Source: Dehalococcoidia bacterium
Lineage (GTDB): Bacteria; Chloroflexota; Dehalococcoidia; Tepidiformales; Tepidiformaceae
Direction: 5' to 3'
Length of the DNA stretch: 64,000 nucleotides
Assembly: GCA_022827945.1 (NCBI GenBank)
Contig: JAJEIT010000013.1
Location: 1 to 64,000 of the forward strand
The position numbers and the translations under genes were made by a program. This document shows, one piece after another, positions 1 through 64,000 of this stretch (position 1 is its first letter; each line of letters opens with the position of its first letter). The notes under the pieces were generated by a model that had not been told where the DNA came from, did not search any database, and saw nothing but the letters and a program-made list of their open reading frames with translations.

Positions 1-2
1 AC

Positions 3-206
3 ACCGGTCGCGAGGACATCGCCCTGCCGATGATCCTGAGTGGCATGGACTACCCCGACTTCCCCGTGCCGCTTGGAGTCTTCCGGCAGGTCGAACGAGA
101 GACCTACGACGGCCTCGTGCAGGACCAGATCGACGTGTCTCGCCTGTCCCCCGAACCGGACATCGAGGCCCTTATCGCCGGCCCCGAGACCTGGAACGTG
201 CTGTAG
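3..206 (+). CDS. C-terminal end of a 2-oxoacid:ferredoxin oxidoreductase beta subunit (partial)
   Basis: Only the last 67 codons are present; the gene starts outside the window and ends with TAG at 204-206. The readable tail contains DFPVPLGVFRQVERETYDGL, which fits the C-terminus of the thiamine-diphosphate beta subunit of 2-oxoacid:ferredoxin oxidoreductases. These enzymes decarboxylate 2-oxoacids to acyl-CoA while reducing ferredoxin. No catalytic motif lies in the visible part, so the call rests on this tail alone. The alpha subunit would be expected upstream, outside the window. Confidence 0.6.
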   Translation, partial: TGREDIALPMILSGMDYPDFPVPLGVFRQVERETYDGLVQDQIDVSRLSPEPDIEALIAGPETWNVL

Positions 207-242
207 CGGCCATCGTGCCGCCCGGCGTACGGGAGAAACGCC

Positions 243-782
243 ATGACCCGACACTCCGGAACCGAACTGGTTGCCTGTCCCTTCTGCGGGGAAGAGAACA
301 TCGCGGGCGTTGATCGCTGTGAGAATTGCCTCCAGCCCCTGCGCAGCGTCGATATTCCCGAGCCCGAGCAGGCCATCAGCGAGAGCGCCTTCAGTGCGCC
401 TCTGGCCTCCCTGCGGCTCCTCCGCCCTCCCTCCCTCGCACCTACCGCCAGCGTGCGCGACGCCGTCAACCTGCTCGTCGAGAACAAGGGCGGCGCCGTG
501 CTCGTCCTCGACGGCGACTCGCTCTCCGGCATCTTCACCGAGCGGGACGTGCTCAAGAAGGTCGCCGGTCGCCCCGGCGCCCTCGATGCGCCCGTGGCCG
601 AATACATGACGACCGACCCCGTCGTCGTTCGCGAGAACGAGACCGTCGCCGTCGCCCTCCACAAGATGGCCGACGGCGGCTTCCGCCACGTCCCGATGGG
701 CACGACGCGGGGCTTCCGCGTCGTCACCGCTTCCGACGCCCTGCGCTGGGTCGTCGAGCGCTACATCGAGTCGAGCGCCTGA
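243..782 (+). CDS. Zinc-ribbon plus CBS-pair protein
   Basis: A 179-aa protein. Residues about 12-29 form a CxxC-x10-CxxC zinc ribbon (CPFC...CENC). A linker follows, then one CBS pair from about residue 63 to the end, with recognisable repeats around VRDAVNLLVENKGGAVLV and VAEYMTTDPVVVRENETV. CBS pairs bind adenine nucleotides and usually control a partner enzyme or channel; the ribbon may mediate a protein or nucleic-acid contact. No enzymatic domain is present, so a regulatory role is inferred. The start ATG has GGGAG just upstream. It follows the ferredoxin oxidoreductase gene by 36 bp and may be cotranscribed. Confidence 0.8.
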   Translation: MTRHSGTELVACPFCGEENIAGVDRCENCLQPLRSVDIPEPEQAISESAFSAPLASLRLLRPPSLAPTASVRDAVNLLVENKGGAVLVLDGDSLSGIFTERDVLKKVAGRPGALDAPVAEYMTTDPVVVRENETVAVALHKMADGGFRHVPMGTTRGFRVVTASDALRWVVERYIESSA

Positions 783-813
783 CCCCTCCCTCACCCGGCG
801 CACACACCGTCCG

Positions 814-1941
814 GTGCTATCATCGGGAACCTGCGGCCGCATCGCCTGCGCCGCGAGACTTCCGCGGAGGCCCCGAACCCTGACTGCGACCTACCGCGAG
901 CGCACTACCGCCAGTGGCGACCTGAAGCTGGCCTACCAGGAGTGGGGACCGGATGACGGCCCCGTCATCCTCGCCCTCCACGGCTTTGGCGTCTCGGGCC
1001 ACATGTTCGACGAGTTCGGCCAGCGAGCCTCCGACCGCTACCGCCTTATCAACCTCGACCAGCGTGGCCACGGCGACAGCGAGTGGGCCTCCGACGGCGA
1101 CTACACCCGCGAGGCGTTCGTCGCCGACGTCGAAGCCGTCCGCGAGGGCCTCGGCTTCGAGTCGGTCATCCTCATGGGCCACAGCATGGGCGGCCTCAAC
1201 GCCGTCGAGTACACCTTCCAGCACCCCGAACGGGTAAGCGCCCTCATCCTCGTCGATGTCGGCCCCGAAGCGGCGAAGGAAGGCGTGGACAACATCATGC
1301 GCTTCACCCGCGGCCCCGATGAGCTCGATTTCGATGAGTTCGTCCAGAACGCCATGCGCTTCAACACGCGCCGCACCGAGGAGAACATCCGCGAGCGCAT
1401 GCGCCACCGCCTGCGCCCGCTGGAGAACGGGAAGTGGACCTGGAAGTTCGACAAGCGCTTCCGCGAGGGCGAGGGCGCCGTCCGCTCCGGCAGCCAGCTC
1501 AGCAGCGACGAGCTCTGGCGCCGGTTCCGCGAGCTCGCCCCCCCGGTGCTGCTCCTCCGGGGCCAGCAGAGCGACATCCTCAGCCAGGAGGTCGCCGAGC
1601 GCACCGTCGGCGAGATCCCCGCCGCACGCCTCGTCGTCGTCCCCGAAGCCGGCCACAGCGTGCCCGGAGATAACCCCGACGGCTTCACCGAAGCCGTCAC
1701 CGCCTTCCTGGACGACGTTGGCGCGGGCCGCTTCCCCGATACCGGGCCCGAGGACGACCCCACCCCGATCCCCATCCCCGACGACATCGATGAGCTGCGC
1801 CGCGGCTGGCGCGCCCGCGAGCGCCGCATTCCCGGCTTCGCGCTGGTCGCCGGGGCGGCGGTGGCCGTCACCGCCGCTTTCGCCGCGGGCGCCTTCCTCT
1901 TCTCCCGATTCCGCAGGGGACGAAGGGACGACGAGGAGTAA
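814..1941 (+). CDS. Alpha/beta hydrolase with C-terminal membrane anchor
   Basis: A serine alpha/beta hydrolase with the oxyanion motif LHGFGVSG, the nucleophile elbow GHSMGG, and a C-terminal catalytic His in EAGHSVPGDNP. After the hydrolase fold, a hydrophobic stretch of about 20 residues (LVAGAAVAVTAAFAAGAFLF) and a basic/acidic tail suggest a C-terminal membrane anchor. The 814 GTG start adds about 22 residues not typical of the family and lies beside a likely -10 hexamer (817-822). An in-frame CTG at 880 has GGAGG at 866-870 and may be the true start. The stop overlaps the next gene's ATG (TAATG). Substrate unknown. Confidence 0.8.
   Translation: MLSSGTCGRIACAARLPRRPRTLTATYRERTTASGDLKLAYQEWGPDDGPVILALHGFGVSGHMFDEFGQRASDRYRLINLDQRGHGDSEWASDGDYTREAFVADVEAVREGLGFESVILMGHSMGGLNAVEYTFQHPERVSALILVDVGPEAAKEGVDNIMRFTRGPDELDFDEFVQNAMRFNTRRTEENIRERMRHRLRPLENGKWTWKFDKRFREGEGAVRSGSQLSSDELWRRFRELAPPVLLLRGQQSDILSQEVAERTVGEIPAARLVVVPEAGHSVPGDNPDGFTEAVTAFLDDVGAGRFPDTGPEDDPTPIPIPDDIDELRRGWRARERRIPGFALVAGAAVAVTAAFAAGAFLFSRFRRGRRDDEE
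817..822 (+). promoter_or_regulatory. Probable -10 element (TATCAT)
   Basis: TATCAT lies inside the 5' end of the long version of the hydrolase ORF. If used, transcription would start near 829, downstream of the GTG at 814, which favours a later start codon. No clear -35 hexamer is visible. Confidence 0.4.
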
Positions 1942-2744
1942 TGCCCCAGCTCACCGTCGAGGGCGCCTCGCTCGGCTACGACGAGGCGGGGCAGGGCGCC
2001 CCCGCCTTCGTGTTCGTCCACGGCTGGGCCGGTGACCGCTCCTTCTGGCGCCCCCAGGTCGACGATCTCTCTCGCGACTTCCACTGCCTCACCCTCGACT
2101 TGCGGGGCTGCGGCGAGTCTTCGCTGGATCCCCCCTACGACCTCACCCAGGCCGCCGACGACGTCGCCGCCGTCATCAAGGAGCGCGGCATGGAGGCCGC
2201 CATCGTCGCCGGGCACGACATCGGCGGGCTGGTCGCGCTCCTCGCGAACAGCCGCCACGAGGACCGCGTCATCGGCACCGTCATGGTCGATCCCCCCCTC
2301 GACTCCGCCGCACGCGGCGCGATGGGCGGTCTTGCCGCCCAGCTCCGCGACGAAGGCTCCATGGAGCCCGCCCGCGTCTTCTTCGACCGCTTCTTCGGCG
2401 AGGGCTCGGAGAGCGACGTCCGCGAGCACGTCGAGGAGCGCATGATGGCCTGCGACCCCCAGGTCGCCGCCGGACAGCTGACCGACAACGGCTACTTCTC
2501 CCAGAACCTGGGCGCCCTCCTGCAGGCCGCCGACAAGAAGCCCTTCATGGCCCTCTGGGGGAACGCGCCCCTGGGCGACCCCGAGCGTCTGCGCCAGATC
2601 ACCTTCTTCCTCCGCCAGGAGCCGGTCACGGGGGCCGGCCACTTCCTCCAGCTCGAGAACCCCGCCATGACGAACGCCCTCCTGCGCGCCTTCGTCGACG
2701 ACGTCCGCCGCGACCCGCGCATCAGCGCCTTCACCACCAGCTAG
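1941..2744 (+). CDS. Alpha/beta hydrolase with Asp nucleophile (haloalkane dehalogenase/epoxide hydrolase type)
   Basis: A 267-aa alpha/beta hydrolase. The oxyanion segment is FVHGWAGDRSFW and the nucleophile elbow is GHDIGG, with Asp in place of Ser; the catalytic His is in GAGHFLQLENP. An Asp nucleophile is typical of haloalkane dehalogenases and epoxide hydrolases, which form an alkyl-enzyme ester, so this protein probably uses that chemistry. It overlaps the preceding serine hydrolase by one base and is almost certainly cotranslated with it. The substrate cannot be read from sequence; ordinary esterase activity would be unexpected. Confidence 0.8.
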   Translation: MPQLTVEGASLGYDEAGQGAPAFVFVHGWAGDRSFWRPQVDDLSRDFHCLTLDLRGCGESSLDPPYDLTQAADDVAAVIKERGMEAAIVAGHDIGGLVALLANSRHEDRVIGTVMVDPPLDSAARGAMGGLAAQLRDEGSMEPARVFFDRFFGEGSESDVREHVEERMMACDPQVAAGQLTDNGYFSQNLGALLQAADKKPFMALWGNAPLGDPERLRQITFFLRQEPVTGAGHFLQLENPAMTNALLRAFVDDVRRDPRISAFTTS

Positions 2745-2752
2745 CGACCATC

Positions 2753-3592
2753 GTGGCCCGCGCGACACCAGGGGCAATGCCAGGAACCAGACCGACCCTT
2801 CTCGTCGCCGTCCTGTTGCTGCTCCTTCCGCTCGTTGCCTGCGGCGACGAGGACCGCGTTGACGACGAGCTGGTTCGCAGCTCGCCAGCCCCCGGAGAGA
2901 CCCCCGTCGGGACGTCTGCGGCCACGCCCTCCGGGGCGGATGCGGATGCCGCCGGAGCGAACGCCACGGCCGCCGCATCGACCTCCACCCCTGCGCCTCC
3001 AACCGCTACCCCCAACGCCGACGGCGTCTACATCGTCGCCTGCCACGACTTCCTCGTCCCCCTCGACAAGGTCCACCGACTCGAGGCGGACTGCGCGCCC
3101 AACGCGCTTGTGTCCGTGCCCGATGTCTACGCCTACGGCGCCCAGGAAGTCGTCGAGGGCGTCCTCCCCGATCTCCTCGCCCTGCTGAAGGCGGCGTCGG
3201 AGGCGGGCCACCTGGTCGCGGTCGTCAGCAGCTACCGCAGCTACGAGACCCAGCGCAACACGTTCGAGTACCACGTCAACGAGTTTGGCCTCCAGGAAGC
3301 CCTGCGCGTGAGCGCCCGCCCCGGTCACAGCGAGCACCAGCTCGGCACCACCGTCGACTTCTCCAGCACCACCGTGGGCTACGAGCTCGTCGAGGCTTTC
3401 GGGAGCACGCCCGAAGGCCTCTGGCTCGCCGAGCACGCCCACGAGTACGGCTTCATCCTCAGCTACCCCGAGGGCAAGGAGGTGGTCACGGGCTACGCGT
3501 ACGAGCCCTGGCATTTCCGCTGGATCGGCCGCGAGCTTGCGGCTGAGGTTCGCGCCAGCGGCCTTACCCTGGGCCAGTTCCTCCTGCGCTGA
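2753..3592 (+). CDS. Lipoprotein D-alanyl-D-alanine carboxypeptidase, peptidase M15B (VanY-like)
   Basis: A secreted lipoprotein: a hydrophobic signal segment (TLLVAVLLLLLPLVAC) ends in a lipobox with Cys about residue 26, followed by an Ala/Thr/Pro-rich linker to about residue 90. The catalytic domain has the M15B signatures SSYRSYETQ, a zinc motif HSEHQLGTTVDF (HxxxxxxD) and EPWHFRW with the third ligand. This family trims the terminal D-Ala from peptidoglycan stem peptides. GTG 2753 is the upstream start; ATG 2777 would also retain the signal. It lies 8 bp after the second hydrolase gene. Confidence 0.88.
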   Translation: MARATPGAMPGTRPTLLVAVLLLLLPLVACGDEDRVDDELVRSSPAPGETPVGTSAATPSGADADAAGANATAAASTSTPAPPTATPNADGVYIVACHDFLVPLDKVHRLEADCAPNALVSVPDVYAYGAQEVVEGVLPDLLALLKAASEAGHLVAVVSSYRSYETQRNTFEYHVNEFGLQEALRVSARPGHSEHQLGTTVDFSSTTVGYELVEAFGSTPEGLWLAEHAHEYGFILSYPEGKEVVTGYAYEPWHFRWIGRELAAEVRASGLTLGQFLLR

Positions 3593-3645
3593 TTGCTCCC
3601 CACCCTGCCGGATGTAAGACTCGCCCCCGACAGGAGGACAACCCC

Positions 3646-4434
3646 ATGTCAACCGATGAACTGATCGTCGACCGGTGCGACGGCGTGCTCACCCTCACCC
3701 TCAACCGCCCCGAGCGGCTCAACGCCATCAGTGGCCCCATGCTCGCCGCCCTCTCCGCCGAGCTCGACCGCGCCAACATCGACCCCGAGGTCCGCGTCGT
3801 CGTGCTCACGGGCACCGGCCGCGGCTTCTGCGCCGGCCTCGACCTGAAGGCCCGCGCCGAAGGCGACGACATGAGCGGCGCCACCGACCTGCGCCTTTTC
3901 GACCTGCACAACACGCCCCCGCTCGTCCTGCACCGCATGGACAAGCCCGTCGTTTGCGCCCTCAACGGCCCCGCCGCCGGCTACGGCATGGACATGGCCC
4001 TCGGCTGCGACATCCGCATCGCCAGCGACCGCGCCAAGCTCGGCGCCGTCTTCGTGCGGCGCGGCGTCCTGCCCGAGTCGGGGGGAACCTGGTACCTGCC
4101 CCGTCTCGTCGGCTGGGCGAAGGCCGCCGAGATCGCCTTCATGGGCGACGTGCTCGATGCCGAGCGTTCCCTGGAGCTGGGCCTCGTGAACCGCGTCGTC
4201 CCCCACGACGACCTCATGGAAGAAGCCGGCGCCGTGGCGGCCCGCATCGCCAGCAACGCGCCCTACTCCGTGCAGGCCACCAAGCGCATGATGCGCCTCG
4301 GCATGGACGAGACCTTCGAGACCGCCGTCGACCACACCTACCTGCAGCTCCGCCCCATGTTCACCAGCGAGGACTTCCGCGAGGGCATGACCGCCTTCCT
4401 CGAGCGCCGCGACCCCGAGTTCAAGGGCCGCTGA
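3646..4434 (+). CDS. Enoyl-CoA hydratase/isomerase family protein
   Basis: A 262-aa crotonase. The first oxyanion-hole loop is GRGFCAGLDLK and the second is NGPAAGYGMDMALGCDIRIA; an acidic residue is kept in the PESGG segment of the active site. Crotonases hydrate or isomerise acyl-CoA thioesters, usually in beta-oxidation. A strong AGGAGGA ribosome site precedes ATG 3646. No acyl-CoA dehydrogenase is adjacent, so the exact substrate is open. Confidence 0.88.
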   Translation: MSTDELIVDRCDGVLTLTLNRPERLNAISGPMLAALSAELDRANIDPEVRVVVLTGTGRGFCAGLDLKARAEGDDMSGATDLRLFDLHNTPPLVLHRMDKPVVCALNGPAAGYGMDMALGCDIRIASDRAKLGAVFVRRGVLPESGGTWYLPRLVGWAKAAEIAFMGDVLDAERSLELGLVNRVVPHDDLMEEAGAVAARIASNAPYSVQATKRMMRLGMDETFETAVDHTYLQLRPMFTSEDFREGMTAFLERRDPEFKGR

Positions 4435-4444
4435 TGGCGCCTGC

Positions 4445-4450
4445 TACACT
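4445..4450 (+). promoter_or_regulatory. Probable -10 element (TACACT)
   Basis: TACACT lies 30 bp before the ATG of the duplicated-barrel gene, with an AGGAG ribosome site between them. No convincing -35 hexamer is seen. Confidence 0.4.
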
Positions 4451-4480
4451 GGCGCGGGCCTCGAACGGCCAGGAGCGTGT

Positions 4481-5134
4481 ATGTACCGGCGCCTGATTCG
4501 CGGCATCGTCGAGCGTGGCCAGACGGGTGAGTTGCTCTCGGCCGCGCGCGTCGCGTTCGAGCACCAGGACAACCGCGGCATCCGCGCGCGCACGGCCCTC
4601 TGGGCCGCCATGACCGGTCCCACCAACGCCGTCTCGATCGTGATGGACTTCAACACGCTGGAGGAGCTCGAGCGGTTGAGCGACCTGGCCACGCAGGACT
4701 CGCAGTTCGCGAGCATCTGGGCGGACGTCGAGGGTCACCTCCTTCGCGGGCGCACCGATGTCTCCATCCACCGCCTCTCCTACCACTCCGAGGGCCTCAT
4801 CTCCGCCGAGGAGGCGACCGCCCCCAGGCGCTTCCTGCGCCTCATGACCGGCGAGGTGCTGCCCGGGAAAGGGCGCGAGTTCGTGCTCTCCCTCTCCCAG
4901 GCGCTCCAGTACCAGGCTGAGCGCGGCGTCGACGCCACCACCAGCGTCTGGAGCGCGCTCTCGGGCGGCACGAACGCCATCGCCATCGCCGGCGAGTTCG
5001 ATTCCATGGCCGAGCTGGAACGCTTCGACGACCTCGCCCTTCAGGATGCCGAGTTCGCCCGCTTCCGCCGCGCCACCCGCGAGGCGATGGCCTTCCTTAC
5101 GACCCACGTCGAGTTGATGCGGAACGTCCTCTAG
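4481..5134 (+). CDS. Protein with two tandem dimeric alpha/beta-barrel-like repeats
   Basis: A 217-aa protein built of two related halves. RTALWAAMTGPTNAVSIVMDF followed by LEELERLSDLATQDSQF in the first half matches TSVWSALSGGTNAIAIAGEF followed by MAELERFDDLALQDAEF in the second. The pattern resembles NIPSNAP/antibiotic-monooxygenase-type small barrels, where two such domains normally pair between subunits; here they are fused. No signal peptide or conserved catalytic residue is visible. Function unknown. It has its own -10 (4445-4450) and AGGAG ribosome site. Confidence 0.6.
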   Translation: MYRRLIRGIVERGQTGELLSAARVAFEHQDNRGIRARTALWAAMTGPTNAVSIVMDFNTLEELERLSDLATQDSQFASIWADVEGHLLRGRTDVSIHRLSYHSEGLISAEEATAPRRFLRLMTGEVLPGKGREFVLSLSQALQYQAERGVDATTSVWSALSGGTNAIAIAGEFDSMAELERFDDLALQDAEFARFRRATREAMAFLTTHVELMRNVL

Positions 5135-5160
5135 CCTCCCCTCACGACGCCGGACACGAG

Positions 5161-5184
5161 AAAGGGGCGCAGATGCGCCCCTTT
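5161..5184. terminator. Bidirectional intrinsic terminator
   Basis: A perfect 10-bp stem, AAAGGGGCGC and GCGCCCCTTT, with loop AGAT lies between two convergent genes. The A and T runs at the stem ends give a short U tract in either direction. Confidence 0.8.
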
Positions 5185-5207
5185 CGAGGTTGTGGCCTAT
5201 CTGGTGG

Positions 5208-5597
5208 CTAGCAGCCGCAGGGGCGAGCCTCGCCGCTCCCGTCCTGGGTCTGGAAGCTGGAGCCGCAGGCGCAGCTCTTCGTCGCGTTCGGGTTGTAGAT
5301 GCTGAAACCGCTCTTCATCACCTCGTCGACGTAGTCAATCTCGGCGCCGTCGAGGTACTGGGCGCTCTCCGGGTCGACGACGATGCGGACGCCGCCCTGC
5401 TCCAGGACGATGTCGTCCTCCTCGGTCGAGCGGGCGAGGGCCATCCCGTACTGGTAGCCCGAGCAGCCGCCGCCGGCCACGAATACGCGCAGCGCGCCTT
5501 CCGGAAGGTCACGCGCTTCCAGGAGCGCCTTCGCCTTCTCAACGGCGGCATCGGTGATGGTGACGAGCTGAGTCTCGGTGGTGGCTTCGGTCGTCAT
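5208..5597 (-). CDS. A-type iron-sulfur carrier (IscA/ErpA/HesB family)
   Basis: About 129 aa from the ATG at 5597, chosen because AAGGAG lies just upstream; an upstream in-frame start at 5642 would add 15 residues. The family's three conserved cysteines are present in GGGCSGYQYGM and in CACGSSF. A-type carriers pass Fe-S clusters from the assembly scaffold to apoproteins. The tail ARPCGC adds two further cysteines. It is divergent from the cysteine desulfurase gene at 5713, the sulfur donor for the same pathway, and a TATACT hexamer faces it in the intergenic gap. Confidence 0.9.
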   Translation of the reverse strand: MTTEATTETQLVTITDAAVEKAKALLEARDLPEGALRVFVAGGGCSGYQYGMALARSTEEDDIVLEQGGVRIVVDPESAQYLDGAEIDYVDEVMKSGFSIYNPNATKSCACGSSFQTQDGSGEARPCGC

Positions 5598-5712
5598 GTG
5601 CACTCCTTGGAGGTGGTTCGCATGAAATTCCGGCGCACGCACGCCGGACGCGGCTAAAGTATAGCAAGAGACGCGCCCCTAACGCCCGGCGGCGCGTCAC
5701 CGGGAGGGAAGC

Positions 5713-6882
5713 ATGGAGCGCGTCTACCTCGACCACGCTGCCACCACGCCCCCCGACCAGCGCGTCCTTGAGGCCATGTGGCCCGTCTTCTCTCGCGACT
5801 GGGGCAACCCCTCCTCCATCTACCTGGAAGGCCAGACCGCCCATCGCTGGCTGGACGAGGCTCGCGCCCGCTGTGCCCGCCTCCTCGGCGCCGAACCGAG
5901 CGAGATCGTCTTCACCAGCGGCGGCACGGAGTCCGACAACGCCGCTATTCGCGGGGCCGCCCTCGCCCAGCGGGAGCGCGGTCGTGGCGACCACATCGTC
6001 ACGAGCCAGGTCGAGCACCACGCCGTCCTCCACGCCGTCGAGCAGCTCGAACGCGAGGGATTCCGCGCCACCTACCTCCCCGTCGACTCCGATGGCTGCG
6101 TCGACCTCGCCGCCCTCGAGGAGGCGGTCGGCCCCGAGACGACCGTCCTCACCCTGATGGCTGCCAACAACGAGGTCGGCACCCTCCAGCCCGTTGCCGA
6201 GGCGGCAGCGCTGGCGAAGGCGCGCAACGCCGACGTCGTCGTCCACACGGATGCTGTGCAGGCGGCAGACTCCGTCGACATAACGCCGGAGTCGCTCGGC
6301 GTCGAACTGCTCAGCCTCGCTTCCCACAAGTTCTACGGGACGAAAGGCACGGGCCTGCTCTACGTGCGCCGGGGCACGCCCTGGCAGCCCCAGATCCTCG
6401 GTGGCTCGCAGGAGCGTGAGCGCCGCGCCGGCACCGAGAACGTCGCTGGCGCCTTCGGCCTTGCCGTTGCCATGGAGCTTGCCTGGCAGGAGCGCGAGGA
6501 GCGCGTCGCCCACTACCGCCGCCTCCGCGACCGTCTCCTCTTCGAGCTACCCGAGCGCGTCCCCGACACGGTTATCACCGGCCCCACAGACCCCGACCGC
6601 CGCCTCCCCAACAACTTCAGCTGCTGCTTCCGCAACGTCGAGGGCGAAAGCGTCCTGCTCGGGCTCGACATGGCCGAGGTCGCCGCCAGCTCCGGCAGCG
6701 CCTGCACGACCGGCTCGCTCGAGCCCTCGCACGTCCTCACGGCCATGGGCATCGACGACGACCTCGCCCACGCCTCGCTCCGTCTGACCGTAGGCAAGGG
6801 CAACACGGACGAACAGATCGACTACGTGCTGGAGCAGCTTCCCGAAATCGTCGAGCGCCTGCGGGCCCTCGCCCCGCGCTAG
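5713..6882 (+). CDS. Cysteine desulfurase (NifS/IscS family)
   Basis: A 389-aa PLP enzyme that removes sulfur from cysteine for Fe-S clusters and thiolated tRNA. Motifs in order: YLDHAATTP, TSGGTESDN, EHHAVLH, NNEVGTLQP, HTDAVQA, the PLP lysine in SLASHKFYGTKG, and the catalytic cysteine in SGSACTTGSLEPSHV. The last motif is the long active-site loop of the IscS/NifS group. GGGAGGGAAGC before ATG 5713 supplies the ribosome site. It faces an A-type carrier gene and shares its TAG stop with the convergent ketosynthase gene (CTAG 6879-6882). Confidence 0.93.
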   Translation: MERVYLDHAATTPPDQRVLEAMWPVFSRDWGNPSSIYLEGQTAHRWLDEARARCARLLGAEPSEIVFTSGGTESDNAAIRGAALAQRERGRGDHIVTSQVEHHAVLHAVEQLEREGFRATYLPVDSDGCVDLAALEEAVGPETTVLTLMAANNEVGTLQPVAEAAALAKARNADVVVHTDAVQAADSVDITPESLGVELLSLASHKFYGTKGTGLLYVRRGTPWQPQILGGSQERERRAGTENVAGAFGLAVAMELAWQEREERVAHYRRLRDRLLFELPERVPDTVITGPTDPDRRLPNNFSCCFRNVEGESVLLGLDMAEVAASSGSACTTGSLEPSHVLTAMGIDDDLAHASLRLTVGKGNTDEQIDYVLEQLPEIVERLRALAPR

Positions 6883-8117
6883 CCCTCGTAGCGCTTGAAG
6901 ATCACGCTGCCGTTCTGTCCGCCAAACCCGAACCCGTTCACCATCGCCGCGTCGACGGTCATCTCGCGCGCCTCGTTGGGCACGTAGTCGAGGTCGCACT
7001 CCGGGTCGGGATTCTCCAGGTTGATCGTGGGAGGCACGCGGCCCTCCGCGATCGACAGCACCGACGCCATCGCCCCCACCGCGCCCGCCCCGCCCAGCAG
7101 GTGCCCCACCATCGACTTCGTCGCGCTGATGGCGACGGCGTTGGCGTGCTCCCCGAACGCGATCTTGATCGCGAGCGTCTCGGAGACGTCGTTCAGGGGC
7201 GTGCCCGTGCCGTGCGCGGAGATGCAGTCGATCGCCTCCGGCCCCATGCCGGCGGCGTCGAGAGCGGAGGACATCGCCTGCGCTGCCCCGCTGCCGTCGT
7301 CGCGGGGCGCGGTGATGTGGTACGCGTCGCTGCTCAGCGCGCCGCCCGCGATCTCGGCGTACACGCGAGCGCCACGCTTTCGCGCCCGTTCTTCCGACTC
7401 CACCACGAACACCGATGCGCCCTCGCCGAAGACGAAGCCGTCGCGGTCGCGATCGAACGGGCGCGAGGCGCCCTCGGGGTTGTCGTTGTTCCGGCTGAGC
7501 GCCTTCATGTTCGCCAGGCCCGCCACGGAGACGGGATGCAGGGCGGCCTCCGCGCCGCCCGCCAGCACGACGTCGGCCAGCCCGCTCTCGATGAGCGCCT
7601 TCGCCTCGATGTAGCTGTAGAGGCCGCTCGCGCAGGCCGCTGTCGAGGCGAGTGTCGGTCCGCGCAGACCGAGCTGCATGCCCACCTGGCAGGCGCCCAT
7701 GTTCGGCGCCATCAGGGGCACGAAGAACGGGGACACGCGCGCAGGTCCCTTGGCGATGTAGTTCTCCGTTTCGAGGAACGTGTTGAGCACGCCCCCGGCG
7801 CCCGTGGCCAGCGCCACCGCCGCGCGCGGACGCTCCTCGTCGGTCAGCTCCAGCCCCGCGTCCTCTGCTGCCTCGTGCGCCGCGGCCACGCAGAACTGGG
7901 CGAAGCGCGACATCCGCCGCGCTGCCTTCGACTCGACGCCCTTTGGCGTGAAGTCCTTCACCTCCCCCGCGATGCGGACGGGAAGGTCGCTCGCGTCGAA
8001 CGCCTCGATGGGCGCGATGCCCGACTTCCCGGCGAGCAGGTTGCGCCACGACTCGGGCGCCGTGAGGCCCACGGGCGTTGTCGCCCCGATTCCCGTAACA
8101 AGCGCTCTGGTCATCAA
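6879..8117 (-). CDS. fabF: Beta-ketoacyl-ACP synthase II (FabF-like), second copy of pair
   Basis: A 412-aa condensing enzyme that elongates acyl-ACP with malonyl-ACP. The Cys-His-His triad is intact: STAACASGLYS (Cys), SAHGTGTPLND (His) and SMVGHLLGGAG (His). It begins 4 bp inside the upstream ketosynthase gene and is the last gene of a fabD-ketosynthase-ketosynthase operon. Keeping two complete KAS II-type enzymes side by side suggests different chain-length or substrate use. The order of the two copies does not say which is housekeeping. Confidence 0.9.
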   Translation of the reverse strand: MMTRALVTGIGATTPVGLTAPESWRNLLAGKSGIAPIEAFDASDLPVRIAGEVKDFTPKGVESKAARRMSRFAQFCVAAAHEAAEDAGLELTDEERPRAAVALATGAGGVLNTFLETENYIAKGPARVSPFFVPLMAPNMGACQVGMQLGLRGPTLASTAACASGLYSYIEAKALIESGLADVVLAGGAEAALHPVSVAGLANMKALSRNNDNPEGASRPFDRDRDGFVFGEGASVFVVESEERARKRGARVYAEIAGGALSSDAYHITAPRDDGSGAAQAMSSALDAAGMGPEAIDCISAHGTGTPLNDVSETLAIKIAFGEHANAVAISATKSMVGHLLGGAGAVGAMASVLSIAEGRVPPTINLENPDPECDLDYVPNEAREMTVDAAMVNGFGFGGQNGSVIFKRYEG

Positions 8118-9364
8118 ACCGCTCCGTTCATGGCGCGGAGAATCACCGCGGCGTTGTGGCCGCCGAGTCCCACCGAGGTGCTCAGCGCCGTGCGAACGGG
8201 GCGGGATTTCGCCACGTTCGGCACGTAGTCGAGGTCACACTCGGGGTCCGGCGTGGTGTAGTTGATCGTCGGGGGTACTTTCTGGTCGCGGATGGCGAGG
8301 ACGCAGGCGATCGCCTCGATCGAACCCGCCGCCGCCATGCCATGCCCCGTCACCGGCTTGATCGAGCTCATCGAGGCTTCGTAGGCCGCCTCCCCCATGA
8401 GCTCCTTCACGACGACGGTCTCGATGCGGTCGTTCAGCTTCGTGCCGCTGCCGTGAGGATTGATGTAGTCGATTTCGCTGGCGTCGATGTCGGCTTCGCG
8501 CAGCGCGCCCACGATCGAGCGGCGCAGCCCCCGCCCCGCCTCGTCGAGCGCGATCATGTCGTAGGCGTCGTTCGAGGTTCCCGAACCGAGCACTTCGCAG
8601 TAGATGCGCGCCCCCCGCGCCCGCGCGTGCTCGTACTCCTCGAGGATGACCGCGCCCGCGCCCTCGCCCGCCGCGAAGCCGTCGCGGTTCAGGTCGAACG
8701 GCTTGACCGCCCCCTCCGGGTTCTCGTTGTCGCTCGCCAGCGCCCGCATCGAGCACCACGTCGCGTGGAACACGGGCACCAGCACCGACTCGCAGCTCCC
8801 CGCGATGACGGCTGCGGCGTCCCCGCGCTGGATCGCGTGCGCTCCCGCTCCGATGGCGGCTGCGCCCGTCGCGCAGGCGCTGACGACGGCCACGTTCGGG
8901 CCGCGCGCGCCGGTGTGAATCGAGATGTGGCCGCTGGCCGCATCGACGACGAAGTTGGCGATCAGGAAAGGCGAAACGCGCCTCGGTCCGCGCGTCTGCA
9001 GGGTCTGGTCGCCCTCCCAGATCTCCTCGTAGCCGCCTCCCCCGTTGCCGAAGATGATTCCAACGTCCTCGCAGTTGTCCTCGGTCACCTCGAGGCCGCT
9101 GTCGTCGAGCGCTTCCAGCACGGAGTTCATGGCGAAGCGCACGCCCCGGTTCATGTGACGCCGTTGCTTGGCGCCGATGCGCTCATCGAGTTCGAAGTCC
9201 TTCACCTCGGCCTGGATGCGCACCGGGAAGGGCTCCGCGTCGAAGAGGGTGATCGGTCCGACGCCGCTGCGGCCGTCCAGCACCGACGCCCACGTCTCCT
9301 CGGCCGTGTTTCCGGCTGGGGTGACTGCGCCGACGCCGGTGACGACGACGCGGGGGCGGCTCAC
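8114..9364 (-). CDS. Beta-ketoacyl-ACP synthase II (FabF-like), first copy of pair
   Basis: A 416-aa ketosynthase with its own Cys-His-His set: VVSACATGAAA, NPHGSGTKLND and TGHGMAAAGS. All catalytic residues remain, so it is not a chain-length-factor subunit, which would lack the Cys. The His motif differs from its neighbour (HGSGT against HGTGT), and the two proteins are clearly paralogues rather than a recent duplication. It overlaps fabD upstream and the second ketosynthase downstream by 4 bp each, implying translational coupling. Confidence 0.88.
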   Translation of the reverse strand: MSRPRVVVTGVGAVTPAGNTAEETWASVLDGRSGVGPITLFDAEPFPVRIQAEVKDFELDERIGAKQRRHMNRGVRFAMNSVLEALDDSGLEVTEDNCEDVGIIFGNGGGGYEEIWEGDQTLQTRGPRRVSPFLIANFVVDAASGHISIHTGARGPNVAVVSACATGAAAIGAGAHAIQRGDAAAVIAGSCESVLVPVFHATWCSMRALASDNENPEGAVKPFDLNRDGFAAGEGAGAVILEEYEHARARGARIYCEVLGSGTSNDAYDMIALDEAGRGLRRSIVGALREADIDASEIDYINPHGSGTKLNDRIETVVVKELMGEAAYEASMSSIKPVTGHGMAAAGSIEAIACVLAIRDQKVPPTINYTTPDPECDLDYVPNVAKSRPVRTALSTSVGLGGHNAAVILRAMNGAV

Positions 9365-10353
9365 TGCGTAGCGCTCTCGACGGCGGCAAAACGCTCGCTG
9401 AGCAGGCCCGTGCGGTCGTCGCTCAGGCTGACCACGTTCGTCTTCGGGTCGATGCGACGCACCAGCTTCGTGAGCACGTTGCCCGGCCCGACCTCGACGA
9501 ACAGGTCCGCGCCCAGCTCTTGCATGCGTTCGACGCCGCGCTGCCAGTGGACCACCGAGGTCAGCTGGTCCCGCAGCTCCGCGTGAACCTCGCCCGGGGA
9601 GCGGAGCACGTCGGCGTTGATGTTGCCTACCACGGGGGCGTCCGGCTCCCGCGGAGGGAAGCGCTCAAGCCAGCCGCTCATGGTGTCGCTCGCGCGCTGC
9701 ATCAGCGGCGAGTGGGAAGCGATGGTGATGGGCAGCCGCACGACCTTGCGCGCGCCCGCCGCCTGGGCGGCGTCCATGGCCCGCTTCAGCGGCCCCACGG
9801 CGCCGGAGATCACGTTCTGCCCCTCGCAGTTGAGCGTCGCGATGCCGACGTAGCCGTCGCTGCCGGTCGCTTCGTCGCAGATGGCGAGCACCGACTCCTC
9901 GGAAAGGCCGAGGATGGAGGCCATCCCGCCCGGGTTCTCCTGGCCCGCCTCATCCATGGCGCGGCCGCGCTCGCGGACAAGCAGCAGGCCTTCCTCGAAT
10001 TCGAGCGAACCGGCCGCCACCGCGGCCGTGAACTCGCCCATCGAGTGCCCGGCCAGCACGTGCGGCTGCAGTCTCCGGTCGATCGCCGCCCAGCGCTCCT
10101 TGAGCGCCTCGAGCCAGGCCATCGAGATGACGAACGTCGCCGGCTGCTGGTTGATCGTCCGTTCGAGCTCTTCCTCGGGCCCCTCGAAGCAGAGGCTGGA
10201 GAGCTTCGTCTCGAGCACTTCGTCCGCGCGCCGGAAGACCTCGCGGGCCGCCCGCGACGCGTGGTACAGGCGCTCGCCCATGCCGACGCTATGTGAGCCT
10301 TGACCCGGGAAGATGAGGGCGATTCGGCGCCAGGGACCGACGTCTCGCTGCAT
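9361..10353 (-). CDS. fabD: Malonyl-CoA:ACP transacylase
   Basis: About 330 aa from the ATG at 10353, preferred over an upstream GTG (10371) because GAGGA lies 4-5 nt before it. The acyltransferase motifs are FPGQGSHSVGMG, the nucleophile GHSMGEF and the catalytic His in IASHSPLMQ. The enzyme loads malonyl groups onto acyl carrier protein for fatty-acid elongation. It is the first gene of an operon with two ketosynthases overlapping by 4 bp. No ACP, ketoreductase or FabH gene lies in the window. Confidence 0.92.
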   Translation of the reverse strand: MQRDVGPWRRIALIFPGQGSHSVGMGERLYHASRAAREVFRRADEVLETKLSSLCFEGPEEELERTINQQPATFVISMAWLEALKERWAAIDRRLQPHVLAGHSMGEFTAAVAAGSLEFEEGLLLVRERGRAMDEAGQENPGGMASILGLSEESVLAICDEATGSDGYVGIATLNCEGQNVISGAVGPLKRAMDAAQAAGARKVVRLPITIASHSPLMQRASDTMSGWLERFPPREPDAPVVGNINADVLRSPGEVHAELRDQLTSVVHWQRGVERMQELGADLFVEVGPGNVLTKLVRRIDPKTNVVSLSDDRTGLLSERFAAVESATQ

Positions 10354-10438
10354 GAATCCTCGCCTGTGCACACTTGCGACACACAGGCAGGCCCGAGGAT
10401 AGCAGAGCCCACGTCAACACAATAGGGAACGGAAAGGT

Positions 10439-12919
10439 TTAGAGAAGGCTTACCGGATCGATATCGACGCTCCAGCGCCGCCCCAGCGTGACCTGTTCGA
10501 GGAGCGCGCGCGGGTCGCGGCCCCGCAGCAGGATGTGCCAGCGGTACTCACCCCGCAGACGCCGCACGTAGGCGGGCGTCGGGCCGAGCACGTCCGGGTC
10601 GGGCCAGCCGGCCGCGTCCCGACGCGTCCGCAGCTCCCCCGCGACTTGCGACGCGTGCTCCAGTCCTCGCTCCTGGTTCGCGTGCCGGTACGTGAGCCGC
10701 GCCAGCCGCGCGAAGGGCGGGTAGCTGGCGCGACGCCGGTGCTGGGTCTCGTGGGCGAAGAAGCCGCGATAGTCGTGCTCGGCGGCGGCGCGGATGGGCG
10801 GGACGTCCGGCTCGTACGTCTGGATGTAGACCTCCCCCCGCCGCTCCCGCCGCCCCGCTCGCCCTGCCACCTGGCTCAGCAGCTGGAACGTGCGCTCGTG
10901 CGCGACGTAGTCCGGGAGGCTCAGCCCCACGTCCGCGTCCACCACCCCCACGGCCGTCATGGCGGGCAGGTCGAGCCCTTTCGCCAGCATCTGCGTCCCC
11001 ACGAGGATGTCGACCTCGCGCGCCTCCAGCGACTGCAGGATCTGTTCGTGGCTCCCCTTGCGGCTGGCGGCGTCGCTGTCCCAGCGCGCGACGCGAGCGC
11101 CGGGGAAGGCGCGCTTCGCTTCCTCCTCGATCCGCTGCGTCCCCACGCCGAAGGGCCGGTAGCGCGCGCTGCCGCATTCGGGGCAGGTCGTCTCCTGGGT
11201 GCGGCTGCGCCCGCAGTGGTGGCAGAAGACGCGCGGATGCAGCAGGTCGCGCGTGTCGAGACCCATCGCGAGCGCGCATGTGGGGCATGTCGGAAGGTGT
11301 CCGCATGCGCGACATAACAGGAATCGCGCCGCGCCCCGCCGGTTCACGAACAGGATCGCCTGTTCCTGCTCCTCCAGCGCCCGCCGTAGCGCGTTCCGGA
11401 GCGGCACGCTGAAGACCCCCCGGTTCCCCGCCTTCAGCTCCTCCCGCATGTCGACGACGGTGATGTCGGGCAGCGGAACCACCTGGGTGTCGCCTCCGTT
11501 GAGCGCCATGACCCGCGACGGCAGGTCCAGCCGCGTCAGCGCGCCGACCTCGGCCCGGTGGTAGGTGGTCACGTCCGGGGTGGCGCTCCCCAGCACGAGC
11601 GTCGCGCCCGTCAGCCGGCACAGCTCGGCGGCGGCGTCCCGCGCGTGGTAGCGGGGCGTGGGGTCGACCTGCTTGTAGGTCCACTCGTGCTCCTCGTCCA
11701 GCACGACCAGCCCGAGGTCCTGCACCGGCGCGAACACCGCGCTCCGCGACCCCACGACCAGCCGCGCCTGTCCCCCCTGGATGCGGTACCACTGGTCGTA
11801 CAGCTCGCCCGTGCTGAGGCTTGAGTGCAGCACCGCGATCTCCGCCGGGAACTGCTCGCCGTAGCGCTGGATCGCCTGCGGCGTCAGCGAGATCTCGGGG
11901 ACGAGCACGATCGCGCCTTTCCCCGCCTCCAGCGCCCGCCGCGCCAGCTCCAGGTAGACCTCCGTCTTCCCCGACCCGGTCACGCCGTGCAGCAGGTACT
12001 CGCCGGGCGCCGCCGAGATGGCCTCGACCACCGCCGCCTGCTCCTCCGTCAGGGTCGCGGGCGGAAGCGGCTCCGGCCGCCGCTCCGCGATCGGATCACG
12101 CTCGACGCGCGCCTCGTACTCCCGCAGCCACCCCTCCTCCGCCAGTTCGTCGAGGTGGCGACGCTGCGCCCCCAGCTCCCGGATCTCGGTGAGCGTCGTG
12201 TCGCGCGCCTCTGCGAGCCGCTCAAGGATGCGCGCCGCCACCGAACGGGGCGTTCGCTCGGCCAGCTCCCGCGCGTGCCGCCGCGCGAACTCCGGCTCCG
12301 CCGAGAGCGCCACGCGGCGCTCCATGCGCGGCCGCCCCGCCGGACGCGCCAGCCCCTGTGCGACCGTCAGGTGGCCGCTGTCCTGGAGGCGCCGGAGCAG
12401 GTCCATCGGCACCTGTCCCAGCGTTTCCCGCAGCGTATCGAGGGCGGTCTGGCCGTTCTCGGCGAGGTACTGCAGCAGACGCTGGTCGGCGGGGTCGCTG
12501 GGGAGGAGCAGGGGCACATCGACCGGCGACACGACCGTCACTGACCGCTGCCCGTACCCCGACGGCAGGCACGTTGTGACGCACTCCCATAGCGGCGCCA
12601 GGTAATGGTCGCTGAGCCAGCGCGCGAGTTCGCGGTGGGGCCCGTCGAGCACTGGCTCCGGGTCCGCGACCGCCTCGACAGGACGAGCCGCCTGTTCCGG
12701 AGGGGTGTCCGTCTCCCCCAGCACGATGCCCTGCAGCAGGCGGCTCCCGAACGGCACGAACACCGCCTGCCCCAGCCGCACCTCCATCCCCTCCGGCCGC
12801 GCATAGGTGAAGGGATGGCGCGCCGGCTGGCCGCTGTTCACCGCCACCTCGACGAAGGCGCGCTCGACCAGCGGGAACGGCTCTGATGCGGCGGTACTCG
12901 GCTCGCTCGACACGGCCAC
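10439..12919 (-). CDS. priA: Primosomal protein N' (PriA helicase)
   Basis: An 826-aa superfamily-2 helicase that reloads the replisome at stalled forks. The helicase core has Walker A GVTGSGKTEVYLEL and the DEEH box VVLDEEHEWTYKQ. Two zinc sites carry eight cysteines (CRAC, CPTC, CHHC, CPEC) in the middle of the protein. The C-terminal region has the family segment RRASYPPFARL. GTG 12919 is the first start; a TACGCT hexamer at 12923-12928 lies so close that the third codon, GTG 12913, may be the real start of a near-leaderless mRNA. An inverted-repeat element begins 23 bp upstream. Confidence 0.95.
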   Translation of the reverse strand: MAVSSEPSTAASEPFPLVERAFVEVAVNSGQPARHPFTYARPEGMEVRLGQAVFVPFGSRLLQGIVLGETDTPPEQAARPVEAVADPEPVLDGPHRELARWLSDHYLAPLWECVTTCLPSGYGQRSVTVVSPVDVPLLLPSDPADQRLLQYLAENGQTALDTLRETLGQVPMDLLRRLQDSGHLTVAQGLARPAGRPRMERRVALSAEPEFARRHARELAERTPRSVAARILERLAEARDTTLTEIRELGAQRRHLDELAEEGWLREYEARVERDPIAERRPEPLPPATLTEEQAAVVEAISAAPGEYLLHGVTGSGKTEVYLELARRALEAGKGAIVLVPEISLTPQAIQRYGEQFPAEIAVLHSSLSTGELYDQWYRIQGGQARLVVGSRSAVFAPVQDLGLVVLDEEHEWTYKQVDPTPRYHARDAAAELCRLTGATLVLGSATPDVTTYHRAEVGALTRLDLPSRVMALNGGDTQVVPLPDITVVDMREELKAGNRGVFSVPLRNALRRALEEQEQAILFVNRRGAARFLLCRACGHLPTCPTCALAMGLDTRDLLHPRVFCHHCGRSRTQETTCPECGSARYRPFGVGTQRIEEEAKRAFPGARVARWDSDAASRKGSHEQILQSLEAREVDILVGTQMLAKGLDLPAMTAVGVVDADVGLSLPDYVAHERTFQLLSQVAGRAGRRERRGEVYIQTYEPDVPPIRAAAEHDYRGFFAHETQHRRRASYPPFARLARLTYRHANQERGLEHASQVAGELRTRRDAAGWPDPDVLGPTPAYVRRLRGEYRWHILLRGRDPRALLEQVTLGRRWSVDIDPVSLL

Positions 12920-12941
12920 GGTAGCGTAGCGGCTCAGCGCG

Positions 12942-12969
12942 CTCCTAGGGCCTGTTTACATATTCGGAA
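12942..12969 (+). repeat. Left inverted repeat of the 674-bp element
   Basis: It begins CTCCTAGGGCCTGTTTACAT and continues to TTCGGAA. It pairs with 13588-13615, with mismatches only at positions 13, 14, 19 and 20 of the repeat. Confidence 0.7.
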
Positions 12970-13018
12970 CACCCGTACGGCGCGGCGTTTGTGCGACACT
13001 GCGGTGATCAGCTGCATC

Positions 13019-13144
13019 ATGGAACAGATCGCCGTCCTGAGAATCTTCGACCGGAGTGACCTCTTCGCCCATCAGGTCGAGGAATACCTCTACAGCACCT
13101 ACAATCGCGAACTCATCGAGAGTGTTCTGGACCCGGACTGCTGA
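13019..13144 (+). CDS. Small hypothetical ORF (41 aa) inside the inverted-repeat element
   Basis: ATG 13019 to TGA 13142-13144 encodes an acidic 41-residue peptide beginning MEQIAVLRIFDRSDLF and containing YLYSTYNRELIES. One base separates its stop from the ATG of the next ORF, which suggests translational coupling. No family is recognised and no good Shine-Dalgarno site is visible. It may be a remnant of a longer gene. Confidence 0.35.
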   Translation: MEQIAVLRIFDRSDLFAHQVEEYLYSTYNRELIESVLDPDC

Positions 13145-13145
13145 G

Positions 13146-13601
13146 ATGCGCCTGGGTGATGTGACAGTCCCCCTCTCGGGCCCGCTACTCTTCTCCGTCG
13201 CCGTACTGGTGTTCGCCATCGTGGTGTCGGCCCTGAACTGCGGCCTGGACGACAAGGAACAGCCCGGCGATGGCCCGGACGTTGTGTGGGAGTGGCATCG
13301 GAAGCAGGGCGTGATTCGCATGACGGCGCCGGCGAACGTGCATGTGATGTTCGGGGTGAACCAGCGGGGGGAGCGCCTCGAGGGCTTCTGGGCCGTTGAT
13401 GCGGAGCCGTACGAGATCCAGTACGTCGGTCACCTCAAGTGCTCGCTGGCGACCTGGGGTGGGCCCTGTGAGGAGCCACCAGCGATTGTTGCTGTCGGCG
13501 AATGGGAGGGGAGTCAGGCCATGCTCGAAGCTATCGCGGCCTCGTACGAGTGGGAGGGGCTCGTGACACCCACGCCCACTGCCACCCTTCCGAATCGGTA
13601 A
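13146..13601 (+). CDS. Hypothetical membrane or secreted protein (151 aa) inside the inverted-repeat element
   Basis: From ATG 13146 the protein has an N-terminal hydrophobic segment (LLFSVAVLVFAIVVSALNC) and then a polar domain with two further cysteines (LKCSLATWGGPCEEPP) and a Thr/Pro-rich tail. The Cys after the hydrophobic stretch is not in a standard lipobox because Asn is at -1. It is therefore either a single-pass membrane protein or a lipoprotein. No family recognised. The stop codon lies inside the right inverted repeat, so the ORF may be cargo of the element. Confidence 0.5.
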   Translation: MRLGDVTVPLSGPLLFSVAVLVFAIVVSALNCGLDDKEQPGDGPDVVWEWHRKQGVIRMTAPANVHVMFGVNQRGERLEGFWAVDAEPYEIQYVGHLKCSLATWGGPCEEPPAIVAVGEWEGSQAMLEAIAASYEWEGLVTPTPTATLPNR

Positions 13602-13615
13602 GGAGGCCCTAGGAG
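13588..13615 (-). repeat. Right inverted repeat of the 674-bp element
   Basis: The reverse complement reads CTCCTAGGGCCTCCTTACCG and then ATTCGGAA, matching the left repeat at 24 of 28 positions. It contains the stop of the inner ORF and the stop of the convergent DUF3574 gene. Confidence 0.7.
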
Positions 13616-14037
13616 AACGAGACGCACGCGCTGCCGATTACCCGCAGCACGCTTTCCTGGTCGAAGCGGCGCTCGTACTCCTCCGAGATCTCGTCGATGG
13701 CGCGCCTCCCGTCCTCGCCGGGCGGGGCGTAGATGATGAGCAGCTTGCTCCCCTCCCGCAGGACCTCGCCGCTCGAATCGCGCCACTGCCCGTTCCCCGA
13801 GAGCACCGTCAGCCCGTCCGGGAACCTCGGCGTGACCGTGTCCGCTAGGAACTCGCGCCACTGCTCCTCGGAGATAGTCCCGCCATCGCTCCGGCTCAGC
13901 CCGAAGAAGAGCTGGTATTCGGTCCACCGGTTCGTACCTTCCGGACACGCCTTCCTATCCTCGCCCCACTCGTCGCAGGCTGTCAGAGCGGCGACGGCCA
14001 GCCCGAGCAACACCAGGGCGATGGCACGGGTGGTCAC
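13609..14037 (-). CDS. DUF3574 lipoprotein
   Basis: A 142-aa protein with a signal peptide ending in the lipobox LTAC, so it is probably anchored outside the membrane. The rest matches DUF3574 by pattern: WTEYQLFFGLSR, WREFLADTVTPRFPDGLTV and GNGQWRDSSGE. The biochemical role of this family is unknown. It is 4 bp downstream of the SDR gene on the same strand and probably cotranscribed with it. Its TAG stop lies in the right end of the inverted-repeat element, which suggests the element inserted at the very end of this gene. Confidence 0.75.
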   Translation of the reverse strand: MTTRAIALVLLGLAVAALTACDEWGEDRKACPEGTNRWTEYQLFFGLSRSDGGTISEEQWREFLADTVTPRFPDGLTVLSGNGQWRDSSGEVLREGSKLLIIYAPPGEDGRRAIDEISEEYERRFDQESVLRVIGSACVSFS

Positions 14038-14041
14038 GCCC

Positions 14042-14791
14042 CTAGCCGCGCCCCACGAACGGCATCCTCGTCGCCATCACCGTCAGCGTGAGCACGTTCG
14101 CATCGAGGGGCAGGCTCGCCATGTAGAGCACTGCCTTCGCCACGTTCTCGACGTCCATCGTCGGCTCCGGGCGAACGCTCCCGTCGGGCTGCGGCATGCC
14201 CCGCTCCATCTTCGCCGTCATCGGCGAGGTCGCGTTCCCGATGTCAATCTGCCCGCAGGCGATGTCGTACTGGCGCCCGTCGAGCGCCGTCGACTTCGTC
14301 AGGCCCGTGATCGCGTGCTTCGTCGACGTATACGGCGCCGAGTTCGGGCGCGGTGTCGTCGCCGAGATTGAACCGTTGTTGATGATGCGCCCGCCCTGCG
14401 GGTCCTGCGCCTTCATCACCCGGAACGCCTCCTGCGTGCAGAGGAACGCGCCCGTCAGGTTTGTCTCGACCACCGCCTGCCACTGCTCGAAGGTCAACTC
14501 CTCGAGTGGTCGCGGCGGCGCCCCGATCCCGGCGTTGTTGAACAGCACATCGAGCCGGCCGAAGCGCTCGACCGTCCAGTCGAACAGCTCGCGTATCGAG
14601 GCGGGCTCGCGCACGTCGGTGGTTATCGCGATCGCGCGGTCGCCGTCGGCGCCCGCCTCGGCGATGGTCGCCCGCAGCGTCTGCGCCCGCCGTCCCGCCA
14701 GCGCGACCGAGTACCCCTCGCGCAGGAACGCGAGCGACACGGCCCTGCCGATCCCGGAACCTGCCCCTGTGACAATCGCTACCGGACTCAT
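14042..14791 (-). CDS. Short-chain dehydrogenase/reductase
   Basis: A 249-aa classical SDR: cofactor loop [14 protein letters not shown], and the catalytic Ser (NNGSISATT) with YxxxK (PYTSTKHAI). The Arg pair in ALAGRR after beta-2 favours NADP(H). Substrate unknown. There is no ribosome site before the ATG; TAGGGT 7 nt upstream suggests a leaderless mRNA. It is divergent from the thiolase gene and followed by the DUF3574 lipoprotein gene. Confidence 0.88.
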
Positions 14792-14798
14792 CGCGCGA

Positions 14799-14804
14799 AC
14801 CCTA
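14799..14804 (-). promoter_or_regulatory. -10 element for leaderless SDR mRNA (TAGGGT)
   Basis: TAGGGT on the minus strand is separated from the ATG (14791) by 7 nt, placing the transcription start at or beside the start codon. Confidence 0.5.
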
Positions 14805-14880
14805 CCGCCCGGCCACCCGCTTCGCCATCGCTCGCAGCCCGCTCTGGCGTACAGTCTTGGGAGCGAAGAGGAGACATGCC

Positions 14881-16059
14881 ATGAAGTCGGTGATCGTTGG
14901 TCTGGCGCGAACCCCCATCGGACGCTTTGGCGGGGGCCTGAAGCCCCTGCCCGCGACCGGGCTCGGCTCGGCCGCCATCGGCGGCGCCCTCGAGAGCGCC
15001 GCCGTGCCCCCCGACGCCGTCGACGAGGTCATCTTCGGGCATGTGGTGCAGGCCGGCGCGGGACAGATCACCGCTCGCCAAGCGGCCACAGGCGCCGGCA
15101 TCCCCATGACCGTCCCCGCGACGACCATCAACAAGGTCTGCCTCTCCGGTCTCACCGCCATCGCCATGGCCGACCGCTCCATCCGCCTGGACGAATCCGA
15201 CGTCATCGTGGCCGGCGGCATGGAGTCGATGAGCAATGCCCCGTATCTCCTCCCCGATGCCCGCTGGGGCGGCCGCCTCGGCCACGGTCCCCTCGTCGAT
15301 GCGATGCAGCACGATGGCCTCTTCTGCGCCTTCGACGAGTGCTCGATGGGCGAGTCGGCCGACCTCAAGAACGAGGCCCTCGGTATCTTCCGCGAGGAAC
15401 AGGACGAGTGGTCGGCTGCCAGTCACCAGCGCGCTGCCGCAGCTCGTGACAGCGGCCACTTCGCCCGCGAGATCGTGCCCGTCGACGTGCCCGCCCGCCG
15501 CGGCCAGACCGTGCAGGTCGAGCACGATGAGGGCATCCGCGACCAGGTGACGGTGCAGTCCCTCGCCGGACTCCGTCCCGTCTTCACGCCCGAGGGCACG
15601 ACGACCGTCGGGAACGCCTCGCAGATTAGCGACGGCGGTGCCGCCGTCGTCGTCGTCAGCGAGCGCGCTGCCGCCGAGCTCGGCGCGGAACCGATCGCCG
15701 AGGTCGTCTCCTACGGCCAGGTCGCCGGCCCCGACGCGACCCTGCACGAGCGCCCCGCGGAAGCCATCAAGGCTGCCCTCGACCGCGCCGGCCTCTCCGC
15801 CTCCGACCTCGATGTCGTCGAGATCAACGAGGCCTTCGCCTCCGTTGCGCTCTGGTCCGCGCGCATGCTCGACCTCGACCCCGCCAGCGTGAACCCGAAC
15901 GGCGGGGCAGTCGCGCTTGGCCACCCCCTCGGCGCGACCGGCGCCCGCCTCATGGTCACCCTCCTGAACGAACTGCGGCGCCGCGGCGGCGGGCTCGGGG
16001 CTGCCTCGCTCTGTGGCGGCGGCGGCCAGGGCGACGCCGTCATCGTGCGCGTCGACTAG
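14881..16059 (+). CDS. Acetyl-CoA acetyltransferase (thiolase)
   Basis: A 392-aa thiolase that condenses or cleaves acyl-CoA. The nucleophile Cys is in [11 protein letters not shown]; the C-terminal signature [20 protein letters not shown] supplies the active-site His and [11 protein letters not shown] the second Cys. ATG 14881 is preferred because GAGGAG precedes it; an upstream in-frame start at 14857 has none. It stands alone between SDR and heme genes. The size and motifs fit a biosynthetic acetyl-CoA C-acetyltransferase, but degradative thiolases look similar. Confidence 0.9.
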
Positions 16060-16063
16060 ACGG

Positions 16064-16963
16064 TCACGACCCGCGCTGTTCGGCGATCTCCAGCAGTTCC
16101 CGTGCGAGCGCTTGCCCCAGCCCCGGTCCGGCCTCGACAGGTCCGCCCACCTTTGACCGCACGATGACCCCCTCGGGCGCGACCAGCCCGTGCAGCTTCA
16201 GCGTCGTGCCAAAGCTCTCCGCATAGGCGGCGGCGGGATAGCTGCACCCAGCCTCCAGCGCCGCCAGGAACGATCGTTCCGCCGCCACGAGCCGCCGCAG
16301 CTCGCGGTCGTCGATGGCTGCCAGCAGGCGCATCGTCTCCGCATCTTCCCGGCGGCACTCGACCGCGAGCGCGCCCTGCGCGGGCGCGGGCAGCATCTCC
16401 TCGAACCCGAACACGTCGCTCGCGCGCTTCGCCAGGCCCAGCCGCTCCAGCCCCGCGATCGCGAAGAGCGCTGCGTCGTACTCCCCCGCGTCCACCTTCT
16501 CCAGCCGCGTCTCGACGTTCCCGCGAATCGGTCGCAGTTCGACGTCGGGCCGTACGGCGAGCGTCTGCGCCGCCCGCCGCGGACTGCTTGTGCCGACGAC
16601 TGCCCCCGCGGGCAGCTCCGCCAGCGTTGCGCCGTCACGGGAGACGAGCGCGTCGCGCGGGTCTGCGCGCTCCGGCACGGCCGCGATGATGAGCCCGTCG
16701 GGCCGCGCCGTCGGCAGGTCCTTGTAGCTGTGGACCGCCACGTCGACCTCCCCCGCCAGCAGCGCGTCCTGGATCGCGGACGTGAACCACCCCGCGCCCT
16801 CCCCCGACGTGAGCGGACTCGTCCGGTCGCGGTCGCCGGCCGTGGTGATCTCGACGACCTCAAGCGCGATGTCGGGCCACGCGGCTCGCAGGCGCGTGGC
16901 GACAAGGTCGGTCTGGTGGAGCGCGAGCCGGCTCGCGCGCGTCCCCAGCCGGAGCGCCGTCAT
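16064..16963 (-). CDS. hemC: Hydroxymethylbilane synthase (porphobilinogen deaminase)
   Basis: 299 aa from the ATG at 16963. It polymerises four porphobilinogen units to hydroxymethylbilane in tetrapyrrole synthesis. Conserved segments: LGTRASRLAL, VHSYKDLPT, GTSSPRRAAQ, PIRGNVETRL and the dipyrromethane-binding Cys in LEAGCSYPAAAY. Its start overlaps the hemL stop by 4 bp (ATGA). The cofactor Cys motif is SYP where many enzymes have QVP, a conservative change. Confidence 0.94.
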   Translation of the reverse strand: MTALRLGTRASRLALHQTDLVATRLRAAWPDIALEVVEITTAGDRDRTSPLTSGEGAGWFTSAIQDALLAGEVDVAVHSYKDLPTARPDGLIIAAVPERADPRDALVSRDGATLAELPAGAVVGTSSPRRAAQTLAVRPDVELRPIRGNVETRLEKVDAGEYDAALFAIAGLERLGLAKRASDVFGFEEMLPAPAQGALAVECRREDAETMRLLAAIDDRELRRLVAAERSFLAALEAGCSYPAAAYAESFGTTLKLHGLVAPEGVIVRSKVGGPVEAGPGLGQALARELLEIAEQRGS

Positions 16964-18258
16964 GGCCCGCTGCTGCTCGCGACCGGCCCCGGACTCGCCT
17001 CGCGCAGGGACTCTGCGGCGGCCCGCACCGTCTGGTCGATATCCGCCTCCGTGTGCGCCGCCGAGACGAACCACGCCTCGAACTGCGACGGAGGCAGCAT
17101 CACGCCCCGCGCCAGCATCCCCCGGTGGAACCGGGCGAACGTGTCTGTGTCGCTCTCTGCGGCCTCCGCGTAGTCCCGCGGCGGCGTCGGGCGGAAGAAC
17201 AGCGACAGCAGGGAACCCCGCCGCACGACACACGCCTCTGCCTCGGAGCGACGCACCGCCGTCCCGAGGCCGTTCTCGAGGTGCTGCGCCAGTTCTTCGG
17301 CGCGCGCGTACGGACGCCCGTCGCAGAGCACATCGAGCGTCGCGATGCCCGCGGCCATGACGAGCGGGTTCCCGCTGAGCGTCCCTGCCTGGTAGACCGG
17401 CCCTTCCGGAGCCAGCAGCGACATAAGCTCTGTCCGTCCGCCCAGCGCCCCCACCGGCAGCCCGCCCCCGATCACCTTGCCGAGGCAGGTGATGTCGGCT
17501 TCCGGCAGAAGGCCGCTCAGGCCGTACTGCAGCCGGAATCCCGTGATGATCTCGTCGTCGATCAACAGCGCGCCGTGCTGGCGCGGGACGGTCTGCAGGG
17601 CGTCGAGGAAGGCGTCATTGGGAGGTACGACGCCCATGTTCCCTGCCACCGGCTCGACGATGACCGCTGCCGTCTCGTCGCTGTGCGCCTCGAACCACTC
17701 CGCCAGCGCCTCGGCGTCGTTGTAGGGAAGCACCGCCGTCCCGGCGGCGATCGCCGCCGGAACGCCGGCGGAATCCCTCAGCCCGAGCGTCGCCACCCCG
17801 CTTCCTGCCTTCACCAGGAGCCCGTCGCTGTGTCCGTGGTAGCACCCCTCGAACTTCACGATGAGGTCGCGACCCGTCGCCGCCCGCGCCAGGCGGATGG
17901 ACGTCATCGTCGCTTCCGTCCCCGAGTTCACGAAGCGGAGCCGCTCGAGCCCTGTTGCCTCGCTGATGCGCCTCCCCAGCTCCACCTCCCCCGGCGAGAG
18001 CGCCCCGAACGCCGTGCCGCCCGACGCCGCCTCTCCCAGCGCCGCCACCACCGCCGGATGCGCGTGCCCGAGGATGAGCGGTCCGTACGCCGCGACATAG
18101 TCGATGTACTCCGTCCCCTCCGCGTCGTAAAGGCGCGCTCCCGACGCCCGCGTGATGGGCACCGGCTCGCCCCCGATGGAGCGGAACGAGCGCACGGGAC
18201 TGGAGACGCCCCCCGGAAACAGCGCTCCGGCCTGCTCCCGCAGGTCGGCGTTATCCAT
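16960..18258 (-). CDS. hemL: Glutamate-1-semialdehyde 2,1-aminomutase
   Basis: A 432-aa class-III aminotransferase-fold enzyme converting glutamate-1-semialdehyde to 5-aminolevulinate in the C5 heme pathway. Motifs: LILGHAHP, FVNSGTEATMTSIRLAR, FEGCYHGHSDG, the cofactor Asp in LIDDEIITGFR and the PLP Lys in CLGKVIGGGLPVGALGG. It overlaps hemC downstream by 4 bp and the DR2241-like gene upstream by 8 bp, making a three-gene heme operon. No hemA is in the window. Confidence 0.94.
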   Translation of the reverse strand: MDNADLREQAGALFPGGVSSPVRSFRSIGGEPVPITRASGARLYDAEGTEYIDYVAAYGPLILGHAHPAVVAALGEAASGGTAFGALSPGEVELGRRISEATGLERLRFVNSGTEATMTSIRLARAATGRDLIVKFEGCYHGHSDGLLVKAGSGVATLGLRDSAGVPAAIAAGTAVLPYNDAEALAEWFEAHSDETAAVIVEPVAGNMGVVPPNDAFLDALQTVPRQHGALLIDDEIITGFRLQYGLSGLLPEADITCLGKVIGGGLPVGALGGRTELMSLLAPEGPVYQAGTLSGNPLVMAAGIATLDVLCDGRPYARAEELAQHLENGLGTAVRRSEAEACVVRRGSLLSLFFRPTPPRDYAEAAESDTDTFARFHRGMLARGVMLPPSQFEAWFVSAAHTEADIDQTVRAAAESLREASPGPVASSSGP

Positions 18259-18916
18259 GCGTGGCCCCCGCCGGCGTCCGCGCGAGGCACGCCTCGCGGA
18301 CCTCGTTCCCCGGCGTCAAAAAGTCCGCGAAAGGGACTTGTGGGTCAGGGCTGGATGCCTGTGGCGGCTCCCGCTGCCAGAGCGCCGCCTCGCGGCAGAG
18401 CGCAATCATGACGCTGCACGGCTCCGGGCAGGGGATGTCGGCGGCAGACGCCGCGTTCCCGGCCCACACCGGCGTTCGCACGCACCGTCCGCAGAGCGCG
18501 TCGCGCGCCCGCTCCCGCCCCGCTGCCCCAAGCTCCCCCGCGACCCGGTACCGCCCCCGCTGCCGGGCCACCACGTCCTCGAAGGTGACGACGCGCAGCG
18601 TTCCCCGTGCCGCTTGCTGCTGGTGCAGCAACGCCTGCGGGTAGATTGCCTCGATTGCCGCTTCGGTTAGCTTTTCGGGCAGCGAGACCCGCCAGTTGCC
18701 GGGCATCGTCCGCGCCCCGCTGAGCGGGCGGTAGCGACCGTGGTCGTCGGAGCGTAAGTGCTCCGGCAGCGCCTCGATTGTGTCCGCCAGTGCCGTCGCG
18801 TCCGGCCCCGAGCGCGGTCCCCGGAGTTCCACCCGCCCCTCCCGAAATGCCACCGTCACCTCGCCGAACGTGAAGTCCCGCCTGGCCGCGATCGCTTCCC
18901 TCACCACGCCGTCCAC
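18251..18916 (-). CDS. Cysteine-rich DR2241-type Fe-S protein, first gene of heme operon
   Basis: A 221-aa protein. The N-terminal half has no cysteine. The C-terminal half has a cluster, CGRC, then CPEPC and a Cys in IALCREA, that can ligate an Fe-S cluster. The arrangement recalls the DR2241 stabilising and 4Fe-4S domains, found fused or linked to CbiX-type chelatases. Here it is cotranscribed with hemL and hemC, which suggests a tetrapyrrole role such as metal insertion or redox control. The chelatase domain itself is absent. GTG 18916 is 6 nt from a TAGAAT hexamer, so the mRNA is probably leaderless. Confidence 0.6.
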   Translation of the reverse strand: MDGVVREAIAARRDFTFGEVTVAFREGRVELRGPRSGPDATALADTIEALPEHLRSDDHGRYRPLSGARTMPGNWRVSLPEKLTEAAIEAIYPQALLHQQQAARGTLRVVTFEDVVARQRGRYRVAGELGAAGRERARDALCGRCVRTPVWAGNAASAADIPCPEPCSVMIALCREAALWQREPPQASSPDPQVPFADFLTPGNEVREACLARTPAGATHG

Positions 18917-18922
18917 GCCGCC

Positions 18923-18928
18923 ATTCTA
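18923..18928 (-). promoter_or_regulatory. -10 element for leaderless heme operon mRNA (TAGAAT)
   Basis: TAGAAT on the minus strand is 6 nt from the GTG start at 18916; there is no room for a ribosome-binding site. Confidence 0.55.
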
Positions 18929-19012
18929 GCGGTCGCCGTGCCGCCCATAGACGCGGGCCCACAGCCCGTCACATACTGCGCGCGCCCGCCAGGGAGCAGC
19001 AGGAGGACCGAG

Positions 19013-19855
19013 ATGGGGAAGTTCCAGCGCCAGCAAGTCGGTAACGCCGAGATCATCGCGCTCCAGGACAGTTGGACGGCGATGCCTCCGTCGGCGTTCT
19101 ACCCCGACGTTCCCGCCGACGCCTGGGCCGGCTACGGCGAGTTCCTCGACGGCGACGGCAACCTGACTCTCAACCTCGGCGCCTGGCTCGTCGTGAGCGA
19201 GGGCAACACGGTCCTCATCGATACCGGCCTCGGCGGGCGCCCGGCGCCCATGCCCCTGAAGGAGGACACGGCGCTGCCGTCCGTCATGGAAGCCGCCGGC
19301 GTGGCGCCGGGCGACGTCGACACGGTCGTCTATACCCACCTGCACTTCGACCACACCGGCTGGACGACCATCGACGAGAACGGGTCCGCCGTTCCCCTCT
19401 TCCCCCACGCCCGCCACGTCGTGCAGCAGACCGAGTGGGACTATTGGACCGGCAGCGACGAGCTTCGCGCTGCCGCCCAGTACGACAACGTCCTCGGCCC
19501 CATCGAGGCCGCCGGCCTCCTCGACCTTGTCGAGGGCGAGCACGCCGTCACGAGCGAGCTCGTGACGGTCCCCACGCCCGGCCACACCCCCGGACATGTG
19601 TCGTTCGTCCTGGCGAGCGGCGGCGAGCGCGCCTACCTGATCGGCGACGCCGCCCACCAGCCCGTGCAGGTCCGCGAGGACGGCTGGTGCGCCGGCGCCG
19701 ACGTCGACAAGGTCGCCTCGGCTGCGAGCCGCAAGGCGCTCATGGCCCGCATCGAGGAGGAAGGCGCGCTCATCGCGAGCGGCCACTTCCCCTTCCCCGG
19801 GCTCGGCCACGCCGTTGCCGGTGACGGCGGCCGCACGTACCGGCCCCTCGCCTGA
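19013..19855 (+). CDS. Metallo-beta-lactamase-fold hydrolase
   Basis: 280 aa from ATG 19013, which has AGGAGGA at 19000-19006. The zinc motif HxHxDH is THLHFDHTGW; further ligands are in TPGHTPGHVSF and IGDAAHQP. The overall pattern fits the lactonase/alkyl-sulfatase-like branch of the MBL fold (family as in N-acyl homoserine lactonases), but the substrate is unknown. The VOC gene follows after 5 bp. It is divergent from the heme operon. Confidence 0.85.
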   Translation: MGKFQRQQVGNAEIIALQDSWTAMPPSAFYPDVPADAWAGYGEFLDGDGNLTLNLGAWLVVSEGNTVLIDTGLGGRPAPMPLKEDTALPSVMEAAGVAPGDVDTVVYTHLHFDHTGWTTIDENGSAVPLFPHARHVVQQTEWDYWTGSDELRAAAQYDNVLGPIEAAGLLDLVEGEHAVTSELVTVPTPGHTPGHVSFVLASGGERAYLIGDAAHQPVQVREDGWCAGADVDKVASAASRKALMARIEEEGALIASGHFPFPGLGHAVAGDGGRTYRPLA

Positions 19856-19860
19856 CGCCC

Positions 19861-20238
19861 ATGGCCGGCGCGGGCGGGGACATCGATGGCGTCGCCGGGG
19901 TCATAATCTGGACCGACCGCTACCCGGAGATGCTCGCCTTCTACCGCGACGTGCTCGGCCTGACGCCCCGCAGCGAGCGGCCCACCTTCGCGAACTTCGA
20001 GTGGGACGGTTTCCGCCTCAGCCTCGCCGCCCACGACCAGGTTCACGGTCCCGCCCGCGACCCCCTGCGCATCATGGTCCACTTCGCCGTCCCGGACATC
20101 GCCGCGACGCACCGGCGGCTGGTTGACCAGGGCGTCGAGTTCTCGCGCCCGCCCGAGCAGGAGCGCTGGGGTGGCTGGGTCGCGACGTTCGCCGACCCCG
20201 ACGGCAACACCCTCCAGCTCCTGCAGCTCCCAGGCTAG
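19861..20238 (+). CDS. VOC/glyoxalase-family protein
   Basis: A 125-aa single-domain VOC protein. GVIIWTDRYPEMLAFYRDVLGL opens the first beta-alpha-beta module (read here in two parts, GVIIWTDR and YPEMLAFYRDVLGL), and FADPDGNTLQLLQLPG closes the second, with the terminal metal-ligand-like acid region. VOC proteins include glyoxalases, dioxygenases and antibiotic-binding proteins; nothing here chooses among them. It lies 5 bp after the MBL hydrolase and is probably cotranscribed. Confidence 0.75.
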   Translation: MAGAGGDIDGVAGVIIWTDRYPEMLAFYRDVLGLTPRSERPTFANFEWDGFRLSLAAHDQVHGPARDPLRIMVHFAVPDIAATHRRLVDQGVEFSRPPEQERWGGWVATFADPDGNTLQLLQLPG

Positions 20239-20242
20239 CGAA

Positions 20243-20977
20243 TCAGACCAGCGGCCACGGGTAGCTCCGGTGCGGGCCCGGCGTGGGCATCGCGCGCGTC
20301 CGCAGCAACCGGTCGGCCCTTCCCAGGAATGCCCCGATCTCGTCCGGTGAGAGGAGCGCGTTAAACGCCTCGGTTTCCGCCTCGTCTCCCGCGACCGCTA
20401 TCGCCACCCGCTCCACGTCCGCGAGCCACTCGTCTGAGATCGGCTGCTCCGCCCAGTCCCAGATCACGGTCCGCATCTTGTACTCGCGGTGGAAGCAGAG
20501 CCCGTGGTCGATGCCCCAGATGCGGCCCTGCTCGTCCAGCAGGCAATGACCGCCCTTGCGATCGGCGTTGTTCGCCACGAAGTCGAACACCGCCATCCGC
20601 TGGAGCTGGGGAACCAGCTCCGCATCGTCGCGCTGCTCGAAGAAGTGCGAGGACTGGTCGTGCGGTACGTAGAGCTGGAGCGACCCCACCCCCTGCGGCC
20701 CGTCCCGCACCACCGTCGGCGGGACGAACGACCACCCGAGCAGTTGCGCCAGCTGGTACGCCGCCACCTCGCGCGCGTACAGCGTCCCCGTGGGGAAGTC
20801 CCACAGCGGCGTCTCCCCCGACTCCGGCTTGTAGACCGCCGCGATCTCCTGCCCGTCGCCCGCACAAAGCCGCGCCAGGTAGACGTAGTTGCTCGACGAC
20901 CACAGGAGCTTCAGGTCCTCGAACTCCGCCTCCAGCAGCAGTGCCTCGGCCCCGGCCATGTCGACGGTGCGGGTCAT
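20243..20977 (-). CDS. SCO1664-type protein (phosphoinositide-kinase-like fold)
   Basis: A 244-aa protein matching the actinobacterial SCO1664 family by several blocks: YKPESGETPLWDFPTGTLYA with RE following, LGWSFVPPTVVRDGPQG, FVANNADRKGGHCLL and WGIDHGLCFH. These correspond to the nucleotide-binding Lys, catalytic N/D and metal-binding D of PI3/4-kinase or HipA-like folds. In actinobacteria the family is often near a DUF3090 gene and F420-related genes; neither is beside it here. TACGCT 7 nt before ATG 20977 suggests a leaderless mRNA. Confidence 0.78.
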   Translation of the reverse strand: MTRTVDMAGAEALLLEAEFEDLKLLWSSSNYVYLARLCAGDGQEIAAVYKPESGETPLWDFPTGTLYAREVAAYQLAQLLGWSFVPPTVVRDGPQGVGSLQLYVPHDQSSHFFEQRDDAELVPQLQRMAVFDFVANNADRKGGHCLLDEQGRIWGIDHGLCFHREYKMRTVIWDWAEQPISDEWLADVERVAIAVAGDEAETEAFNALLSPDEIGAFLGRADRLLRTRAMPTPGPHRSYPWPLV

Positions 20978-20984
20978 GGCGGGC

Positions 20985-20990
20985 AGCGTA
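20985..20990 (-). promoter_or_regulatory. -10 element for leaderless SCO1664-type gene (TACGCT)
   Basis: TACGCT on the minus strand is 7 nt from the ATG at 20977; no ribosome site is present. Confidence 0.5.
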
Positions 20991-21017
20991 GCAGAGCGCC
21001 CCGCCCGCGGCGGTGCG

Positions 21018-21908
21018 CTAGACCGTGATCGTGCCCCGCAGGACCGTCACCGCCGTGCCCGCGATCCGCACGGTCGTGGGCGTGTCCCCCTCGCCCTCCA
21101 CCTCCACCTCCACGTGACCGGGCCGCCCCATGATGTGCCCCTGCTCGACCGTGTACGCGGCCTCGCGCACGAGTCCGTGCCGCCACAGGTAGGCCGCCAT
21201 CCCGCCCGTCGCGCTCCCTGTGACCGGATCTTCCTGGACTCCCGAGGACGGGCCGAAGTGCCGTGCGTGCGCCCGGTTCGCCGGGTCGTACGCCTCCGGT
21301 GTGAAGACGTGCGTGCTGAAGTAGCCGTCCTCGCCCTCCAGCTCGGCCAGACGCTGCAGGTCGGGACGTACGCGCTCCAGCACGTCCAGCGAGGCCACCG
21401 GGATCATCGCCTGCGGCGTCCCCGTGCTGACCACCTGCGCGGGGAACCCCTCCAGCCGGTCCGAGGTCGCGAGCCCGAGCACCTGCGCGTATGCGTCCCG
21501 GTCGAGCTCCTGGTGGAACTCCGGCGTCGCCTGCGTCATGGCGATCCGCACCCGTCCGTCGTCGCGCCGCGAGAGGTCCACGGGCAGCACGCCCACGTTT
21601 AGCTCCTGCGTCACGCGGCGCGACCCCTCGCCGAGCTCGATGAGCCCGTCCTCCACGAGTGCGTGCATCGTTGCGATCGTGGGGTGCCCGGCCAGCGGGA
21701 TCTCCTTCCGGGGCGTGAAGAACCGGACCCGGAAGTCCGCCGCCTCCGAGGGCATGGCGAAGGCCGTCTCGCTCAGATTCAGCTCCCGCGCGATCGTCTG
21801 CATCTGCGCGGGCGTGAGCCCCTCGGCTCGGGTCACGACGCCGCAGGGGTTGCCGGCGTACCGCTCCATGGTGAAGGAGTCGACGATCGTGATCTCGTAT
21901 TCGGGCAT
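21018..21908 (-). CDS. PhzF-family isomerase-like protein
   Basis: About 296 aa from ATG 21908; an upstream in-frame start would overlap the divergent cinA gene. PhzF-fold signatures: GNPCGVV, NLSETAFAMP with the catalytic Glu, AGHPTIATMHAL and GSATGGMAAYL. PhzF isomerises an intermediate of phenazine synthesis; most relatives, including this isolated one, have unknown substrates and no phenazine operon. Its -10 (21915-21920) overlaps the divergent -10 of the cinA-like gene. Confidence 0.85.
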   Translation of the reverse strand: MPEYEITIVDSFTMERYAGNPCGVVTRAEGLTPAQMQTIARELNLSETAFAMPSEAADFRVRFFTPRKEIPLAGHPTIATMHALVEDGLIELGEGSRRVTQELNVGVLPVDLSRRDDGRVRIAMTQATPEFHQELDRDAYAQVLGLATSDRLEGFPAQVVSTGTPQAMIPVASLDVLERVRPDLQRLAELEGEDGYFSTHVFTPEAYDPANRAHARHFGPSSGVQEDPVTGSATGGMAAYLWRHGLVREAAYTVEQGHIMGRPGHVEVEVEGEGDTPTTVRIAGTAVTVLRGTITV

Positions 21909-21914
21909 CGCGGC

Positions 21915-21924
21915 AGCGTAGCAT
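21915..21924. promoter_or_regulatory. Overlapping divergent -10 elements of phzF-like and cinA-like genes
   Basis: Within AGCGTAGCAT the minus-strand hexamer TACGCT (21915-21920) lies 6 nt from ATG 21908, and the plus-strand TAGCAT (21919-21924) lies 6 nt from ATG 21931. The two hexamers share two bases, so two polymerases could hardly bind together. Both mRNAs would begin at their start codons. Confidence 0.6.
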
Positions 21925-21930
21925 CGGCCC

Positions 21931-22425
21931 ATGTCCATTCAAGAGAACGACCCCCTCGCCGCGCGCGTCGGTGAGCTCCTCCTCGCCCGCGAGGCCCGCG
22001 TCACCGTCGCCGAGAGCACGGCCGGAGGCCTCATCTCCGCGCGGCTCATCAGCGTGTCCGGCGCCTCGAAGTGGTTCGACCGCGGCCTCGTCGCCTACAC
22101 CATGCCCTCGAAGCAGGACACCCTCGGCGTTGACCTCGATTTCCTGCGCGAGCACGGCACCGTCAGCCCCGTGGCCGTCGCCGCGATCGCCGAGTCCGTG
22201 CTCGAGCGCAGCGCCGCCGACTACGTCATCGCCGAGAGCGGCATGGCGGGGCCCATACAGGGCCGCACGTCCCGGCCCATCGGCGGCGTCTCCTTCGCCC
22301 TCGCCGGTCCCGATGGCACGGTCAGCGAGGAGGTTCACTTCGAGGGCTCGCGCGTGGCCATCATGGAGCAGATCGCCGAGCACGCGCTGGAGATGCTGGT
22401 CGCGGCGCTCGATTCTGGCGCCTAA
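21931..22425 (+). CDS. CinA-like nicotinamide-nucleotide amidase
   Basis: A 164-aa stand-alone CinA C-terminal domain. VTVAESTAGGLISARLISV contains the Ser/Thr-rich active-site start, followed by VAYTMPSKQDTLGV and AESGMAGP. The family deamidates nicotinamide mononucleotide in the pyridine-nucleotide cycle. The N-terminal MoCF-like domain of full CinA is missing, as in many short homologues. TAGCAT 6 nt before ATG indicates a leaderless mRNA. Confidence 0.85.
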   Translation: MSIQENDPLAARVGELLLAREARVTVAESTAGGLISARLISVSGASKWFDRGLVAYTMPSKQDTLGVDLDFLREHGTVSPVAVAAIAESVLERSAADYVIAESGMAGPIQGRTSRPIGGVSFALAGPDGTVSEEVHFEGSRVAIMEQIAEHALEMLVAALDSGA

Positions 22426-22488
22426 CCCTCCTCTGGGAGAAGGTGAGCCTCCCACCCCCGCGCAGCCAGCGCGAGATTGGAGCCACCC

Positions 22489-23841
<1,353 letters not shown>

Positions 23842-23871
23842 GACGGCAGGGACGCCCGCAGGGGTTCTGGA

Positions 23872-24330
23872 GTGAAGAGCAGCGCAGCGACCGTCGAGGA
23901 GTACCTCGCGAGCCTCCCGGAGGACCGGCGAGACGCGGTGGAGGCCGTGCGCGCGGTCGTACTGGAGCACCTGCCGGACGGCTACGAGGAGAACATGCAG
24001 TTTGGGATGATCTCCTGGGTCGTGCCCCTCAGCCGCTACCCCGACACGTACAACAAGCAGCCGCTGGCGCTGGCCTCCCTCGCCTCCCAGAAGCGCCACC
24101 TGGCCCTCTACCTGAACAACGTCTACAGCGAAGAGACCGCCCGGGAGTGGTTCACGTCCGCCTACGCGGCGAGCGGCAAGCGGCTGGACATGGGGAAGTC
24201 GTGCGTGCGCTTCAAGCGCCTCGACGACCTGCCGCTCGACGTGATCGGCCAGGCCATCGCCCGCACGAGCGTCGACGACTTCCTCGCGCTCTACGAGGCC
24301 GCCCGCCGCAAGACGAAGCGCGGCCGCTAG
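23872..24330 (+). CDS. DUF1801-family protein
   Basis: A 152-aa protein with the DUF1801 pattern: TVEEYLASLPEDRRDAVEAV at the N-terminus, GYEENMQFGMISWVVPL, RHLALYLNNV and the C-terminal GKSCVRFKRLDDLPLDVI. The family adopts a YdhG-like fold; a few members are iron-related, most are uncharacterised. GTG 23872 follows GGAGT. Its stop shares CTAG 24327-24330 with pepN. Confidence 0.75.
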   Translation: MKSSAATVEEYLASLPEDRRDAVEAVRAVVLEHLPDGYEENMQFGMISWVVPLSRYPDTYNKQPLALASLASQKRHLALYLNNVYSEETAREWFTSAYAASGKRLDMGKSCVRFKRLDDLPLDVIGQAIARTSVDDFLALYEAARRKTKRGR

Positions 24331-26873
24331 CTGGCCGCGAACGCCCGGCAGGCGATCGCCCGACCCAGATCGTCGATCGACTCCCGCAGCATGCGTTGCA
24401 ACACCGCCTGCTCCTCCGGTGTTTCGTCGAGGAGCGCCTGCGCCCGGTCGAGCGTGTCCTGCTCGACGCGGTAGCTCGGGAAGAGCCCGCCGTAGAACAC
24501 CGTCGCGAGCTCGCGGTCGCGCCCGACGAAGATGTTGCCCACCTGGTCGAAGAATGCGTCGACGTACGGCGCCAGCAGATCCGCCTGGTGCGTCCAGTTG
24601 AACCCGCCCATGGCAGCCCGGTTCAGGTAGACCGAGCCGTACCCCTCGTCGCAGAAGCGCTCCCACGCCTCCGCCTTCACGTCTGCCGAGGGGACGGCGG
24701 TCTCGCAGCCCAGATGTGCCCGCTGGCCCCGGTCGGAGGGGTCGCGCTTGGTCTCTGCGGCCACCCGCTCCGAAGCCCCGGGCAGCCCGAAGGCGACGTG
24801 CCGCGAGGCCACGCCCCAGCGCATGTCCTGGTCGAGCTCGAAGCCCTCGATGACCTCGTCTCCGTCCGCCAGCCGCCCCACGTAGGCGAGGTCGTCCGCG
24901 TTTACGGCGAGACCGACGAGCGCCCGCCCCCAGATGATGCGCGTGTCGTTGTCCGAGGCGGCCAGCAGCCCCTCCCGCGCTGTCTCGAAGAGCAGGTGTG
25001 CTTCGGCGTCCCGCTGCTCCGCGGGCACGTACCGGTTCTGGGACGAGGCCGCGTGCCCGAGCACCGAGTCAACCAGCTCGATGTTCCGTTCGAACCCGAT
25101 CTTCTCCCGCACGATCGCGAGGAAGTCGGTCGACTTGAGCTGCTGATCGCGCACCATGCTCCAGAGCGTCGACCAGAGCTGCTGCCGCAGCAGGTCGTCC
25201 TCGACGCGCTCGATGTTCTCCCGCGCCCAGGCCACCGACTCGTCGTCGAGCGCGATCTTGGCGTAGGCGTGGTCGTTGAAATTCGGGAACACGAGCGCCG
25301 GCCTCGGTTGGCCCCGAGCCGCCTCGATCTCCGCGCGCTCGGCCTCCAGCACCGCCGGAATCGACTCGATGGCGGTGGCGGCTCCGTCGTCCGTGAGCAG
25401 CCCGGTCTCGAGCGTGTGGGGCCGGATCGTTGGGTAGTCGGCGGGCGCGGTCTGGCTCAGCTCGAGCCGGGTCACGCGCTCCCCGTCGCTCTCCCAGTCC
25501 GCCTGGATCGTGTTCAGGGAGGAGGTCTCCAGCCACAGTCGCGACCACTCGCCCAGCTCGCGTCCGCTCCCCTCCTCCAGCGCCCCGAGGAAGTCGTGCA
25601 GCGAGGCGTTTCCGTAGTCGTACGTGCGGAAGTAGTGCCGCATGCCCTCGCGGAAGCCCTCGATGCCGATCGTCGCGACGAGTTGCTTCAGCACCGAAGC
25701 TCCCTTCCCGTAGGTGATCCCGTCGAAGTTCAGGAACGTCTCGTCGGTGTCGCGCACCGTCCCCGCGATTGGGTGCGTCGTGATGAGCTGGTCCTGCCGG
25801 TAGGCCCAGTTCTTGATGCCGTTGTTGAAGTCCTGCCACCCCGACTGGAAGCGCGTCGCCCCCTCCATCGCCAGGTACGACATGTAGGTGGCGAAGCTCT
25901 CGTTCAGCCAGAGGTCGTTCCACCAGCGCATGGTCACGAGGTTCCCGAACCACATGTGCGCCATCTCGTGCAGGATCACCTCCGCCCGCCGCCGCCGCTG
26001 GTTCTCGGTCGGGGGATCGCGGTACACCATCGACTCGTTGAAGGTGACCGCCCCCACGTTCTCCATCGCCCCGTGGTTGAACTCGGGCACGAATATCTGG
26101 TCGTACTTCCCGAAAGCGTAGGCGTAGTCGAAGAACTCGCCGAAGAAATCGAGCCCCTGCCGCGTGATCGTGAACAGCTCGTCCGTGTCCAGGTACTGCG
26201 CCATCGACTTCCGGCACAGCAGCCCCAGGGGGATCCCGTTGTGCTCGTCCGTGGCGACGTGGTACGGCCCCGCGATCAACGCGAACAGGTAGGTGCTGAA
26301 CGGCGGCGTTTCCGCGTACTCGTGCCGGATCCGGCCGTCCGCCAGCGTCTCCGCCGAGACCTCCTGCGAGTTCGCGGTCAGAGTCCACTCCGCCGGCGCC
26401 GTCACCGTCAGCCGGTAGCGTGCCTTGATGTCGGGCTGGTCGAAGCAGGGGAACAGCCGGTGCGCGTCGAACGGCTCGAAGTTCGTGTACAGGTACTCCT
26501 CGCCGTCCTCGGGGTCGACGAACTGGTGGAGCCCGTCGCCGCCGTGGTCGTAGTCGTTCTCGTACTCGATGCGCAGCGTGTTCGAGTCCGCCAGCGCTCC
26601 GCCGGGCAGCGTCAGCTCGCGCCCCCGCCACTCGAAGTCGACCGCCTCGCCGTTTAACTCCAGCAGGTCGATGCGCTTCCCCCTGAAGTTCAGCATCAGG
26701 TCGTCGCTGCCGCTCTGGTCGAACGTGATCGTGACGGCGCCGCCGTAGGTCGGGGCGCCCTTGGTCAGGTCGAGCGCGAGCTCGTAGTGGCAGTTGGAGA
26801 CGCGCTCCGCCCTCGCCGTGGCGTCGGTCTCGGTGAGGATGTCGCGTTCCTGGGTGAGGACAGGCTCGGTCAC
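24327..26873 (-). CDS. pepN: Aminopeptidase N (M1 family)
   Basis: An 848-aa zinc aminopeptidase. The substrate motif GAMENVGAVTFNES is followed by the zinc site HEMAHMWFGNLVTMRWWNDL, which ends in WLNESFATY, giving HExxH-x18-E. The N-terminal beta domain and long C-terminal helical domain match the family's usual length of about 850 residues. It trims N-terminal residues from peptides. GAGGAA precedes the GTG at 26873. It is convergent with the DUF1801 gene. Confidence 0.94.
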   Translation of the reverse strand: MTEPVLTQERDILTETDATARAERVSNCHYELALDLTKGAPTYGGAVTITFDQSGSDDLMLNFRGKRIDLLELNGEAVDFEWRGRELTLPGGALADSNTLRIEYENDYDHGGDGLHQFVDPEDGEEYLYTNFEPFDAHRLFPCFDQPDIKARYRLTVTAPAEWTLTANSQEVSAETLADGRIRHEYAETPPFSTYLFALIAGPYHVATDEHNGIPLGLLCRKSMAQYLDTDELFTITRQGLDFFGEFFDYAYAFGKYDQIFVPEFNHGAMENVGAVTFNESMVYRDPPTENQRRRRAEVILHEMAHMWFGNLVTMRWWNDLWLNESFATYMSYLAMEGATRFQSGWQDFNNGIKNWAYRQDQLITTHPIAGTVRDTDETFLNFDGITYGKGASVLKQLVATIGIEGFREGMRHYFRTYDYGNASLHDFLGALEEGSGRELGEWSRLWLETSSLNTIQADWESDGERVTRLELSQTAPADYPTIRPHTLETGLLTDDGAATAIESIPAVLEAERAEIEAARGQPRPALVFPNFNDHAYAKIALDDESVAWARENIERVEDDLLRQQLWSTLWSMVRDQQLKSTDFLAIVREKIGFERNIELVDSVLGHAASSQNRYVPAEQRDAEAHLLFETAREGLLAASDNDTRIIWGRALVGLAVNADDLAYVGRLADGDEVIEGFELDQDMRWGVASRHVAFGLPGASERVAAETKRDPSDRGQRAHLGCETAVPSADVKAEAWERFCDEGYGSVYLNRAAMGGFNWTHQADLLAPYVDAFFDQVGNIFVGRDRELATVFYGGLFPSYRVEQDTLDRAQALLDETPEEQAVLQRMLRESIDDLGRAIACRAFAAS

Positions 26874-26978
26874 GGGGTTCCTCGCTTCTCTGGGTCTGGG
26901 AAGGTGGCCCGCAAAGGCTACCGCCCCTCGCTCTCAGCGTCAGGCCGCCCGCTCCTGTCCCGCGTTCGTGACGCGGGG

Positions 26979-26984
26979 TACAAT
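26979..26984 (+). promoter_or_regulatory. Probable -10 element (TACAAT)
   Basis: TACAAT lies 32 bp before the ATG of the duplicated SnoaL gene. No clear -35 is seen. Confidence 0.45.
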
Positions 26985-27016
26985 CGCCCAAGCTCAGCCC
27001 GAGGTGTCCCGCTTCC

Positions 27017-27823
27017 ATGCCCAACAGTGACGTTGTCGAGGCGCTCGTCACCGCCATCAACTACGACCGCTTCGAAGACATCCAGGCGCTGCACGCCCCG
27101 GGTGTCGTGTTTCACTCCTTCCGCAGTCCGATGCTGCGTGACAGTGTCGCCGTCCGCGATTTCCACCACGAGCTGCTCGAGCGCTACGCCGACTGCACCT
27201 ACACGGAAGTCGAGGCCGTCGAGGACGGCGGCGCCGTTGCCGTGCGCGCCACCATCGAGGCCAAGGGCTACGACTGGCGCGCTTTCCGGCAGCGCGTGCT
27301 CGACGTCAGCCGCGTCGAGGACGACCTCATCGTCGACCGCCGCCTCTACGGGATGATGCGCGACATCGAGCTCGACAAGCCCGCGCTCGCCGCGATGGAC
27401 ACCGCCAACGCCTTCCGTGGCGGCTCCGCCCGCTCCACGCGCAGGCTCGTGCGTGGCCTCTACGAGAAGCTCATCGCCTCCCAGCGCGACGAGGTGGCCG
27501 AATCCCTCGACGAGAAGGTCACCCTCATCGATTCCGTCTACGGCATCGTGTCTGGGGTCGATGCGGTGCTGGACCTGCTCGAGGCGACCCCGCGCCCCGC
27601 CTTCGGCTACCCCCGCCTGACGGCCGTGGTCGCTGGCGAGAAGGACGCGGCCGTCGAGATCGCGATCGATCCCGCCCGCCCCCGCATCGCCGACTGGGTG
27701 CGGGTCGTCGAGGGCAAGGTACAGGTCATCGAGCGGCACTGGATGCTGCGCGAGATCGGCATCAACCCCTTCGTGGAATACGCTCGCGACCGGCACCGCC
27801 GCCAGGTAATCCTGCCGAAATAA
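27017..27823 (+). CDS. Protein with two tandem SnoaL/NTF2-like domains
   Basis: A 268-aa protein. Residues 1-120 (MPNSDVVEALVTAINYDRFE, FHSFRSPMLRDSVAVRDFHH, then WRAFRQRVLDV) and residues about 140-260 (RLVRGLYEKLIASQRDEVAE, IDSVYGIVSGVDAVLDLL) each look like an NTF2-like cone fold. The shared feature is an N-terminal helix pair followed by a segment ending in a Phe/Tyr-rich turn. No catalytic residue set is recognised. It precedes ilvC by 54 bp and may share its transcript. Confidence 0.55.
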   Translation: MPNSDVVEALVTAINYDRFEDIQALHAPGVVFHSFRSPMLRDSVAVRDFHHELLERYADCTYTEVEAVEDGGAVAVRATIEAKGYDWRAFRQRVLDVSRVEDDLIVDRRLYGMMRDIELDKPALAAMDTANAFRGGSARSTRRLVRGLYEKLIASQRDEVAESLDEKVTLIDSVYGIVSGVDAVLDLLEATPRPAFGYPRLTAVVAGEKDAAVEIAIDPARPRIADWVRVVEGKVQVIERHWMLREIGINPFVEYARDRHRRQVILPK

Positions 27824-27877
27824 ACCACCCAGCCGCCGCGCTCGCTGCTGCGGCCCAGCATCACAAGGAGTGCCCGC

Positions 27878-28876
<999 letters not shown>

Positions 28877-28906
28877 AACTAGCCCGGACGGCTGCGGTTC
28901 CACGAA

Positions 28907-28934
28907 GAAGGGGTGGCCTCAAGGCCACCCCTTC
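28907..28934. terminator. Intrinsic terminator between ilvC and oppF
   Basis: A 12-bp stem, GAAGGGGTGGCC and GGCCACCCCTTC, with loop TCAA is followed by GTTTT on the plus strand. It probably also ends the convergent opp operon. Confidence 0.85.
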
Positions 28935-28957
28935 GTTTTGGTTCGCGGAGCCCCACC

Positions 28958-29953
28958 CTAGACGCGGTGGCACCAGACCCAGTGCTCCTTGCCGCCCGTG
29001 CCCACGTTGCGCCACTCGGGAATTTCCTCGCGGCATTGGTCGACGGCGATCGGGCAGCGCGTGTTGAACACGCAGCCCGGCGGCGGCGACAGCGGGCTGG
29101 GCACGTCGCCAAGGAGGATGATGCGTTCCCGCTCCCGCTCCACCTCGGGGTCCGGAATCGGAACCGCCGAGAGCAGAGCCTTCGTGTAGGGATGCAGCGG
29201 GTCGTCGAAAATCGTGTCGCGGTCGGTCAGCTCCATGATGTGCCCGAGGTACATCACGGCCACGCGATCGCTGATGTGACGCACCACCGAAAGGTCGTGC
29301 GCGATGAACAGGTACGTCAGGTTGAATTCATCCTGGAGGTCCTCCAGGAGGTTGATGATCTGCGCCTGGATCGACACGTCGAGCGCCGACACGGGCTCGT
29401 CGCACACGATGAACTCCGGCTCCACCGCCAGCGCCCTCGCGATACCGATGCGCTGACGCTGCCCGCCCGAAAACTCGTGCGGGTAGCGGCTGGCGAAGTA
29501 CGGGTTCAGCCCCACCGTCTGCAGCAGGCTGTGAACGCGGTCACGCTTCTCCTGGCCACGGGCCAGGTTATGAATCGTGATCGGCTCCGACACGATCGAC
29601 CCGACCGACATACGCGGGTTCAGGCTCGCGTACGGGTCCTGGAAGATCATCTGCATGCGGCGGCGGTAGCTTCGCAGCGACCGGCCGCGCACCTGCGTCA
29701 GGTCCGTCCCCGCGAAGTTCACCGAACCGGCCGTCGGCCGGTTCAGCTGGAGGATGGCCTTGCCGGTCGTGCTCTTGCCGCAGCCGGACTCGCCCACGAG
29801 CCCGAGCGTCTCGCCACGCCTGACGTTGAAAGTAACGCCGTCGACGGCCTTCACGTCCGCCACGCGGCGCTGGAAGATCAGCCCCGCGGTAACGGGGAAG
29901 TAGACCTCAAGGTCTTCGACCTCAAGGAGCGCGCCCTCCGTTCCGTTGGTCAT
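28958..29953 (-). CDS. Oligopeptide/dipeptide ABC transporter ATP-binding protein (OppF-like)
   Basis: 331 aa from ATG 29953. Walker [13 protein letters not shown], signature [14 protein letters not shown], Walker [13 protein letters not shown], and the switch His in IAHDLSVV. The C-terminal extension with [16 protein letters not shown] is typical of OppF/DppF ATPases. It pairs with OppD just upstream (16 bp). The permease and substrate-binding genes are not nearby, so the two ATPases must act with subunits encoded elsewhere. Confidence 0.92.
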
Positions 29954-29969
29954 GGTGGCTTCGGCAGTG

Positions 29970-30971
29970 CTAGCTTGTTGCGACAACTGGCCTCTCCCTT
30001 CCGACATTCTCCCACTCCCAGCAGGCGGCTTGGTGCTCACCCTCGACCTGGACGGTGTCCGGGTACTGCGCCAGGCACTGGTCGGTGCGCCACTCGCAGC
30101 GTGGGTAGAAGCTGCACCCTTCCGGCAGGTGCGCCAGATCGGGCGGCAGCCCCTCAATGGGAATCAGTTTCTCCTGCCGGAGCTCGTCGAGCCGCGGCAC
30201 CGAGTTCAGCAGGCCAACCGTGTACGGATGCTTCGGATTCGCGTACAGCTCGCCTGCGTCCGCCCGCTCGATGACCTTGCCCGCATACATCACGTTCACC
30301 CGGTCGGCGTAGCGAGCGACCACGCCCAGGTTGTGCGTGATGATGATGACGGCGGTCCCGAACTCGCGGCTGAGCCGGGCCATGACCTCGAGGATCTGGG
30401 CCTGGATCGTCACGTCCAGCGCGGTGGTGGGCTCGTCCGCCAGCAGGATCTTCGGGTTGCAGCTCATCGCCATCGCGATCATCACGCGCTGGCGCATACC
30501 CCCCGAAAACTGGTGCGGGTAGTCGTCGATGCGGCTGCGCGCGGCGGGGATACCCACCAGCTCCAGCAGCTCGACGGCCCGCTCGCGGGCGGCCCGGCCA
30601 CGAAGGTCCTGGTGCAACTCAAGCGACTCCGTGATCTGCCGCCCGATCGTGAGCACGGGATTGAGCGATGTCATCGGCTCCTGGAACACCATTGCGATGT
30701 CGTTGCCGCGAATGCGCCGCATCTCGTTCTCATCGAGCTTCAGCAGGTCACGTCCCTGGAACATGATCTCGCCGGAGACGATCTTGCCCGGGGGCGAAGG
30801 GATCAGGCGGAGGATCGAAAGCGCCGAGACGCTCTTCCCGCAGCCCGACTCACCCACAAGCCCCAGCGTCTCGCCCTCCTCCACTGAGTAGGACGTGCCG
30901 TCAACTGCCTTGACGACGCCCTCCTGCGTGTAGAAGTACGTCCGAAGGTCATTTACCTCAAGAAGCGCCAT
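29970..30971 (-). CDS. Oligopeptide/dipeptide ABC transporter ATP-binding protein (OppD-like)
   Basis: 333 aa from ATG 30971, preceded by AAAGGGGG. Walker [13 protein letters not shown], signature [14 protein letters not shown], Walker [13 protein letters not shown] and switch His ITHNLGVV. The C-terminal cysteine region is [15 protein letters not shown]. With OppF it forms the heterodimeric motor of a peptide importer. It is downstream of two tRNA genes on the same strand, and a separate promoter is not obvious, so it may partly depend on read-through from the tRNAs. Confidence 0.92.
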
Positions 30972-31043
30972 GACGCCCCCTTTCGCCTGACTCGGATTTG
31001 CCTTTGCCACCCATCGACGAGAAATGGGCTCCCCATGCGGCCA

Positions 31044-31125
31044 TGGGGAAGAGGAGATTCGAACTCCTACGCCTTGCGGCACATGATCCTAAATCATGCT
31101 CGTCTGCCAATTCCGACACTTCCCC
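31044..31125 (-). tRNA. tRNA-Leu (anticodon UAG)
   Basis: An 82-nt cloverleaf reads 5' GGGGAAG on the minus strand and closes with CTTCCCC-A. The anticodon stem CATGA/TCATG encloses TAG, and a variable arm (TGCCGCAAGGCGT) marks a class-II tRNA. The 3' CCA is not encoded. It decodes CUA and other CUN leucine codons. Confidence 0.93.
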
Positions 31126-31170
31126 GGCCCGAACCGGTTGGCGAACCATCCGGTGAGACCTTTCCGAAAG

Positions 31171-31246
31171 TGGTGAGCCGCGAAGGACTCGAACCTTCAA
31201 CCTAGTGATTAAGAGTCACTTGCTCTGCCAATTGAGCTAGCGGCCC
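31171..31246 (-). tRNA. tRNA-Lys (anticodon CUU)
   Basis: A 76-nt cloverleaf with 5' GGGCCGC pairing with GCGGCTC, the D arm TAGCTCAATTGGCAGAGCA, anticodon loop CTCTTAA with CTT, and T arm GAAGGTTCGAGTCCTTC. The 3' CCA is encoded. It is about 45 bp upstream of tRNA-Leu and shares its promoter. Confidence 0.93.
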
Positions 31247-31259
31247 CAAGGTCGCGCGG

Positions 31260-31289
31260 AGTATACCCAAGCGCCTTCCCGCCCGACAA
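31260..31289 (-). promoter_or_regulatory. Promoter of the tRNA-Lys/tRNA-Leu unit
   Basis: On the minus strand TTGTCG (31284-31289) and TATACT (31260-31265) are separated by 18 bp. This is one of the few promoters in the window with a recognisable -35. Confidence 0.65.
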
Positions 31290-31293
31290 CAAC

Positions 31294-31309
31294 TCCGAAA
31301 CGTTTCGGA
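31294..31309. promoter_or_regulatory. Perfect 16-bp palindrome TCCGAAACGTTTCGGA
   Basis: The palindrome lies directly upstream of the tRNA promoter -35 and directly after the thioredoxin-like gene's stop. Its AACGTT centre resembles LacI-family operators. On the minus strand it could also fold as a short hairpin (stem TCCGAA, loop ACGT) followed by GTTGTTGT, a weak terminator. The sequence alone does not decide. Confidence 0.4.
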
Positions 31310-31325
31310 AACCGCCAACCCCCGG

Positions 31326-31964
31326 TCAGACGGCGCCGCGCAGCAGCTCGATCACCTCGTCCACCGCCGCAACGCGCCAGTTGGCCCAGGTCTCGCTCGT
31401 GCGCTGCCACTCCAGGTAGCGCTCGCGACCTTCCGCCCGCGCCTGCTGGATCTCTTCCTCGCTCGGCTCATGTCCCAGACGCTGCGCGATCGCTTCCGGA
31501 CGCATATCGCCCAGCACCTCGTAGAGCTGGTCCATCTGCTCGTTCGCCAGCACTGGCCGCTCGATGAAGTGCCCCAGCTCGACATGCTCGGCGTTGTAGA
31601 AGATGTACACCGGGATGGACTCGAACTCCCCGTCCTTCAGGTACTCCGCGATCATGTCCTTGTTCTCATCGCGCTCGAAGATGCGTACCTCGATCCCCAT
31701 CGCCTCCGCGATGCGAACCCCCACCGGCATGCCCCGGTAGACATCCGGGCACCAGTCCTCGCCGATGATGACCATGTGATCCGGCCCGTTCGGCTGCGCG
31801 GCCAGGTCGCTCAGCGCGGCCTGCTGCTCCCCGCTGATCGCGAGGCTCCCGTAGTTGTCGTCGAACTGCTCCCGGTTGCGGATGCCCGACTCGATGTATT
31901 CCTGGTAGGTCTTGCCCTTCGCAAAGCGCTCGCGCGTGATGACGGATTCCGTTGCCTGTGCCAC
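31326..31964 (-). CDS. Thioredoxin-family protein with one active-site cysteine
   Basis: A 212-aa protein. After an N-terminal helical region, MVIIGEDWCPDVYRG aligns with the thioredoxin WCxxC box, but the second Cys is replaced by Val. The cis-Pro region follows in ESIPVYIFYNAE. The C-terminal 60 residues are charged and helical. A single Cys points to a monothiol or a non-redox binding role. The GTG start at 31964 follows a G-rich ribosome-site region. Nearest genes are mazG and the tRNAs, with no redox partner. Confidence 0.75.
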   Translation of the reverse strand: MAQATESVITRERFAKGKTYQEYIESGIRNREQFDDNYGSLAISGEQQAALSDLAAQPNGPDHMVIIGEDWCPDVYRGMPVGVRIAEAMGIEVRIFERDENKDMIAEYLKDGEFESIPVYIFYNAEHVELGHFIERPVLANEQMDQLYEVLGDMRPEAIAQRLGHEPSEEEIQQARAEGRERYLEWQRTSETWANWRVAAVDEVIELLRGAV

Positions 31965-32019
31965 TGCGGCCCCCCGATCGTGTATCGCTTGCGGTCAGCC
32001 TATCGGCGGCGCGCTGGCG

Positions 32020-32826
32020 CTACAACTCGCCCCGCTCGGAAGCCTTCGCCCGCTCCCACAGCTCGTCGCGCGCGTCCATGTCCATCTCGTTCAGGTCGAG
32101 CGACTCTTCCGCTGCCAGGCGCTCCACCAGCCCGAAGCGGCGGCGGAACTTCCCGTTCGCCCGCCGCAGCGCCTGCTCGCCGTCGACGCCCATCGTCGCC
32201 GCGATGTGGGCGATCACGAAGAGCACGTCGCCGAACTCCTCCTCACGGTCCTTCTCCGTCTCCGCAAGGGCGAGCTCGGCGATCTCCTCCGAGAGCTTCT
32301 CCAGTGGGCCGTGGATGTCGGGCCAGTCGAATCCGGCCCGGCGCGCCCGCCCCTGGATCGTCTGCGACTCCGCAAGCGCGGGCAGCGTCGCCGGCACCCC
32401 TTCGAGGCGGGACCTGTCGGGCCGCTCCTTCTGCTTCAGGACCTCCCAGCTCTCGCGCACGTCCTCGGCCGTCTCCGCCGTGCCGTCCGCGAACACATGC
32501 GGGTGTCGCGCCAGCAACTTCGACGCGATGCGCGCATAGACATCCCCGAACTCGAACTCCCCCAGCCGTTCCGCCACCGCCGAGTGCATGAGCACCTGCA
32601 GGAGCACGTCCCCCAGCTCCTCCGCGATCGCCTCTGCCTCCCCGGAGTCGATCGCCTCGAGCAGCTCGTAGGCCTCCTCCAGCAGGTGCGGCCGTAGCGA
32701 TTCGTGCGTCTGTTCCCGGTCCCAGGGGCACCCCTCGGGGCCGTGGAGGCGGCGAATGATCGCCTCCAGCGCTTCGAAGTGGCGCAGGTCGTCGGGGATG
32801 GGGGACGGCTCCGGATCGGTCGCCAT
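32020..32826 (-). CDS. mazG: Nucleoside triphosphate pyrophosphohydrolase MazG
   Basis: A 268-aa protein with two MazG domains, hydrolysing (d)NTPs to NMPs plus pyrophosphate. The metal-binding acids are in EEAYELLEAIDSGE/EELGDVLLQVLMH (first domain) and EEIAELALAET/EEEFGDVLFVIAHIA (second). The N-terminus GPEGCPWDREQTHESLRPHL is the family signature. A leaderless mRNA is likely: TAGACT lies 6 nt before ATG. It is divergent from argH. Confidence 0.93.
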   Translation of the reverse strand: MATDPEPSPIPDDLRHFEALEAIIRRLHGPEGCPWDREQTHESLRPHLLEEAYELLEAIDSGEAEAIAEELGDVLLQVLMHSAVAERLGEFEFGDVYARIASKLLARHPHVFADGTAETAEDVRESWEVLKQKERPDRSRLEGVPATLPALAESQTIQGRARRAGFDWPDIHGPLEKLSEEIAELALAETEKDREEEFGDVLFVIAHIAATMGVDGEQALRRANGKFRRRFGLVERLAAEESLDLNEMDMDARDELWERAKASERGEL

Positions 32827-32832
32827 GGGCGC

Positions 32833-32838
32833 AGTCTA
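32833..32838 (-). promoter_or_regulatory. -10 element for leaderless mazG mRNA (TAGACT)
   Basis: TAGACT on the minus strand is 6 nt from ATG 32826 and no ribosome site intervenes. Confidence 0.55.
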
Positions 32839-32894
32839 CTCGGCGCGGTTCTCCGGTCTTTGGGGTGGCGGTAGGACACAGCGCGTTCGCGTTG

Positions 32895-32900
32895 GACAAT
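32895..32900 (+). promoter_or_regulatory. Possible -10 element for argH (GACAAT)
   Basis: GACAAT is 7 nt from ATG 32908. It departs from TANNNT at the first base, so it is weaker than the other leaderless cases, but no ribosome site is present. Confidence 0.4.
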
Positions 32901-32907
32901 TGGATGC

Positions 32908-34284
32908 ATGAGCGAGGAACAGCGCACCTGGGGCGGTCGCTTCCAGGGGTCGATGGACGACCTCACGCGCGACTACACCGCCGGCGTCGATCGTGACCTG
33001 TACGAGCACGACATCGCCGGCTCGGTCGCGCACGCCCGCATGCTCGGCGCCACCGGCATCATTCCCGAGAGCGAGGCCGCGGCGATTGTCGCCGGGCTCG
33101 CTGCCGTGCTCGAACGCTTCCGCGCCGGTGAGGTCCAGTGGCGCCCGGAGCTCGAGGACATCCACACCCACGTCGAGGCCCTTCTCCGCGACCAGATCGG
33201 AACTGCTGCGGGGCGGCTGCACACCGCTCGCTCCCGCAATGACCAGGTATCGCTGCTCAATCGCCTGCTCGTGCGCGAGCAGTGCGACCTCGCCGCCGCC
33301 GCCACCGAGGCGCTCGTCGAGGCGCTCTGCGATCTCGCGTTGGCCCACGCCGCCGACCCCATGCCCGGCTACACCCACCTCCAGCGCGCGCAGCCGGTCA
33401 CCCTCGGTCACCACCTGCTCGCCTACGCCGAGATGCTGCTGCGCGACCGCGACCGCTTCCGCGATTGCCGCGCCCGGACGAACGTGCTCCCGCTCGGATC
33501 GGGCGCCCTCTCCGGCTCCCCCTACCCCCTCGCCCGCGAGATGGTCGCCCGCGAGCTCGGCTTCGACAGCGTCTCGCGCAACAGCCTCGACGCCGTCGCC
33601 GACCGCGACTACGCCATCGAGTTCCTGTCGTCCTGCGCCATCGCGCAGGCACACCTCTCGCGCCTCGCGGAAGAGATCGTGATCTGGTCGAGCGCCGAGT
33701 TCGCTTTCGTGCGGCTCCCCGACGCCTTTGCCACCGGCTCGAGCATGATGCCGCAGAAGAAGAATGCCGACGTCGCCGAACTGGCGCGGGGCCGCTCCGG
33801 CCGTGTCTTCGGTGAGCTCGTGAACCTCCTGACCAACCTCAAGGGCCAGCCGCTCGCCTACAACCGCGACCTGCAGGAGGACAAGGCCGCAATCCTCAAC
33901 GCCGCCGCCGTCGTCGTCCCCTCGCTGCGCATCTTTGCCGCCATGGTGCCCGCCCTCGAGTTCGACCTGGAGCGCATGCGGGACGCCGCCTCCGGCGGCT
34001 TCTCCCTCGCCACCGACGTGGCCGACTACCTGGTCCGCAAGGGGATGCCCTTCCGTGAGGCCCACGCCGTCACCGGCGGCCTCGTGCGGGAGGCGGAGGA
34101 GCAAGGCTGCGACCTCCACGAGCTCCCCTTCGAGCGCTACGCGGAAGCCAGCAGCCTCTTCGAGCCCGACGTCCTCGAGATCGATGTCGACTCCGCCCTC
34201 GCCGCCCGCGACGCTGTCGGAGGCACCGCCCCCGCCCGCGTCCGCGAAGCCGCTGCGGCGCTGCGCCGGGAACTCGGGGGCTGA
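32908..34284 (+). CDS. argH: Argininosuccinate lyase
   Basis: A 458-aa fumarase-superfamily enzyme that splits argininosuccinate into arginine and fumarate. The N-terminal WGGRFQGSMDD, HTARSRNDQV, GYTHLQRAQPVTLGHHLLAY and the signature GSSMMPQKKNADVAELARG with the catalytic Ser are all present. Length fits the family. Other arg genes are outside the window. Confidence 0.95.
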   Translation: MSEEQRTWGGRFQGSMDDLTRDYTAGVDRDLYEHDIAGSVAHARMLGATGIIPESEAAAIVAGLAAVLERFRAGEVQWRPELEDIHTHVEALLRDQIGTAAGRLHTARSRNDQVSLLNRLLVREQCDLAAAATEALVEALCDLALAHAADPMPGYTHLQRAQPVTLGHHLLAYAEMLLRDRDRFRDCRARTNVLPLGSGALSGSPYPLAREMVARELGFDSVSRNSLDAVADRDYAIEFLSSCAIAQAHLSRLAEEIVIWSSAEFAFVRLPDAFATGSSMMPQKKNADVAELARGRSGRVFGELVNLLTNLKGQPLAYNRDLQEDKAAILNAAAVVVPSLRIFAAMVPALEFDLERMRDAASGGFSLATDVADYLVRKGMPFREAHAVTGGLVREAEEQGCDLHELPFERYAEASSLFEPDVLEIDVDSALAARDAVGGTAPARVREAAAALRRELGG

Positions 34285-34301
34285 CAGCCCCGTTCGTTGC
34301 G

Positions 34302-34324
34302 CCCTACAATGTCGCCCAGTAGGG
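34302..34324. promoter_or_regulatory. Dyad over the vapBC1 promoter
   Basis: CCCTAC (34302-34307) and GTAGGG (34319-34324) are inverted about a centre 11 bp wide, overlapping a TACAAT -10 (34305-34310). Antitoxins usually repress their own operon at such sites. Confidence 0.45.
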
Positions 34325-34334
34325 GTGGCGCGAC

Positions 34335-34598
34335 GTGAATCAGGTAACCGTGCGGGACATGGACGACAGGTTGTACCAGTGTCTCCTCAGGCTCGCGGCG
34401 GAGGAGGGCATCTCTCCGGACGAGGCTGCCCTCAAGCTCCTCCGCAAGGCCGCTGAACTTCATGGGTCGCCTTCCCCTTCCCGCAAGATAGGCAAGTCGT
34501 TGGACCACTTCATTGGCAGCATGACTCCCGAGGAGTCTGCTGAGTTGGCGGAAGCCCTGAAGTTCTTTGACACCATCGACGAGTCGATGTGGCGGTGA
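34335..34598 (+). CDS. VapB-type antitoxin (module 1)
   Basis: An 87-aa protein with an N-terminal ribbon-helix-helix-like segment (NQVTVRDMDDRLYQCLLRLA, then EEGISPDEAALKLLRKAAE) and a C-terminal tail for toxin binding. It overlaps the PIN-toxin gene by 10 bp. The antitoxin call rests on this arrangement and the RHH pattern. Confidence 0.75.
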   Translation: MNQVTVRDMDDRLYQCLLRLAAEEGISPDEAALKLLRKAAELHGSPSPSRKIGKSLDHFIGSMTPEESAELAEALKFFDTIDESMWR

Positions 34599-34993
34599 AG
34601 GTCCTTCTCGACGCCAATGCGTACAGGTTGGTTGCGGATGGTCATCCGGAGGCGTCGGCGTTCGTGCAAGGGGCTGAGGAGGTCTACCTGTCGGCTATCG
34701 TCCTCGGAGAGCTTCTGTACGGATTTCGCTGGGGAACACGCTTCGAGGCGAACATGGACCGACTCCAGACGTTCCTTCGTGCCCCCGGCACGTCGGTGGT
34801 CACGGTGGGTCAGGCCACGGCCGAACGCTATGGAGAGATAGCCGCGGCCCTCCGCGCCAGGGGGCGTCCCATCCCCACAAACGACATCTGGATCGCCGCC
34901 CACGCCATGGAGACGGATGCCGAACTCCTCTCCGCTGACGCCCACTTCGAGCGAGTCGACGGACTCACCTGGATCCGGTTGGCCGCTCCCTAG
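34589..34993 (+). CDS. VapC-type PIN ribonuclease toxin (module 1)
   Basis: A 134-aa PIN domain with all four acidic residues: LLDANAY (Asp), LGELLYGF (Glu), PTNDIWIAAHAM (Asp) and LLSADAHFERV (Asp). VapC toxins cleave tRNA or other RNA when freed from VapB. The start GTG is within the antitoxin's last codons. Its stop shares CTAG 34990-34993 with mdh. The toxin is unlike those of modules 2 and 3. Confidence 0.85.
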   Translation: MAVKVLLDANAYRLVADGHPEASAFVQGAEEVYLSAIVLGELLYGFRWGTRFEANMDRLQTFLRAPGTSVVTVGQATAERYGEIAAALRARGRPIPTNDIWIAAHAMETDAELLSADAHFERVDGLTWIRLAAP

Positions 34994-35928
34994 TCCAGCT
35001 GCGCGACCAGCCCCTTCGTTGCCTCCGCCGCCGCCACCACGCGCTCGCGCTCCTCGTCGGAGAGCTCCAGCTCGAAGGTGCGCTGGATGCCGCCCTCGCC
35101 GAGCTGCACGACCGTGCCCGAGAACACGCCCTCGATTTCGTACTCCCCCTGGTGCAGGGTCGAGCAGGGCAGCAGGCGCCGCTGGTCGAGCAGGATCGCC
35201 GTGACCATCGCGATCGTCCCCGCCGAAGGGGCGTAGAAGGCGCTGCCGACCCGCATAAGCTCCGCGATCTCGGCCCCGCCCCGCATCGTGCGAGCCACTA
35301 CCTCGTCGACCTTGTCCGCCGGGAGCAGCTGCGTCAGCGGGACCCCGCCGACACGCGTCTGCGAGACGACCGGAACCATCGTTGTGTCCGTGTGGCCGCC
35401 GATCACGTAGCCGTGAACGTCCTGCGGCGAGACGCCGCAGGCGTCGGCGACGAAGTGTCGGTAGCGGGCGCTGTCGAGCGCGCCGCCCTGGCCGATGACG
35501 CGCTCGCGGGGGAAGCCGCTGGCTTCCAGGGCGACGTGGCACATGGCGTCCATCGGGTTCGAGAAGATGACCAGCACCGCGTCCGGCGAAGCCTTCGCCG
35601 CGTCCGCGACCTTGGCGCGCACGATGGCGGCGTTGCTGTTCAGCAGCTCCTCGCGGCTCATGCCCGGCTTCCGCGGAGCCCCCGCGGTCACGATCACTAC
35701 GTCCGAGTGGGCCGTTTCGTCCCAGCCGTCGGTGGCGCTTATCGAAGAGCTGAAACCGCTCCAGGCGGCCGCCTGCGACTCGTCCAGCGCCTTGCCGAAG
35801 TGCATGGTGCCGGCGAACTGCGGATCGTCCTGCAGGACGACGTCGCAGATGTCCCGTTCAATGAGCCGCTGCGCCATGGCGCCGCCCGTCATGCCGGCGC
35901 CAACGATCGTGACCTTTTTCCGTGCCAT
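34990..35928 (-). CDS. mdh: Malate dehydrogenase
   Basis: 312 aa from ATG 35928, which has AGAGGAA upstream; an in-frame TTG at 35952 is less likely. The NAD loop is VTIVGAGMTGG, the substrate Arg region is APRKPGMSREELL, and the catalytic His is in VIGGHTDTTMVPVV. The family is the lactate-dehydrogenase-like MDH. It oxidises malate in the TCA cycle, matching succinate dehydrogenase elsewhere in the window. Confidence 0.92.
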   Translation of the reverse strand: MARKKVTIVGAGMTGGAMAQRLIERDICDVVLQDDPQFAGTMHFGKALDESQAAAWSGFSSSISATDGWDETAHSDVVIVTAGAPRKPGMSREELLNSNAAIVRAKVADAAKASPDAVLVIFSNPMDAMCHVALEASGFPRERVIGQGGALDSARYRHFVADACGVSPQDVHGYVIGGHTDTTMVPVVSQTRVGGVPLTQLLPADKVDEVVARTMRGGAEIAELMRVGSAFYAPSAGTIAMVTAILLDQRRLLPCSTLHQGEYEIEGVFSGTVVQLGEGGIQRTFELELSDEERERVVAAAEATKGLVAQLD

Positions 35929-36031
35929 CGTGTTCCTCTTGTGGGGGTGCAATGTGGTGCCGGGAGACTAGCACGGGCCTTCCCTAGGGACCGCCGCACC
36001 GGCGCCGCAAGCCCGCAGCGCGGGCAGCCCA

Positions 36032-36037
36032 TACACT
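36032..36037 (+). promoter_or_regulatory. -10 element for leaderless lepA mRNA (TACACT)
   Basis: TACACT is 6 nt from the GTG at 36044; no ribosome site intervenes. Confidence 0.55.
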
Positions 36038-36043
36038 GAGCCC

Positions 36044-37870
<1,827 letters not shown>

Positions 37871-37879
37871 GAGCGAAAG

Positions 37880-38116
37880 ATGATCAAGGCATTCGTGCTC
37901 ATTGTGGTGGACCCGGCCGAGACCCAGAGCGTGTTCGACTCCCTCCAGGGAGTAGACGGCATTTCCGAGGTTTATCAGGTGATGGGGCCCTACGACATCG
38001 TGGCGGTGATCGAAGCGCCCAGCATCACGCAGGTGCCGGCCCTGATCAGCCAGCATATTCGCGTGGTCGAGGGCATCGAGAGCACGACCACCTGCGTCAC
38101 CTTCCCCGACTCCTAG
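37880..38116 (+). CDS. Stand-alone Lrp/AsnC ligand-binding domain (RAM)
   Basis: A 78-aa protein that is all RAM domain (KAFVLIVVDPAE, GPYDIVAVIEAP, IRVVEGIESTTTC), with no DNA-binding helix-turn-helix. Such single domains oligomerise and bind small molecules, often amino acids. AGGAGCGAAAG precedes ATG. It follows lepA by 9 bp and is probably cotranscribed. Confidence 0.8.
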   Translation: MIKAFVLIVVDPAETQSVFDSLQGVDGISEVYQVMGPYDIVAVIEAPSITQVPALISQHIRVVEGIESTTTCVTFPDS

Positions 38117-38137
38117 CCAACCGGTCTTCCCTCGCTA

Positions 38138-38187
38138 CCGTACGGCCCTTGCCGTACAATTCCTCCCGTACGGAGCCTTCCGTACGG
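38138..38187. promoter_or_regulatory. Four CCGTACGG-type palindromes at 14-bp period over the vapBC2 promoter
   Basis: CCGTACGG occurs at 38138, 38166 and 38180, with a partial copy CCGTACAA at 38152. The spacing is exactly 14 bp throughout. The second copy overlaps the -10 TACAAT (38155-38160). Such an array fits repression by a ribbon-helix-helix antitoxin that binds cooperatively. The downstream VapB2 is the obvious candidate. Confidence 0.7.
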
Positions 38188-38195
38188 GAGTGAGC

Positions 38196-38450
38196 ATGTC
38201 GGCGCGCCTCGAAGTGCGACTGGACGACGAGCGGAAAGAGCGGCTGGACATGCTCGTCGAGACGGCGGGCTCTCCCACCTCCGAGGTGGTCCGCCGCCTG
38301 ATCGACGACGCCTGGGAAGCCATGATGCTGGAGCGCCGGAAGGCCGCGGTTGAGCGGCTGATCGCGCTGAACGTCGAAGACGTTCCCGACCCGGACATCC
38401 TCTCGCGCCAGCTTGCGGAGGCGCATGCGCCCTGTGGCTTCACTGATTGA
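38196..38450 (+). CDS. VapB-type antitoxin (module 2), ribbon-helix-helix
   Basis: 84 aa from ATG 38196, with GGGAG upstream. ARLEVRLDDERKERLDMLVE followed by TSEVVRRLIDDAWEAMM forms a ribbon-helix-helix; the tail PDPDILSRQLAEAHAP would cover the toxin. It lies behind a four-site operator. It overlaps the toxin gene by 26 bp. Confidence 0.8.
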   Translation: MSARLEVRLDDERKERLDMLVETAGSPTSEVVRRLIDDAWEAMMLERRKAAVERLIALNVEDVPDPDILSRQLAEAHAPCGFTD

Positions 38451-38901
38451 CGCCAATGTCCCCATCTACGCTGCAGGTGAGGACCACCCATACAAGGCGC
38501 CCTGCTCTCGCATCCTGTTAGCGGTGTCGACGCATCCACGTGCCTTCATCACCGACGTCGTGGTCTTGCAGGAGGTGATGCATCACTACATCCGTTCGCG
38601 ACGGTGGACGCGGGGAGGGAGGGAAGCTCTTCAGGGGTTTGCGGAGTTGATGCGGGGACGAACAGAGCCCGTCTATTCCGGCGATGTCGATATGGCAATC
38701 TCACTGGCCGACCGGCATCAGGGGATCGCCTCGCGCGACTACCTCCACGCAGCTGTCATGCGGCGCCTGGGGGTCGAGCGCATCATCTCCGCCGACCGGG
38801 ACTTCGACCGCCTTCCGGGGATCATCAGGCTCGACCCATCCGCCGTGGACGAGTGGGAGGACTCCGTCTTGAGCGCGAACGGGGGTCCGACCGACCCCTA
38901 G
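38425..38901 (+). CDS. VapC-type PIN ribonuclease toxin (module 2)
   Basis: 158 aa from ATG 38425, which has GGAGG just upstream; GTG 38434 is also possible. PIN acids: SLIDANVPIYAAG (Asp), VVVLQEVMHHY (Glu), IASRDYLHAAVM (Asp) and IISADRDFDRL (Asp). The N-terminal DANxPxYxxGxDHPxK pattern is shared with module 3, so the two belong to one VapC subfamily. The C-terminal 25 residues extend past the fold. Confidence 0.83.
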   Translation: MRPVASLIDANVPIYAAGEDHPYKAPCSRILLAVSTHPRAFITDVVVLQEVMHHYIRSRRWTRGGREALQGFAELMRGRTEPVYSGDVDMAISLADRHQGIASRDYLHAAVMRRLGVERIISADRDFDRLPGIIRLDPSAVDEWEDSVLSANGGPTDP

Positions 38902-38907
38902 AGACGC

Positions 38908-40263
38908 CTAGAAGATGCTGGCGTCGCTCTCCTCTTCCGCCTCGCCCACTGCCCGCTCCGTCGTGACCAGGCCATGGCCAAAGAGGATGCGCCGTCCCGC
39001 CGCCTCGAAGGGCGTGGCGCCCTCGGCGTCGGTCCCCAGCGCGCGCTGCACGAGCGCGAAGAGCGTCTCGCCGGTGACGAGCGCATACCCGTAGTTCTCG
39101 CAGGCGATGCGAAGGGCGTCGGTGAACTGACCGCGCCGTGCCGAAGGCGTGATGTTGCGCTTGCCGTTCGCCACGATGATGCCTCGGAGCTGCTCGCCCT
39201 CGTCCAGCAGGTGGCGCTCCAGGCGCCGCTGCAGGCGCACGTAGGGCCACTCCGCAACGTCTTCGCGCGAGCTTTCGACTTCCACGAGAGCGGTGTGCTC
39301 CCCTTCCGTGACCGCGAGGCCGTTGTCGGTATCCGTTGCATGCAGTCCCAGGAGCGCCAGCGCCTCTTGTACCGCGGCCGCGAAAGAGGGGCCGGTCGCC
39401 CACAGCAGGCGGCGGTGGGCGGTCAGGGCGTTGAGGCGCTCCCGCACGGCCGCCGCCCGCGAGGCGGCCGCCGACTCGGCCTCGGCCGCCTCCTCCAGCT
39501 CCGCCTCGATCTGCTCGGAGCCCGGCAGGGCGTGGGTACGCGCCCAACCCGGAGCATCCTCTGCCACCGCGCCGGAGGCTACCTCCGTCATCGCGTCGAC
39601 AAGCGCTTGGGCGAGCTTGGTGCGTGCGGTGCCCGTCACGGTGGCGAACGTGGGGGTCACCACGACGCGCCCGGCCAGCACCGGGAATTCGGCGGCGATG
39701 GGCATGTTCGAGCCGCCCGTGGCAATGATGTGCCCCTCATGGCCCCTCGTCGCGATGGCTGGGTCCAGCACGGCACGGTAGGAAAGGTGGCGGCGGTGTT
39801 CGCGCAGCACCGGGCTGAGCGCGTGGCGGTCATCGGCGATACGGATGGTTTTCCCTTCCCCGGCCCGGATGTGGGGTGCGTTCCAGCTCCCGCCCCTGGG
39901 CGCCGGCAGCCAGCTGTAGCGATCGAACCCCTCGAAGCCGACCACCCCGGGCAATACCGCGTTCGGGCGCCCGATGACGAAGAATGTGCCGCCCTGTTCC
40001 AGGAAGCGCCTGGCTTCCTCGGCGCGCCTCGTGAGCTGGTCGGCGGCGGAGACCTGCGTGGCCGTCGTCGCCCCGTTCACCACCGGACGCCCGTCCTGCG
40101 CGTTGAAAGGGCGCTCTCCTTCCAGCAGCTGCTGCACAGCCGTCGTGATCGCCTCCGGGTCGATGAAGACCGCATCGTAGTCGGTGAAGCTCGGGGCGTT
40201 CAGGATCGTGTGGTTATCCACGATCTGGTTCGGCAAGGAGTACCCGATGGTCAGGATGCGCAT
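38908..40263 (-). CDS. Uncharacterised protein: GATase-like N-terminal domain, coiled coil, nuclease-like C-terminal domain
   Basis: A 451-aa protein, 2 bp downstream of galU. The N-terminal 200 residues resemble a class-I glutamine amidotransferase or ThuA-like fold (YDAVFIDPEAIT, RFLEQGGTFFVIGRPNAV). Residues about 250-285 form an Ala/Glu-rich coiled coil. The C-terminal part (TALVEVESSRED, LRGIIVANGKR, GYALVTGETLFALVQRAL) has the spacing of PD-(D/E)xK nuclease-like domains, but the ExK position reads EVE, so activity is doubtful. No named family is recognised. Cotranscription with galU suggests a link to cell-surface or nucleotide-sugar metabolism. Confidence 0.5.
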   Translation of the reverse strand: MRILTIGYSLPNQIVDNHTILNAPSFTDYDAVFIDPEAITTAVQQLLEGERPFNAQDGRPVVNGATTATQVSAADQLTRRAEEARRFLEQGGTFFVIGRPNAVLPGVVGFEGFDRYSWLPAPRGGSWNAPHIRAGEGKTIRIADDRHALSPVLREHRRHLSYRAVLDPAIATRGHEGHIIATGGSNMPIAAEFPVLAGRVVVTPTFATVTGTARTKLAQALVDAMTEVASGAVAEDAPGWARTHALPGSEQIEAELEEAAEAESAAASRAAAVRERLNALTAHRRLLWATGPSFAAAVQEALALLGLHATDTDNGLAVTEGEHTALVEVESSREDVAEWPYVRLQRRLERHLLDEGEQLRGIIVANGKRNITPSARRGQFTDALRIACENYGYALVTGETLFALVQRALGTDAEGATPFEAAGRRILFGHGLVTTERAVGEAEEESDASIF

Positions 40264-40265
40264 GG

Positions 40266-41144
40266 CTACTGCTCCGTTCGCATGAGGGCGGTGAGGTGGG
40301 CGAGGAGGTCTGCGCGGATCTCCTCGCGATCGAAGGCGGCGGCGACTGCGGCGGCGATTGCCCCCGCGGGACGGCCGGCGTCGAAGCGGCGGCCGTCGAA
40401 GCGGCAGGCGCACACGGGCTCGCCTGCCGCGATCTGCCCGGCGATCGCGTCGGTGAGCTGTAGCTCGCCGCCGGCGCCCGGTTCCAGCGTCTCGAGTTGG
40501 TCGAAGATGGAGGGCCCGAACACGTAGCGTCCAACCACGCCCAGGTCCGATGGCGCCTCGATCGCCGCCGGCTTCTCCACGATGCCGCGCAGGCGGGCCG
40601 GGTTCCCCGGGCCGGAGGGGTCGACGATGCCGTACTGCGATATCTGCTCGGGCGTGACCTGCTGCACGGCGACGACGGTCGCTGCCCCGCAGCCTTCGTA
40701 CGCTGCCACGAGCTGCGCGGTGCAGGGCGTCGCCCCTAGGATGATGTCGTCCGGGAACAGCAGTGCGAACGGCTCCCCCGCCAGGTAGGGCTGTGCCTGC
40801 TGGACGGCGTGACCCGTCCCCAGCGGCTCCCGCTGCTCGACGAACGTGAACGTCGCCAGTCGCTCCGGCGCCAGCACTCGCTCGGCGAGGGCGGTGTCGC
40901 CCCGCTCGTGCGCGATCGCCTCGATGCGCGACCCACCCCCGAAGTGTTCCCGGATGGCGGCGCGGTCGGGCGCCAGCACCAGCACGACCTCCTCGACCCC
41001 GGCCGCCACCGCTTCCTCCACCGCGTACTGGATGATGGGCCGGTCGACGACCGGCAGCATCTCCTTGGGCACCGACTTCGTCGCCGGCAGCATGCGCGTG
41101 CCGAGCCCGGCCGCGAGGATGACCGCTCGTCGCACGGACGCCAT
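40266..41144 (-). CDS. galU: UTP-glucose-1-phosphate uridylyltransferase
   Basis: A 292-aa nucleotidyltransferase making UDP-glucose. The nucleotide loop is ILAAGLGTRMLPATKSVPKE, followed by YAVEEAVAAG, PLGTGHAVQQA, FPDDIILG and IVEKPAAIEAPSDLGVVGRY. TACCAT 6 nt before ATG 41144 suggests a leaderless mRNA. The downstream 451-aa gene begins 2 bp after its stop. Divergent from infC. Confidence 0.93.
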   Translation of the reverse strand: MASVRRAVILAAGLGTRMLPATKSVPKEMLPVVDRPIIQYAVEEAVAAGVEEVVLVLAPDRAAIREHFGGGSRIEAIAHERGDTALAERVLAPERLATFTFVEQREPLGTGHAVQQAQPYLAGEPFALLFPDDIILGATPCTAQLVAAYEGCGAATVVAVQQVTPEQISQYGIVDPSGPGNPARLRGIVEKPAAIEAPSDLGVVGRYVFGPSIFDQLETLEPGAGGELQLTDAIAGQIAAGEPVCACRFDGRRFDAGRPAGAIAAAVAAAFDREEIRADLLAHLTALMRTEQ

Positions 41145-41150
41145 AACGGC

Positions 41151-41156
41151 ATGGTA
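41151..41156 (-). promoter_or_regulatory. -10 element for leaderless galU mRNA (TACCAT)
   Basis: TACCAT on the minus strand is 6 nt from ATG 41144 and no ribosome site intervenes. Confidence 0.55.
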
Positions 41157-41199
41157 GAGCGCCGGGGCGTTCCGATATACAGCGCGATGATGGTGGTGC

Positions 41200-41205
41200 T
41201 ATCAT
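41200..41205 (+). promoter_or_regulatory. Probable -10 element for infC-rpmI-rplT (TATCAT)
   Basis: TATCAT lies 26 bp before the infC start, leaving a short leader with a GGGGAG ribosome site. No L20-type leader structure is visible in so short a leader. Confidence 0.5.
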
Positions 41206-41231
41206 CCACCGCACGTCTGACGGGGAGCAGC

Positions 41232-41903
41232 TTGAGAAAACGACGCTCGAAGGTTCCGCCTAAGCCACCACCGCCGCAGCCACGCATCAACGAGCGCATC
41301 CGCGTTCCCGAAGTGCGGGTTATCGACGAAGAGGGTCAGCAGGTAGGCGTGCTTCCGACCGCAGACGCAGTCGCCATGGCCCGCGAGCGTGATGTGGACC
41401 TCGTCGAGGTCTCCGGCCAGGCCACGCCCCCCGTCGCCCGCCTCATGGACTTCGGCCGCTTCAAGTACGAGCAGTCGAAGAAGGAGAGCGAGGCGCGCAA
41501 GCACCAGGCCAAGACCCGCCTGCGTGAAGTGCGCATGAAGCCGAAGATCGACGTGCACGACATCGACTTCAAGACCCGCACCGTTGAGAAGCTGCTGCGC
41601 CAGGGCGACAAGGTGAAGGTGACGGTCATGTTCCGGGGCCGGGAGATCACCCATCCCCAGATCGGCAAGAACCTCCTCGATCGTATCTTCGACAACCTCG
41701 AAGATGTAGCGACGAAGGAGAAGGACGCAGCGCTCGAAGGCCGGCACATGTCCATGATCCTGATCCCGGACAAGCGCGGGATCGCGGCTCGGGATCGTGC
41801 CGCCGAAGCCGAAGCGGAAGCCCAGAACGGGGCCGCTCCGGCCGCGGAAGAGCCCGAGGGCGAGAGCGGAGAACCGGTTACCGCGGGCGCGTCCGGGGAC
41901 TAG
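41232..41903 (+). CDS. infC: Translation initiation factor IF-3
   Basis: 223 aa from TTG 41232, chosen because GGGGAG lies 6 nt upstream and the family N-terminus INERIRVPEVRVIDEEGQQV begins soon after. A rare start codon is typical of infC, because IF-3 proofreads it and so controls itself. VARLMDFGRFKYEQSKKE and the C-terminal HIDxK-type region (KVTVMFRGREITHPQIG) are conserved. The C-terminal 40 residues are an acidic Ala/Glu-rich tail. First gene of infC-rpmI-rplT. Confidence 0.95.
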   Translation: MRKRRSKVPPKPPPPQPRINERIRVPEVRVIDEEGQQVGVLPTADAVAMARERDVDLVEVSGQATPPVARLMDFGRFKYEQSKKESEARKHQAKTRLREVRMKPKIDVHDIDFKTRTVEKLLRQGDKVKVTVMFRGREITHPQIGKNLLDRIFDNLEDVATKEKDAALEGRHMSMILIPDKRGIAARDRAAEAEAEAQNGAAPAAEEPEGESGEPVTAGASGD

Positions 41904-41906
41904 CCA

Positions 41907-42101
41907 GTGCCAAAGATCAAGACCCACAAGGGCGCCGCCTCGCGCTTTCGCGTAACCGGCGGCGGGAAGATCATGCGGATGTACGGCAACCGCAATAAAT
42001 TCCGCCGGAAGAAGCGCAAGCCCGTCCGCGTGAAATACGGTCAGACCGTCCCCGTTTCCGCGTCGCAATCGCGGACCATCCGGGAAATGCTCGTCAAGTA
42101 A
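41907..42101 (+). CDS. rpmI: 50S ribosomal protein L35
   Basis: 64 aa beginning PKIKTHKGAASRFRVTGGGK, the L35 signature, with the later RRKKRKPVRVKYG. GTG start 3 bp after infC, so translation is likely coupled. Confidence 0.95.
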   Translation: MPKIKTHKGAASRFRVTGGGKIMRMYGNRNKFRRKKRKPVRVKYGQTVPVSASQSRTIREMLVK

Positions 42102-42149
42102 CCCTGTTCACCCGGCAGGCGCGCCGGGTTTCACGAAGGAGCCCATCCA

Positions 42150-42509
42150 ATGAGTCGAGTGAAGCGTGGTGTCACCTCGCACCGCCGCCACAAGAAGATC
42201 CTGGGACTGGCAAAGGGCCACCACGGCCAGCGCCACCGCGTCTTCCGCCGCGCCAACGAGAGCGTCATGCACGCCCTCCGCTACAGCTACGAGGACCGTC
42301 GCGCCCGCAAGGGCGACTTCCGCCGCCTCTGGATCATCCGCATCAACGCCGCCGCCCGTCGCGAGGGACTCAGCTACTCGCGCTTCATGAACGGCCTCAA
42401 GAGAGCCGGCATCGATCTCGACCGCAAGATGCTCGCGCATCTCGCCGTCACGCGGCCCGATGCGTTCGCCAGGGTTGCCGAGCGCGCGAAGGAAGCGATC
42501 GCCGCCTGA
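42150..42509 (+). CDS. rplT: 50S ribosomal protein L20
   Basis: 119 aa; [20 protein letters not shown] and the later [19 protein letters not shown]-like segment ([19 protein letters not shown]) are conserved L20 blocks. GAAGGAG precedes ATG. It closes the infC operon and is convergent with yggT. Confidence 0.95.
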
Positions 42510-42518
42510 TCGGCCGCT

Positions 42519-42782
42519 CTAACCGATTTCCGAGAGCCTGATCACCATCTGCTGCAGCACGATCAGCAGCAGGATCGCCGCGAGCGGGCTCAGGTCCAGC
42601 ATCCCCGTGCTCGGCAGCACCCGCCGGATGGGGTCGATGATGGGCTCCGTGATGCGAAACAGCACCTGGTAGATGGTGCTGGACTGGTCGATCGGCAGAA
42701 AGCTGATGAGCGCGCGCGCCACAATCGACCACGTCAGGATCGTGATGAACGTCATCGTGAACTGCGTGACGTAGGGATGCAC
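42519..42782 (-). CDS. YggT-family membrane protein
   Basis: About 87 aa from GTG 42782; an in-frame TTG at 42803 overlaps a TATCCT hexamer (42803-42808) and is less likely. Two transmembrane segments (TFITILTWSIVARALISFL and LAAILLLIVLQQMVIRL) flank the YggT signature ITEPIIDPIRRVLP. The family is linked to cell-shape and osmotic functions; its mechanism is unclear. Confidence 0.85.
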   Translation of the reverse strand: MHPYVTQFTMTFITILTWSIVARALISFLPIDQSSTIYQVLFRITEPIIDPIRRVLPSTGMLDLSPLAAILLLIVLQQMVIRLSEIG

Positions 42783-42844
42783 GGCGAGGAGCCTCGCCTT
42801 CAAGGATACCGCAGCCCTGCTCCATCCTCGCGTAAAGCCCGTCG

Positions 42845-43957
42845 ATGCCGAATACTCAATCGATGGAAGACCTCCCCGAACTCCGCACCGACCGCCTCCT
42901 CCTCCGCCCCTTCCGCAGCGGCGACGTCGACGATGTGTTCGCCTACGCCCAGAACCCGGAGTGGAACCGCTATCTCGGCCTGCCTGAGCCCTATACGCGG
43001 CGCATGGCCGAGGAGTTCGTCGCCCGCGCCATCCTCGCCGACCCCGAGACGAACCCGATCTGGGCCATCGTCCACGACGGGCGCGTCTCGGGCGGCATCG
43101 ACTTCAGGGTTCGCCGCCCCGGCCTCGCTGAGATGGGGTACAGCATCGCCCAGCCCCTCTGGGGCCGCGGCCTGATGACCGAGGCGGCGCGAGCCGTCAT
43201 CGAGCACGCCTTCGAAGCTTGCGGCATCGTGCGCATCCAGGCGTACGCCTCCTCGCGGAACAAGGGCTCGTGGCGCGTCATGGAGAAGGTGGGCATGACG
43301 CGCGAGGGCCTGTTGCACAGCAACGGAGCCATCCGGGGCGAGTCCATCGACGACGTGCTCTACGCCATCGTGCGCGGCGATTGGCCGTCCCCCCAACCCA
43401 CGCCGGAGCAGGAAGCGGACAGCGAGGGCCCACCAGAGCTTCGCACCGACCGCCTGTTGCTCCGCCCCTACCGGATGGCCGATGTCGACGCCGTGTTCGA
43501 ATACGGGAAGGACCCCGAGTGGGGCCGTTATCTCGACGTCCCCCAGCCGTACACCCGTCGCAGCGCCGAAGCCGACGTGGCCCGGGCGGTCCTCGCCGAT
43601 CCGGAGACCGCCCCGATCTGGGCCATCGTCCACGACAGACAGGTATCCGGTGGCATCAGCCTGGCTGTGTACGGCCCCGGCTCGGCCGAGATGGGCTACA
43701 GCCTCACGCGGCCGCTCTGGGGGCAGGGGCTAATGACCGAGGCTGCGATAGCGGTGATGGCTTACGGCTTCGAGAAGCTTGACCTGGCTCGCATCCAGGC
43801 TTCGACCGACGTCCGCAACGAGGCGTCGTGGCGAGTCATGGAGAAGGTTGGCATGCAGCGCACCGGCGTGGCTCGAAGCAACCGCCTGCACCGCGACATC
43901 CGCGTCAATGACGTGTTCTACGAAGCCCTCCGCGAGGAGTGGTCACCGCCCGCGTAG
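42845..43957 (+). CDS. Tandem-duplicated GNAT acetyltransferase (RimJ/RimL-like)
   Basis: A 370-aa protein of two similar GNAT domains, residues about 10-178 and 198-366. Each begins PELRTDRLLLRP, shares YTRR, WAIVHD, VSGGI, AEMGYS, the acetyl-CoA loop PLWGRGLMTEAA or PLWGQGLMTEAA, and SWRVMEKVGM. They are joined by a Pro/Glu linker. RimJ/RimL-type enzymes acetylate N-terminal or small-molecule amines. Both CoA loops are intact. The start may instead be ATG 42863, which lies 6 nt after AATACT. Confidence 0.88.
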   Translation: MPNTQSMEDLPELRTDRLLLRPFRSGDVDDVFAYAQNPEWNRYLGLPEPYTRRMAEEFVARAILADPETNPIWAIVHDGRVSGGIDFRVRRPGLAEMGYSIAQPLWGRGLMTEAARAVIEHAFEACGIVRIQAYASSRNKGSWRVMEKVGMTREGLLHSNGAIRGESIDDVLYAIVRGDWPSPQPTPEQEADSEGPPELRTDRLLLRPYRMADVDAVFEYGKDPEWGRYLDVPQPYTRRSAEADVARAVLADPETAPIWAIVHDRQVSGGISLAVYGPGSAEMGYSLTRPLWGQGLMTEAAIAVMAYGFEKLDLARIQASTDVRNEASWRVMEKVGMQRTGVARSNRLHRDIRVNDVFYEALREEWSPPA

Positions 43958-44023
43958 TGCCAGCGACCGCCGGTGCCCCTGTTCTCTACGTGTCCCATTC
44001 CGCGGGCTCGAACGCTGCCGGCT

Positions 44024-44629
44024 TCAAACAAATTCGTAGAGGCGGGCGGGGCGGTGGGCGCCTTCCTTGCGGGTTTCGTTGGTCGCGCGGACGATGCCCA
44101 GCCCGACCATTCGCCGGCGGAAGTTCCGCTTGTCGACTGGCTCCTCGAGGATCGCCTCGTACACGCCCTGCAGCTCCCGCAGGGTGAAGCGACGCGGCAG
44201 GAAGCTGTAGGCCACGTTCGTGTACGCGAGCTTGTTCCGCAGCCGCTCGCGCGCGTATTCGAGGATGCCCTCGTTTCCGAACGCAAGACCGTCGAGGTCG
44301 CGCAGGGCGTGCCAGGCCGGACGCCACTCCAGCTCGCGACGGAGCCGCGCCTGCGCCGCCGGCAGCAGCGCGAAGTAGGCCACGACGATGCCCGCGTCCC
44401 CCTCGTCCGTCGCGTCGAAGCTGTAGAGCTGCTCCAGGAACACGTCCGTGAGGCCGGTCTCGTCCTGGAGCTTGCGGCTCGCCGCGCCGTCGAGCGTTTC
44501 GTTCGCTTGAAGCAGGCCTCCGGGCAGCGCCCACTCGCCCTGGCAGGGTTCCGCCGCGCGCTCGATCAGGAGCACGGAGAGCCGTCCCTCCAGCACGGTG
44601 AAGATGACCACGACCACCGCGGGCGCCAT
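44024..44629 (-). CDS. NrtR-like regulator: degenerate Nudix domain plus winged helix
   Basis: 201 aa from ATG 44629. The Nudix box reads GGLLQANETLDGAASRKLQ followed by DETGL, with Lys and Asp where catalytic acids of REUxEE belong, so hydrolysis is doubtful. The C-terminal half (RRFTLRELQGVYEAILEEPV then DKRNFRRRMVGLGIV) is a winged helix. This layout is that of NrtR regulators, which sense ADP-ribose and control NAD or sugar genes. TACACT 6 nt before the start points to a leaderless mRNA. The target is not visible. Confidence 0.8.
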   Translation of the reverse strand: MAPAVVVVIFTVLEGRLSVLLIERAAEPCQGEWALPGGLLQANETLDGAASRKLQDETGLTDVFLEQLYSFDATDEGDAGIVVAYFALLPAAQARLRRELEWRPAWHALRDLDGLAFGNEGILEYARERLRNKLAYTNVAYSFLPRRFTLRELQGVYEAILEEPVDKRNFRRRMVGLGIVRATNETRKEGAHRPARLYEFV

Positions 44630-44635
44630 CCGGCA

Positions 44636-44641
44636 AGTGTA
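44636..44641 (-). promoter_or_regulatory. -10 element for leaderless NrtR-like gene (TACACT)
   Basis: TACACT on the minus strand is 6 nt from ATG 44629. Confidence 0.55.
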
Positions 44642-44703
44642 GGACGTGCCGCCGGTCGCGGGGTGAAGCCAAACCGCGGGATGTGGCGCAAGCAATCCCG
44701 TGC

Positions 44704-44709
44704 CTACAA
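44704..44709 (+). promoter_or_regulatory. -10 element of tRNA-Ser (TACAAT)
   Basis: TACAAT ends 7 nt before the mature 5' end of tRNA-Ser, so transcription would start at or beside the first base of the tRNA. The same spacing separates -10 elements from start codons at the leaderless genes. Confidence 0.6.
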
Positions 44710-44716
44710 TGCCTGC

Positions 44717-44808
44717 GGAGGGGTCGCATAGAGGCCTAGTGCGGGCGCCTGCTAAGCGCTTATCGGCGGAAACGTCGATCGAGGGTTCGAATCCCTCCCC
44801 CTCCGCCA
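44717..44808 (+). tRNA. tRNA-Ser (anticodon GCU)
   Basis: A 92-nt class-II tRNA. GGAGGGG pairs with CCCCTCC; the anticodon loop holds GCT; a long variable arm (TATCGGCGGAAACGTCGAT) and T arm GAGGGTTCGAATCCCTC are present. G73 and an encoded CCA end it. It decodes AGC and AGU. miaB begins 20 bp later. Confidence 0.95.
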
Positions 44809-44827
44809 CTCGAACTGGAAGCGACAC

Positions 44828-46126
44828 ATGACCGAGCGCTACTTCCTCTGGACCGTCGGCTGCCAGATGAACGTCGCGGACAGCGAGAAGCTGGCCGCCG
44901 GCTTCACCCGCCTCGGCATGGAGCCCGTCCCCGAGGCCGCCGGCGCCGACATCGTCGTCATCAACACCTGCAGCGTCCGCCAGCACGCCGAGGACCGCGC
45001 CTACTCCCAGCTCGGCCGCGTGCGCCTCATCAAGGAGGAGCGCCCCGACCTCAAGATCGCCGTCATGGGCTGCATGGTCGGCCGGCGCACCATCGACCTT
45101 GAGAAGCGCTTCCCCTTCGTCGATGTGTTCGCCCGGCCGCAGCAATTCGAGCCCATCATGGAGTTGGTCGAAGGCCCCTCCGAGGACCTTGGCGGCGAGT
45201 TCTGGCCCTCCACCTTCGCCGTCCCCGACGGCCCCACCGCCTACGTCCCCGTCGTCCACGGCTGCGACAAGTTCTGCACCTACTGCATCGTCCCTCTCCG
45301 CCGCGGCCGCGAGCGCAGCCGCCCCGTCGACGAGATCGTGCGCGAGGTCGCCTACCTCGCCGCCAACGATGTCCGCGAGGTGACCCTGCTGGGCCAGACG
45401 GTCGAGGCCTACGGCCACGACCTCGATGACACCCCCGACCTCGGCGACCTGATGCGCGAGCTCTCCGCCATCGAGCGGCTCGCCCGCATCCGCTTCCTCA
45501 CCTCCTACCCGAAGGACATGACTCCCCGCATCCTCGAAGCCGTCGCTGAGCTGCCGAAGGTAATGGAGTGCTTCTCACTGCCGGTGCAGTCTGGCAGCGA
45601 CGCCGTCCTCGACTCGATGCGCCGCGGCTACACGAAGGCCGAGTACCTGGGGAAAGTCGCCGAGGTGCGCGCCCTCATGCCCGACGCCGGCATCACGACC
45701 GATGTCATCGTCGGCTACCCCGGCGAGACCGACGCCGATTTCGAGGAGACGCTCGAACTGGTCGAGGATTTGCGCTTCGATAAGGTTCACACGGCCGCGT
45801 ACTCGCCCCGACCCGGCACGTTCGCCTACCGCAAGATGCCCGACGACGTTCCCGCCGAGGTCAAGTCAGAACGCCTCCAGCGCCTGAACGCCGTCGAGGA
45901 GCGCATCTCCCGCGAGATCAACGCGACCCTCCTCGGCACCCCCCAGACCATCCTGGTCGAAGGTGTTAGCAAGAAGGGCCAGCACTACGGGCGAACCCGC
46001 ACCGGAAAGCTCGTCCACCTCGACGCCCCCGCCCGCCCCGGCGCCCTCGTCGACGTCCACATCGACCACGCCGGCCCCTTCGCCCTCCGCGGCTCCCCGG
46101 TCGATGCCCTGGCGGTCGTGAGCTAG
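44828..46126 (+). CDS. miaB: tRNA-2-methylthio-N6-dimethylallyladenosine synthase
   Basis: A 432-aa radical-SAM methylthiotransferase. The N-terminal Fe-S cysteines are in GCQMNVADSE, NTCSVR and GCMVG; the radical-SAM CxxxCxxC is CDKFCTYC; a TRAM RNA-binding domain ends the protein. MiaB adds methylthio groups at A37 of tRNAs reading UNN codons. tRNA-Ser(GCU), its neighbour, is not expected to be a substrate. It shares its stop with the convergent vapC3 (CTAG). Confidence 0.93.
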   Translation: MTERYFLWTVGCQMNVADSEKLAAGFTRLGMEPVPEAAGADIVVINTCSVRQHAEDRAYSQLGRVRLIKEERPDLKIAVMGCMVGRRTIDLEKRFPFVDVFARPQQFEPIMELVEGPSEDLGGEFWPSTFAVPDGPTAYVPVVHGCDKFCTYCIVPLRRGRERSRPVDEIVREVAYLAANDVREVTLLGQTVEAYGHDLDDTPDLGDLMRELSAIERLARIRFLTSYPKDMTPRILEAVAELPKVMECFSLPVQSGSDAVLDSMRRGYTKAEYLGKVAEVRALMPDAGITTDVIVGYPGETDADFEETLELVEDLRFDKVHTAAYSPRPGTFAYRKMPDDVPAEVKSERLQRLNAVEERISREINATLLGTPQTILVEGVSKKGQHYGRTRTGKLVHLDAPARPGALVDVHIDHAGPFALRGSPVDALAVVS

Positions 46127-46521
46127 CTCAGCCGTTCGATTCCGGGGAAAGTGTCAAGGGCCTGGTCAAAGGTGAGGATGCGGGTCACGCCCGCTCGCTT
46201 CATGACCGCAAGGTGGATGGCATCGCGCGCGGACAGGCCCGGCGTGGAACCAAGGATGGTTCTCGCCTCCAGTACGTCGGTCCGCTCGAATCCCAGGATG
46301 GAGGATACCAGGTCATCGAGCGCCTCGAATGCGGCCTCGACAATATCCAGGCGCCGCGTCGCGTGATACCGATGGAGTATCTCCTGGTAGACCCCCACGT
46401 CGGTAACGAACTGCTCACCGACCATCGTCAGGGTAGGGAGAAGCTCCAGGACGCTAGCCTTGTTGGGATGGTCGCCGCCTACCAGGTACATGGGAATGTT
46501 GGCGTCGACGAAGATCACCAC
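46123..46521 (-). CDS. VapC-type PIN ribonuclease toxin (module 3)
   Basis: A 132-aa PIN domain: IFVDANIPMYLVG (Asp), GVYQEILHRYH (Glu), LSARDAIHLAVM (Asp) and ILTFDQALDTFPG (Asp). Its N-terminus DANIPMYLVGGDHPNK matches module 2. It overlaps the antitoxin gene by 7 bp and miaB by the CTAG at 46123-46126. Confidence 0.83.
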   Translation of the reverse strand: MVIFVDANIPMYLVGGDHPNKASVLELLPTLTMVGEQFVTDVGVYQEILHRYHATRRLDIVEAAFEALDDLVSSILGFERTDVLEARTILGSTPGLSARDAIHLAVMKRAGVTRILTFDQALDTFPGIERLS

Positions 46522-46814
46522 CTCACCCAGCGGCCAGCTTCGGTCTCCCTCAACATGTCTTCGATATCCGCAGTTGGGAACGAGTGTTGGGAAGCCTTGA
46601 CCAGCCCACGGAGCTTCCGCTCGACCTCTTCGTCCCCTGTCACGCGCGGGTCACGCGCATCGAGGGCGTCTATGAGTGTCTTGCGGATCCAGGCGACTAC
46701 TCCGAGGTCTTCCGCCGCGGCCGACGCCGCAATCCCCGCGTGGTCCCCTGCCAGGAGGACCTCCAGCGCGTCGGGAGCAGATCCTGCCCGCTTAGCGACT
46801 TCCGTCGATGCCAT
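46515..46814 (-). CDS. Antitoxin of VapBC module 3
   Basis: 99 aa from ATG 46814; an upstream start would have no ribosome site. The protein is helical and charged, with ASTEVAKRAGSAPDALEVLL at the N-terminus; no named antitoxin family is clear. Overlap with the PIN toxin supports the role. TACAAT 6 nt upstream makes it a leaderless mRNA, and AGG immediately before ATG could add a weak ribosome site. Confidence 0.65.
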   Translation of the reverse strand: MASTEVAKRAGSAPDALEVLLAGDHAGIAASAAAEDLGVVAWIRKTLIDALDARDPRVTGDEEVERKLRGLVKASQHSFPTADIEDMLRETEAGRWVRW

Positions 46815-46968
46815 GCCTCGATTGTATGCTACAAGAGCAAGAGGGCGCACGCCCCGCACGCTCGCGCAGCTGCTGGAAGTAGTCCGCATCGGCGGTGACT
46901 GCCGGTGGTGACGCCGCACCCTCGAGCAACAGGTCGCGCAGGCGCTGGCGGTCCTGGTCCTTGCTCAT
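46792..46968 (-). CDS. ParD-like antitoxin fragment downstream of P450 (58 aa)
   Basis: ATG 46968 has GGAGGAG just upstream and lies 8 bp after the P450 stop. The first 38 residues, with LRDLLLEGAASPPAVTADAD and then YFQQLRERAG, resemble the toxin-binding tail of ParD antitoxins. The DNA-binding N-terminal half is missing and the last 20 residues run into the vapB3 promoter. No ParE gene follows. It is either a decayed antitoxin or a small protein using the same motif. Confidence 0.45.
   Translation of the reverse strand: MSKDQDRQRLRDLLLEGAASPPAVTADADYFQQLRERAGRAPSCSCSIQSRHGIDGSR
46821..46834. promoter_or_regulatory. -10 element and dyad of vapBC module 3
   Basis: The minus-strand -10 TACAAT (46821-46826) is 6 nt from ATG 46814 and lies in the dyad TTGTATGCTACAA (46822-46834), whose arms TTGTA and TACAA are inverted. 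Autorepression by the antitoxin would block the promoter directly. Confidence 0.5.
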
Positions 46969-46976
46969 TACTCCTC

Positions 46977-48203
46977 CTACGCCTTCTCGAACTCCAGCCA
47001 CAGCTCCCGGAACCCCCGAATCACGTGATTCGGGCCGTGCCGGAAGTCGTTCTTCCCGGGGCTGTAGCGGATGTTGTCGAGGCGCGCCAGCAGACGCTCG
47101 AACGCGATGCGGCCCTCCATCCGCGCCAGCGGCGCCCCGATGCAGTAGTGCACCCCCGCCCCGAAGCCGAGGTGGCGCTTCGCCTCCTCGCGGTGGATGT
47201 CGAAGACCTCCGGGTCGCTCCAGTGCTTGGGGTCGCGGTTGGCGGCTGCGTAGAAGATGGAGATACGCGCCCCCGCCGGTACCGCCACGCCCCCGATCTC
47301 GGTGTCGACGATCGCGTGCCGCCCCAGCTGCTGCACCGGCGACTCGATCCGCAGCGCCTCCTCCACGAAGTTCGGGATGAGGGAGTGGTCCGCCCGTAGC
47401 TCCGCCAGCGTCTCCGGGTGCTCCAGCAGCAGCCACATGCCGCTGTCGACCATGTTCAGGGTCGTCTCCGTGCCGCCCATCAGCAGCGTCACGAGCATCC
47501 CCTGCAGCTCCTGCTCGTGGAGCGTCCGCCCCCCGAAGCCCTTCATGGGGCCCGTCACCAGGTCCGTGAGCATGTCGTCGCGGGGGTTCTGACGGCGCTC
47601 CTCGGCCAGGTCCAGCAGGTAACGCCGGAACTCCGCGCCGCTCGCCATCAGTTCCGCCAGCCGCTCGCGCTCGACCAGGCCGAAGCCCGCGCCCATCGCC
47701 TCGATCGTGTCGTTCACCCAGCTCGTCACCTGGGGAATGTCCTCGTCGAGGATGCCTATCAGCTCGACGAACACCAGCACCGTCAGCGGTGTCGAGAACT
47801 GGCTCGCCAGCTCGACCTCGCCGTCGTCGATGAAACGGTCGATGAGCCCGTCGATCACCCGGTATACGTTCGGCTCGAACGACTCGATGCCGCGCTTCGA
47901 GAGCCATGGCCCGGCGAGGCGGCGGTAGTGCGTGTGCTCGGGCGGGTCACTGCCCGGCAGCGCCCCCGTCTCCCGTGCGAGCTGCGCCTGCTCCGCGGGA
48001 AGGCTGTGCGGGTCCACCTGGGGCAGGTTCGAGAACAGGTCCGACCGTTTCAGGACGAACTGCACGTCCTCCCAGCGGGTCACGATCCAGGCGTCGGCCG
48101 ACTCGAGGTAGTACACCCCCTGCTCGCGCATCCGCTCGTACATCGGGTACGGGCACTCGATCACATCGGCGTTGTAGGGATTCAGGTCGGCGGTGGCGGT
48201 CAT
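46977..48203 (-). CDS. Cytochrome P450
   Basis: A 408-aa P450. The I-helix region is LLMGGTETTLNM, ExxR is ETLAELR, and the heme-binding loop FGAGVHYCIGAPLARMEG holds the axial Cys. No membrane anchor is present, as expected for bacterial P450s, which need a ferredoxin or flavodoxin partner. Substrate unknown. It overlaps a VOC-protein gene upstream by 4 bp (ATGA) and is followed by the ParD-like ORF. Confidence 0.93.
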   Translation of the reverse strand: MTATADLNPYNADVIECPYPMYERMREQGVYYLESADAWIVTRWEDVQFVLKRSDLFSNLPQVDPHSLPAEQAQLARETGALPGSDPPEHTHYRRLAGPWLSKRGIESFEPNVYRVIDGLIDRFIDDGEVELASQFSTPLTVLVFVELIGILDEDIPQVTSWVNDTIEAMGAGFGLVERERLAELMASGAEFRRYLLDLAEERRQNPRDDMLTDLVTGPMKGFGGRTLHEQELQGMLVTLLMGGTETTLNMVDSGMWLLLEHPETLAELRADHSLIPNFVEEALRIESPVQQLGRHAIVDTEIGGVAVPAGARISIFYAAANRDPKHWSDPEVFDIHREEAKRHLGFGAGVHYCIGAPLARMEGRIAFERLLARLDNIRYSPGKNDFRHGPNHVIRGFRELWLEFEKA

Positions 48204-48577
48204 GCGAATGCCTCGGTGAGCGAGAGGGTGTTCCCGTCCGGGTCTCGGAACCAGGCGATTCGAGGTCCGCCCGGCGCCTGCCAGAGGCCGCGCTCGTCCT
48301 GCTCCATGCCCGGATACCGCTCGAACTCGACGCCGCGCGCTTTGAGGGCATCCACGGCCGCCTCGATGTCGGGAACCGACCAGCCCAGCACGGCGAACGG
48401 CTGCGGGGCCAACTCCTCGACCCTTGAGAGGCGCAGCGTTGTGCCGTTCGCGTCGAAGACGGCGGCAAAGGGGTCCTGGGAGACGAGCGCGAGCCCCAGG
48501 GTCTCCTGATAGAAGGTACGCGCCTCGTCGAAGCGGGCGGTTCCCACGAGCACGGTCAGGTCACGCGATCCCAGCAC
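48200..48577 (-). CDS. VOC/glyoxalase-family protein upstream of P450
   Basis: 125 aa from GTG 48577, which has CAGGAGT upstream; an earlier in-frame start at 48676 is not supported. LGSRDLTVLVGTARFDEARTFYQET forms the first half (given as LGSRDLTVLVGT and FDEARTFYQETLGL) and WFRDPDGNTLSL the end of the second. A VOC domain cotranslated with a P450 suggests a shared pathway, perhaps resistance or catabolism. The substrate is unknown. Confidence 0.75.
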   Translation of the reverse strand: MLGSRDLTVLVGTARFDEARTFYQETLGLALVSQDPFAAVFDANGTTLRLSRVEELAPQPFAVLGWSVPDIEAAVDALKARGVEFERYPGMEQDERGLWQAPGGPRIAWFRDPDGNTLSLTEAFA

Positions 48578-48751
48578 GGCTACTCCTGCGGAGGCTTGGT
48601 AGCACGCCCTCACGAGCACCGTCAACGCGTCGCCACCCACCGACCGCCGATCACCGATCGCCATGACCCGCCCCACAATTGCCCGCTATTGGGGCCGGCG
48701 GTAGGATGCCGAAGGCCCTGTTCCGCAGGCCTGACACTTCCGAGGGTAACC

Positions 48752-49552
48752 ATGGCTCAGGCTGTCGCCGCGCCCCTCCGACGCGGATTTCTGACCACGC
48801 TCCGGGAAGACCGGTGGTGGGTCGAACCGGCACTCGTATTTGCCAGCCTCTCACTCTTCTTCGGCTGGCTCACCGTCTCCATCCTCATGGATTTCGGCCC
48901 TATCGGGCACTACGAAGTCGAGGGCACCCACCTCCTCACCCCCGTCTTCGAGCCCACCTGGCTCACCATGATCAACGCGGACTGGGAGGGCGCCTGGTAC
49001 CTCTCGCCGGCGTTCATCGTCCTCATCGGGCCCGTCCCCTTCCGCGCCACCTGCTACTACTACCGGCGCGCCTACTACCGCTCCTACTTCCTCAGCCCCC
49101 CCGCCTGCGCCGTGGGCGACGTCGGACCGAGCTACAAGGGCGAGTCCACCTTCCCCCTCATCATGCAGAACGTGCACCGCTACGTGATGTACGTGGCCCT
49201 CGTCTTCGTGCCGCTGCTCTGGATCGGCGCCATCCGCAGCCTATACGTCCCGGGCGAGGGCTGGGGCTTCGGGGTCGGCTCCGCCCTCCTCATCCTCAAC
49301 GCCTTCCTCCTCATGATGTACACCTTCTCCTGCCACTCGCTGCGCCACTTCGTGGGCGGTGGACTCAACTGCTTCAGCTGTTCCGCCTTCACCCGCGCCC
49401 GCAAACGCGTCTGGGACTACGTCAGCATCTGGAACGAGAACCACCGCTTCTGGGCCTGGTCGAGCCTCATCGTCATCGTCCTCGTCGATGTCTACATCCG
49501 GCTCGTCGCGAACGGCCACATGACCGACCCGAACACCTGGAGCCACTTCTAG
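48752..49552 (+). CDS. Succinate dehydrogenase membrane subunit (mycobacterial Sdh1-like)
   Basis: 266 aa from ATG 48752. Five hydrophobic segments are visible: about 27-47, 84-97, 143-165, 175-193 and 233-252. The gene order membrane-flavoprotein-iron-sulfur matches mycobacterial Sdh1. A Cys/His cluster sits after the fourth segment (C194, H195, H199, C207, C210, in TFSCHSLRHF and LNCFSC), with C101 and C119 also present. Mycobacterial Sdh1 has been reported to hold a membrane-embedded Rieske-type [2Fe-2S] cluster in this subunit. Whether these residues ligate such a cluster is inference. Confidence 0.75.
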   Translation: MAQAVAAPLRRGFLTTLREDRWWVEPALVFASLSLFFGWLTVSILMDFGPIGHYEVEGTHLLTPVFEPTWLTMINADWEGAWYLSPAFIVLIGPVPFRATCYYYRRAYYRSYFLSPPACAVGDVGPSYKGESTFPLIMQNVHRYVMYVALVFVPLLWIGAIRSLYVPGEGWGFGVGSALLILNAFLLMMYTFSCHSLRHFVGGGLNCFSCSAFTRARKRVWDYVSIWNENHRFWAWSSLIVIVLVDVYIRLVANGHMTDPNTWSHF

Positions 49553-49555
49553 ACG

Positions 49556-51352
49556 ATGGTTGAGTACGAACGCCACGACTACGACGTCATCGTCATCGGG
49601 GCCGGAGGGGCCGGGCTGCGCGCCGCCATCGAGGCGTCCGCCCAGGGCGCCCGCACCGCCCTCATCTGCAAGTCGCTCCTGGGGAAGGCCCACACTGTCA
49701 TGGCCGAGGGCGGCATCGCCGCCGCGCTCGGCAACGTCTGGCCCCAGGACAACTGGCGCGTCCACTTCCGCGACACCATGCGCGGCGGCAAGATGCTCAA
49801 CAACTGGCGCATGGCCCAGCTCCATGCCCAGGAAGCCCCCGACCGTGTCAACGAGCTCGAGCAGTGGGGCGCCCTCTTCGACCGCACCGACGACGGCCGC
49901 ATCCTCCAGCGCGACTTCGGCGGCCACCGCTACGCCCGCCTCGCCCACGTCGGCGACCGCACCGGCCTCGAGCTCATCCGCACGCTCCAGCAGCACGCCG
50001 TCCACAACGGCATCGACGTGTTCATGGAGTGCACCGTCTCCCGTCTCCTGAAGGACGGCGACCGCGTCTCCGGCGCCGTCGCCTACTGGCGCGAGAGCGG
50101 TAACCTCCTGGTCTTCAACGCGAAGTCCACCGTCCTCGCCACCGGCGGCACCGGCAAAGCCTTCGCCGTCACCTCCAACTCGTGGGAGTACACCGGGGAC
50201 GGCCACGCGCTCGCCTACTGGGCCGGCGCCGAACTCATCGACATGGAGTGCGTGCAGTTCCACCCGACCGGGATGGTCTGGCCCCCCAGTGTCCGCGGCA
50301 TCCTCGTAACCGAGGGCGTCCGCGGGGATGGCGGCACGCTGCGCAACAGCGACGGCGAGCGCTTCATGTTCGACTACATTCCCGACTTCTTCGCCGCGGA
50401 GACCGCCGACTCGATCGAGGAAGCCGACGCCTGGTACGAGGACAAGGAGAACAACCGCCGCACCCCCGACCTCCTCCCCCGCGACGAGGTCGCTCGCGCC
50501 ATCAACTCCGAGGTGAAGGCGGGCCGCGGCAGCCCCCACGGTGGCGTCTTCCTCGACATCGCTTCGCGGCGCTCCACCGAGTACATCCGCCGCCGCCTGC
50601 CGAGCATGTACCACCAGTTCAAGCAGCTCGCCGACGTCGACATCACCGCCCAGCCGATGGAAGTCGGCCCCACGATGCACTACATCATGGGCGGCATCCG
50701 CGTCGACGCCGACACCGCCGCCACCACCGTCGCGGGGCTCTACGCCGCGGGCGAGTGCGCCGGCGGCATGCACGGCGCCAACCGCCTCGGCGGCAACTCC
50801 CTCTCCGACCTCGTCGTCTTCGGGCGCCGCGCCGGCCTCGGCGCGGCCGAGGACGCCGCCGCCCAGGCCTCCGCCCGCGAGGCCGACGATGCCCAGGTCG
50901 AGGAGATCGTCGCGGAGATGCGCGCCCCCTTCGAGCGTGACGGGGCCGAAGGTCCCTACGACATCCAGCGCGACCTCCAGGAGACGATGCACAACCTCGT
51001 CGGCATCATCCGCACCGAGTCGGAGCTGATCGAAGCGCGTGAGCGCATCGACGCCTACAAGGGCCGCGCCGCCAACGTCGGCGTCTACGGGCATCAGCAG
51101 TACAACCCGGGCTGGCACCTGGCCATGGACCTGCAGGCGCTCCTTACCGTCTCTGAGGCGACGGCCCGCGCCGCCAACGTCCGCCAGGAGAGCCGCGGCG
51201 GCCACACCCGCGACGACTACCCGGGCCCGAACGACGCCGAGTGGGGCAACAAGAACGTCGTCATCCGACAGGGTGCGGATGGGGAGATGGAGGTCACCAC
51301 CTCGCCCCTTCCCGAGATGCCCGCCGAGCTGCAGGAGCTGTTCGAGGAGTAA
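49556..51352 (+). CDS. sdhA: Succinate dehydrogenase flavoprotein subunit
   Basis: A 598-aa flavoprotein. The FAD loop is VIVIGAGGAGLRAAIEA and the covalent FAD His (H46) is in GKAHTVMAEGG. The substrate region includes QFHPTGMVWP, and ARGSPHGGVFLDIA-like and EVGPTMHYIMGGI segments follow. It is 3 bp after the membrane subunit gene and 2 bp before sdhB. It oxidises succinate to fumarate in the TCA cycle. Confidence 0.94.
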   Translation: MVEYERHDYDVIVIGAGGAGLRAAIEASAQGARTALICKSLLGKAHTVMAEGGIAAALGNVWPQDNWRVHFRDTMRGGKMLNNWRMAQLHAQEAPDRVNELEQWGALFDRTDDGRILQRDFGGHRYARLAHVGDRTGLELIRTLQQHAVHNGIDVFMECTVSRLLKDGDRVSGAVAYWRESGNLLVFNAKSTVLATGGTGKAFAVTSNSWEYTGDGHALAYWAGAELIDMECVQFHPTGMVWPPSVRGILVTEGVRGDGGTLRNSDGERFMFDYIPDFFAAETADSIEEADAWYEDKENNRRTPDLLPRDEVARAINSEVKAGRGSPHGGVFLDIASRRSTEYIRRRLPSMYHQFKQLADVDITAQPMEVGPTMHYIMGGIRVDADTAATTVAGLYAAGECAGGMHGANRLGGNSLSDLVVFGRRAGLGAAEDAAAQASAREADDAQVEEIVAEMRAPFERDGAEGPYDIQRDLQETMHNLVGIIRTESELIEARERIDAYKGRAANVGVYGHQQYNPGWHLAMDLQALLTVSEATARAANVRQESRGGHTRDDYPGPNDAEWGNKNVVIRQGADGEMEVTTSPLPEMPAELQELFEE

Positions 51353-51354
51353 CC

Positions 51355-52101
51355 ATGAGCGAAACAGCCAACATGCGCGTGTTCCGTGGCGATGCCGAGA
51401 GCGGCGACTGGCAGGACTACTCGGTCGAGGTCGAGGAAGGCCAGGTCGTCCTCGACGTCATCCATCGCATCCAGGCCACCCAGGCCCCTGACCTCGCCGT
51501 CCGCTGGAACTGCAAGGCCGGCAAGTGCGGCTCCTGCAGCGCCGAGATCAACGGCGAACCCCGCCTCATGTGCATGACGCGCATGAACCTGTTCGAGCCC
51601 GGAGAGCAGATCACCGTCGCCCCCATGAAGACGTGGCCCCTCATCCGCGACCTCGTCACCGATGTCTCTTTCAACTACGAGGTTGCCAGGACGATCCCGG
51701 CCTTCAAGCCGCGCGCCCCTGAGGCGGACGGCACGTACCGGATGATGCAGGAAGACATTGAGCGCGGGCAGGAGTTCCGCAAGTGCATCGAGTGCTTCCT
51801 CTGCCAGAACGTCTGCCACGTCATCCGCGATCACCCCGAGAACAAGCCCGAGTTCGCCGGCCCTCGCTTCTTCGTGCGCCTCGCCGAGCTCGAGATGCAC
51901 CCCCTCGACACCGAGGACCGGCTCGAGCTCGCCCGCAAGGACGCAGGCGTGGGCTACTGCAACATCACCAAGTGCTGCACCGAGGTCTGTCCGGAAGAGA
52001 TCCACATCACCGACAACGCCATCATCCCCCTGAAGGAGCGCGTCGCCGACCGCTACTTCGACCCCATCCGCTGGCTCGGCTCCAAGCTCTTCGGCCGCTA
52101 G
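51355..52101 (+). CDS. sdhB: Succinate dehydrogenase iron-sulfur subunit
   Basis: 248 aa from ATG 51355, with GAGGAG upstream. The [2Fe-2S] ligands are C53, C58, C61 and C73 (CKAGKCGSC). The two C-terminal clusters use C144, C147, C150, C154 (CIECFLCQNVC) and C202, C207/C208, C212. Electrons go from FAD through these clusters to the membrane subunit. Same length as mycobacterial Sdh1 SdhB as far as known. The stop CTAG is shared with the convergent toxin gene. Confidence 0.94.
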   Translation: MSETANMRVFRGDAESGDWQDYSVEVEEGQVVLDVIHRIQATQAPDLAVRWNCKAGKCGSCSAEINGEPRLMCMTRMNLFEPGEQITVAPMKTWPLIRDLVTDVSFNYEVARTIPAFKPRAPEADGTYRMMQEDIERGQEFRKCIECFLCQNVCHVIRDHPENKPEFAGPRFFVRLAELEMHPLDTEDRLELARKDAGVGYCNITKCCTEVCPEEIHITDNAIIPLKERVADRYFDPIRWLGSKLFGR

Positions 52102-52358
52102 CCAGTCAAGTCAACTGCCACGATGACGACCTCGCCGCGTCGGTAGCGGTACGTCACACGCATGCCGGGGCTGCCCGGCGCCGAATCGCGACGATAGATG
52201 TAGTAGGGATCACGGGCCGACGGCGTGCCTGCGGTAGGGTCATCGGCCAGCGTCCACTGCACCGACAGAAACGCCTCGGAGAATGTTGGATACTGCCGCT
52301 GGAGGTTACGGGCCTGCTCGCGCGCTTGTTCGGAAAGCCTGACGCGTGCCCTACTCAC
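52098..52358 (-). CDS. RelE/ParE-like toxin
   Basis: An 86-aa basic protein. RVRLSEQAREQARNLQRQYP and the C-terminal MRVTYRYRRGEVVIVAVDLT fit the RelE/ParE fold, whose members cut mRNA or inhibit gyrase. It overlaps the preceding small acidic gene by 8 bp in the usual antitoxin-toxin order. The catalytic residues vary in the superfamily, so the target is not clear. Confidence 0.65.
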   Translation of the reverse strand: MSRARVRLSEQAREQARNLQRQYPTFSEAFLSVQWTLADDPTAGTPSARDPYYIYRRDSAPGSPGMRVTYRYRRGEVVIVAVDLTG

Positions 52359-52557
52359 CGTGCTTGGCGATGTGCTCCGCGGCAGCCTTCTCAGCCCACG
52401 CCATGTCTTCAGCCGTGGGCTCTCGCATTAGTGCCCTGTGCTCTTCCAGTGTCATCCCGAAGAGGCGCTCCACGCCATCGGCCCCGACCTCGACAAGGTC
52501 CTGGGGGTCACGATCGAGCAGATCCGCTGGATCGACCTTCGCCTTCTCAGTAGTCAC
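52351..52557 (-). CDS. Antitoxin of RelBE-like pair
   Basis: A 68-aa acidic protein (DPADLLDRDPQDLVEVGADG, then FGMTLEEHRALMREPTAEDM). No named antitoxin family is certain; position, size, charge and the 8-bp overlap with the toxin gene support the role. A TATACT -10 lies at 52585-52590. Confidence 0.6.
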   Translation of the reverse strand: MTTEKAKVDPADLLDRDPQDLVEVGADGVERLFGMTLEEHRALMREPTAEDMAWAEKAAAEHIAKHGE

Positions 52558-52584
52558 GGCACTTCCTCAGCGGGCTGTGGCATC

Positions 52585-52590
52585 AGTATA
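52585..52590 (-). promoter_or_regulatory. -10 element of the RelBE-like operon (TATACT)
   Basis: TATACT on the minus strand, with TTGCAA 19 bp upstream as a possible -35. CTCTTGC occurs twice around it, 14 bp apart, and might serve as a regulator site. Confidence 0.5.
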
Positions 52591-52634
52591 ACCCCGCAAG
52601 AGTACCTCTTTGCAAGAAATCCCTTGCCCGCCCC

Positions 52635-53396
52635 TCAGGCTGGCTGTGGCTGGGGCAGACGCTCGACCGCCTTCAGCGGGTCCCGGTCTGGGTGGATCAG
52701 GTAGCGCAGCCGTGGCAGCGTCATGTCGACCGTCGTCAGCGACGCCGAGATGGGGTGCGCAGCGCTCGCGCCCGGCAGGTTCCACGCCTCCGCATCGAAC
52801 GCCGTGAGCCATGCACGCCCGCGCTGGGCGCGGTCGAAAGTGTAGTCGGGGTCGACCTGGAGCAGCAGCGTCTCCTCGCCGTCCCTCGCCACGCGCGCGA
52901 GCGCCAGCGTCGCCATGTACTGCACGTCCGCGCCCGTGATCGGCTGCGGGTCCACAAGCTCGCCCGCGAGGATGGTGGCGCCGTCGAGCGTCACGCTCGT
53001 CGTCGCCCGCGCGTAGCTCGGGTCGAGGTGCACGTCGGCGACGTTCAGCGGGAGGCCCCAGCGCTCGCGCAGGACACTCGCTGCGGCCGCCGAGTCGCAG
53101 TAGCCCTTCACCAGCAGCCCCCGTGGCCGCGCCCCCGCGCGGCACCCGACCCGCACCGTCGCAAACGTGAATGCTCCTACCTCGCTGTCGGGCACGTGCG
53201 TCACGTTGATAAGCAGCGTCGGCGGGATGCTGGGGTGCAGGGCGGGGGGAAGCAGTGCTTCCCGGTCCCCGCCGAGCTCGTAGTGGATCTGCAGGTGCTG
53301 CGCCCCCTTCAGCTCCCACTCCTCCGTGTCGAGGCTGGTCAGGAGCGGAGCGCTGTCGGCGATGGTCGAGAGGTCGCGCGTTCCCGTCAGGGGCAT
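52635..53396 (-). CDS. Acetoacetate decarboxylase-like protein
   Basis: 253 aa with an ADC-type fold: VGAFTFATVRVGCRAGARPR and then LLVKGYCD, whose Lys is the candidate Schiff-base residue. Classical ADC uses a Lys beside a second Lys, and the Glu/Arg environment cannot be judged here. Members of this superfamily also act as aldolases or dehydratases. It is coupled to the luciferase-like gene by a 1-bp overlap. Confidence 0.65.
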   Translation of the reverse strand: MPLTGTRDLSTIADSAPLLTSLDTEEWELKGAQHLQIHYELGGDREALLPPALHPSIPPTLLINVTHVPDSEVGAFTFATVRVGCRAGARPRGLLVKGYCDSAAAASVLRERWGLPLNVADVHLDPSYARATTSVTLDGATILAGELVDPQPITGADVQYMATLALARVARDGEETLLLQVDPDYTFDRAQRGRAWLTAFDAEAWNLPGASAAHPISASLTTVDMTLPRLRYLIHPDRDPLKAVERLPQPQPA

Positions 53397-54514
53397 CAGG
53401 CGCCGCCCGCCGCCGTTGCGCCGGCGGGCTCGGGCGCCTCGTCGCGCTGGAACTGCGGCATCACTTCCTTCGCGAACAGCCGCATCGATGCGAGCACGTC
53501 CTCCTGCGGAACCATCTCGTGGACGTTCAGCAGGAAGTTGATGCGGTCCACGCCCGCCTCTTCCCAGCGAGCCACGGCCTGCGCCACGCGGTGCGGGTCG
53601 CCGATGGTGAGGCCCTCGGGCACGCGGCCCTCGGGTCCGCTCGTGGATTCCTGCCGCAGCTGGTAGAGGAGCCCCGGCGAGAGGTACGACGGTGTGGGGA
53701 ACGCTTGGCGCGTCGCCAGCGTCTGCTCCGAGAGGTAGTTGAACGTGCCCGCCATGCGCTGCCCCGTCGTGATGCCCTTCGCGTCATCCTCGTGGCAGTA
53801 GAGGAAGCTGACCGTGTTCACCTGCTCGTTCACGAACTCGCCCACCGGGTCGCACGACTGGATGCGCTTGCGGTAGCCCGCGATCTTCTGGGCCTGCTCG
53901 CCCACGCCCCCGAAGGAGAGCCCGAGGCTCCCCAGACCACGCTCGGCCGCGTCAATCTCGGTGCCCACGCTCGTCACCGCCACCCACATCGGCGGATGGG
54001 GCTTCTGGTACGGCTTCGGCAGCACGGAGCGCTCCGGCATCGAGAACGCCCGCCCCTGCCAGCTGAAGCGGTCCTGCGTCCACATCTTCGGGATGACGCG
54101 CACGTACTCGTCCCACGTCTTCTTCGTCTCGTCCGGGTTCGCACCGAAGCCGCCGAGCTCGGTCCACGTCGCCGAGCGCCCCGTGCCGAACTCCAGCCGT
54201 CCACCCGACACCAGGTCGAGCACAGCGCCACGCTCCGCCGCGCGGATGGGGCTGTTCAGCTCCGGGACGCAGGTCACGATGCCGTGCCCCACCCGGATCT
54301 GCTTCGTCTGCATCGCGATCGCCGTCAGGAAGATCTCCGGCGCCGAGCAGTGCGAGTACTCCTCGAGGAAGTGGTGCTCCACCGCCCACGCCTGGTCGAA
54401 CCCCAGCTCGTCCGCGAGCCGGGCCTGCTCCAGGCAGTTCTGGTAGACCGTGTACTCGGTCTCCGGCCCCCACGGACGCGGAACCGATATCTCGAAGAAG
54501 ACGCCGAACTTCAT
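53396..54514 (-). CDS. LLM-class flavin-dependent oxidoreductase
   Basis: 372 aa from ATG 54514, with GGGGGGAG upstream. The luciferase-like TIM barrel shows LGFDQAWAVEHHFLEEYSHC, GRLEFGTGRSATW and the substrate region PPMWVAVTSVGTEIDAAERG. These enzymes use FMN or F420. Cofactor choice cannot be read from sequence, though an SCO1664-type gene elsewhere hints at F420. It is the first gene of a two-gene operon with the ADC-like protein. Confidence 0.85.
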   Translation of the reverse strand: MKFGVFFEISVPRPWGPETEYTVYQNCLEQARLADELGFDQAWAVEHHFLEEYSHCSAPEIFLTAIAMQTKQIRVGHGIVTCVPELNSPIRAAERGAVLDLVSGGRLEFGTGRSATWTELGGFGANPDETKKTWDEYVRVIPKMWTQDRFSWQGRAFSMPERSVLPKPYQKPHPPMWVAVTSVGTEIDAAERGLGSLGLSFGGVGEQAQKIAGYRKRIQSCDPVGEFVNEQVNTVSFLYCHEDDAKGITTGQRMAGTFNYLSEQTLATRQAFPTPSYLSPGLLYQLRQESTSGPEGRVPEGLTIGDPHRVAQAVARWEEAGVDRINFLLNVHEMVPQEDVLASMRLFAKEVMPQFQRDEAPEPAGATAAGGA

Positions 54515-54606
54515 ACGTAGCTCCCCCCGCCGACCGGCCTGTCTCGGGTCACGGGCAATCGTGGGCGTTTTCGCCCTTCTTGTCGAACCCTCGCGTCTGG
54601 ACCCGC

Positions 54607-54612
54607 TATCCT
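54607..54612 (+). promoter_or_regulatory. -10 element for haloacid dehalogenase gene (TATCCT)
   Basis: TATCCT is 8 nt from ATG 54621; transcription would start one or two bases before the ATG, so the mRNA is leaderless or nearly so. Confidence 0.5.
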
Positions 54613-54620
54613 CCCGCCCT

Positions 54621-55316
54621 ATGTCCGGCTTTGATGGCGTCCGCGCCCTCACCTTCGACCTGTTTGGCACCGTGCTTGACCTCGGCGGCAGCCTCGAGCC
54701 GCCGCTCGGGCGCTGGTTCGCCGAACGCGGCCTAGACGTCGATCCCGCGGCGTTCTGGGCGCAGTGGCGCGCCCGCCAGCGCATCGAGCAGTACCAGGAC
54801 AACATCCTGCTGCTCGGCCACAGTGGCTACCTCGAGACCTGCCGCCGCGCCCTCCGCTACGTCCTCCGGCTCAACCGCATCGACTTCGACGATGGCGCGG
54901 ACGACGAGATCATGGCCTTCTGGCAGAACCTGGAGCCCTTTCCCGAGGTGCTTCCCGCCCTTCATCGGCTCAAGGAGCGTTACGACCTCGTCGCCCTCTC
55001 CAACGGGAACCCCCACTTCCTTGAGCACCTCGCCACAAATCGCATCGGCTGGGACTTCGACGCCATCATCTCCGTCTCCGAGGTGGGTGCGTTCAAGCCA
55101 AGCCCCGCCGTCTACCGCCACGCTGCCACGAGGCTGGGCCTTGAACCGGCCGAATGCCTGATGGTCTCCGCCAACTCCTTCGATGTGCTCGGCGCCCGCG
55201 CCTGCGGCTTCCGCGCCGCCTTCGTGAACCGTGGCAACCTGCCATACGAGGACTCGCCCCTCCGGCCCGACCCCACCGTCCCCGACTTCACCGCGCTCGC
55301 CGGCGCCCTCCTCTGA
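54621..55316 (+). CDS. HAD-family hydrolase, 2-haloacid dehalogenase type
   Basis: 231 aa from ATG 54621. The nucleophile Asp is in TFDLFGTVLDL, the second motif in LSNGNPHFL, the Lys in AFKPSPAVYR and the acidic motif in SANSFDVLGARACGF. The overall layout matches type-II L-2-haloacid dehalogenases, which replace halide by hydroxyl. Phosphatase activity is an alternative, as HAD relatives are hard to separate. Its neighbour is a CoA-transferase. Confidence 0.82.
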   Translation: MSGFDGVRALTFDLFGTVLDLGGSLEPPLGRWFAERGLDVDPAAFWAQWRARQRIEQYQDNILLLGHSGYLETCRRALRYVLRLNRIDFDDGADDEIMAFWQNLEPFPEVLPALHRLKERYDLVALSNGNPHFLEHLATNRIGWDFDAIISVSEVGAFKPSPAVYRHAATRLGLEPAECLMVSANSFDVLGARACGFRAAFVNRGNLPYEDSPLRPDPTVPDFTALAGALL

Positions 55317-55351
55317 CACCCGCAAGGCTCGCGGATGCAGCGTCCGTCGCG

Positions 55352-55357
55352 TACGGT
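55352..55357 (+). promoter_or_regulatory. -10 element for leaderless CoA-transferase mRNA (TACGGT)
   Basis: TACGGT is 7 nt from GTG 55365. It supports the start at 55365 over an in-frame ATG at 55335. Confidence 0.45.
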
Positions 55358-55364
55358 GCGGGCC

Positions 55365-56696
55365 GTGAGCGTTCCCCTGCCCCTCGAAGGCGTTCGCGTC
55401 GTCGACCTCACAGGCGTGTGGGCCGGATCCTTCTCGACGGCGATCCTCGGCGACCTCGGAGCCGAAGTGCTCAAGGCCGAGAACCAGTACGTGTGGCAGC
55501 CGCTCACCCGCGGATCCCGCGCCCGCCCCACGCTCGAAGAGGTCAAGAACTACCCCAGCACGATCTGCTTCCCCAACAACGATCCCGGAAGCCGCTCCTG
55601 GAACTACTGCTCCCTCTTCGTCGGCATGTTCCGCAACAAGCGCAGCTTCACCGTTGACCTCCGCCGCCCCGAGGGCCGCGAGATCCTCGGGCGCGTCATC
55701 GCACAGTCGGATGTCGTCATCGAGAACAGCCTCGCCGGCACGATGGAGAAGCTCGGCATCACCTACGAATGGCTGCGCGAGCAGCGCGACGACATCATCT
55801 TCGTGCGCGCCTCCGGCTACGGCTTGAGCGGCGACTACGCCGACGCCCGCACCCTCGGCATCCACCTCGAAAGCGTCATGGGGCACCAGATGCTGCGCGG
55901 CTACGAGGGCGAGGACCCGATCATCGGCCTCTTCGCTGCCGACTATGTGAGCGGAACCCAGATCGCGCTCTCCGTCCTCTTCGCCCTGTGGCACCGGAAC
56001 AACACGGGCGAAGGGCAGCTCATCGAGCTTGCCCAGTCCGAAAACGCCGTCGCCATGTTCTCCCACGCGTACCTTGACTACGCGCTCACCGGCAACGTGC
56101 AGCGCGCCATCGGGAACCGGTCCATCTACGCCGCCGACGGTGTCGCCCCCTGTGGCGTCTACCCCTGCATCCCCGCCGGCCACGGTGGCGAGGGCGACGA
56201 TTGCTGGATCGCCGTCACCGTTACCACGGACGAAGAGTGGGAGGCCCTCCGCGCCGTCATGGGCGACCCCGACTGGGCCGCGGACGCCGAGCTCGCAACG
56301 GGCAAGGGCCGTGCCGCCAGGCAAGACCTCCTCGATGAGAACCTCGCCCGTTGGACGTCGGGCTTCGAGGACGAGGCGCTCTTCCACCGACTGCAGGAAG
56401 CGGGTGTGCCCACTGCCCCCGTTCTCCACTCGTGGCGCGTGCTCGCCGACCCGCACGTGCAGTCCCGCGGCCTCTACCAGGCCTGCGAGATAGAGGACGA
56501 CATCGGCGAGTACGTCTACCCCGGACCCCTCTACCGGCTGCCCGCCTCCGAGGGCGGCATCCGCCGCCCACCCGTCGCCCTCGGCCAGGACAACGACTAC
56601 GTTTACCGCGAGGTGCTGGGCGTCTCCGACGCGGAGTACGCCCGCCTTGTCGCCGCGGGCCACATCGCCACCGAGTACGACGAGTCCGTCCGCTGA
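55365..56696 (+). CDS. CoA-transferase family III (CaiB/BaiF-type)
   Basis: 443 aa from GTG 55365. The N-terminus LEGVRVVDLTGVWAGSFSTA and GDLGAEVLKAEN, then the catalytic Asp region (FTVDLRRPEGREILG) and GQLIELAQSENAV, follow the family. These enzymes move CoA between carboxylic acids. The acid is not predictable; with the haloacid dehalogenase upstream a catabolic role is possible but unproven. Confidence 0.88.
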   Translation: MSVPLPLEGVRVVDLTGVWAGSFSTAILGDLGAEVLKAENQYVWQPLTRGSRARPTLEEVKNYPSTICFPNNDPGSRSWNYCSLFVGMFRNKRSFTVDLRRPEGREILGRVIAQSDVVIENSLAGTMEKLGITYEWLREQRDDIIFVRASGYGLSGDYADARTLGIHLESVMGHQMLRGYEGEDPIIGLFAADYVSGTQIALSVLFALWHRNNTGEGQLIELAQSENAVAMFSHAYLDYALTGNVQRAIGNRSIYAADGVAPCGVYPCIPAGHGGEGDDCWIAVTVTTDEEWEALRAVMGDPDWAADAELATGKGRAARQDLLDENLARWTSGFEDEALFHRLQEAGVPTAPVLHSWRVLADPHVQSRGLYQACEIEDDIGEYVYPGPLYRLPASEGGIRRPPVALGQDNDYVYREVLGVSDAEYARLVAAGHIATEYDESVR

Positions 56697-56724
56697 CACC
56701 AGCCGCCCGATCACATCCCGCCCG

Positions 56725-56730
56725 TATACT
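56725..56730 (+). promoter_or_regulatory. Probable -10 element of the aquaporin gene (TATACT)
   Basis: TATACT lies 27 bp before the start GTG, with a GGAGG ribosome site (56744-56748) between them. This gene is therefore not leaderless. Confidence 0.5.
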
Positions 56731-56757
56731 CCGCCGCCGCACCGGAGGTGCGTGACC

Positions 56758-57504
56758 GTGCCCGAGAACAGCCTCTGGAAGACCGTGACCGGCGCCGACC
56801 TTGACCGCGCCTGGCGCCACGACCGCCCCACCGTCGCCGCCACCCTCGTCTCCGAGGTGCTCGGCACCTTCGCCCTCGTGTTCTTCAGCGCCGGCGCGGT
56901 CGCGGTCGATGCGGCCAGCGGTGGTGGTGTGACACCAGTCGGAGCGGGACTCGTGGCCGGCCTGATCGTCGTCGCTGTGATCTTCGCCCTGGGCCACGTT
57001 TCCGGCGCGCACATCAACCCGGTCGTCACCCTCGCCTTCCGCCTCGCGGGGCGAGTCGGCTCCCTGCGGGCGGCTGCCTACGTGGTCGCACAGCTCACGG
57101 GCAGCGTGCTTGCCGGCCTCGCCATCGTCGCCATCGTTGGCGATGCCGGAGACGCCGGCGCGACGGCTCCAAGAATCGGAGGCGTCGATGCCGCCCTCCT
57201 CGCCGAGATCATCCTCACGTTCTTCCTCGCCCTCACGATCATGGGCGTCGCAACCGACGAGCGCGCCCAGGGCGCCTTCGCCGCCATCGCGGTTGGCTCC
57301 TATGTCGGGCTCGCCATCCTCGCGTGGGGCCCGGTCGGGAACGCCTCCATGAATCCCGCCCGCTCCCTCGGCCCCGCCATCTTCGGGTCGGAGTGGAGCG
57401 CGCACTGGATCTACTGGGTCGGCCCGATCGTCGGGTCCACCCTCGGCGTGCTGGCCTACTCGCTCCTGCGGGCACGCCGTGCTCCCGGCACCGGCTCGTC
57501 ATAA
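56758..57504 (+). CDS. Aquaporin/glycerol-facilitator family protein
   Basis: 248 aa from GTG 56758, with GGAGG 9 nt upstream. Six membrane segments are visible. The two channel half-helices carry HINPVVT (NPV, not NPA) and SMNPARSLGP (NPA with the Arg of the selectivity filter). The NPV change in the first loop is seen in some MIPs and may alter selectivity. It carries water or small neutral solutes; the substrate is uncertain. Confidence 0.9.
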   Translation: MPENSLWKTVTGADLDRAWRHDRPTVAATLVSEVLGTFALVFFSAGAVAVDAASGGGVTPVGAGLVAGLIVVAVIFALGHVSGAHINPVVTLAFRLAGRVGSLRAAAYVVAQLTGSVLAGLAIVAIVGDAGDAGATAPRIGGVDAALLAEIILTFFLALTIMGVATDERAQGAFAAIAVGSYVGLAILAWGPVGNASMNPARSLGPAIFGSEWSAHWIYWVGPIVGSTLGVLAYSLLRARRAPGTGSS

Positions 57505-57530
57505 CGCGAACGGGTCGCGGCGCGAGGGGC

Positions 57531-57536
57531 TATCCT
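57531..57536 (+). promoter_or_regulatory. -10 element of methyltransferase operon (TATCCT)
   Basis: TATCCT is 9 nt from ATG 57546, leaving a leader of only two or three bases. Confidence 0.45.
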
Positions 57537-57545
57537 GCTCGCACG

Positions 57546-58391
57546 ATGACCGCCCTTGAGCGCTACCAGGCCCTGATCGACGCCAGGACCGAGCAACGCC
57601 GCGTGCTCGATCTCGATGCACTCACCTCCGATCGCTGGAGCAAGCACGCCCCCTCCTATCGCTTCGACCCCCACCGCCCCCTCGACGCCAACCTTGCCGA
57701 GATCGCGGCGCTCATCCGCGCCGACGACCACGTCGTCGATGTCGGCGGCGGCGCAGGGCGCGTCGGCTTGCCGCTCGCGCTCCGCTGCCGCGCACTGACC
57801 AACGCCGAGCCCGCGCCAGGCATGGGCGAGCAGTTCCTTGCCTCGGCGGAGGAGGCCGGGATCACCAACGCCACTCTCCTCCAGGCCCCTTGGCTCGAGG
57901 CCGATGTCGAGGGCGACTTCGTCATCAGCGTCGATGTTGTCTATTTCGTCCGCGAGATCGATGAGTTCGTCCTTAAGCTCGACCGGGCTGCCTCGCGCCG
58001 CGCCGCCATCTGGATTTGGAGCCCCACGCCGCCCGCCCGCAACGCCCGCCTCTTCCGGATCGCCCACGACGTGGAGCTGGTGCGCTCCCCCGACCACCGC
58101 GAGCTGCTCCCCGTCATGTGGGAAGCCGGCCTCCTCCCCGAGGCTCGCCTGCTGCCCGAGCCCTTCACCTGGCCCGAGCGCGCCGCCTTCCCCACCAACG
58201 AGGAGGAGGCCATCTCCTTCGCCCTGGAGGATGTCGAGGCAACCGATGCCCCCGGAGCGGCGGAGCGGGTGGCCGCCGTCCTCGACGATCTGTACACGCG
58301 GGGTCCCGATGGCGAGTGGCTTCCCAACTGGCGACCGCCCCTGCAGGGCCTGCTCATCACCTGGGAGACCGGTGGTGCTGACACCCGCTGA
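57546..58391 (+). CDS. SAM-dependent methyltransferase
   Basis: 281 aa from ATG 57546. Motif I is VVDVGGGAGRVGLPLA, followed by the acidic residue in TNAEPAPG and DFVISVDVVYFVREID. The class-I fold is clear but the substrate is not. It overlaps the TIM-barrel gene by about 20 bp. Confidence 0.8.
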   Translation: MTALERYQALIDARTEQRRVLDLDALTSDRWSKHAPSYRFDPHRPLDANLAEIAALIRADDHVVDVGGGAGRVGLPLALRCRALTNAEPAPGMGEQFLASAEEAGITNATLLQAPWLEADVEGDFVISVDVVYFVREIDEFVLKLDRAASRRAAIWIWSPTPPARNARLFRIAHDVELVRSPDHRELLPVMWEAGLLPEARLLPEPFTWPERAAFPTNEEEAISFALEDVEATDAPGAAERVAAVLDDLYTRGPDGEWLPNWRPPLQGLLITWETGGADTR

Positions 58392-59196
58392 CCTCGTCCT
58401 CTGCCTGGGAGCAGTCGCCACGGCGCCCTTCGCGGAGCGCGTGCGTGCCGCCCGGGCTAGCGGCTTCGCCGGCCTCTCCATGTGGATGTCGCACTACGAC
58501 GAGGCCCGCGACGAGGGCCTCTCGAACGCCGAAATGCGCGCCATCCTCGACCGCGAAGGGGTCGTCCTCGCGATGCTGGAGTACATCACCGCCTGGGCCG
58601 AAGGCCCGGACAACCGTGACGCGATCGAAGAAGAGACGGCGCGCATCTGCGGGATCGCCGAGGAGCTTGGGTCCGACACCGTGCTCGCCGTGACGATGGA
58701 GCCCGCCGCCGACTCCGCCGCGGCAGCGGAAGGTCTGGCCATCGCCTGCGATGTCGCCGCGCGCTACGGACAGCGCCTCGGTGTCGAGTTCCTGCCCTGG
58801 ACGGGCATCCCCAACCTCGCCACCGCCTGGCCCATCGTCCGCGAGGCCGACCGCGCCAACGCCGGCCTCGTCCTCGACGCCTGGCACTGGTTCCGCTCCG
58901 GCCCCGACCCGGACCTGCTGCGTACCATCCCCGGCGAGAAGGTCATCCACCTCCAGATCAGCGACGCCCCCGTCGAGGCTGCTCCCAACGTCGTCGAGGA
59001 GACGATCGGGCACCGCCTCCTCCCCGGCCACGGCGACATCGATCTCCTCGGCCTCCTCCGCATCCTCGACGACATCGGCAGGCAGGGCCCCACCGCCGTC
59101 GAGGTCTTCAGCGACTGGCTGCGCAGCCACCCCATCCACGAGGGCGCGCGCCTCGCCTCCGAGGCCGCGCGCTCCGTGCTCACCGCCGCCCGATGA
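58372..59196 (+). CDS. TIM-barrel sugar phosphate isomerase/epimerase family protein
   Basis: 274 aa from GTG 58372 (GTG 58375 is equally possible). The AP-endonuclease-2/xylose-isomerase-like barrel has RAARASGFAGLSMWMSHYDE, LGVEFLPWTGIPN, GLVLDAWHWFRSG, IHLQISDAPV and the metal-site PGHGDIDLLGLL. Several enzymes share this fold (isomerases, epimerases, dehydratases). It overlaps both neighbours, so it acts in their pathway. Confidence 0.8.
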   Translation: MVLTPADLVLCLGAVATAPFAERVRAARASGFAGLSMWMSHYDEARDEGLSNAEMRAILDREGVVLAMLEYITAWAEGPDNRDAIEEETARICGIAEELGSDTVLAVTMEPAADSAAAAEGLAIACDVAARYGQRLGVEFLPWTGIPNLATAWPIVREADRANAGLVLDAWHWFRSGPDPDLLRTIPGEKVIHLQISDAPVEAAPNVVEETIGHRLLPGHGDIDLLGLLRILDDIGRQGPTAVEVFSDWLRSHPIHEGARLASEAARSVLTAAR

Positions 59197-59510
59197 CCGG
59201 TGGCGACCTCCTGGCGGATTTGCCCGACGACCTCCCCGAGGAGTTGGTCGAAACCATCGCCGAGAGCGGCACTGTCCGCATCGAGCGCATCGTCTCGATC
59301 GGTCATGCCTCCCCCGAGGGCTTCTGGTACGACCAGGCCCGGCCCGAGTTCGTGCTGGTCGTGCAGGGTCGCGCCCGCCTCGAATTTGACGACGGCGAGT
59401 CGCTCGATCTGGAGCCCGGCGCGTGGGCCGACATCCCCGCCCACCGCCGCCACCGCGTCGCCTGGACTTCTCCCGACGAGCCCACCGTCTGGCTCGCGAT
59501 CCACTACTGA
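59193..59510 (+). CDS. Cupin-domain protein
   Basis: 105 aa; one cupin core with EFVLVVQGRARLEFDDGESL and PGAWADIPAHRRHRVAWTS. One His of the second motif (HRRHRV) is retained. It may bind a metal or serve as a sugar sensor. Overlaps the TIM-barrel gene by 4 bp (ATGA), so the three genes form one operon. Substrate unknown. Confidence 0.78.
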   Translation: MTGGDLLADLPDDLPEELVETIAESGTVRIERIVSIGHASPEGFWYDQARPEFVLVVQGRARLEFDDGESLDLEPGAWADIPAHRRHRVAWTSPDEPTVWLAIHY

Positions 59511-59567
59511 CGCCTCGGGCTTGCCCGTTAACAGCCGACCTGAAACGCTGGATGTGCAGCATTCTCG

Positions 59568-59680
59568 CTGTCGCCAAATCCCCTCCGGGGGAGCGGGGGA
59601 CCCGCCACATTCAGGGGCGTACCGCGAAAGCGGACGGCACCTCCAGTCGTAGCCCGACAGCTAACCCCGCCGGCGTGGGA
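59568..59680 (+). ncRNA. Cyclic-di-AMP riboswitch (ydaO-yuaA type)
   Basis: The aptamer blocks appear in order: TCGCCAAATCCCC, GGGGGAGCGGGGGACCC, CCGCGAAAGCGG, and GCCCGACAGCTAACCCCG ending in GGCG, which pairs with CGCC at the start (P1). These match the conserved core of ydaO-yuaA riboswitches. Such RNAs usually turn genes off when cyclic di-AMP is high. After it, GAGGGACC can pair with GGTCTCTC (about 59679-59703) as a possible expression platform. The first downstream ORF is a 64-aa gene at 59839, followed by a terminator-like hairpin and dnaX. Confidence 0.85.
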
Positions 59681-59838
59681 GGGACCTCAAGTGGGGGTCT
59701 CTCGATCGCTTCGATTCCGCTTCGAGCGAACGCCCAGACCCGAAACGACCGTATGCAGTCGCGCGTCCCCCACGACGCCGCCTGGCCGTGCTCCCGTGGC
59801 GGGAGCATCGCCGCCATTGCTCAGACGGAGGTGAATCT

Positions 59839-60033
59839 GTGATTGAGCATGAACTGGTCCGGTCGGTCCTTCTGGAGCGTCTCATCAAGGCGAACTCGCC
59901 CGAGGTGCGATTCCGCAAGGAGTGGCAAGACCGCCGGGACTCGGCCATCGAGGCCCCCATCAGCGTCCTTCGGGCGGATCCGACCCCCGTCGATCGCTTC
60001 CTCAACGGGAAGGAGATCGAGCGGGCGGCCTAA
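59839..60033 (+). CDS. Small hypothetical protein under the cyclic-di-AMP riboswitch (64 aa)
   Basis: GTG 59839 has GGAGGT about 6 nt upstream. The product is basic and helical (LVRSVLLERLIKANSPEVRF, then RADPTPVDRFLNGKEIERAA). No signal peptide, membrane segment or known domain is visible. It is the first credible ORF after the riboswitch, which in other bacteria controls cell-wall hydrolases and potassium transporters. It may be a small regulator, or a remnant of a longer gene. Confidence 0.5.
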   Translation: MIEHELVRSVLLERLIKANSPEVRFRKEWQDRRDSAIEAPISVLRADPTPVDRFLNGKEIERAA

Positions 60034-60090
60034 CGCCGTCACGCGGGGTCCGGCCCCCGGGGCGGGACTCCGGTCTGGGTGGAAACACGG

Positions 60091-60114
60091 GGCGGGAGCC
60101 AGTCGGCTCCCGCC
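60091..60114 (+). terminator. Strong hairpin, probable terminator before dnaX
   Basis: A perfect 10-bp stem, GGCGGGAGCC and GGCTCCCGCC, with loop AGTC follows the 64-aa ORF by 57 bp. It lacks a clear U tract (TTCGTG), so it may be leaky. Confidence 0.6.
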
Positions 60115-60143
60115 TTCGTGATCCCATGGGCGAAAATCCGTTC

Positions 60144-60149
60144 TATACT
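60144..60149 (+). promoter_or_regulatory. Probable -10 element of the dnaX operon (TATACT)
   Basis: TATACT lies 36 bp before the start GTG; a second hexamer, TATCCT, is at 60161-60166. GGGAGGG follows as the ribosome site. No convincing -35. Confidence 0.5.
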
Positions 60150-60185
60150 CTGCGGACAACTATCCTCACTTGTCCGGGAGGGACG

Positions 60186-61664
60186 GTGCTCTACGGGAAG
60201 TGGCGCCCACGTGGTTTCGAAGAGGTGGTCGGCCAGGACCACGTCGTCGAGACGCTTCGCAACGCTCTCGCGACCGACAAGGTCGCCCACGCCTACCTCT
60301 TCGCCGGGCCCCGCGGCACCGGCAAGACCACCACCGCCCGCATCCTCGCCAAGGCCGTCAACTGCGGCGAGCTCTCCGATGGCGAGCCCTGCAACAAGTG
60401 CCGTTCCTGCGAGGCCATCAACCGCGGCGCCGCCCTCGACCTGATCGAGATGGACGCCGCCAGCAACCGCGGTATCGACGACGTCCGCGAGCTGCGCGAC
60501 AAGATCGCCTTCGCCCCAAGCGACCTCCAGCGGAAGGTGTACCTCCTCGACGAGGTTCACATGCTCACGACCGGCGCCTTCAACGCCCTCCTCAAGACGC
60601 TTGAGGAGCCGCCGCCTCACGCCATCTTCATCCTCGCCACCACCGAGCTGCACGAGATTCCCGCCACCATCACCTCCCGCTGCCAGCGCTTCGACTTCCG
60701 CCGCATCCCCCTCGTGGCCATGGTCGAGCGCCTTCGCCTTATCGCCGAGAAGGAGGGTTACAGCGTCCCCGACGAAGCGCTGCTCGCCATCGCCGACGAG
60801 GGGCGGGGCGCCCTCCGCGACGCCATCACCCTGCTCGAGCAGATTGCCTCGATGTACGGCCCCTCCCCGAGCACCGACGAGGTGCTCGAATCCCTCGGCC
60901 TCGTGCGCGACGAGCGCACGGAGAAGCTCGCCGCCGCCCTCACCGAACGCGACCTCGGCGCCTCCCTTGAGATCGCCCGCGAGGTCGCCGGCGACGGACT
61001 CGACATCGCCCGCTTCACCCGCGAGACCATCGACACCCTGCGCGAGCGCCTGCTCGCCGCCGCCCGCGACCGCACGCCCGAGGTTGGTGTCCTGACGCAC
61101 GCCGTCGCCGAGCTCGCCGGCGCCGACTTCCGCCGCGACCCCGGCAGCCCCGTGCCTCTTGAGGTCGCCTGCGCGGCCGCCGTGCTCGGTCCCGCCCAGC
61201 CGCCGGCTGCCCCCGCCGCACCGGACGCCCAGTCCGCTCAAGGCGGCCAGCAACCCCAGCGCCGCCCGCAGGGTCGCCGCCGCGAGCCCCGCGAAGAGAC
61301 CCGCGAGGAGAGTTTCCTCCGCGAGCTCTACGAGCGCTGCAGGATGACGCAGCCGGCGCTTGCCGCCTGGCTCAACGGCTCTTGCGAGGTGCGCGCCATC
61401 ACCGACAAGGTGCTTCAGCTCGGTTTCTATCACCCCATCCACATGCAGAAGATCGCAAACGACGGCCGCACCCTCGTCGAGCAGAAGGCGGAGGAGCTGT
61501 TGGGGCACCCCGTCACCCTCCTCGTCGAGCGGATCGAGCGCCGGGCGCCCGCCAGCCGTCCGGCAAAGGGCGGACACCTGGCGGCTGCTGCCCGCGAACT
61601 GGGCGCGAAGCCCGTAGAGTCGGGGCCCCCTCCACGCCCGCAGCCCCCCGAGGAGGACTCCTGA
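60186..61664 (+). CDS. dnaX: DNA polymerase III subunit gamma/tau
   Basis: 492 aa from GTG 60186, with GGGAGGG upstream. The clamp-loader ATPase has Walker A GPRGTGKTTTAR, zinc cysteines around CGELSDGEPCNKCRSC and Walker B VYLLDEVHML. A Pro/Ala/Gln linker then leads to the tau C-terminus. No A-rich slippery sequence for a gamma frameshift is visible. Its stop overlaps the ybaB start by one base. First gene of dnaX-ybaB-recR-recO. Confidence 0.95.
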   Translation: MLYGKWRPRGFEEVVGQDHVVETLRNALATDKVAHAYLFAGPRGTGKTTTARILAKAVNCGELSDGEPCNKCRSCEAINRGAALDLIEMDAASNRGIDDVRELRDKIAFAPSDLQRKVYLLDEVHMLTTGAFNALLKTLEEPPPHAIFILATTELHEIPATITSRCQRFDFRRIPLVAMVERLRLIAEKEGYSVPDEALLAIADEGRGALRDAITLLEQIASMYGPSPSTDEVLESLGLVRDERTEKLAAALTERDLGASLEIAREVAGDGLDIARFTRETIDTLRERLLAAARDRTPEVGVLTHAVAELAGADFRRDPGSPVPLEVACAAAVLGPAQPPAAPAAPDAQSAQGGQQPQRRPQGRRREPREETREESFLRELYERCRMTQPALAAWLNGSCEVRAITDKVLQLGFYHPIHMQKIANDGRTLVEQKAEELLGHPVTLLVERIERRAPASRPAKGGHLAAAARELGAKPVESGPPPRPQPPEEDS

Positions 61665-62035
61665 TGGCGAAGAGCAGCGGTCGGAATCGGTACATGCGCC
61701 GCGGTGGCGGCGGTGGCCAGCGTGGCCGTGGCGGCGCCCAGACCGGGCAGCTCGCCGAAGCCCAGGCGATGCTCCAGCGCGCCCAGGAGGAGCTTGCCGC
61801 CAAGACCGTCGAGGGCAGCGCCGGCGGCGGCGCCGTCCGCGTCACCATGAACGGCGAGCAGAAGGTCCAGGCCATCGCCATCGAGCCCGACGTGGTCGAC
61901 CCCGAGGACGTCGAGATGCTGGAGGACCTCGTCCTCGCCGCCATCCACGACGCCTCAGAGCGCGCCAACGCCCTCCAGGCCGATTCCCTCGGAATGCTCA
62001 CCGGCGGCCTCGACCTGCCGGGGCTCGGCGGCTGA
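61664..62035 (+). CDS. YbaB/EbfC nucleoid-associated protein with RGG-type N-terminus
   Basis: 123 aa. The C-terminal 90 residues are a standard YbaB: AQAMLQRAQEELAAKTVEGS, VTMNGEQKVQAIAIEPDVVD and LVLAAIHDASERANALQADS. YbaB binds DNA and works beside RecR. The first 25 residues, containing RNRYMRRGGGGGQRGRGG, are an unusual Arg/Gly-rich extension that could add nucleic-acid binding. It is between dnaX and recR as in many bacteria. Confidence 0.9.
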   Translation: MAKSSGRNRYMRRGGGGGQRGRGGAQTGQLAEAQAMLQRAQEELAAKTVEGSAGGGAVRVTMNGEQKVQAIAIEPDVVDPEDVEMLEDLVLAAIHDASERANALQADSLGMLTGGLDLPGLGG

Positions 62036-62041
62036 GCGGGC

Positions 62042-62647
62042 GTGCCCGAGGCAGGCGCGCCCGAGCCGATCGCCCGCCTGATCCAGGAGTTCTCGAAGCT
62101 CCCCGGGATCGGACCCAAGTCCGCCCAGCGGCTCGCCTACCACGTGCTTCGCGCCCCCGAGGATGACGCCCGCGCCCTCGCCCGCGCGCTCACCGACGTG
62201 AAGGAGCACGTCGTCCTTTGCGACACCTGCTTCAACATCACCGTCCGCAACCCCTGCACCCTCTGCGACGACGAGCAGCGCGACCGTTCGCTCGTCTGCG
62301 TGGTCGAGCAGCCCCTCGATGTGCTCGTCGTCGAGCGCACGGGCGGCTTCCGCGGCCTCTACCACGTCCTCCACGGCTCCCTGAACCCGATCGACGGCGT
62401 CGGTCCCGAGCAGCTCCGCATCCAGGAGCTGCTGCGGCGCGTCGAGGGGGGCGGGGTCGTCGAGGTGATCATGGCGACCAACCCCAGCCTTGAAGGCGAG
62501 GCCACCTCGATGTACGTCCAGCGCCTCCTCCAGCCCCTCGGGATTCGCGTCACCCGCCTCGCCCGCGGCCTCCCCAGCGGCGCCGACATCGAGTACATGG
62601 ACGACCTGACCCTCTCCCGCGCGCTCGAGGGGCGGCAGGAGCTGTAG
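62042..62647 (+). CDS. recR: Recombination mediator protein RecR
   Basis: 201 aa from GTG. The helix-hairpin-helix FSKLPGIGPKSAQRLAYHVL, the zinc finger CDTCFNITVRNPCTLC and the Toprim-like VVEQPLDVLVVERTGGFRGL are present. RecR with RecO loads RecA at gaps. 6 bp after ybaB and 1 bp before recO. Confidence 0.95.
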   Translation: MPEAGAPEPIARLIQEFSKLPGIGPKSAQRLAYHVLRAPEDDARALARALTDVKEHVVLCDTCFNITVRNPCTLCDDEQRDRSLVCVVEQPLDVLVVERTGGFRGLYHVLHGSLNPIDGVGPEQLRIQELLRRVEGGGVVEVIMATNPSLEGEATSMYVQRLLQPLGIRVTRLARGLPSGADIEYMDDLTLSRALEGRQEL

Positions 62648-62648
62648 C

Positions 62649-63419
62649 GTGGCGGCGCGGCCCCGCGTCTACCGCGCCGAAGGCGTCATCCTGCGCCGCC
62701 GCAACCTCGGCGAGGCCGATAGCATCCTTACCGTCTTCAGCGGCCACGAGGGCAAGTTCGAGGCGATCGCCCGCGGCGTGCGCAAGGCCCGCAGCCGCAT
62801 GCGCGGCCACCTCGAACCGTTGACCCGCAGCCGCGTGCTCGTCGCCCAGGGACGCAACCTCGATGTCTTCACCCAGGCCGAGACGGTCGACGCCTATCGC
62901 CGCCTGCGCGAGAGCCTCGATGCCAGCGCCGAGGCCCTCTACTGCCTCGAGCTCGTCGACCGTTTCACCGTGGAGCGCGAGCCGCTCCCCGACCTCTACG
63001 CCCTGCTCGTGACCGCCCTGGATCTGCTGGAGGCGGGGAACGGCGCTGCCGTTACCCGCCACTTCGAGCTGCGCCTGCTCGCCCTTCTCGGCTACGAGCC
63101 CCATGTCGATGGCTGCGTCCTCTGCGGCGAACGCCTCCCCGAGGAGGAAACGCTGCTCTCACCCGCGGCCGGCGGCCTTGTCTGCCGCCGGTGTCGGGCC
63201 GAGGCGGGCGGGGGACGCATCGTGGCGGTGCCGGTCGTGAAGCTGATGCGCTTCGCGCGGCGCGCAACGGCAGCGGAGTTCGTTGCCCTTGCCGCCCCTC
63301 CCGAGGTCGCGCAAGAGCTGCGCGCCGCCGTCGCCGATCTGGTCCGCTATCACCTCGATCGCGACCCTAACGCCCGCCGCTTCGTCGAGGGGGTAAGCGC
63401 CCTCGAACGGAAGGACTAG
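62649..63419 (+). CDS. recO: DNA repair protein RecO
   Basis: 256 aa. The N-terminal OB fold has RVYRAEGVILRRRNLGEADS and GKFEAIARGVRKARSRMRGH; the zinc site is CVLC and CRRC in the C-terminal part. RecO pairs with RecR in gap repair. It ends the dnaX-ybaB-recR-recO cluster; recO in the same operon as recR favours stoichiometric expression. Confidence 0.92.
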   Translation: MAARPRVYRAEGVILRRRNLGEADSILTVFSGHEGKFEAIARGVRKARSRMRGHLEPLTRSRVLVAQGRNLDVFTQAETVDAYRRLRESLDASAEALYCLELVDRFTVEREPLPDLYALLVTALDLLEAGNGAAVTRHFELRLLALLGYEPHVDGCVLCGERLPEEETLLSPAAGGLVCRRCRAEAGGGRIVAVPVVKLMRFARRATAAEFVALAAPPEVAQELRAAVADLVRYHLDRDPNARRFVEGVSALERKD

Positions 63420-63499
63420 CGCGGCGGCGGTTTCCCGCTTTGACGAACGCGGTAGAATCTCTGGTACGAAGAGTCGCTCCTGGCGAGCGGAGGTTCTCC

Positions 63500-63967
63500 A
63501 TGCCCCTCTACGAGTACTACTGCGAGCCCTGTCACGGGGTCTTCGAAGAGCTGCGCCCGATGCGGGAGGCCGGCGAGGCCGTCCCCTGCCCCGAGTGCTA
63601 CGAGGACGCGGATCGCATCATGCCCACGTCCTTCGCCGCCTTCACCTTCCGCGACGGCTACCCCCGCAAGATTCCCGATGACGGCACCTACTGGCACCTG
63701 GGCCAGAAGGTCTCGAAGCGCGTCACCGGCGGCCGCCCCAACGAGCACCCCGAGATCAACAAGCCCACGCCGAAGAAGCGCCTCACCCAGGGCGAGCGTT
63801 CCGCCCTCAACGACATGCGCGAAGTGGCCGCCAAGGGCGACCTCGTCGACATGTTCAACAACCCCATCTCCCCACGGGAGGTGAAGCAGGCCTACGAGCG
63901 CCGTGACGTCATCAAGAAGGGTGTGCCCGCGCGCATCCACAAGGACCTGAAGAGGAAGTTCCGCTAG
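63500..63967 (+). CDS. FmdB-type zinc-ribbon protein
   Basis: 155 aa from ATG 63500, with GCGGAGG upstream. The N-terminal zinc ribbon is MPLYEYYCEPCHGVFEELRP with CPEC further on, as in FmdB regulators. The C-terminal 100 residues are basic and of unknown function. FmdB proteins were linked to formamidase regulation; here the role is open. Stop shared with the minus-strand gene (CTAG 63964-63967). Confidence 0.75.
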   Translation: MPLYEYYCEPCHGVFEELRPMREAGEAVPCPECYEDADRIMPTSFAAFTFRDGYPRKIPDDGTYWHLGQKVSKRVTGGRPNEHPEINKPTPKKRLTQGERSALNDMREVAAKGDLVDMFNNPISPREVKQAYERRDVIKKGVPARIHKDLKRKFR

Positions 63968-64000
63968 CTCCGGCGGCTGAGCACGTAGCCGCTGAGCTCT
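63964..64000 (-). CDS. C-terminal end of a gene extending beyond the window
   Basis: The minus strand reads ELSGYVLSRRS followed by TAG at 63964-63966. The open frame and the CTAG stop overlap, which recurs at five other convergent pairs here, support a real gene. Too little is visible to name it. Confidence 0.4.
   Translation of the reverse strand, partial: ELSGYVLSRRS

Follow-up and report, generated by a model that had tools for sequence, protein, structure and literature searches.

A c-di-AMP riboswitch upstream of a small orphan gene, and a candidate SOS box before the neighboring dnaX operon, in a Dehalococcoidia bacterium

The window (the whole 64,000-nucleotide stretch of DNA that was analysed) comes from a Dehalococcoidia bacterium of the family Tepidiformaceae, whose genome assembly comprises 2.85 Mb in 99 contigs. 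The interval 59511-60185, which is the exact gap between the stop of a cupin gene and the start of dnaX, holds a riboswitch aptamer, a 64-aa open reading frame (orf64) and the elements that separate orf64 from the dnaX-ybaB-recR-recO operon:

59562-59690, + strand: c-di-AMP riboswitch aptamer (RF00379), full length at 62.5 bits by cmscan
59827-59833, + strand: Shine-Dalgarno sequence (SD) of orf64, GGAGGTG, 5 nt upstream of the GTG start
59839-60033, + strand: orf64, encoding a 64-aa orphan protein predicted to form a helical hairpin; GTG start; conserved in nine genomes of the genus
60091-60114, + strand: GC-rich, terminator-like hairpin with the weak T tail CTTCGTGAT, conserved in nine genomes
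60132-60149, + strand: putative dnaX promoter element, GAAAATCCGTTC plus TATACT, a LexA-box-like dyad abutting a -10-like box, recognized by comparison
60186-61664, + strand: dnaX (Pfam)
61664-62035, + strand: ybaB/ebfC (Pfam)
62042-62647, + strand: recR (Pfam)
62649-63419, + strand: recO (Pfam)

When the whole window was searched with Rfam 15 (cmscan), RF00379 (c-di-AMP, ydaO/yuaA) was matched at 59562-59690 (+) with 62.5 bits against a curated gathering cutoff of 38, an E-value of 4.2e-12 for the whole window, and an alignment that spans the full model (1-134). The conserved blocks and the closing CGCC/GGCG from which the first-pass annotation had recognized a c-di-AMP riboswitch are all present in this alignment, and that identification is borne out. 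The remaining window matches above the Rfam cutoff are three tRNAs (tRNA-Leu, tRNA-Lys and tRNA-Ser; 31044-31246 (-), 44717-44808 (+)). The aptamer lies in the 5′ leader of a gene on the same strand, with the start of orf64 149 nt downstream, and is near-invariant in a leader alignment of the nine genus genomes. The gene order aptamer-orf64-dnaX-ybaB-recR-recO is kept in all nine (here and throughout, the genomes counted are not phylogenetically independent), which argues that the arrangement is a real, selected feature; the earlier description of a 64-aa frame followed by this operon is upheld by this synteny, by in-frame conservation of the frame in the nine genomes and by the Pfam assignments of the operon genes. 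The relatives that carry orf64 are designated Chloroflexi, Dehalococcoidia or Tepidiformaceae bacterium and are all metagenome-assembled; to judge from their isolate names, several come from sponges.

The aptamer and the region between it and orf64 contain the elements of a possible expression platform:

59638-59644, + strand: aptamer loop CACCTCC, whose CCTCC can pair with GGAGG (59678-59682) in the aptamer tail and which is complementary over 7 nt to the orf64 SD GGAGGTG
59678-59686, + strand: aptamer 3′ tail GGAGGGACC, pseudoknot partner of the loop (sequence and alignment)
59790-59806, + strand: linker hairpin GCTCCCG-TGG-CGGGAGC, upstream of the SD and without a T run, conserved in nine genomes
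59818-59849, + strand: conserved stem TGCTCA (59818-59823)/TGAGCA (59844-59849), whose loop holds the SD and the GTG start

A terminator scan found no T-run hairpin (intrinsic terminator) between the aptamer and orf64. The TGCTCA/TGAGCA stem is paired in 98% of cells across the nine genomes and carries one two-sided change, from A-T to G-C in a single genome (G004), that is synonymous in orf64. In six of the nine genomes the loop complements the full SD, in the other three at least GGAGG; the mean length of the longest loop-SD match is 6.9 nt in orf64 copies vs. 4.2 nt with shuffled loops. Because a T-run terminator is missing, the stem around the SD and start is conserved and the loop holds a 7-nt complement of the SD, the switch most likely acts on orf64 at the level of translation. 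A general mechanism, in which SD sequestration by the loop would serve all copies of the switch, was considered and rejected, since in the other target groups the loop-SD complement is at chance level and only the orf64 copies exceed it. The c-di-AMP riboswitches studied so far are mostly OFF switches.

Compared with the RF00379 class at large (ydaO/yuaA, kimA), this aptamer is typical in its full length, its complete set of conserved blocks and its loop-tail complement; it differs in its target (an orphan 64-aa protein), in a platform where a conserved stem encloses the SD and start and a T-run terminator is missing, and in its host, a Chloroflexota lineage with CdaA only. For the nlpC riboswitch of Corynebacterium glutamicum, which has no canonical terminator, a CTCC/GGAG pairing between the aptamer and the ribosome-binding site (RBS) was proposed, and translation of the first gene only was affected (PMC9960051). 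The orf64 platform resembles it in both the missing canonical terminator and the aptamer-RBS complement; however, the target genes are unrelated, the complement of the orf64 switch reaches 7 nt in six genomes and is shorter in the rest, and c-di-AMP is made by DisA in C. glutamicum but would be made by CdaA here. The kdpFABC riboswitch of Bacillus thuringiensis belongs to the same aptamer class but has an intrinsic terminator as its platform and a K+ transporter as its target (PMC6488665), and in both respects it differs from the orf64 switch.

Downstream, orf64 and dnaX are separated by 152 nt, and the hairpin at 60091-60114, which the first-pass annotation had placed at exactly these coordinates, occurs in every one of the nine genus genomes despite sequence drift (90.7% of cells paired). 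Three of its pairs show two-sided changes, with a covariation score that was reached by 16 of 500 shuffles, a modest margin, and the region around it has a fold z of -3.3. A simple terminator scan makes no call at this site on account of the short T run. The hairpin is conserved as expected of a terminator, a function that we infer for it, and it may be leaky, given its weak T tail.

Scans for sigma-70 and terminator consensus sequences found nothing in the region, and comparative evidence was used instead to define the dnaX promoter element. TATACT is kept in eight of the nine genus genomes and is absent in G004; the GTTC half of the dyad is lost in another genome (G008). Outside the genus, 21 genomes from 13 further genera of the family were compared, and in 20 of them this element recurs 45-80 nt upstream of dnaX, typically as GCACATCTGTTCTATACT; no RF00379 match was found near dnaX in the 20 loci of other genera scanned with Rfam. 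The motif was derived from the dnaX loci, so that its occurrence before lexA and recA is the independent part of the test: at a criterion of at least 8/9 matching positions, the dyad GAACATNNGTTC was found before lexA in 25 of 27 loci and before recA in 21 of 23 (L217 and L255 are among the sites), compared with 1 of 30 before the control gene DAC and about 3-4% in shuffles. The window's own genome has CGAACATCCGTTCG upstream of lexA and GCGAACAGGCGTTCTA upstream of recA. From these frequencies the dyad looks like a LexA/SOS box. A GAACATNNGTTC-like dyad is common to the dnaX, lexA and recA promoters of this family, as in a LexA (SOS) regulon, but operator activity is a prediction here and the copies before dnaX in the genus have one or two degenerate positions, the window's own box differing from the lexA half-site by one base (GAAA instead of GAAC). 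The dnaX operon probably belongs to the LexA regulon and has its own promoter, with LexA predicted to bind there.

DisA had been named in the first-pass annotation as the maker of c-di-AMP and as a DNA-integrity sensor, and a check for disA in the genome had been suggested. The DisA-linker domain (PF10635) was found in none of 38 family genomes, while control genomes gave three positives; the window's genome encodes a single diadenylate cyclase, CdaA (TIGR00159, 196 bits vs. a cutoff of 188.8), which provides the host with a c-di-AMP synthase. With CdaA only and no DisA, the DNA-integrity premise fails here.

We consider it likely that the locus holds a true c-di-AMP riboswitch that targets orf64 as a single-gene unit, next to a dnaX operon with its own LexA-box-like promoter. 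CdaA, not DisA, would make c-di-AMP; its binding to the aptamer, presumed for this particular copy, would alter the output of orf64 through translation, via the stem around the SD and start and the loop complement to the SD. The orf64 transcript unit would end at the 60091-60114 hairpin, and dnaX-ybaB-recR-recO would be transcribed from a promoter bearing the LexA-box-like operator. In a variant of this scheme, which we regard as unlikely, the LexA-type promoter mainly drives dnaX and partial read-through from the riboswitch unit slightly tunes the repair genes; adjacency, co-orientation, the 152-nt gap and the weak T tail are consistent with it, but it has no positive evidence in its favor, and if control of orf64 is translational, dnaX would be unresponsive even if the two genes shared a transcript, a behavior seen in a two-gene reporter (PMC9960051).

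The reading frame of orf64 is conserved in 9/9 genus genomes at 52-73% identity; in the genus alignment the N-terminal core NSP..RFRKEW is invariant and copies differ by an in-frame 2-codon indel. Over the first 33 codons, differences at the three codon positions number 184:165:280 and dN/dS is low for most pairs, though not for every pair; the C-terminal half evolves fast. AlphaFold2 places two helices at residues 2-18 and 21-38 (mean pLDDT 76). No Pfam or NCBIfam family matches the protein, and no homologue was found outside the genus by a protein search of 60 relatives, by an HMM over the loci collected or by degenerate patterns in 84,980 genomes. orf64 is probably a genus-specific, helical small protein. 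That it is instead a translated leader with a regulatory role only (e.g., in translation-coupled control of the hairpin) and no functional product is quite improbable: its shortness and fast evolution, above all in the C-terminal half, would suit such a role, but the invariant N-terminal motif and the in-frame indel speak against it, the end of orf64 lies ~57 nt from the hairpin arm, too far for overlap with a stalled ribosome, and other switches in the lineage precede small ORFs that clearly encode proteins (zinc ribbons).

A functional link of some kind would fit the fact that orf64 adjoins dnaX in each of the nine genus genomes. We regard as very improbable the proposal in the first-pass annotation, in which read-through of a leaky hairpin would place dnaX-ybaB-recR-recO under the riboswitch and so tie repair to a c-di-AMP DNA-integrity signal; it can draw on this adjacency, on the co-oriented genes with their 152-nt gap and on the T-poor tail, but it is contradicted by a hairpin conserved like a terminator, by the lack of DisA in the family genomes searched and a CdaA cyclase in the window's genome, by the riboswitches surveyed in other genera, which precede genes other than dnaX, and by the family-wide promoter element of dnaX at 60132-60149, which is present where no riboswitch exists. 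The proposed link between c-di-AMP and repair genes is therefore probably wrong.

The window's genome has three RF00379 switches; besides the one before orf64, there is one upstream of a 72-aa zinc ribbon and one upstream of a gene for a KamA-family radical SAM enzyme. Among 150 switch copies surveyed in relatives, with target ORFs picked heuristically (SD, start, conservation), the recurring targets are the 72-aa zinc ribbon (33 genomes), a 59-aa zinc ribbon (19 genomes), the KamA family (14 genomes), two orphan families of 158-160 aa, and an MFS-like transporter, a SulP-like transporter and an OtsA-like trehalose synthase, the last three named by sequence inspection and not by family search. 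The statement in the first-pass annotation that known targets are mostly wall hydrolases and potassium transport does not describe the pattern of this lineage.

The 72-aa zinc ribbon (MPALQEAPP..CPKC..CIMCGYVHEVL) lies directly 3′ of its riboswitch, with the own-genome copy at L004:2380-2595 (C57); of 16 further loci that encode it, at the edge of the family or beyond it, 15 have RF00379 close upstream. In family f2, cobalamin riboswitches on the opposite strand adjoin the riboswitch-zinc-ribbon locus (L308, L311, L312). The 59-aa zinc ribbon (MLR..PWWRK...RRCPEC..RYCP) lies 3′ of another c-di-AMP riboswitch in its 19 genomes, which include G009, G011 and G012. At L005:1501-2871 (C74) in the window's genome, a c-di-AMP riboswitch precedes a divergent KamA-family radical SAM protein, possibly an enzyme for a β-amino-acid osmolyte; on the far side of this locus are apparent Ku and LigD genes in the opposite orientation.

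As a small orphan target, orf64 is in keeping with these other switches, and by analogy with other targets in the lineage it perhaps functions in osmotic or K+ physiology. No relevant paper linking c-di-AMP riboswitches to Dehalococcoidia, zinc ribbons or dnaX was found in a search of the open-access literature. We tentatively suggest, at slightly less than even chances, that in Dehalococcoidia-related Chloroflexota c-di-AMP riboswitches largely switch small uncharacterized proteins (orf64, the class-wide 72-aa zinc ribbon and the 59-aa zinc ribbon) together with osmolyte-type enzymes, and that the small proteins are a new kind of c-di-AMP effector.

The locus adds a new orphan target to those of c-di-AMP riboswitches, and the tempting but unsupported connection of c-di-AMP with the repair genes falls away. 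A lineage in which such switches often precede small orphan proteins is the more interesting lead, and the association of switch and zinc ribbon makes the function of the small proteins testable. For this uncultured group, the dyad common to lexA, recA and dnaX is a candidate SOS box.
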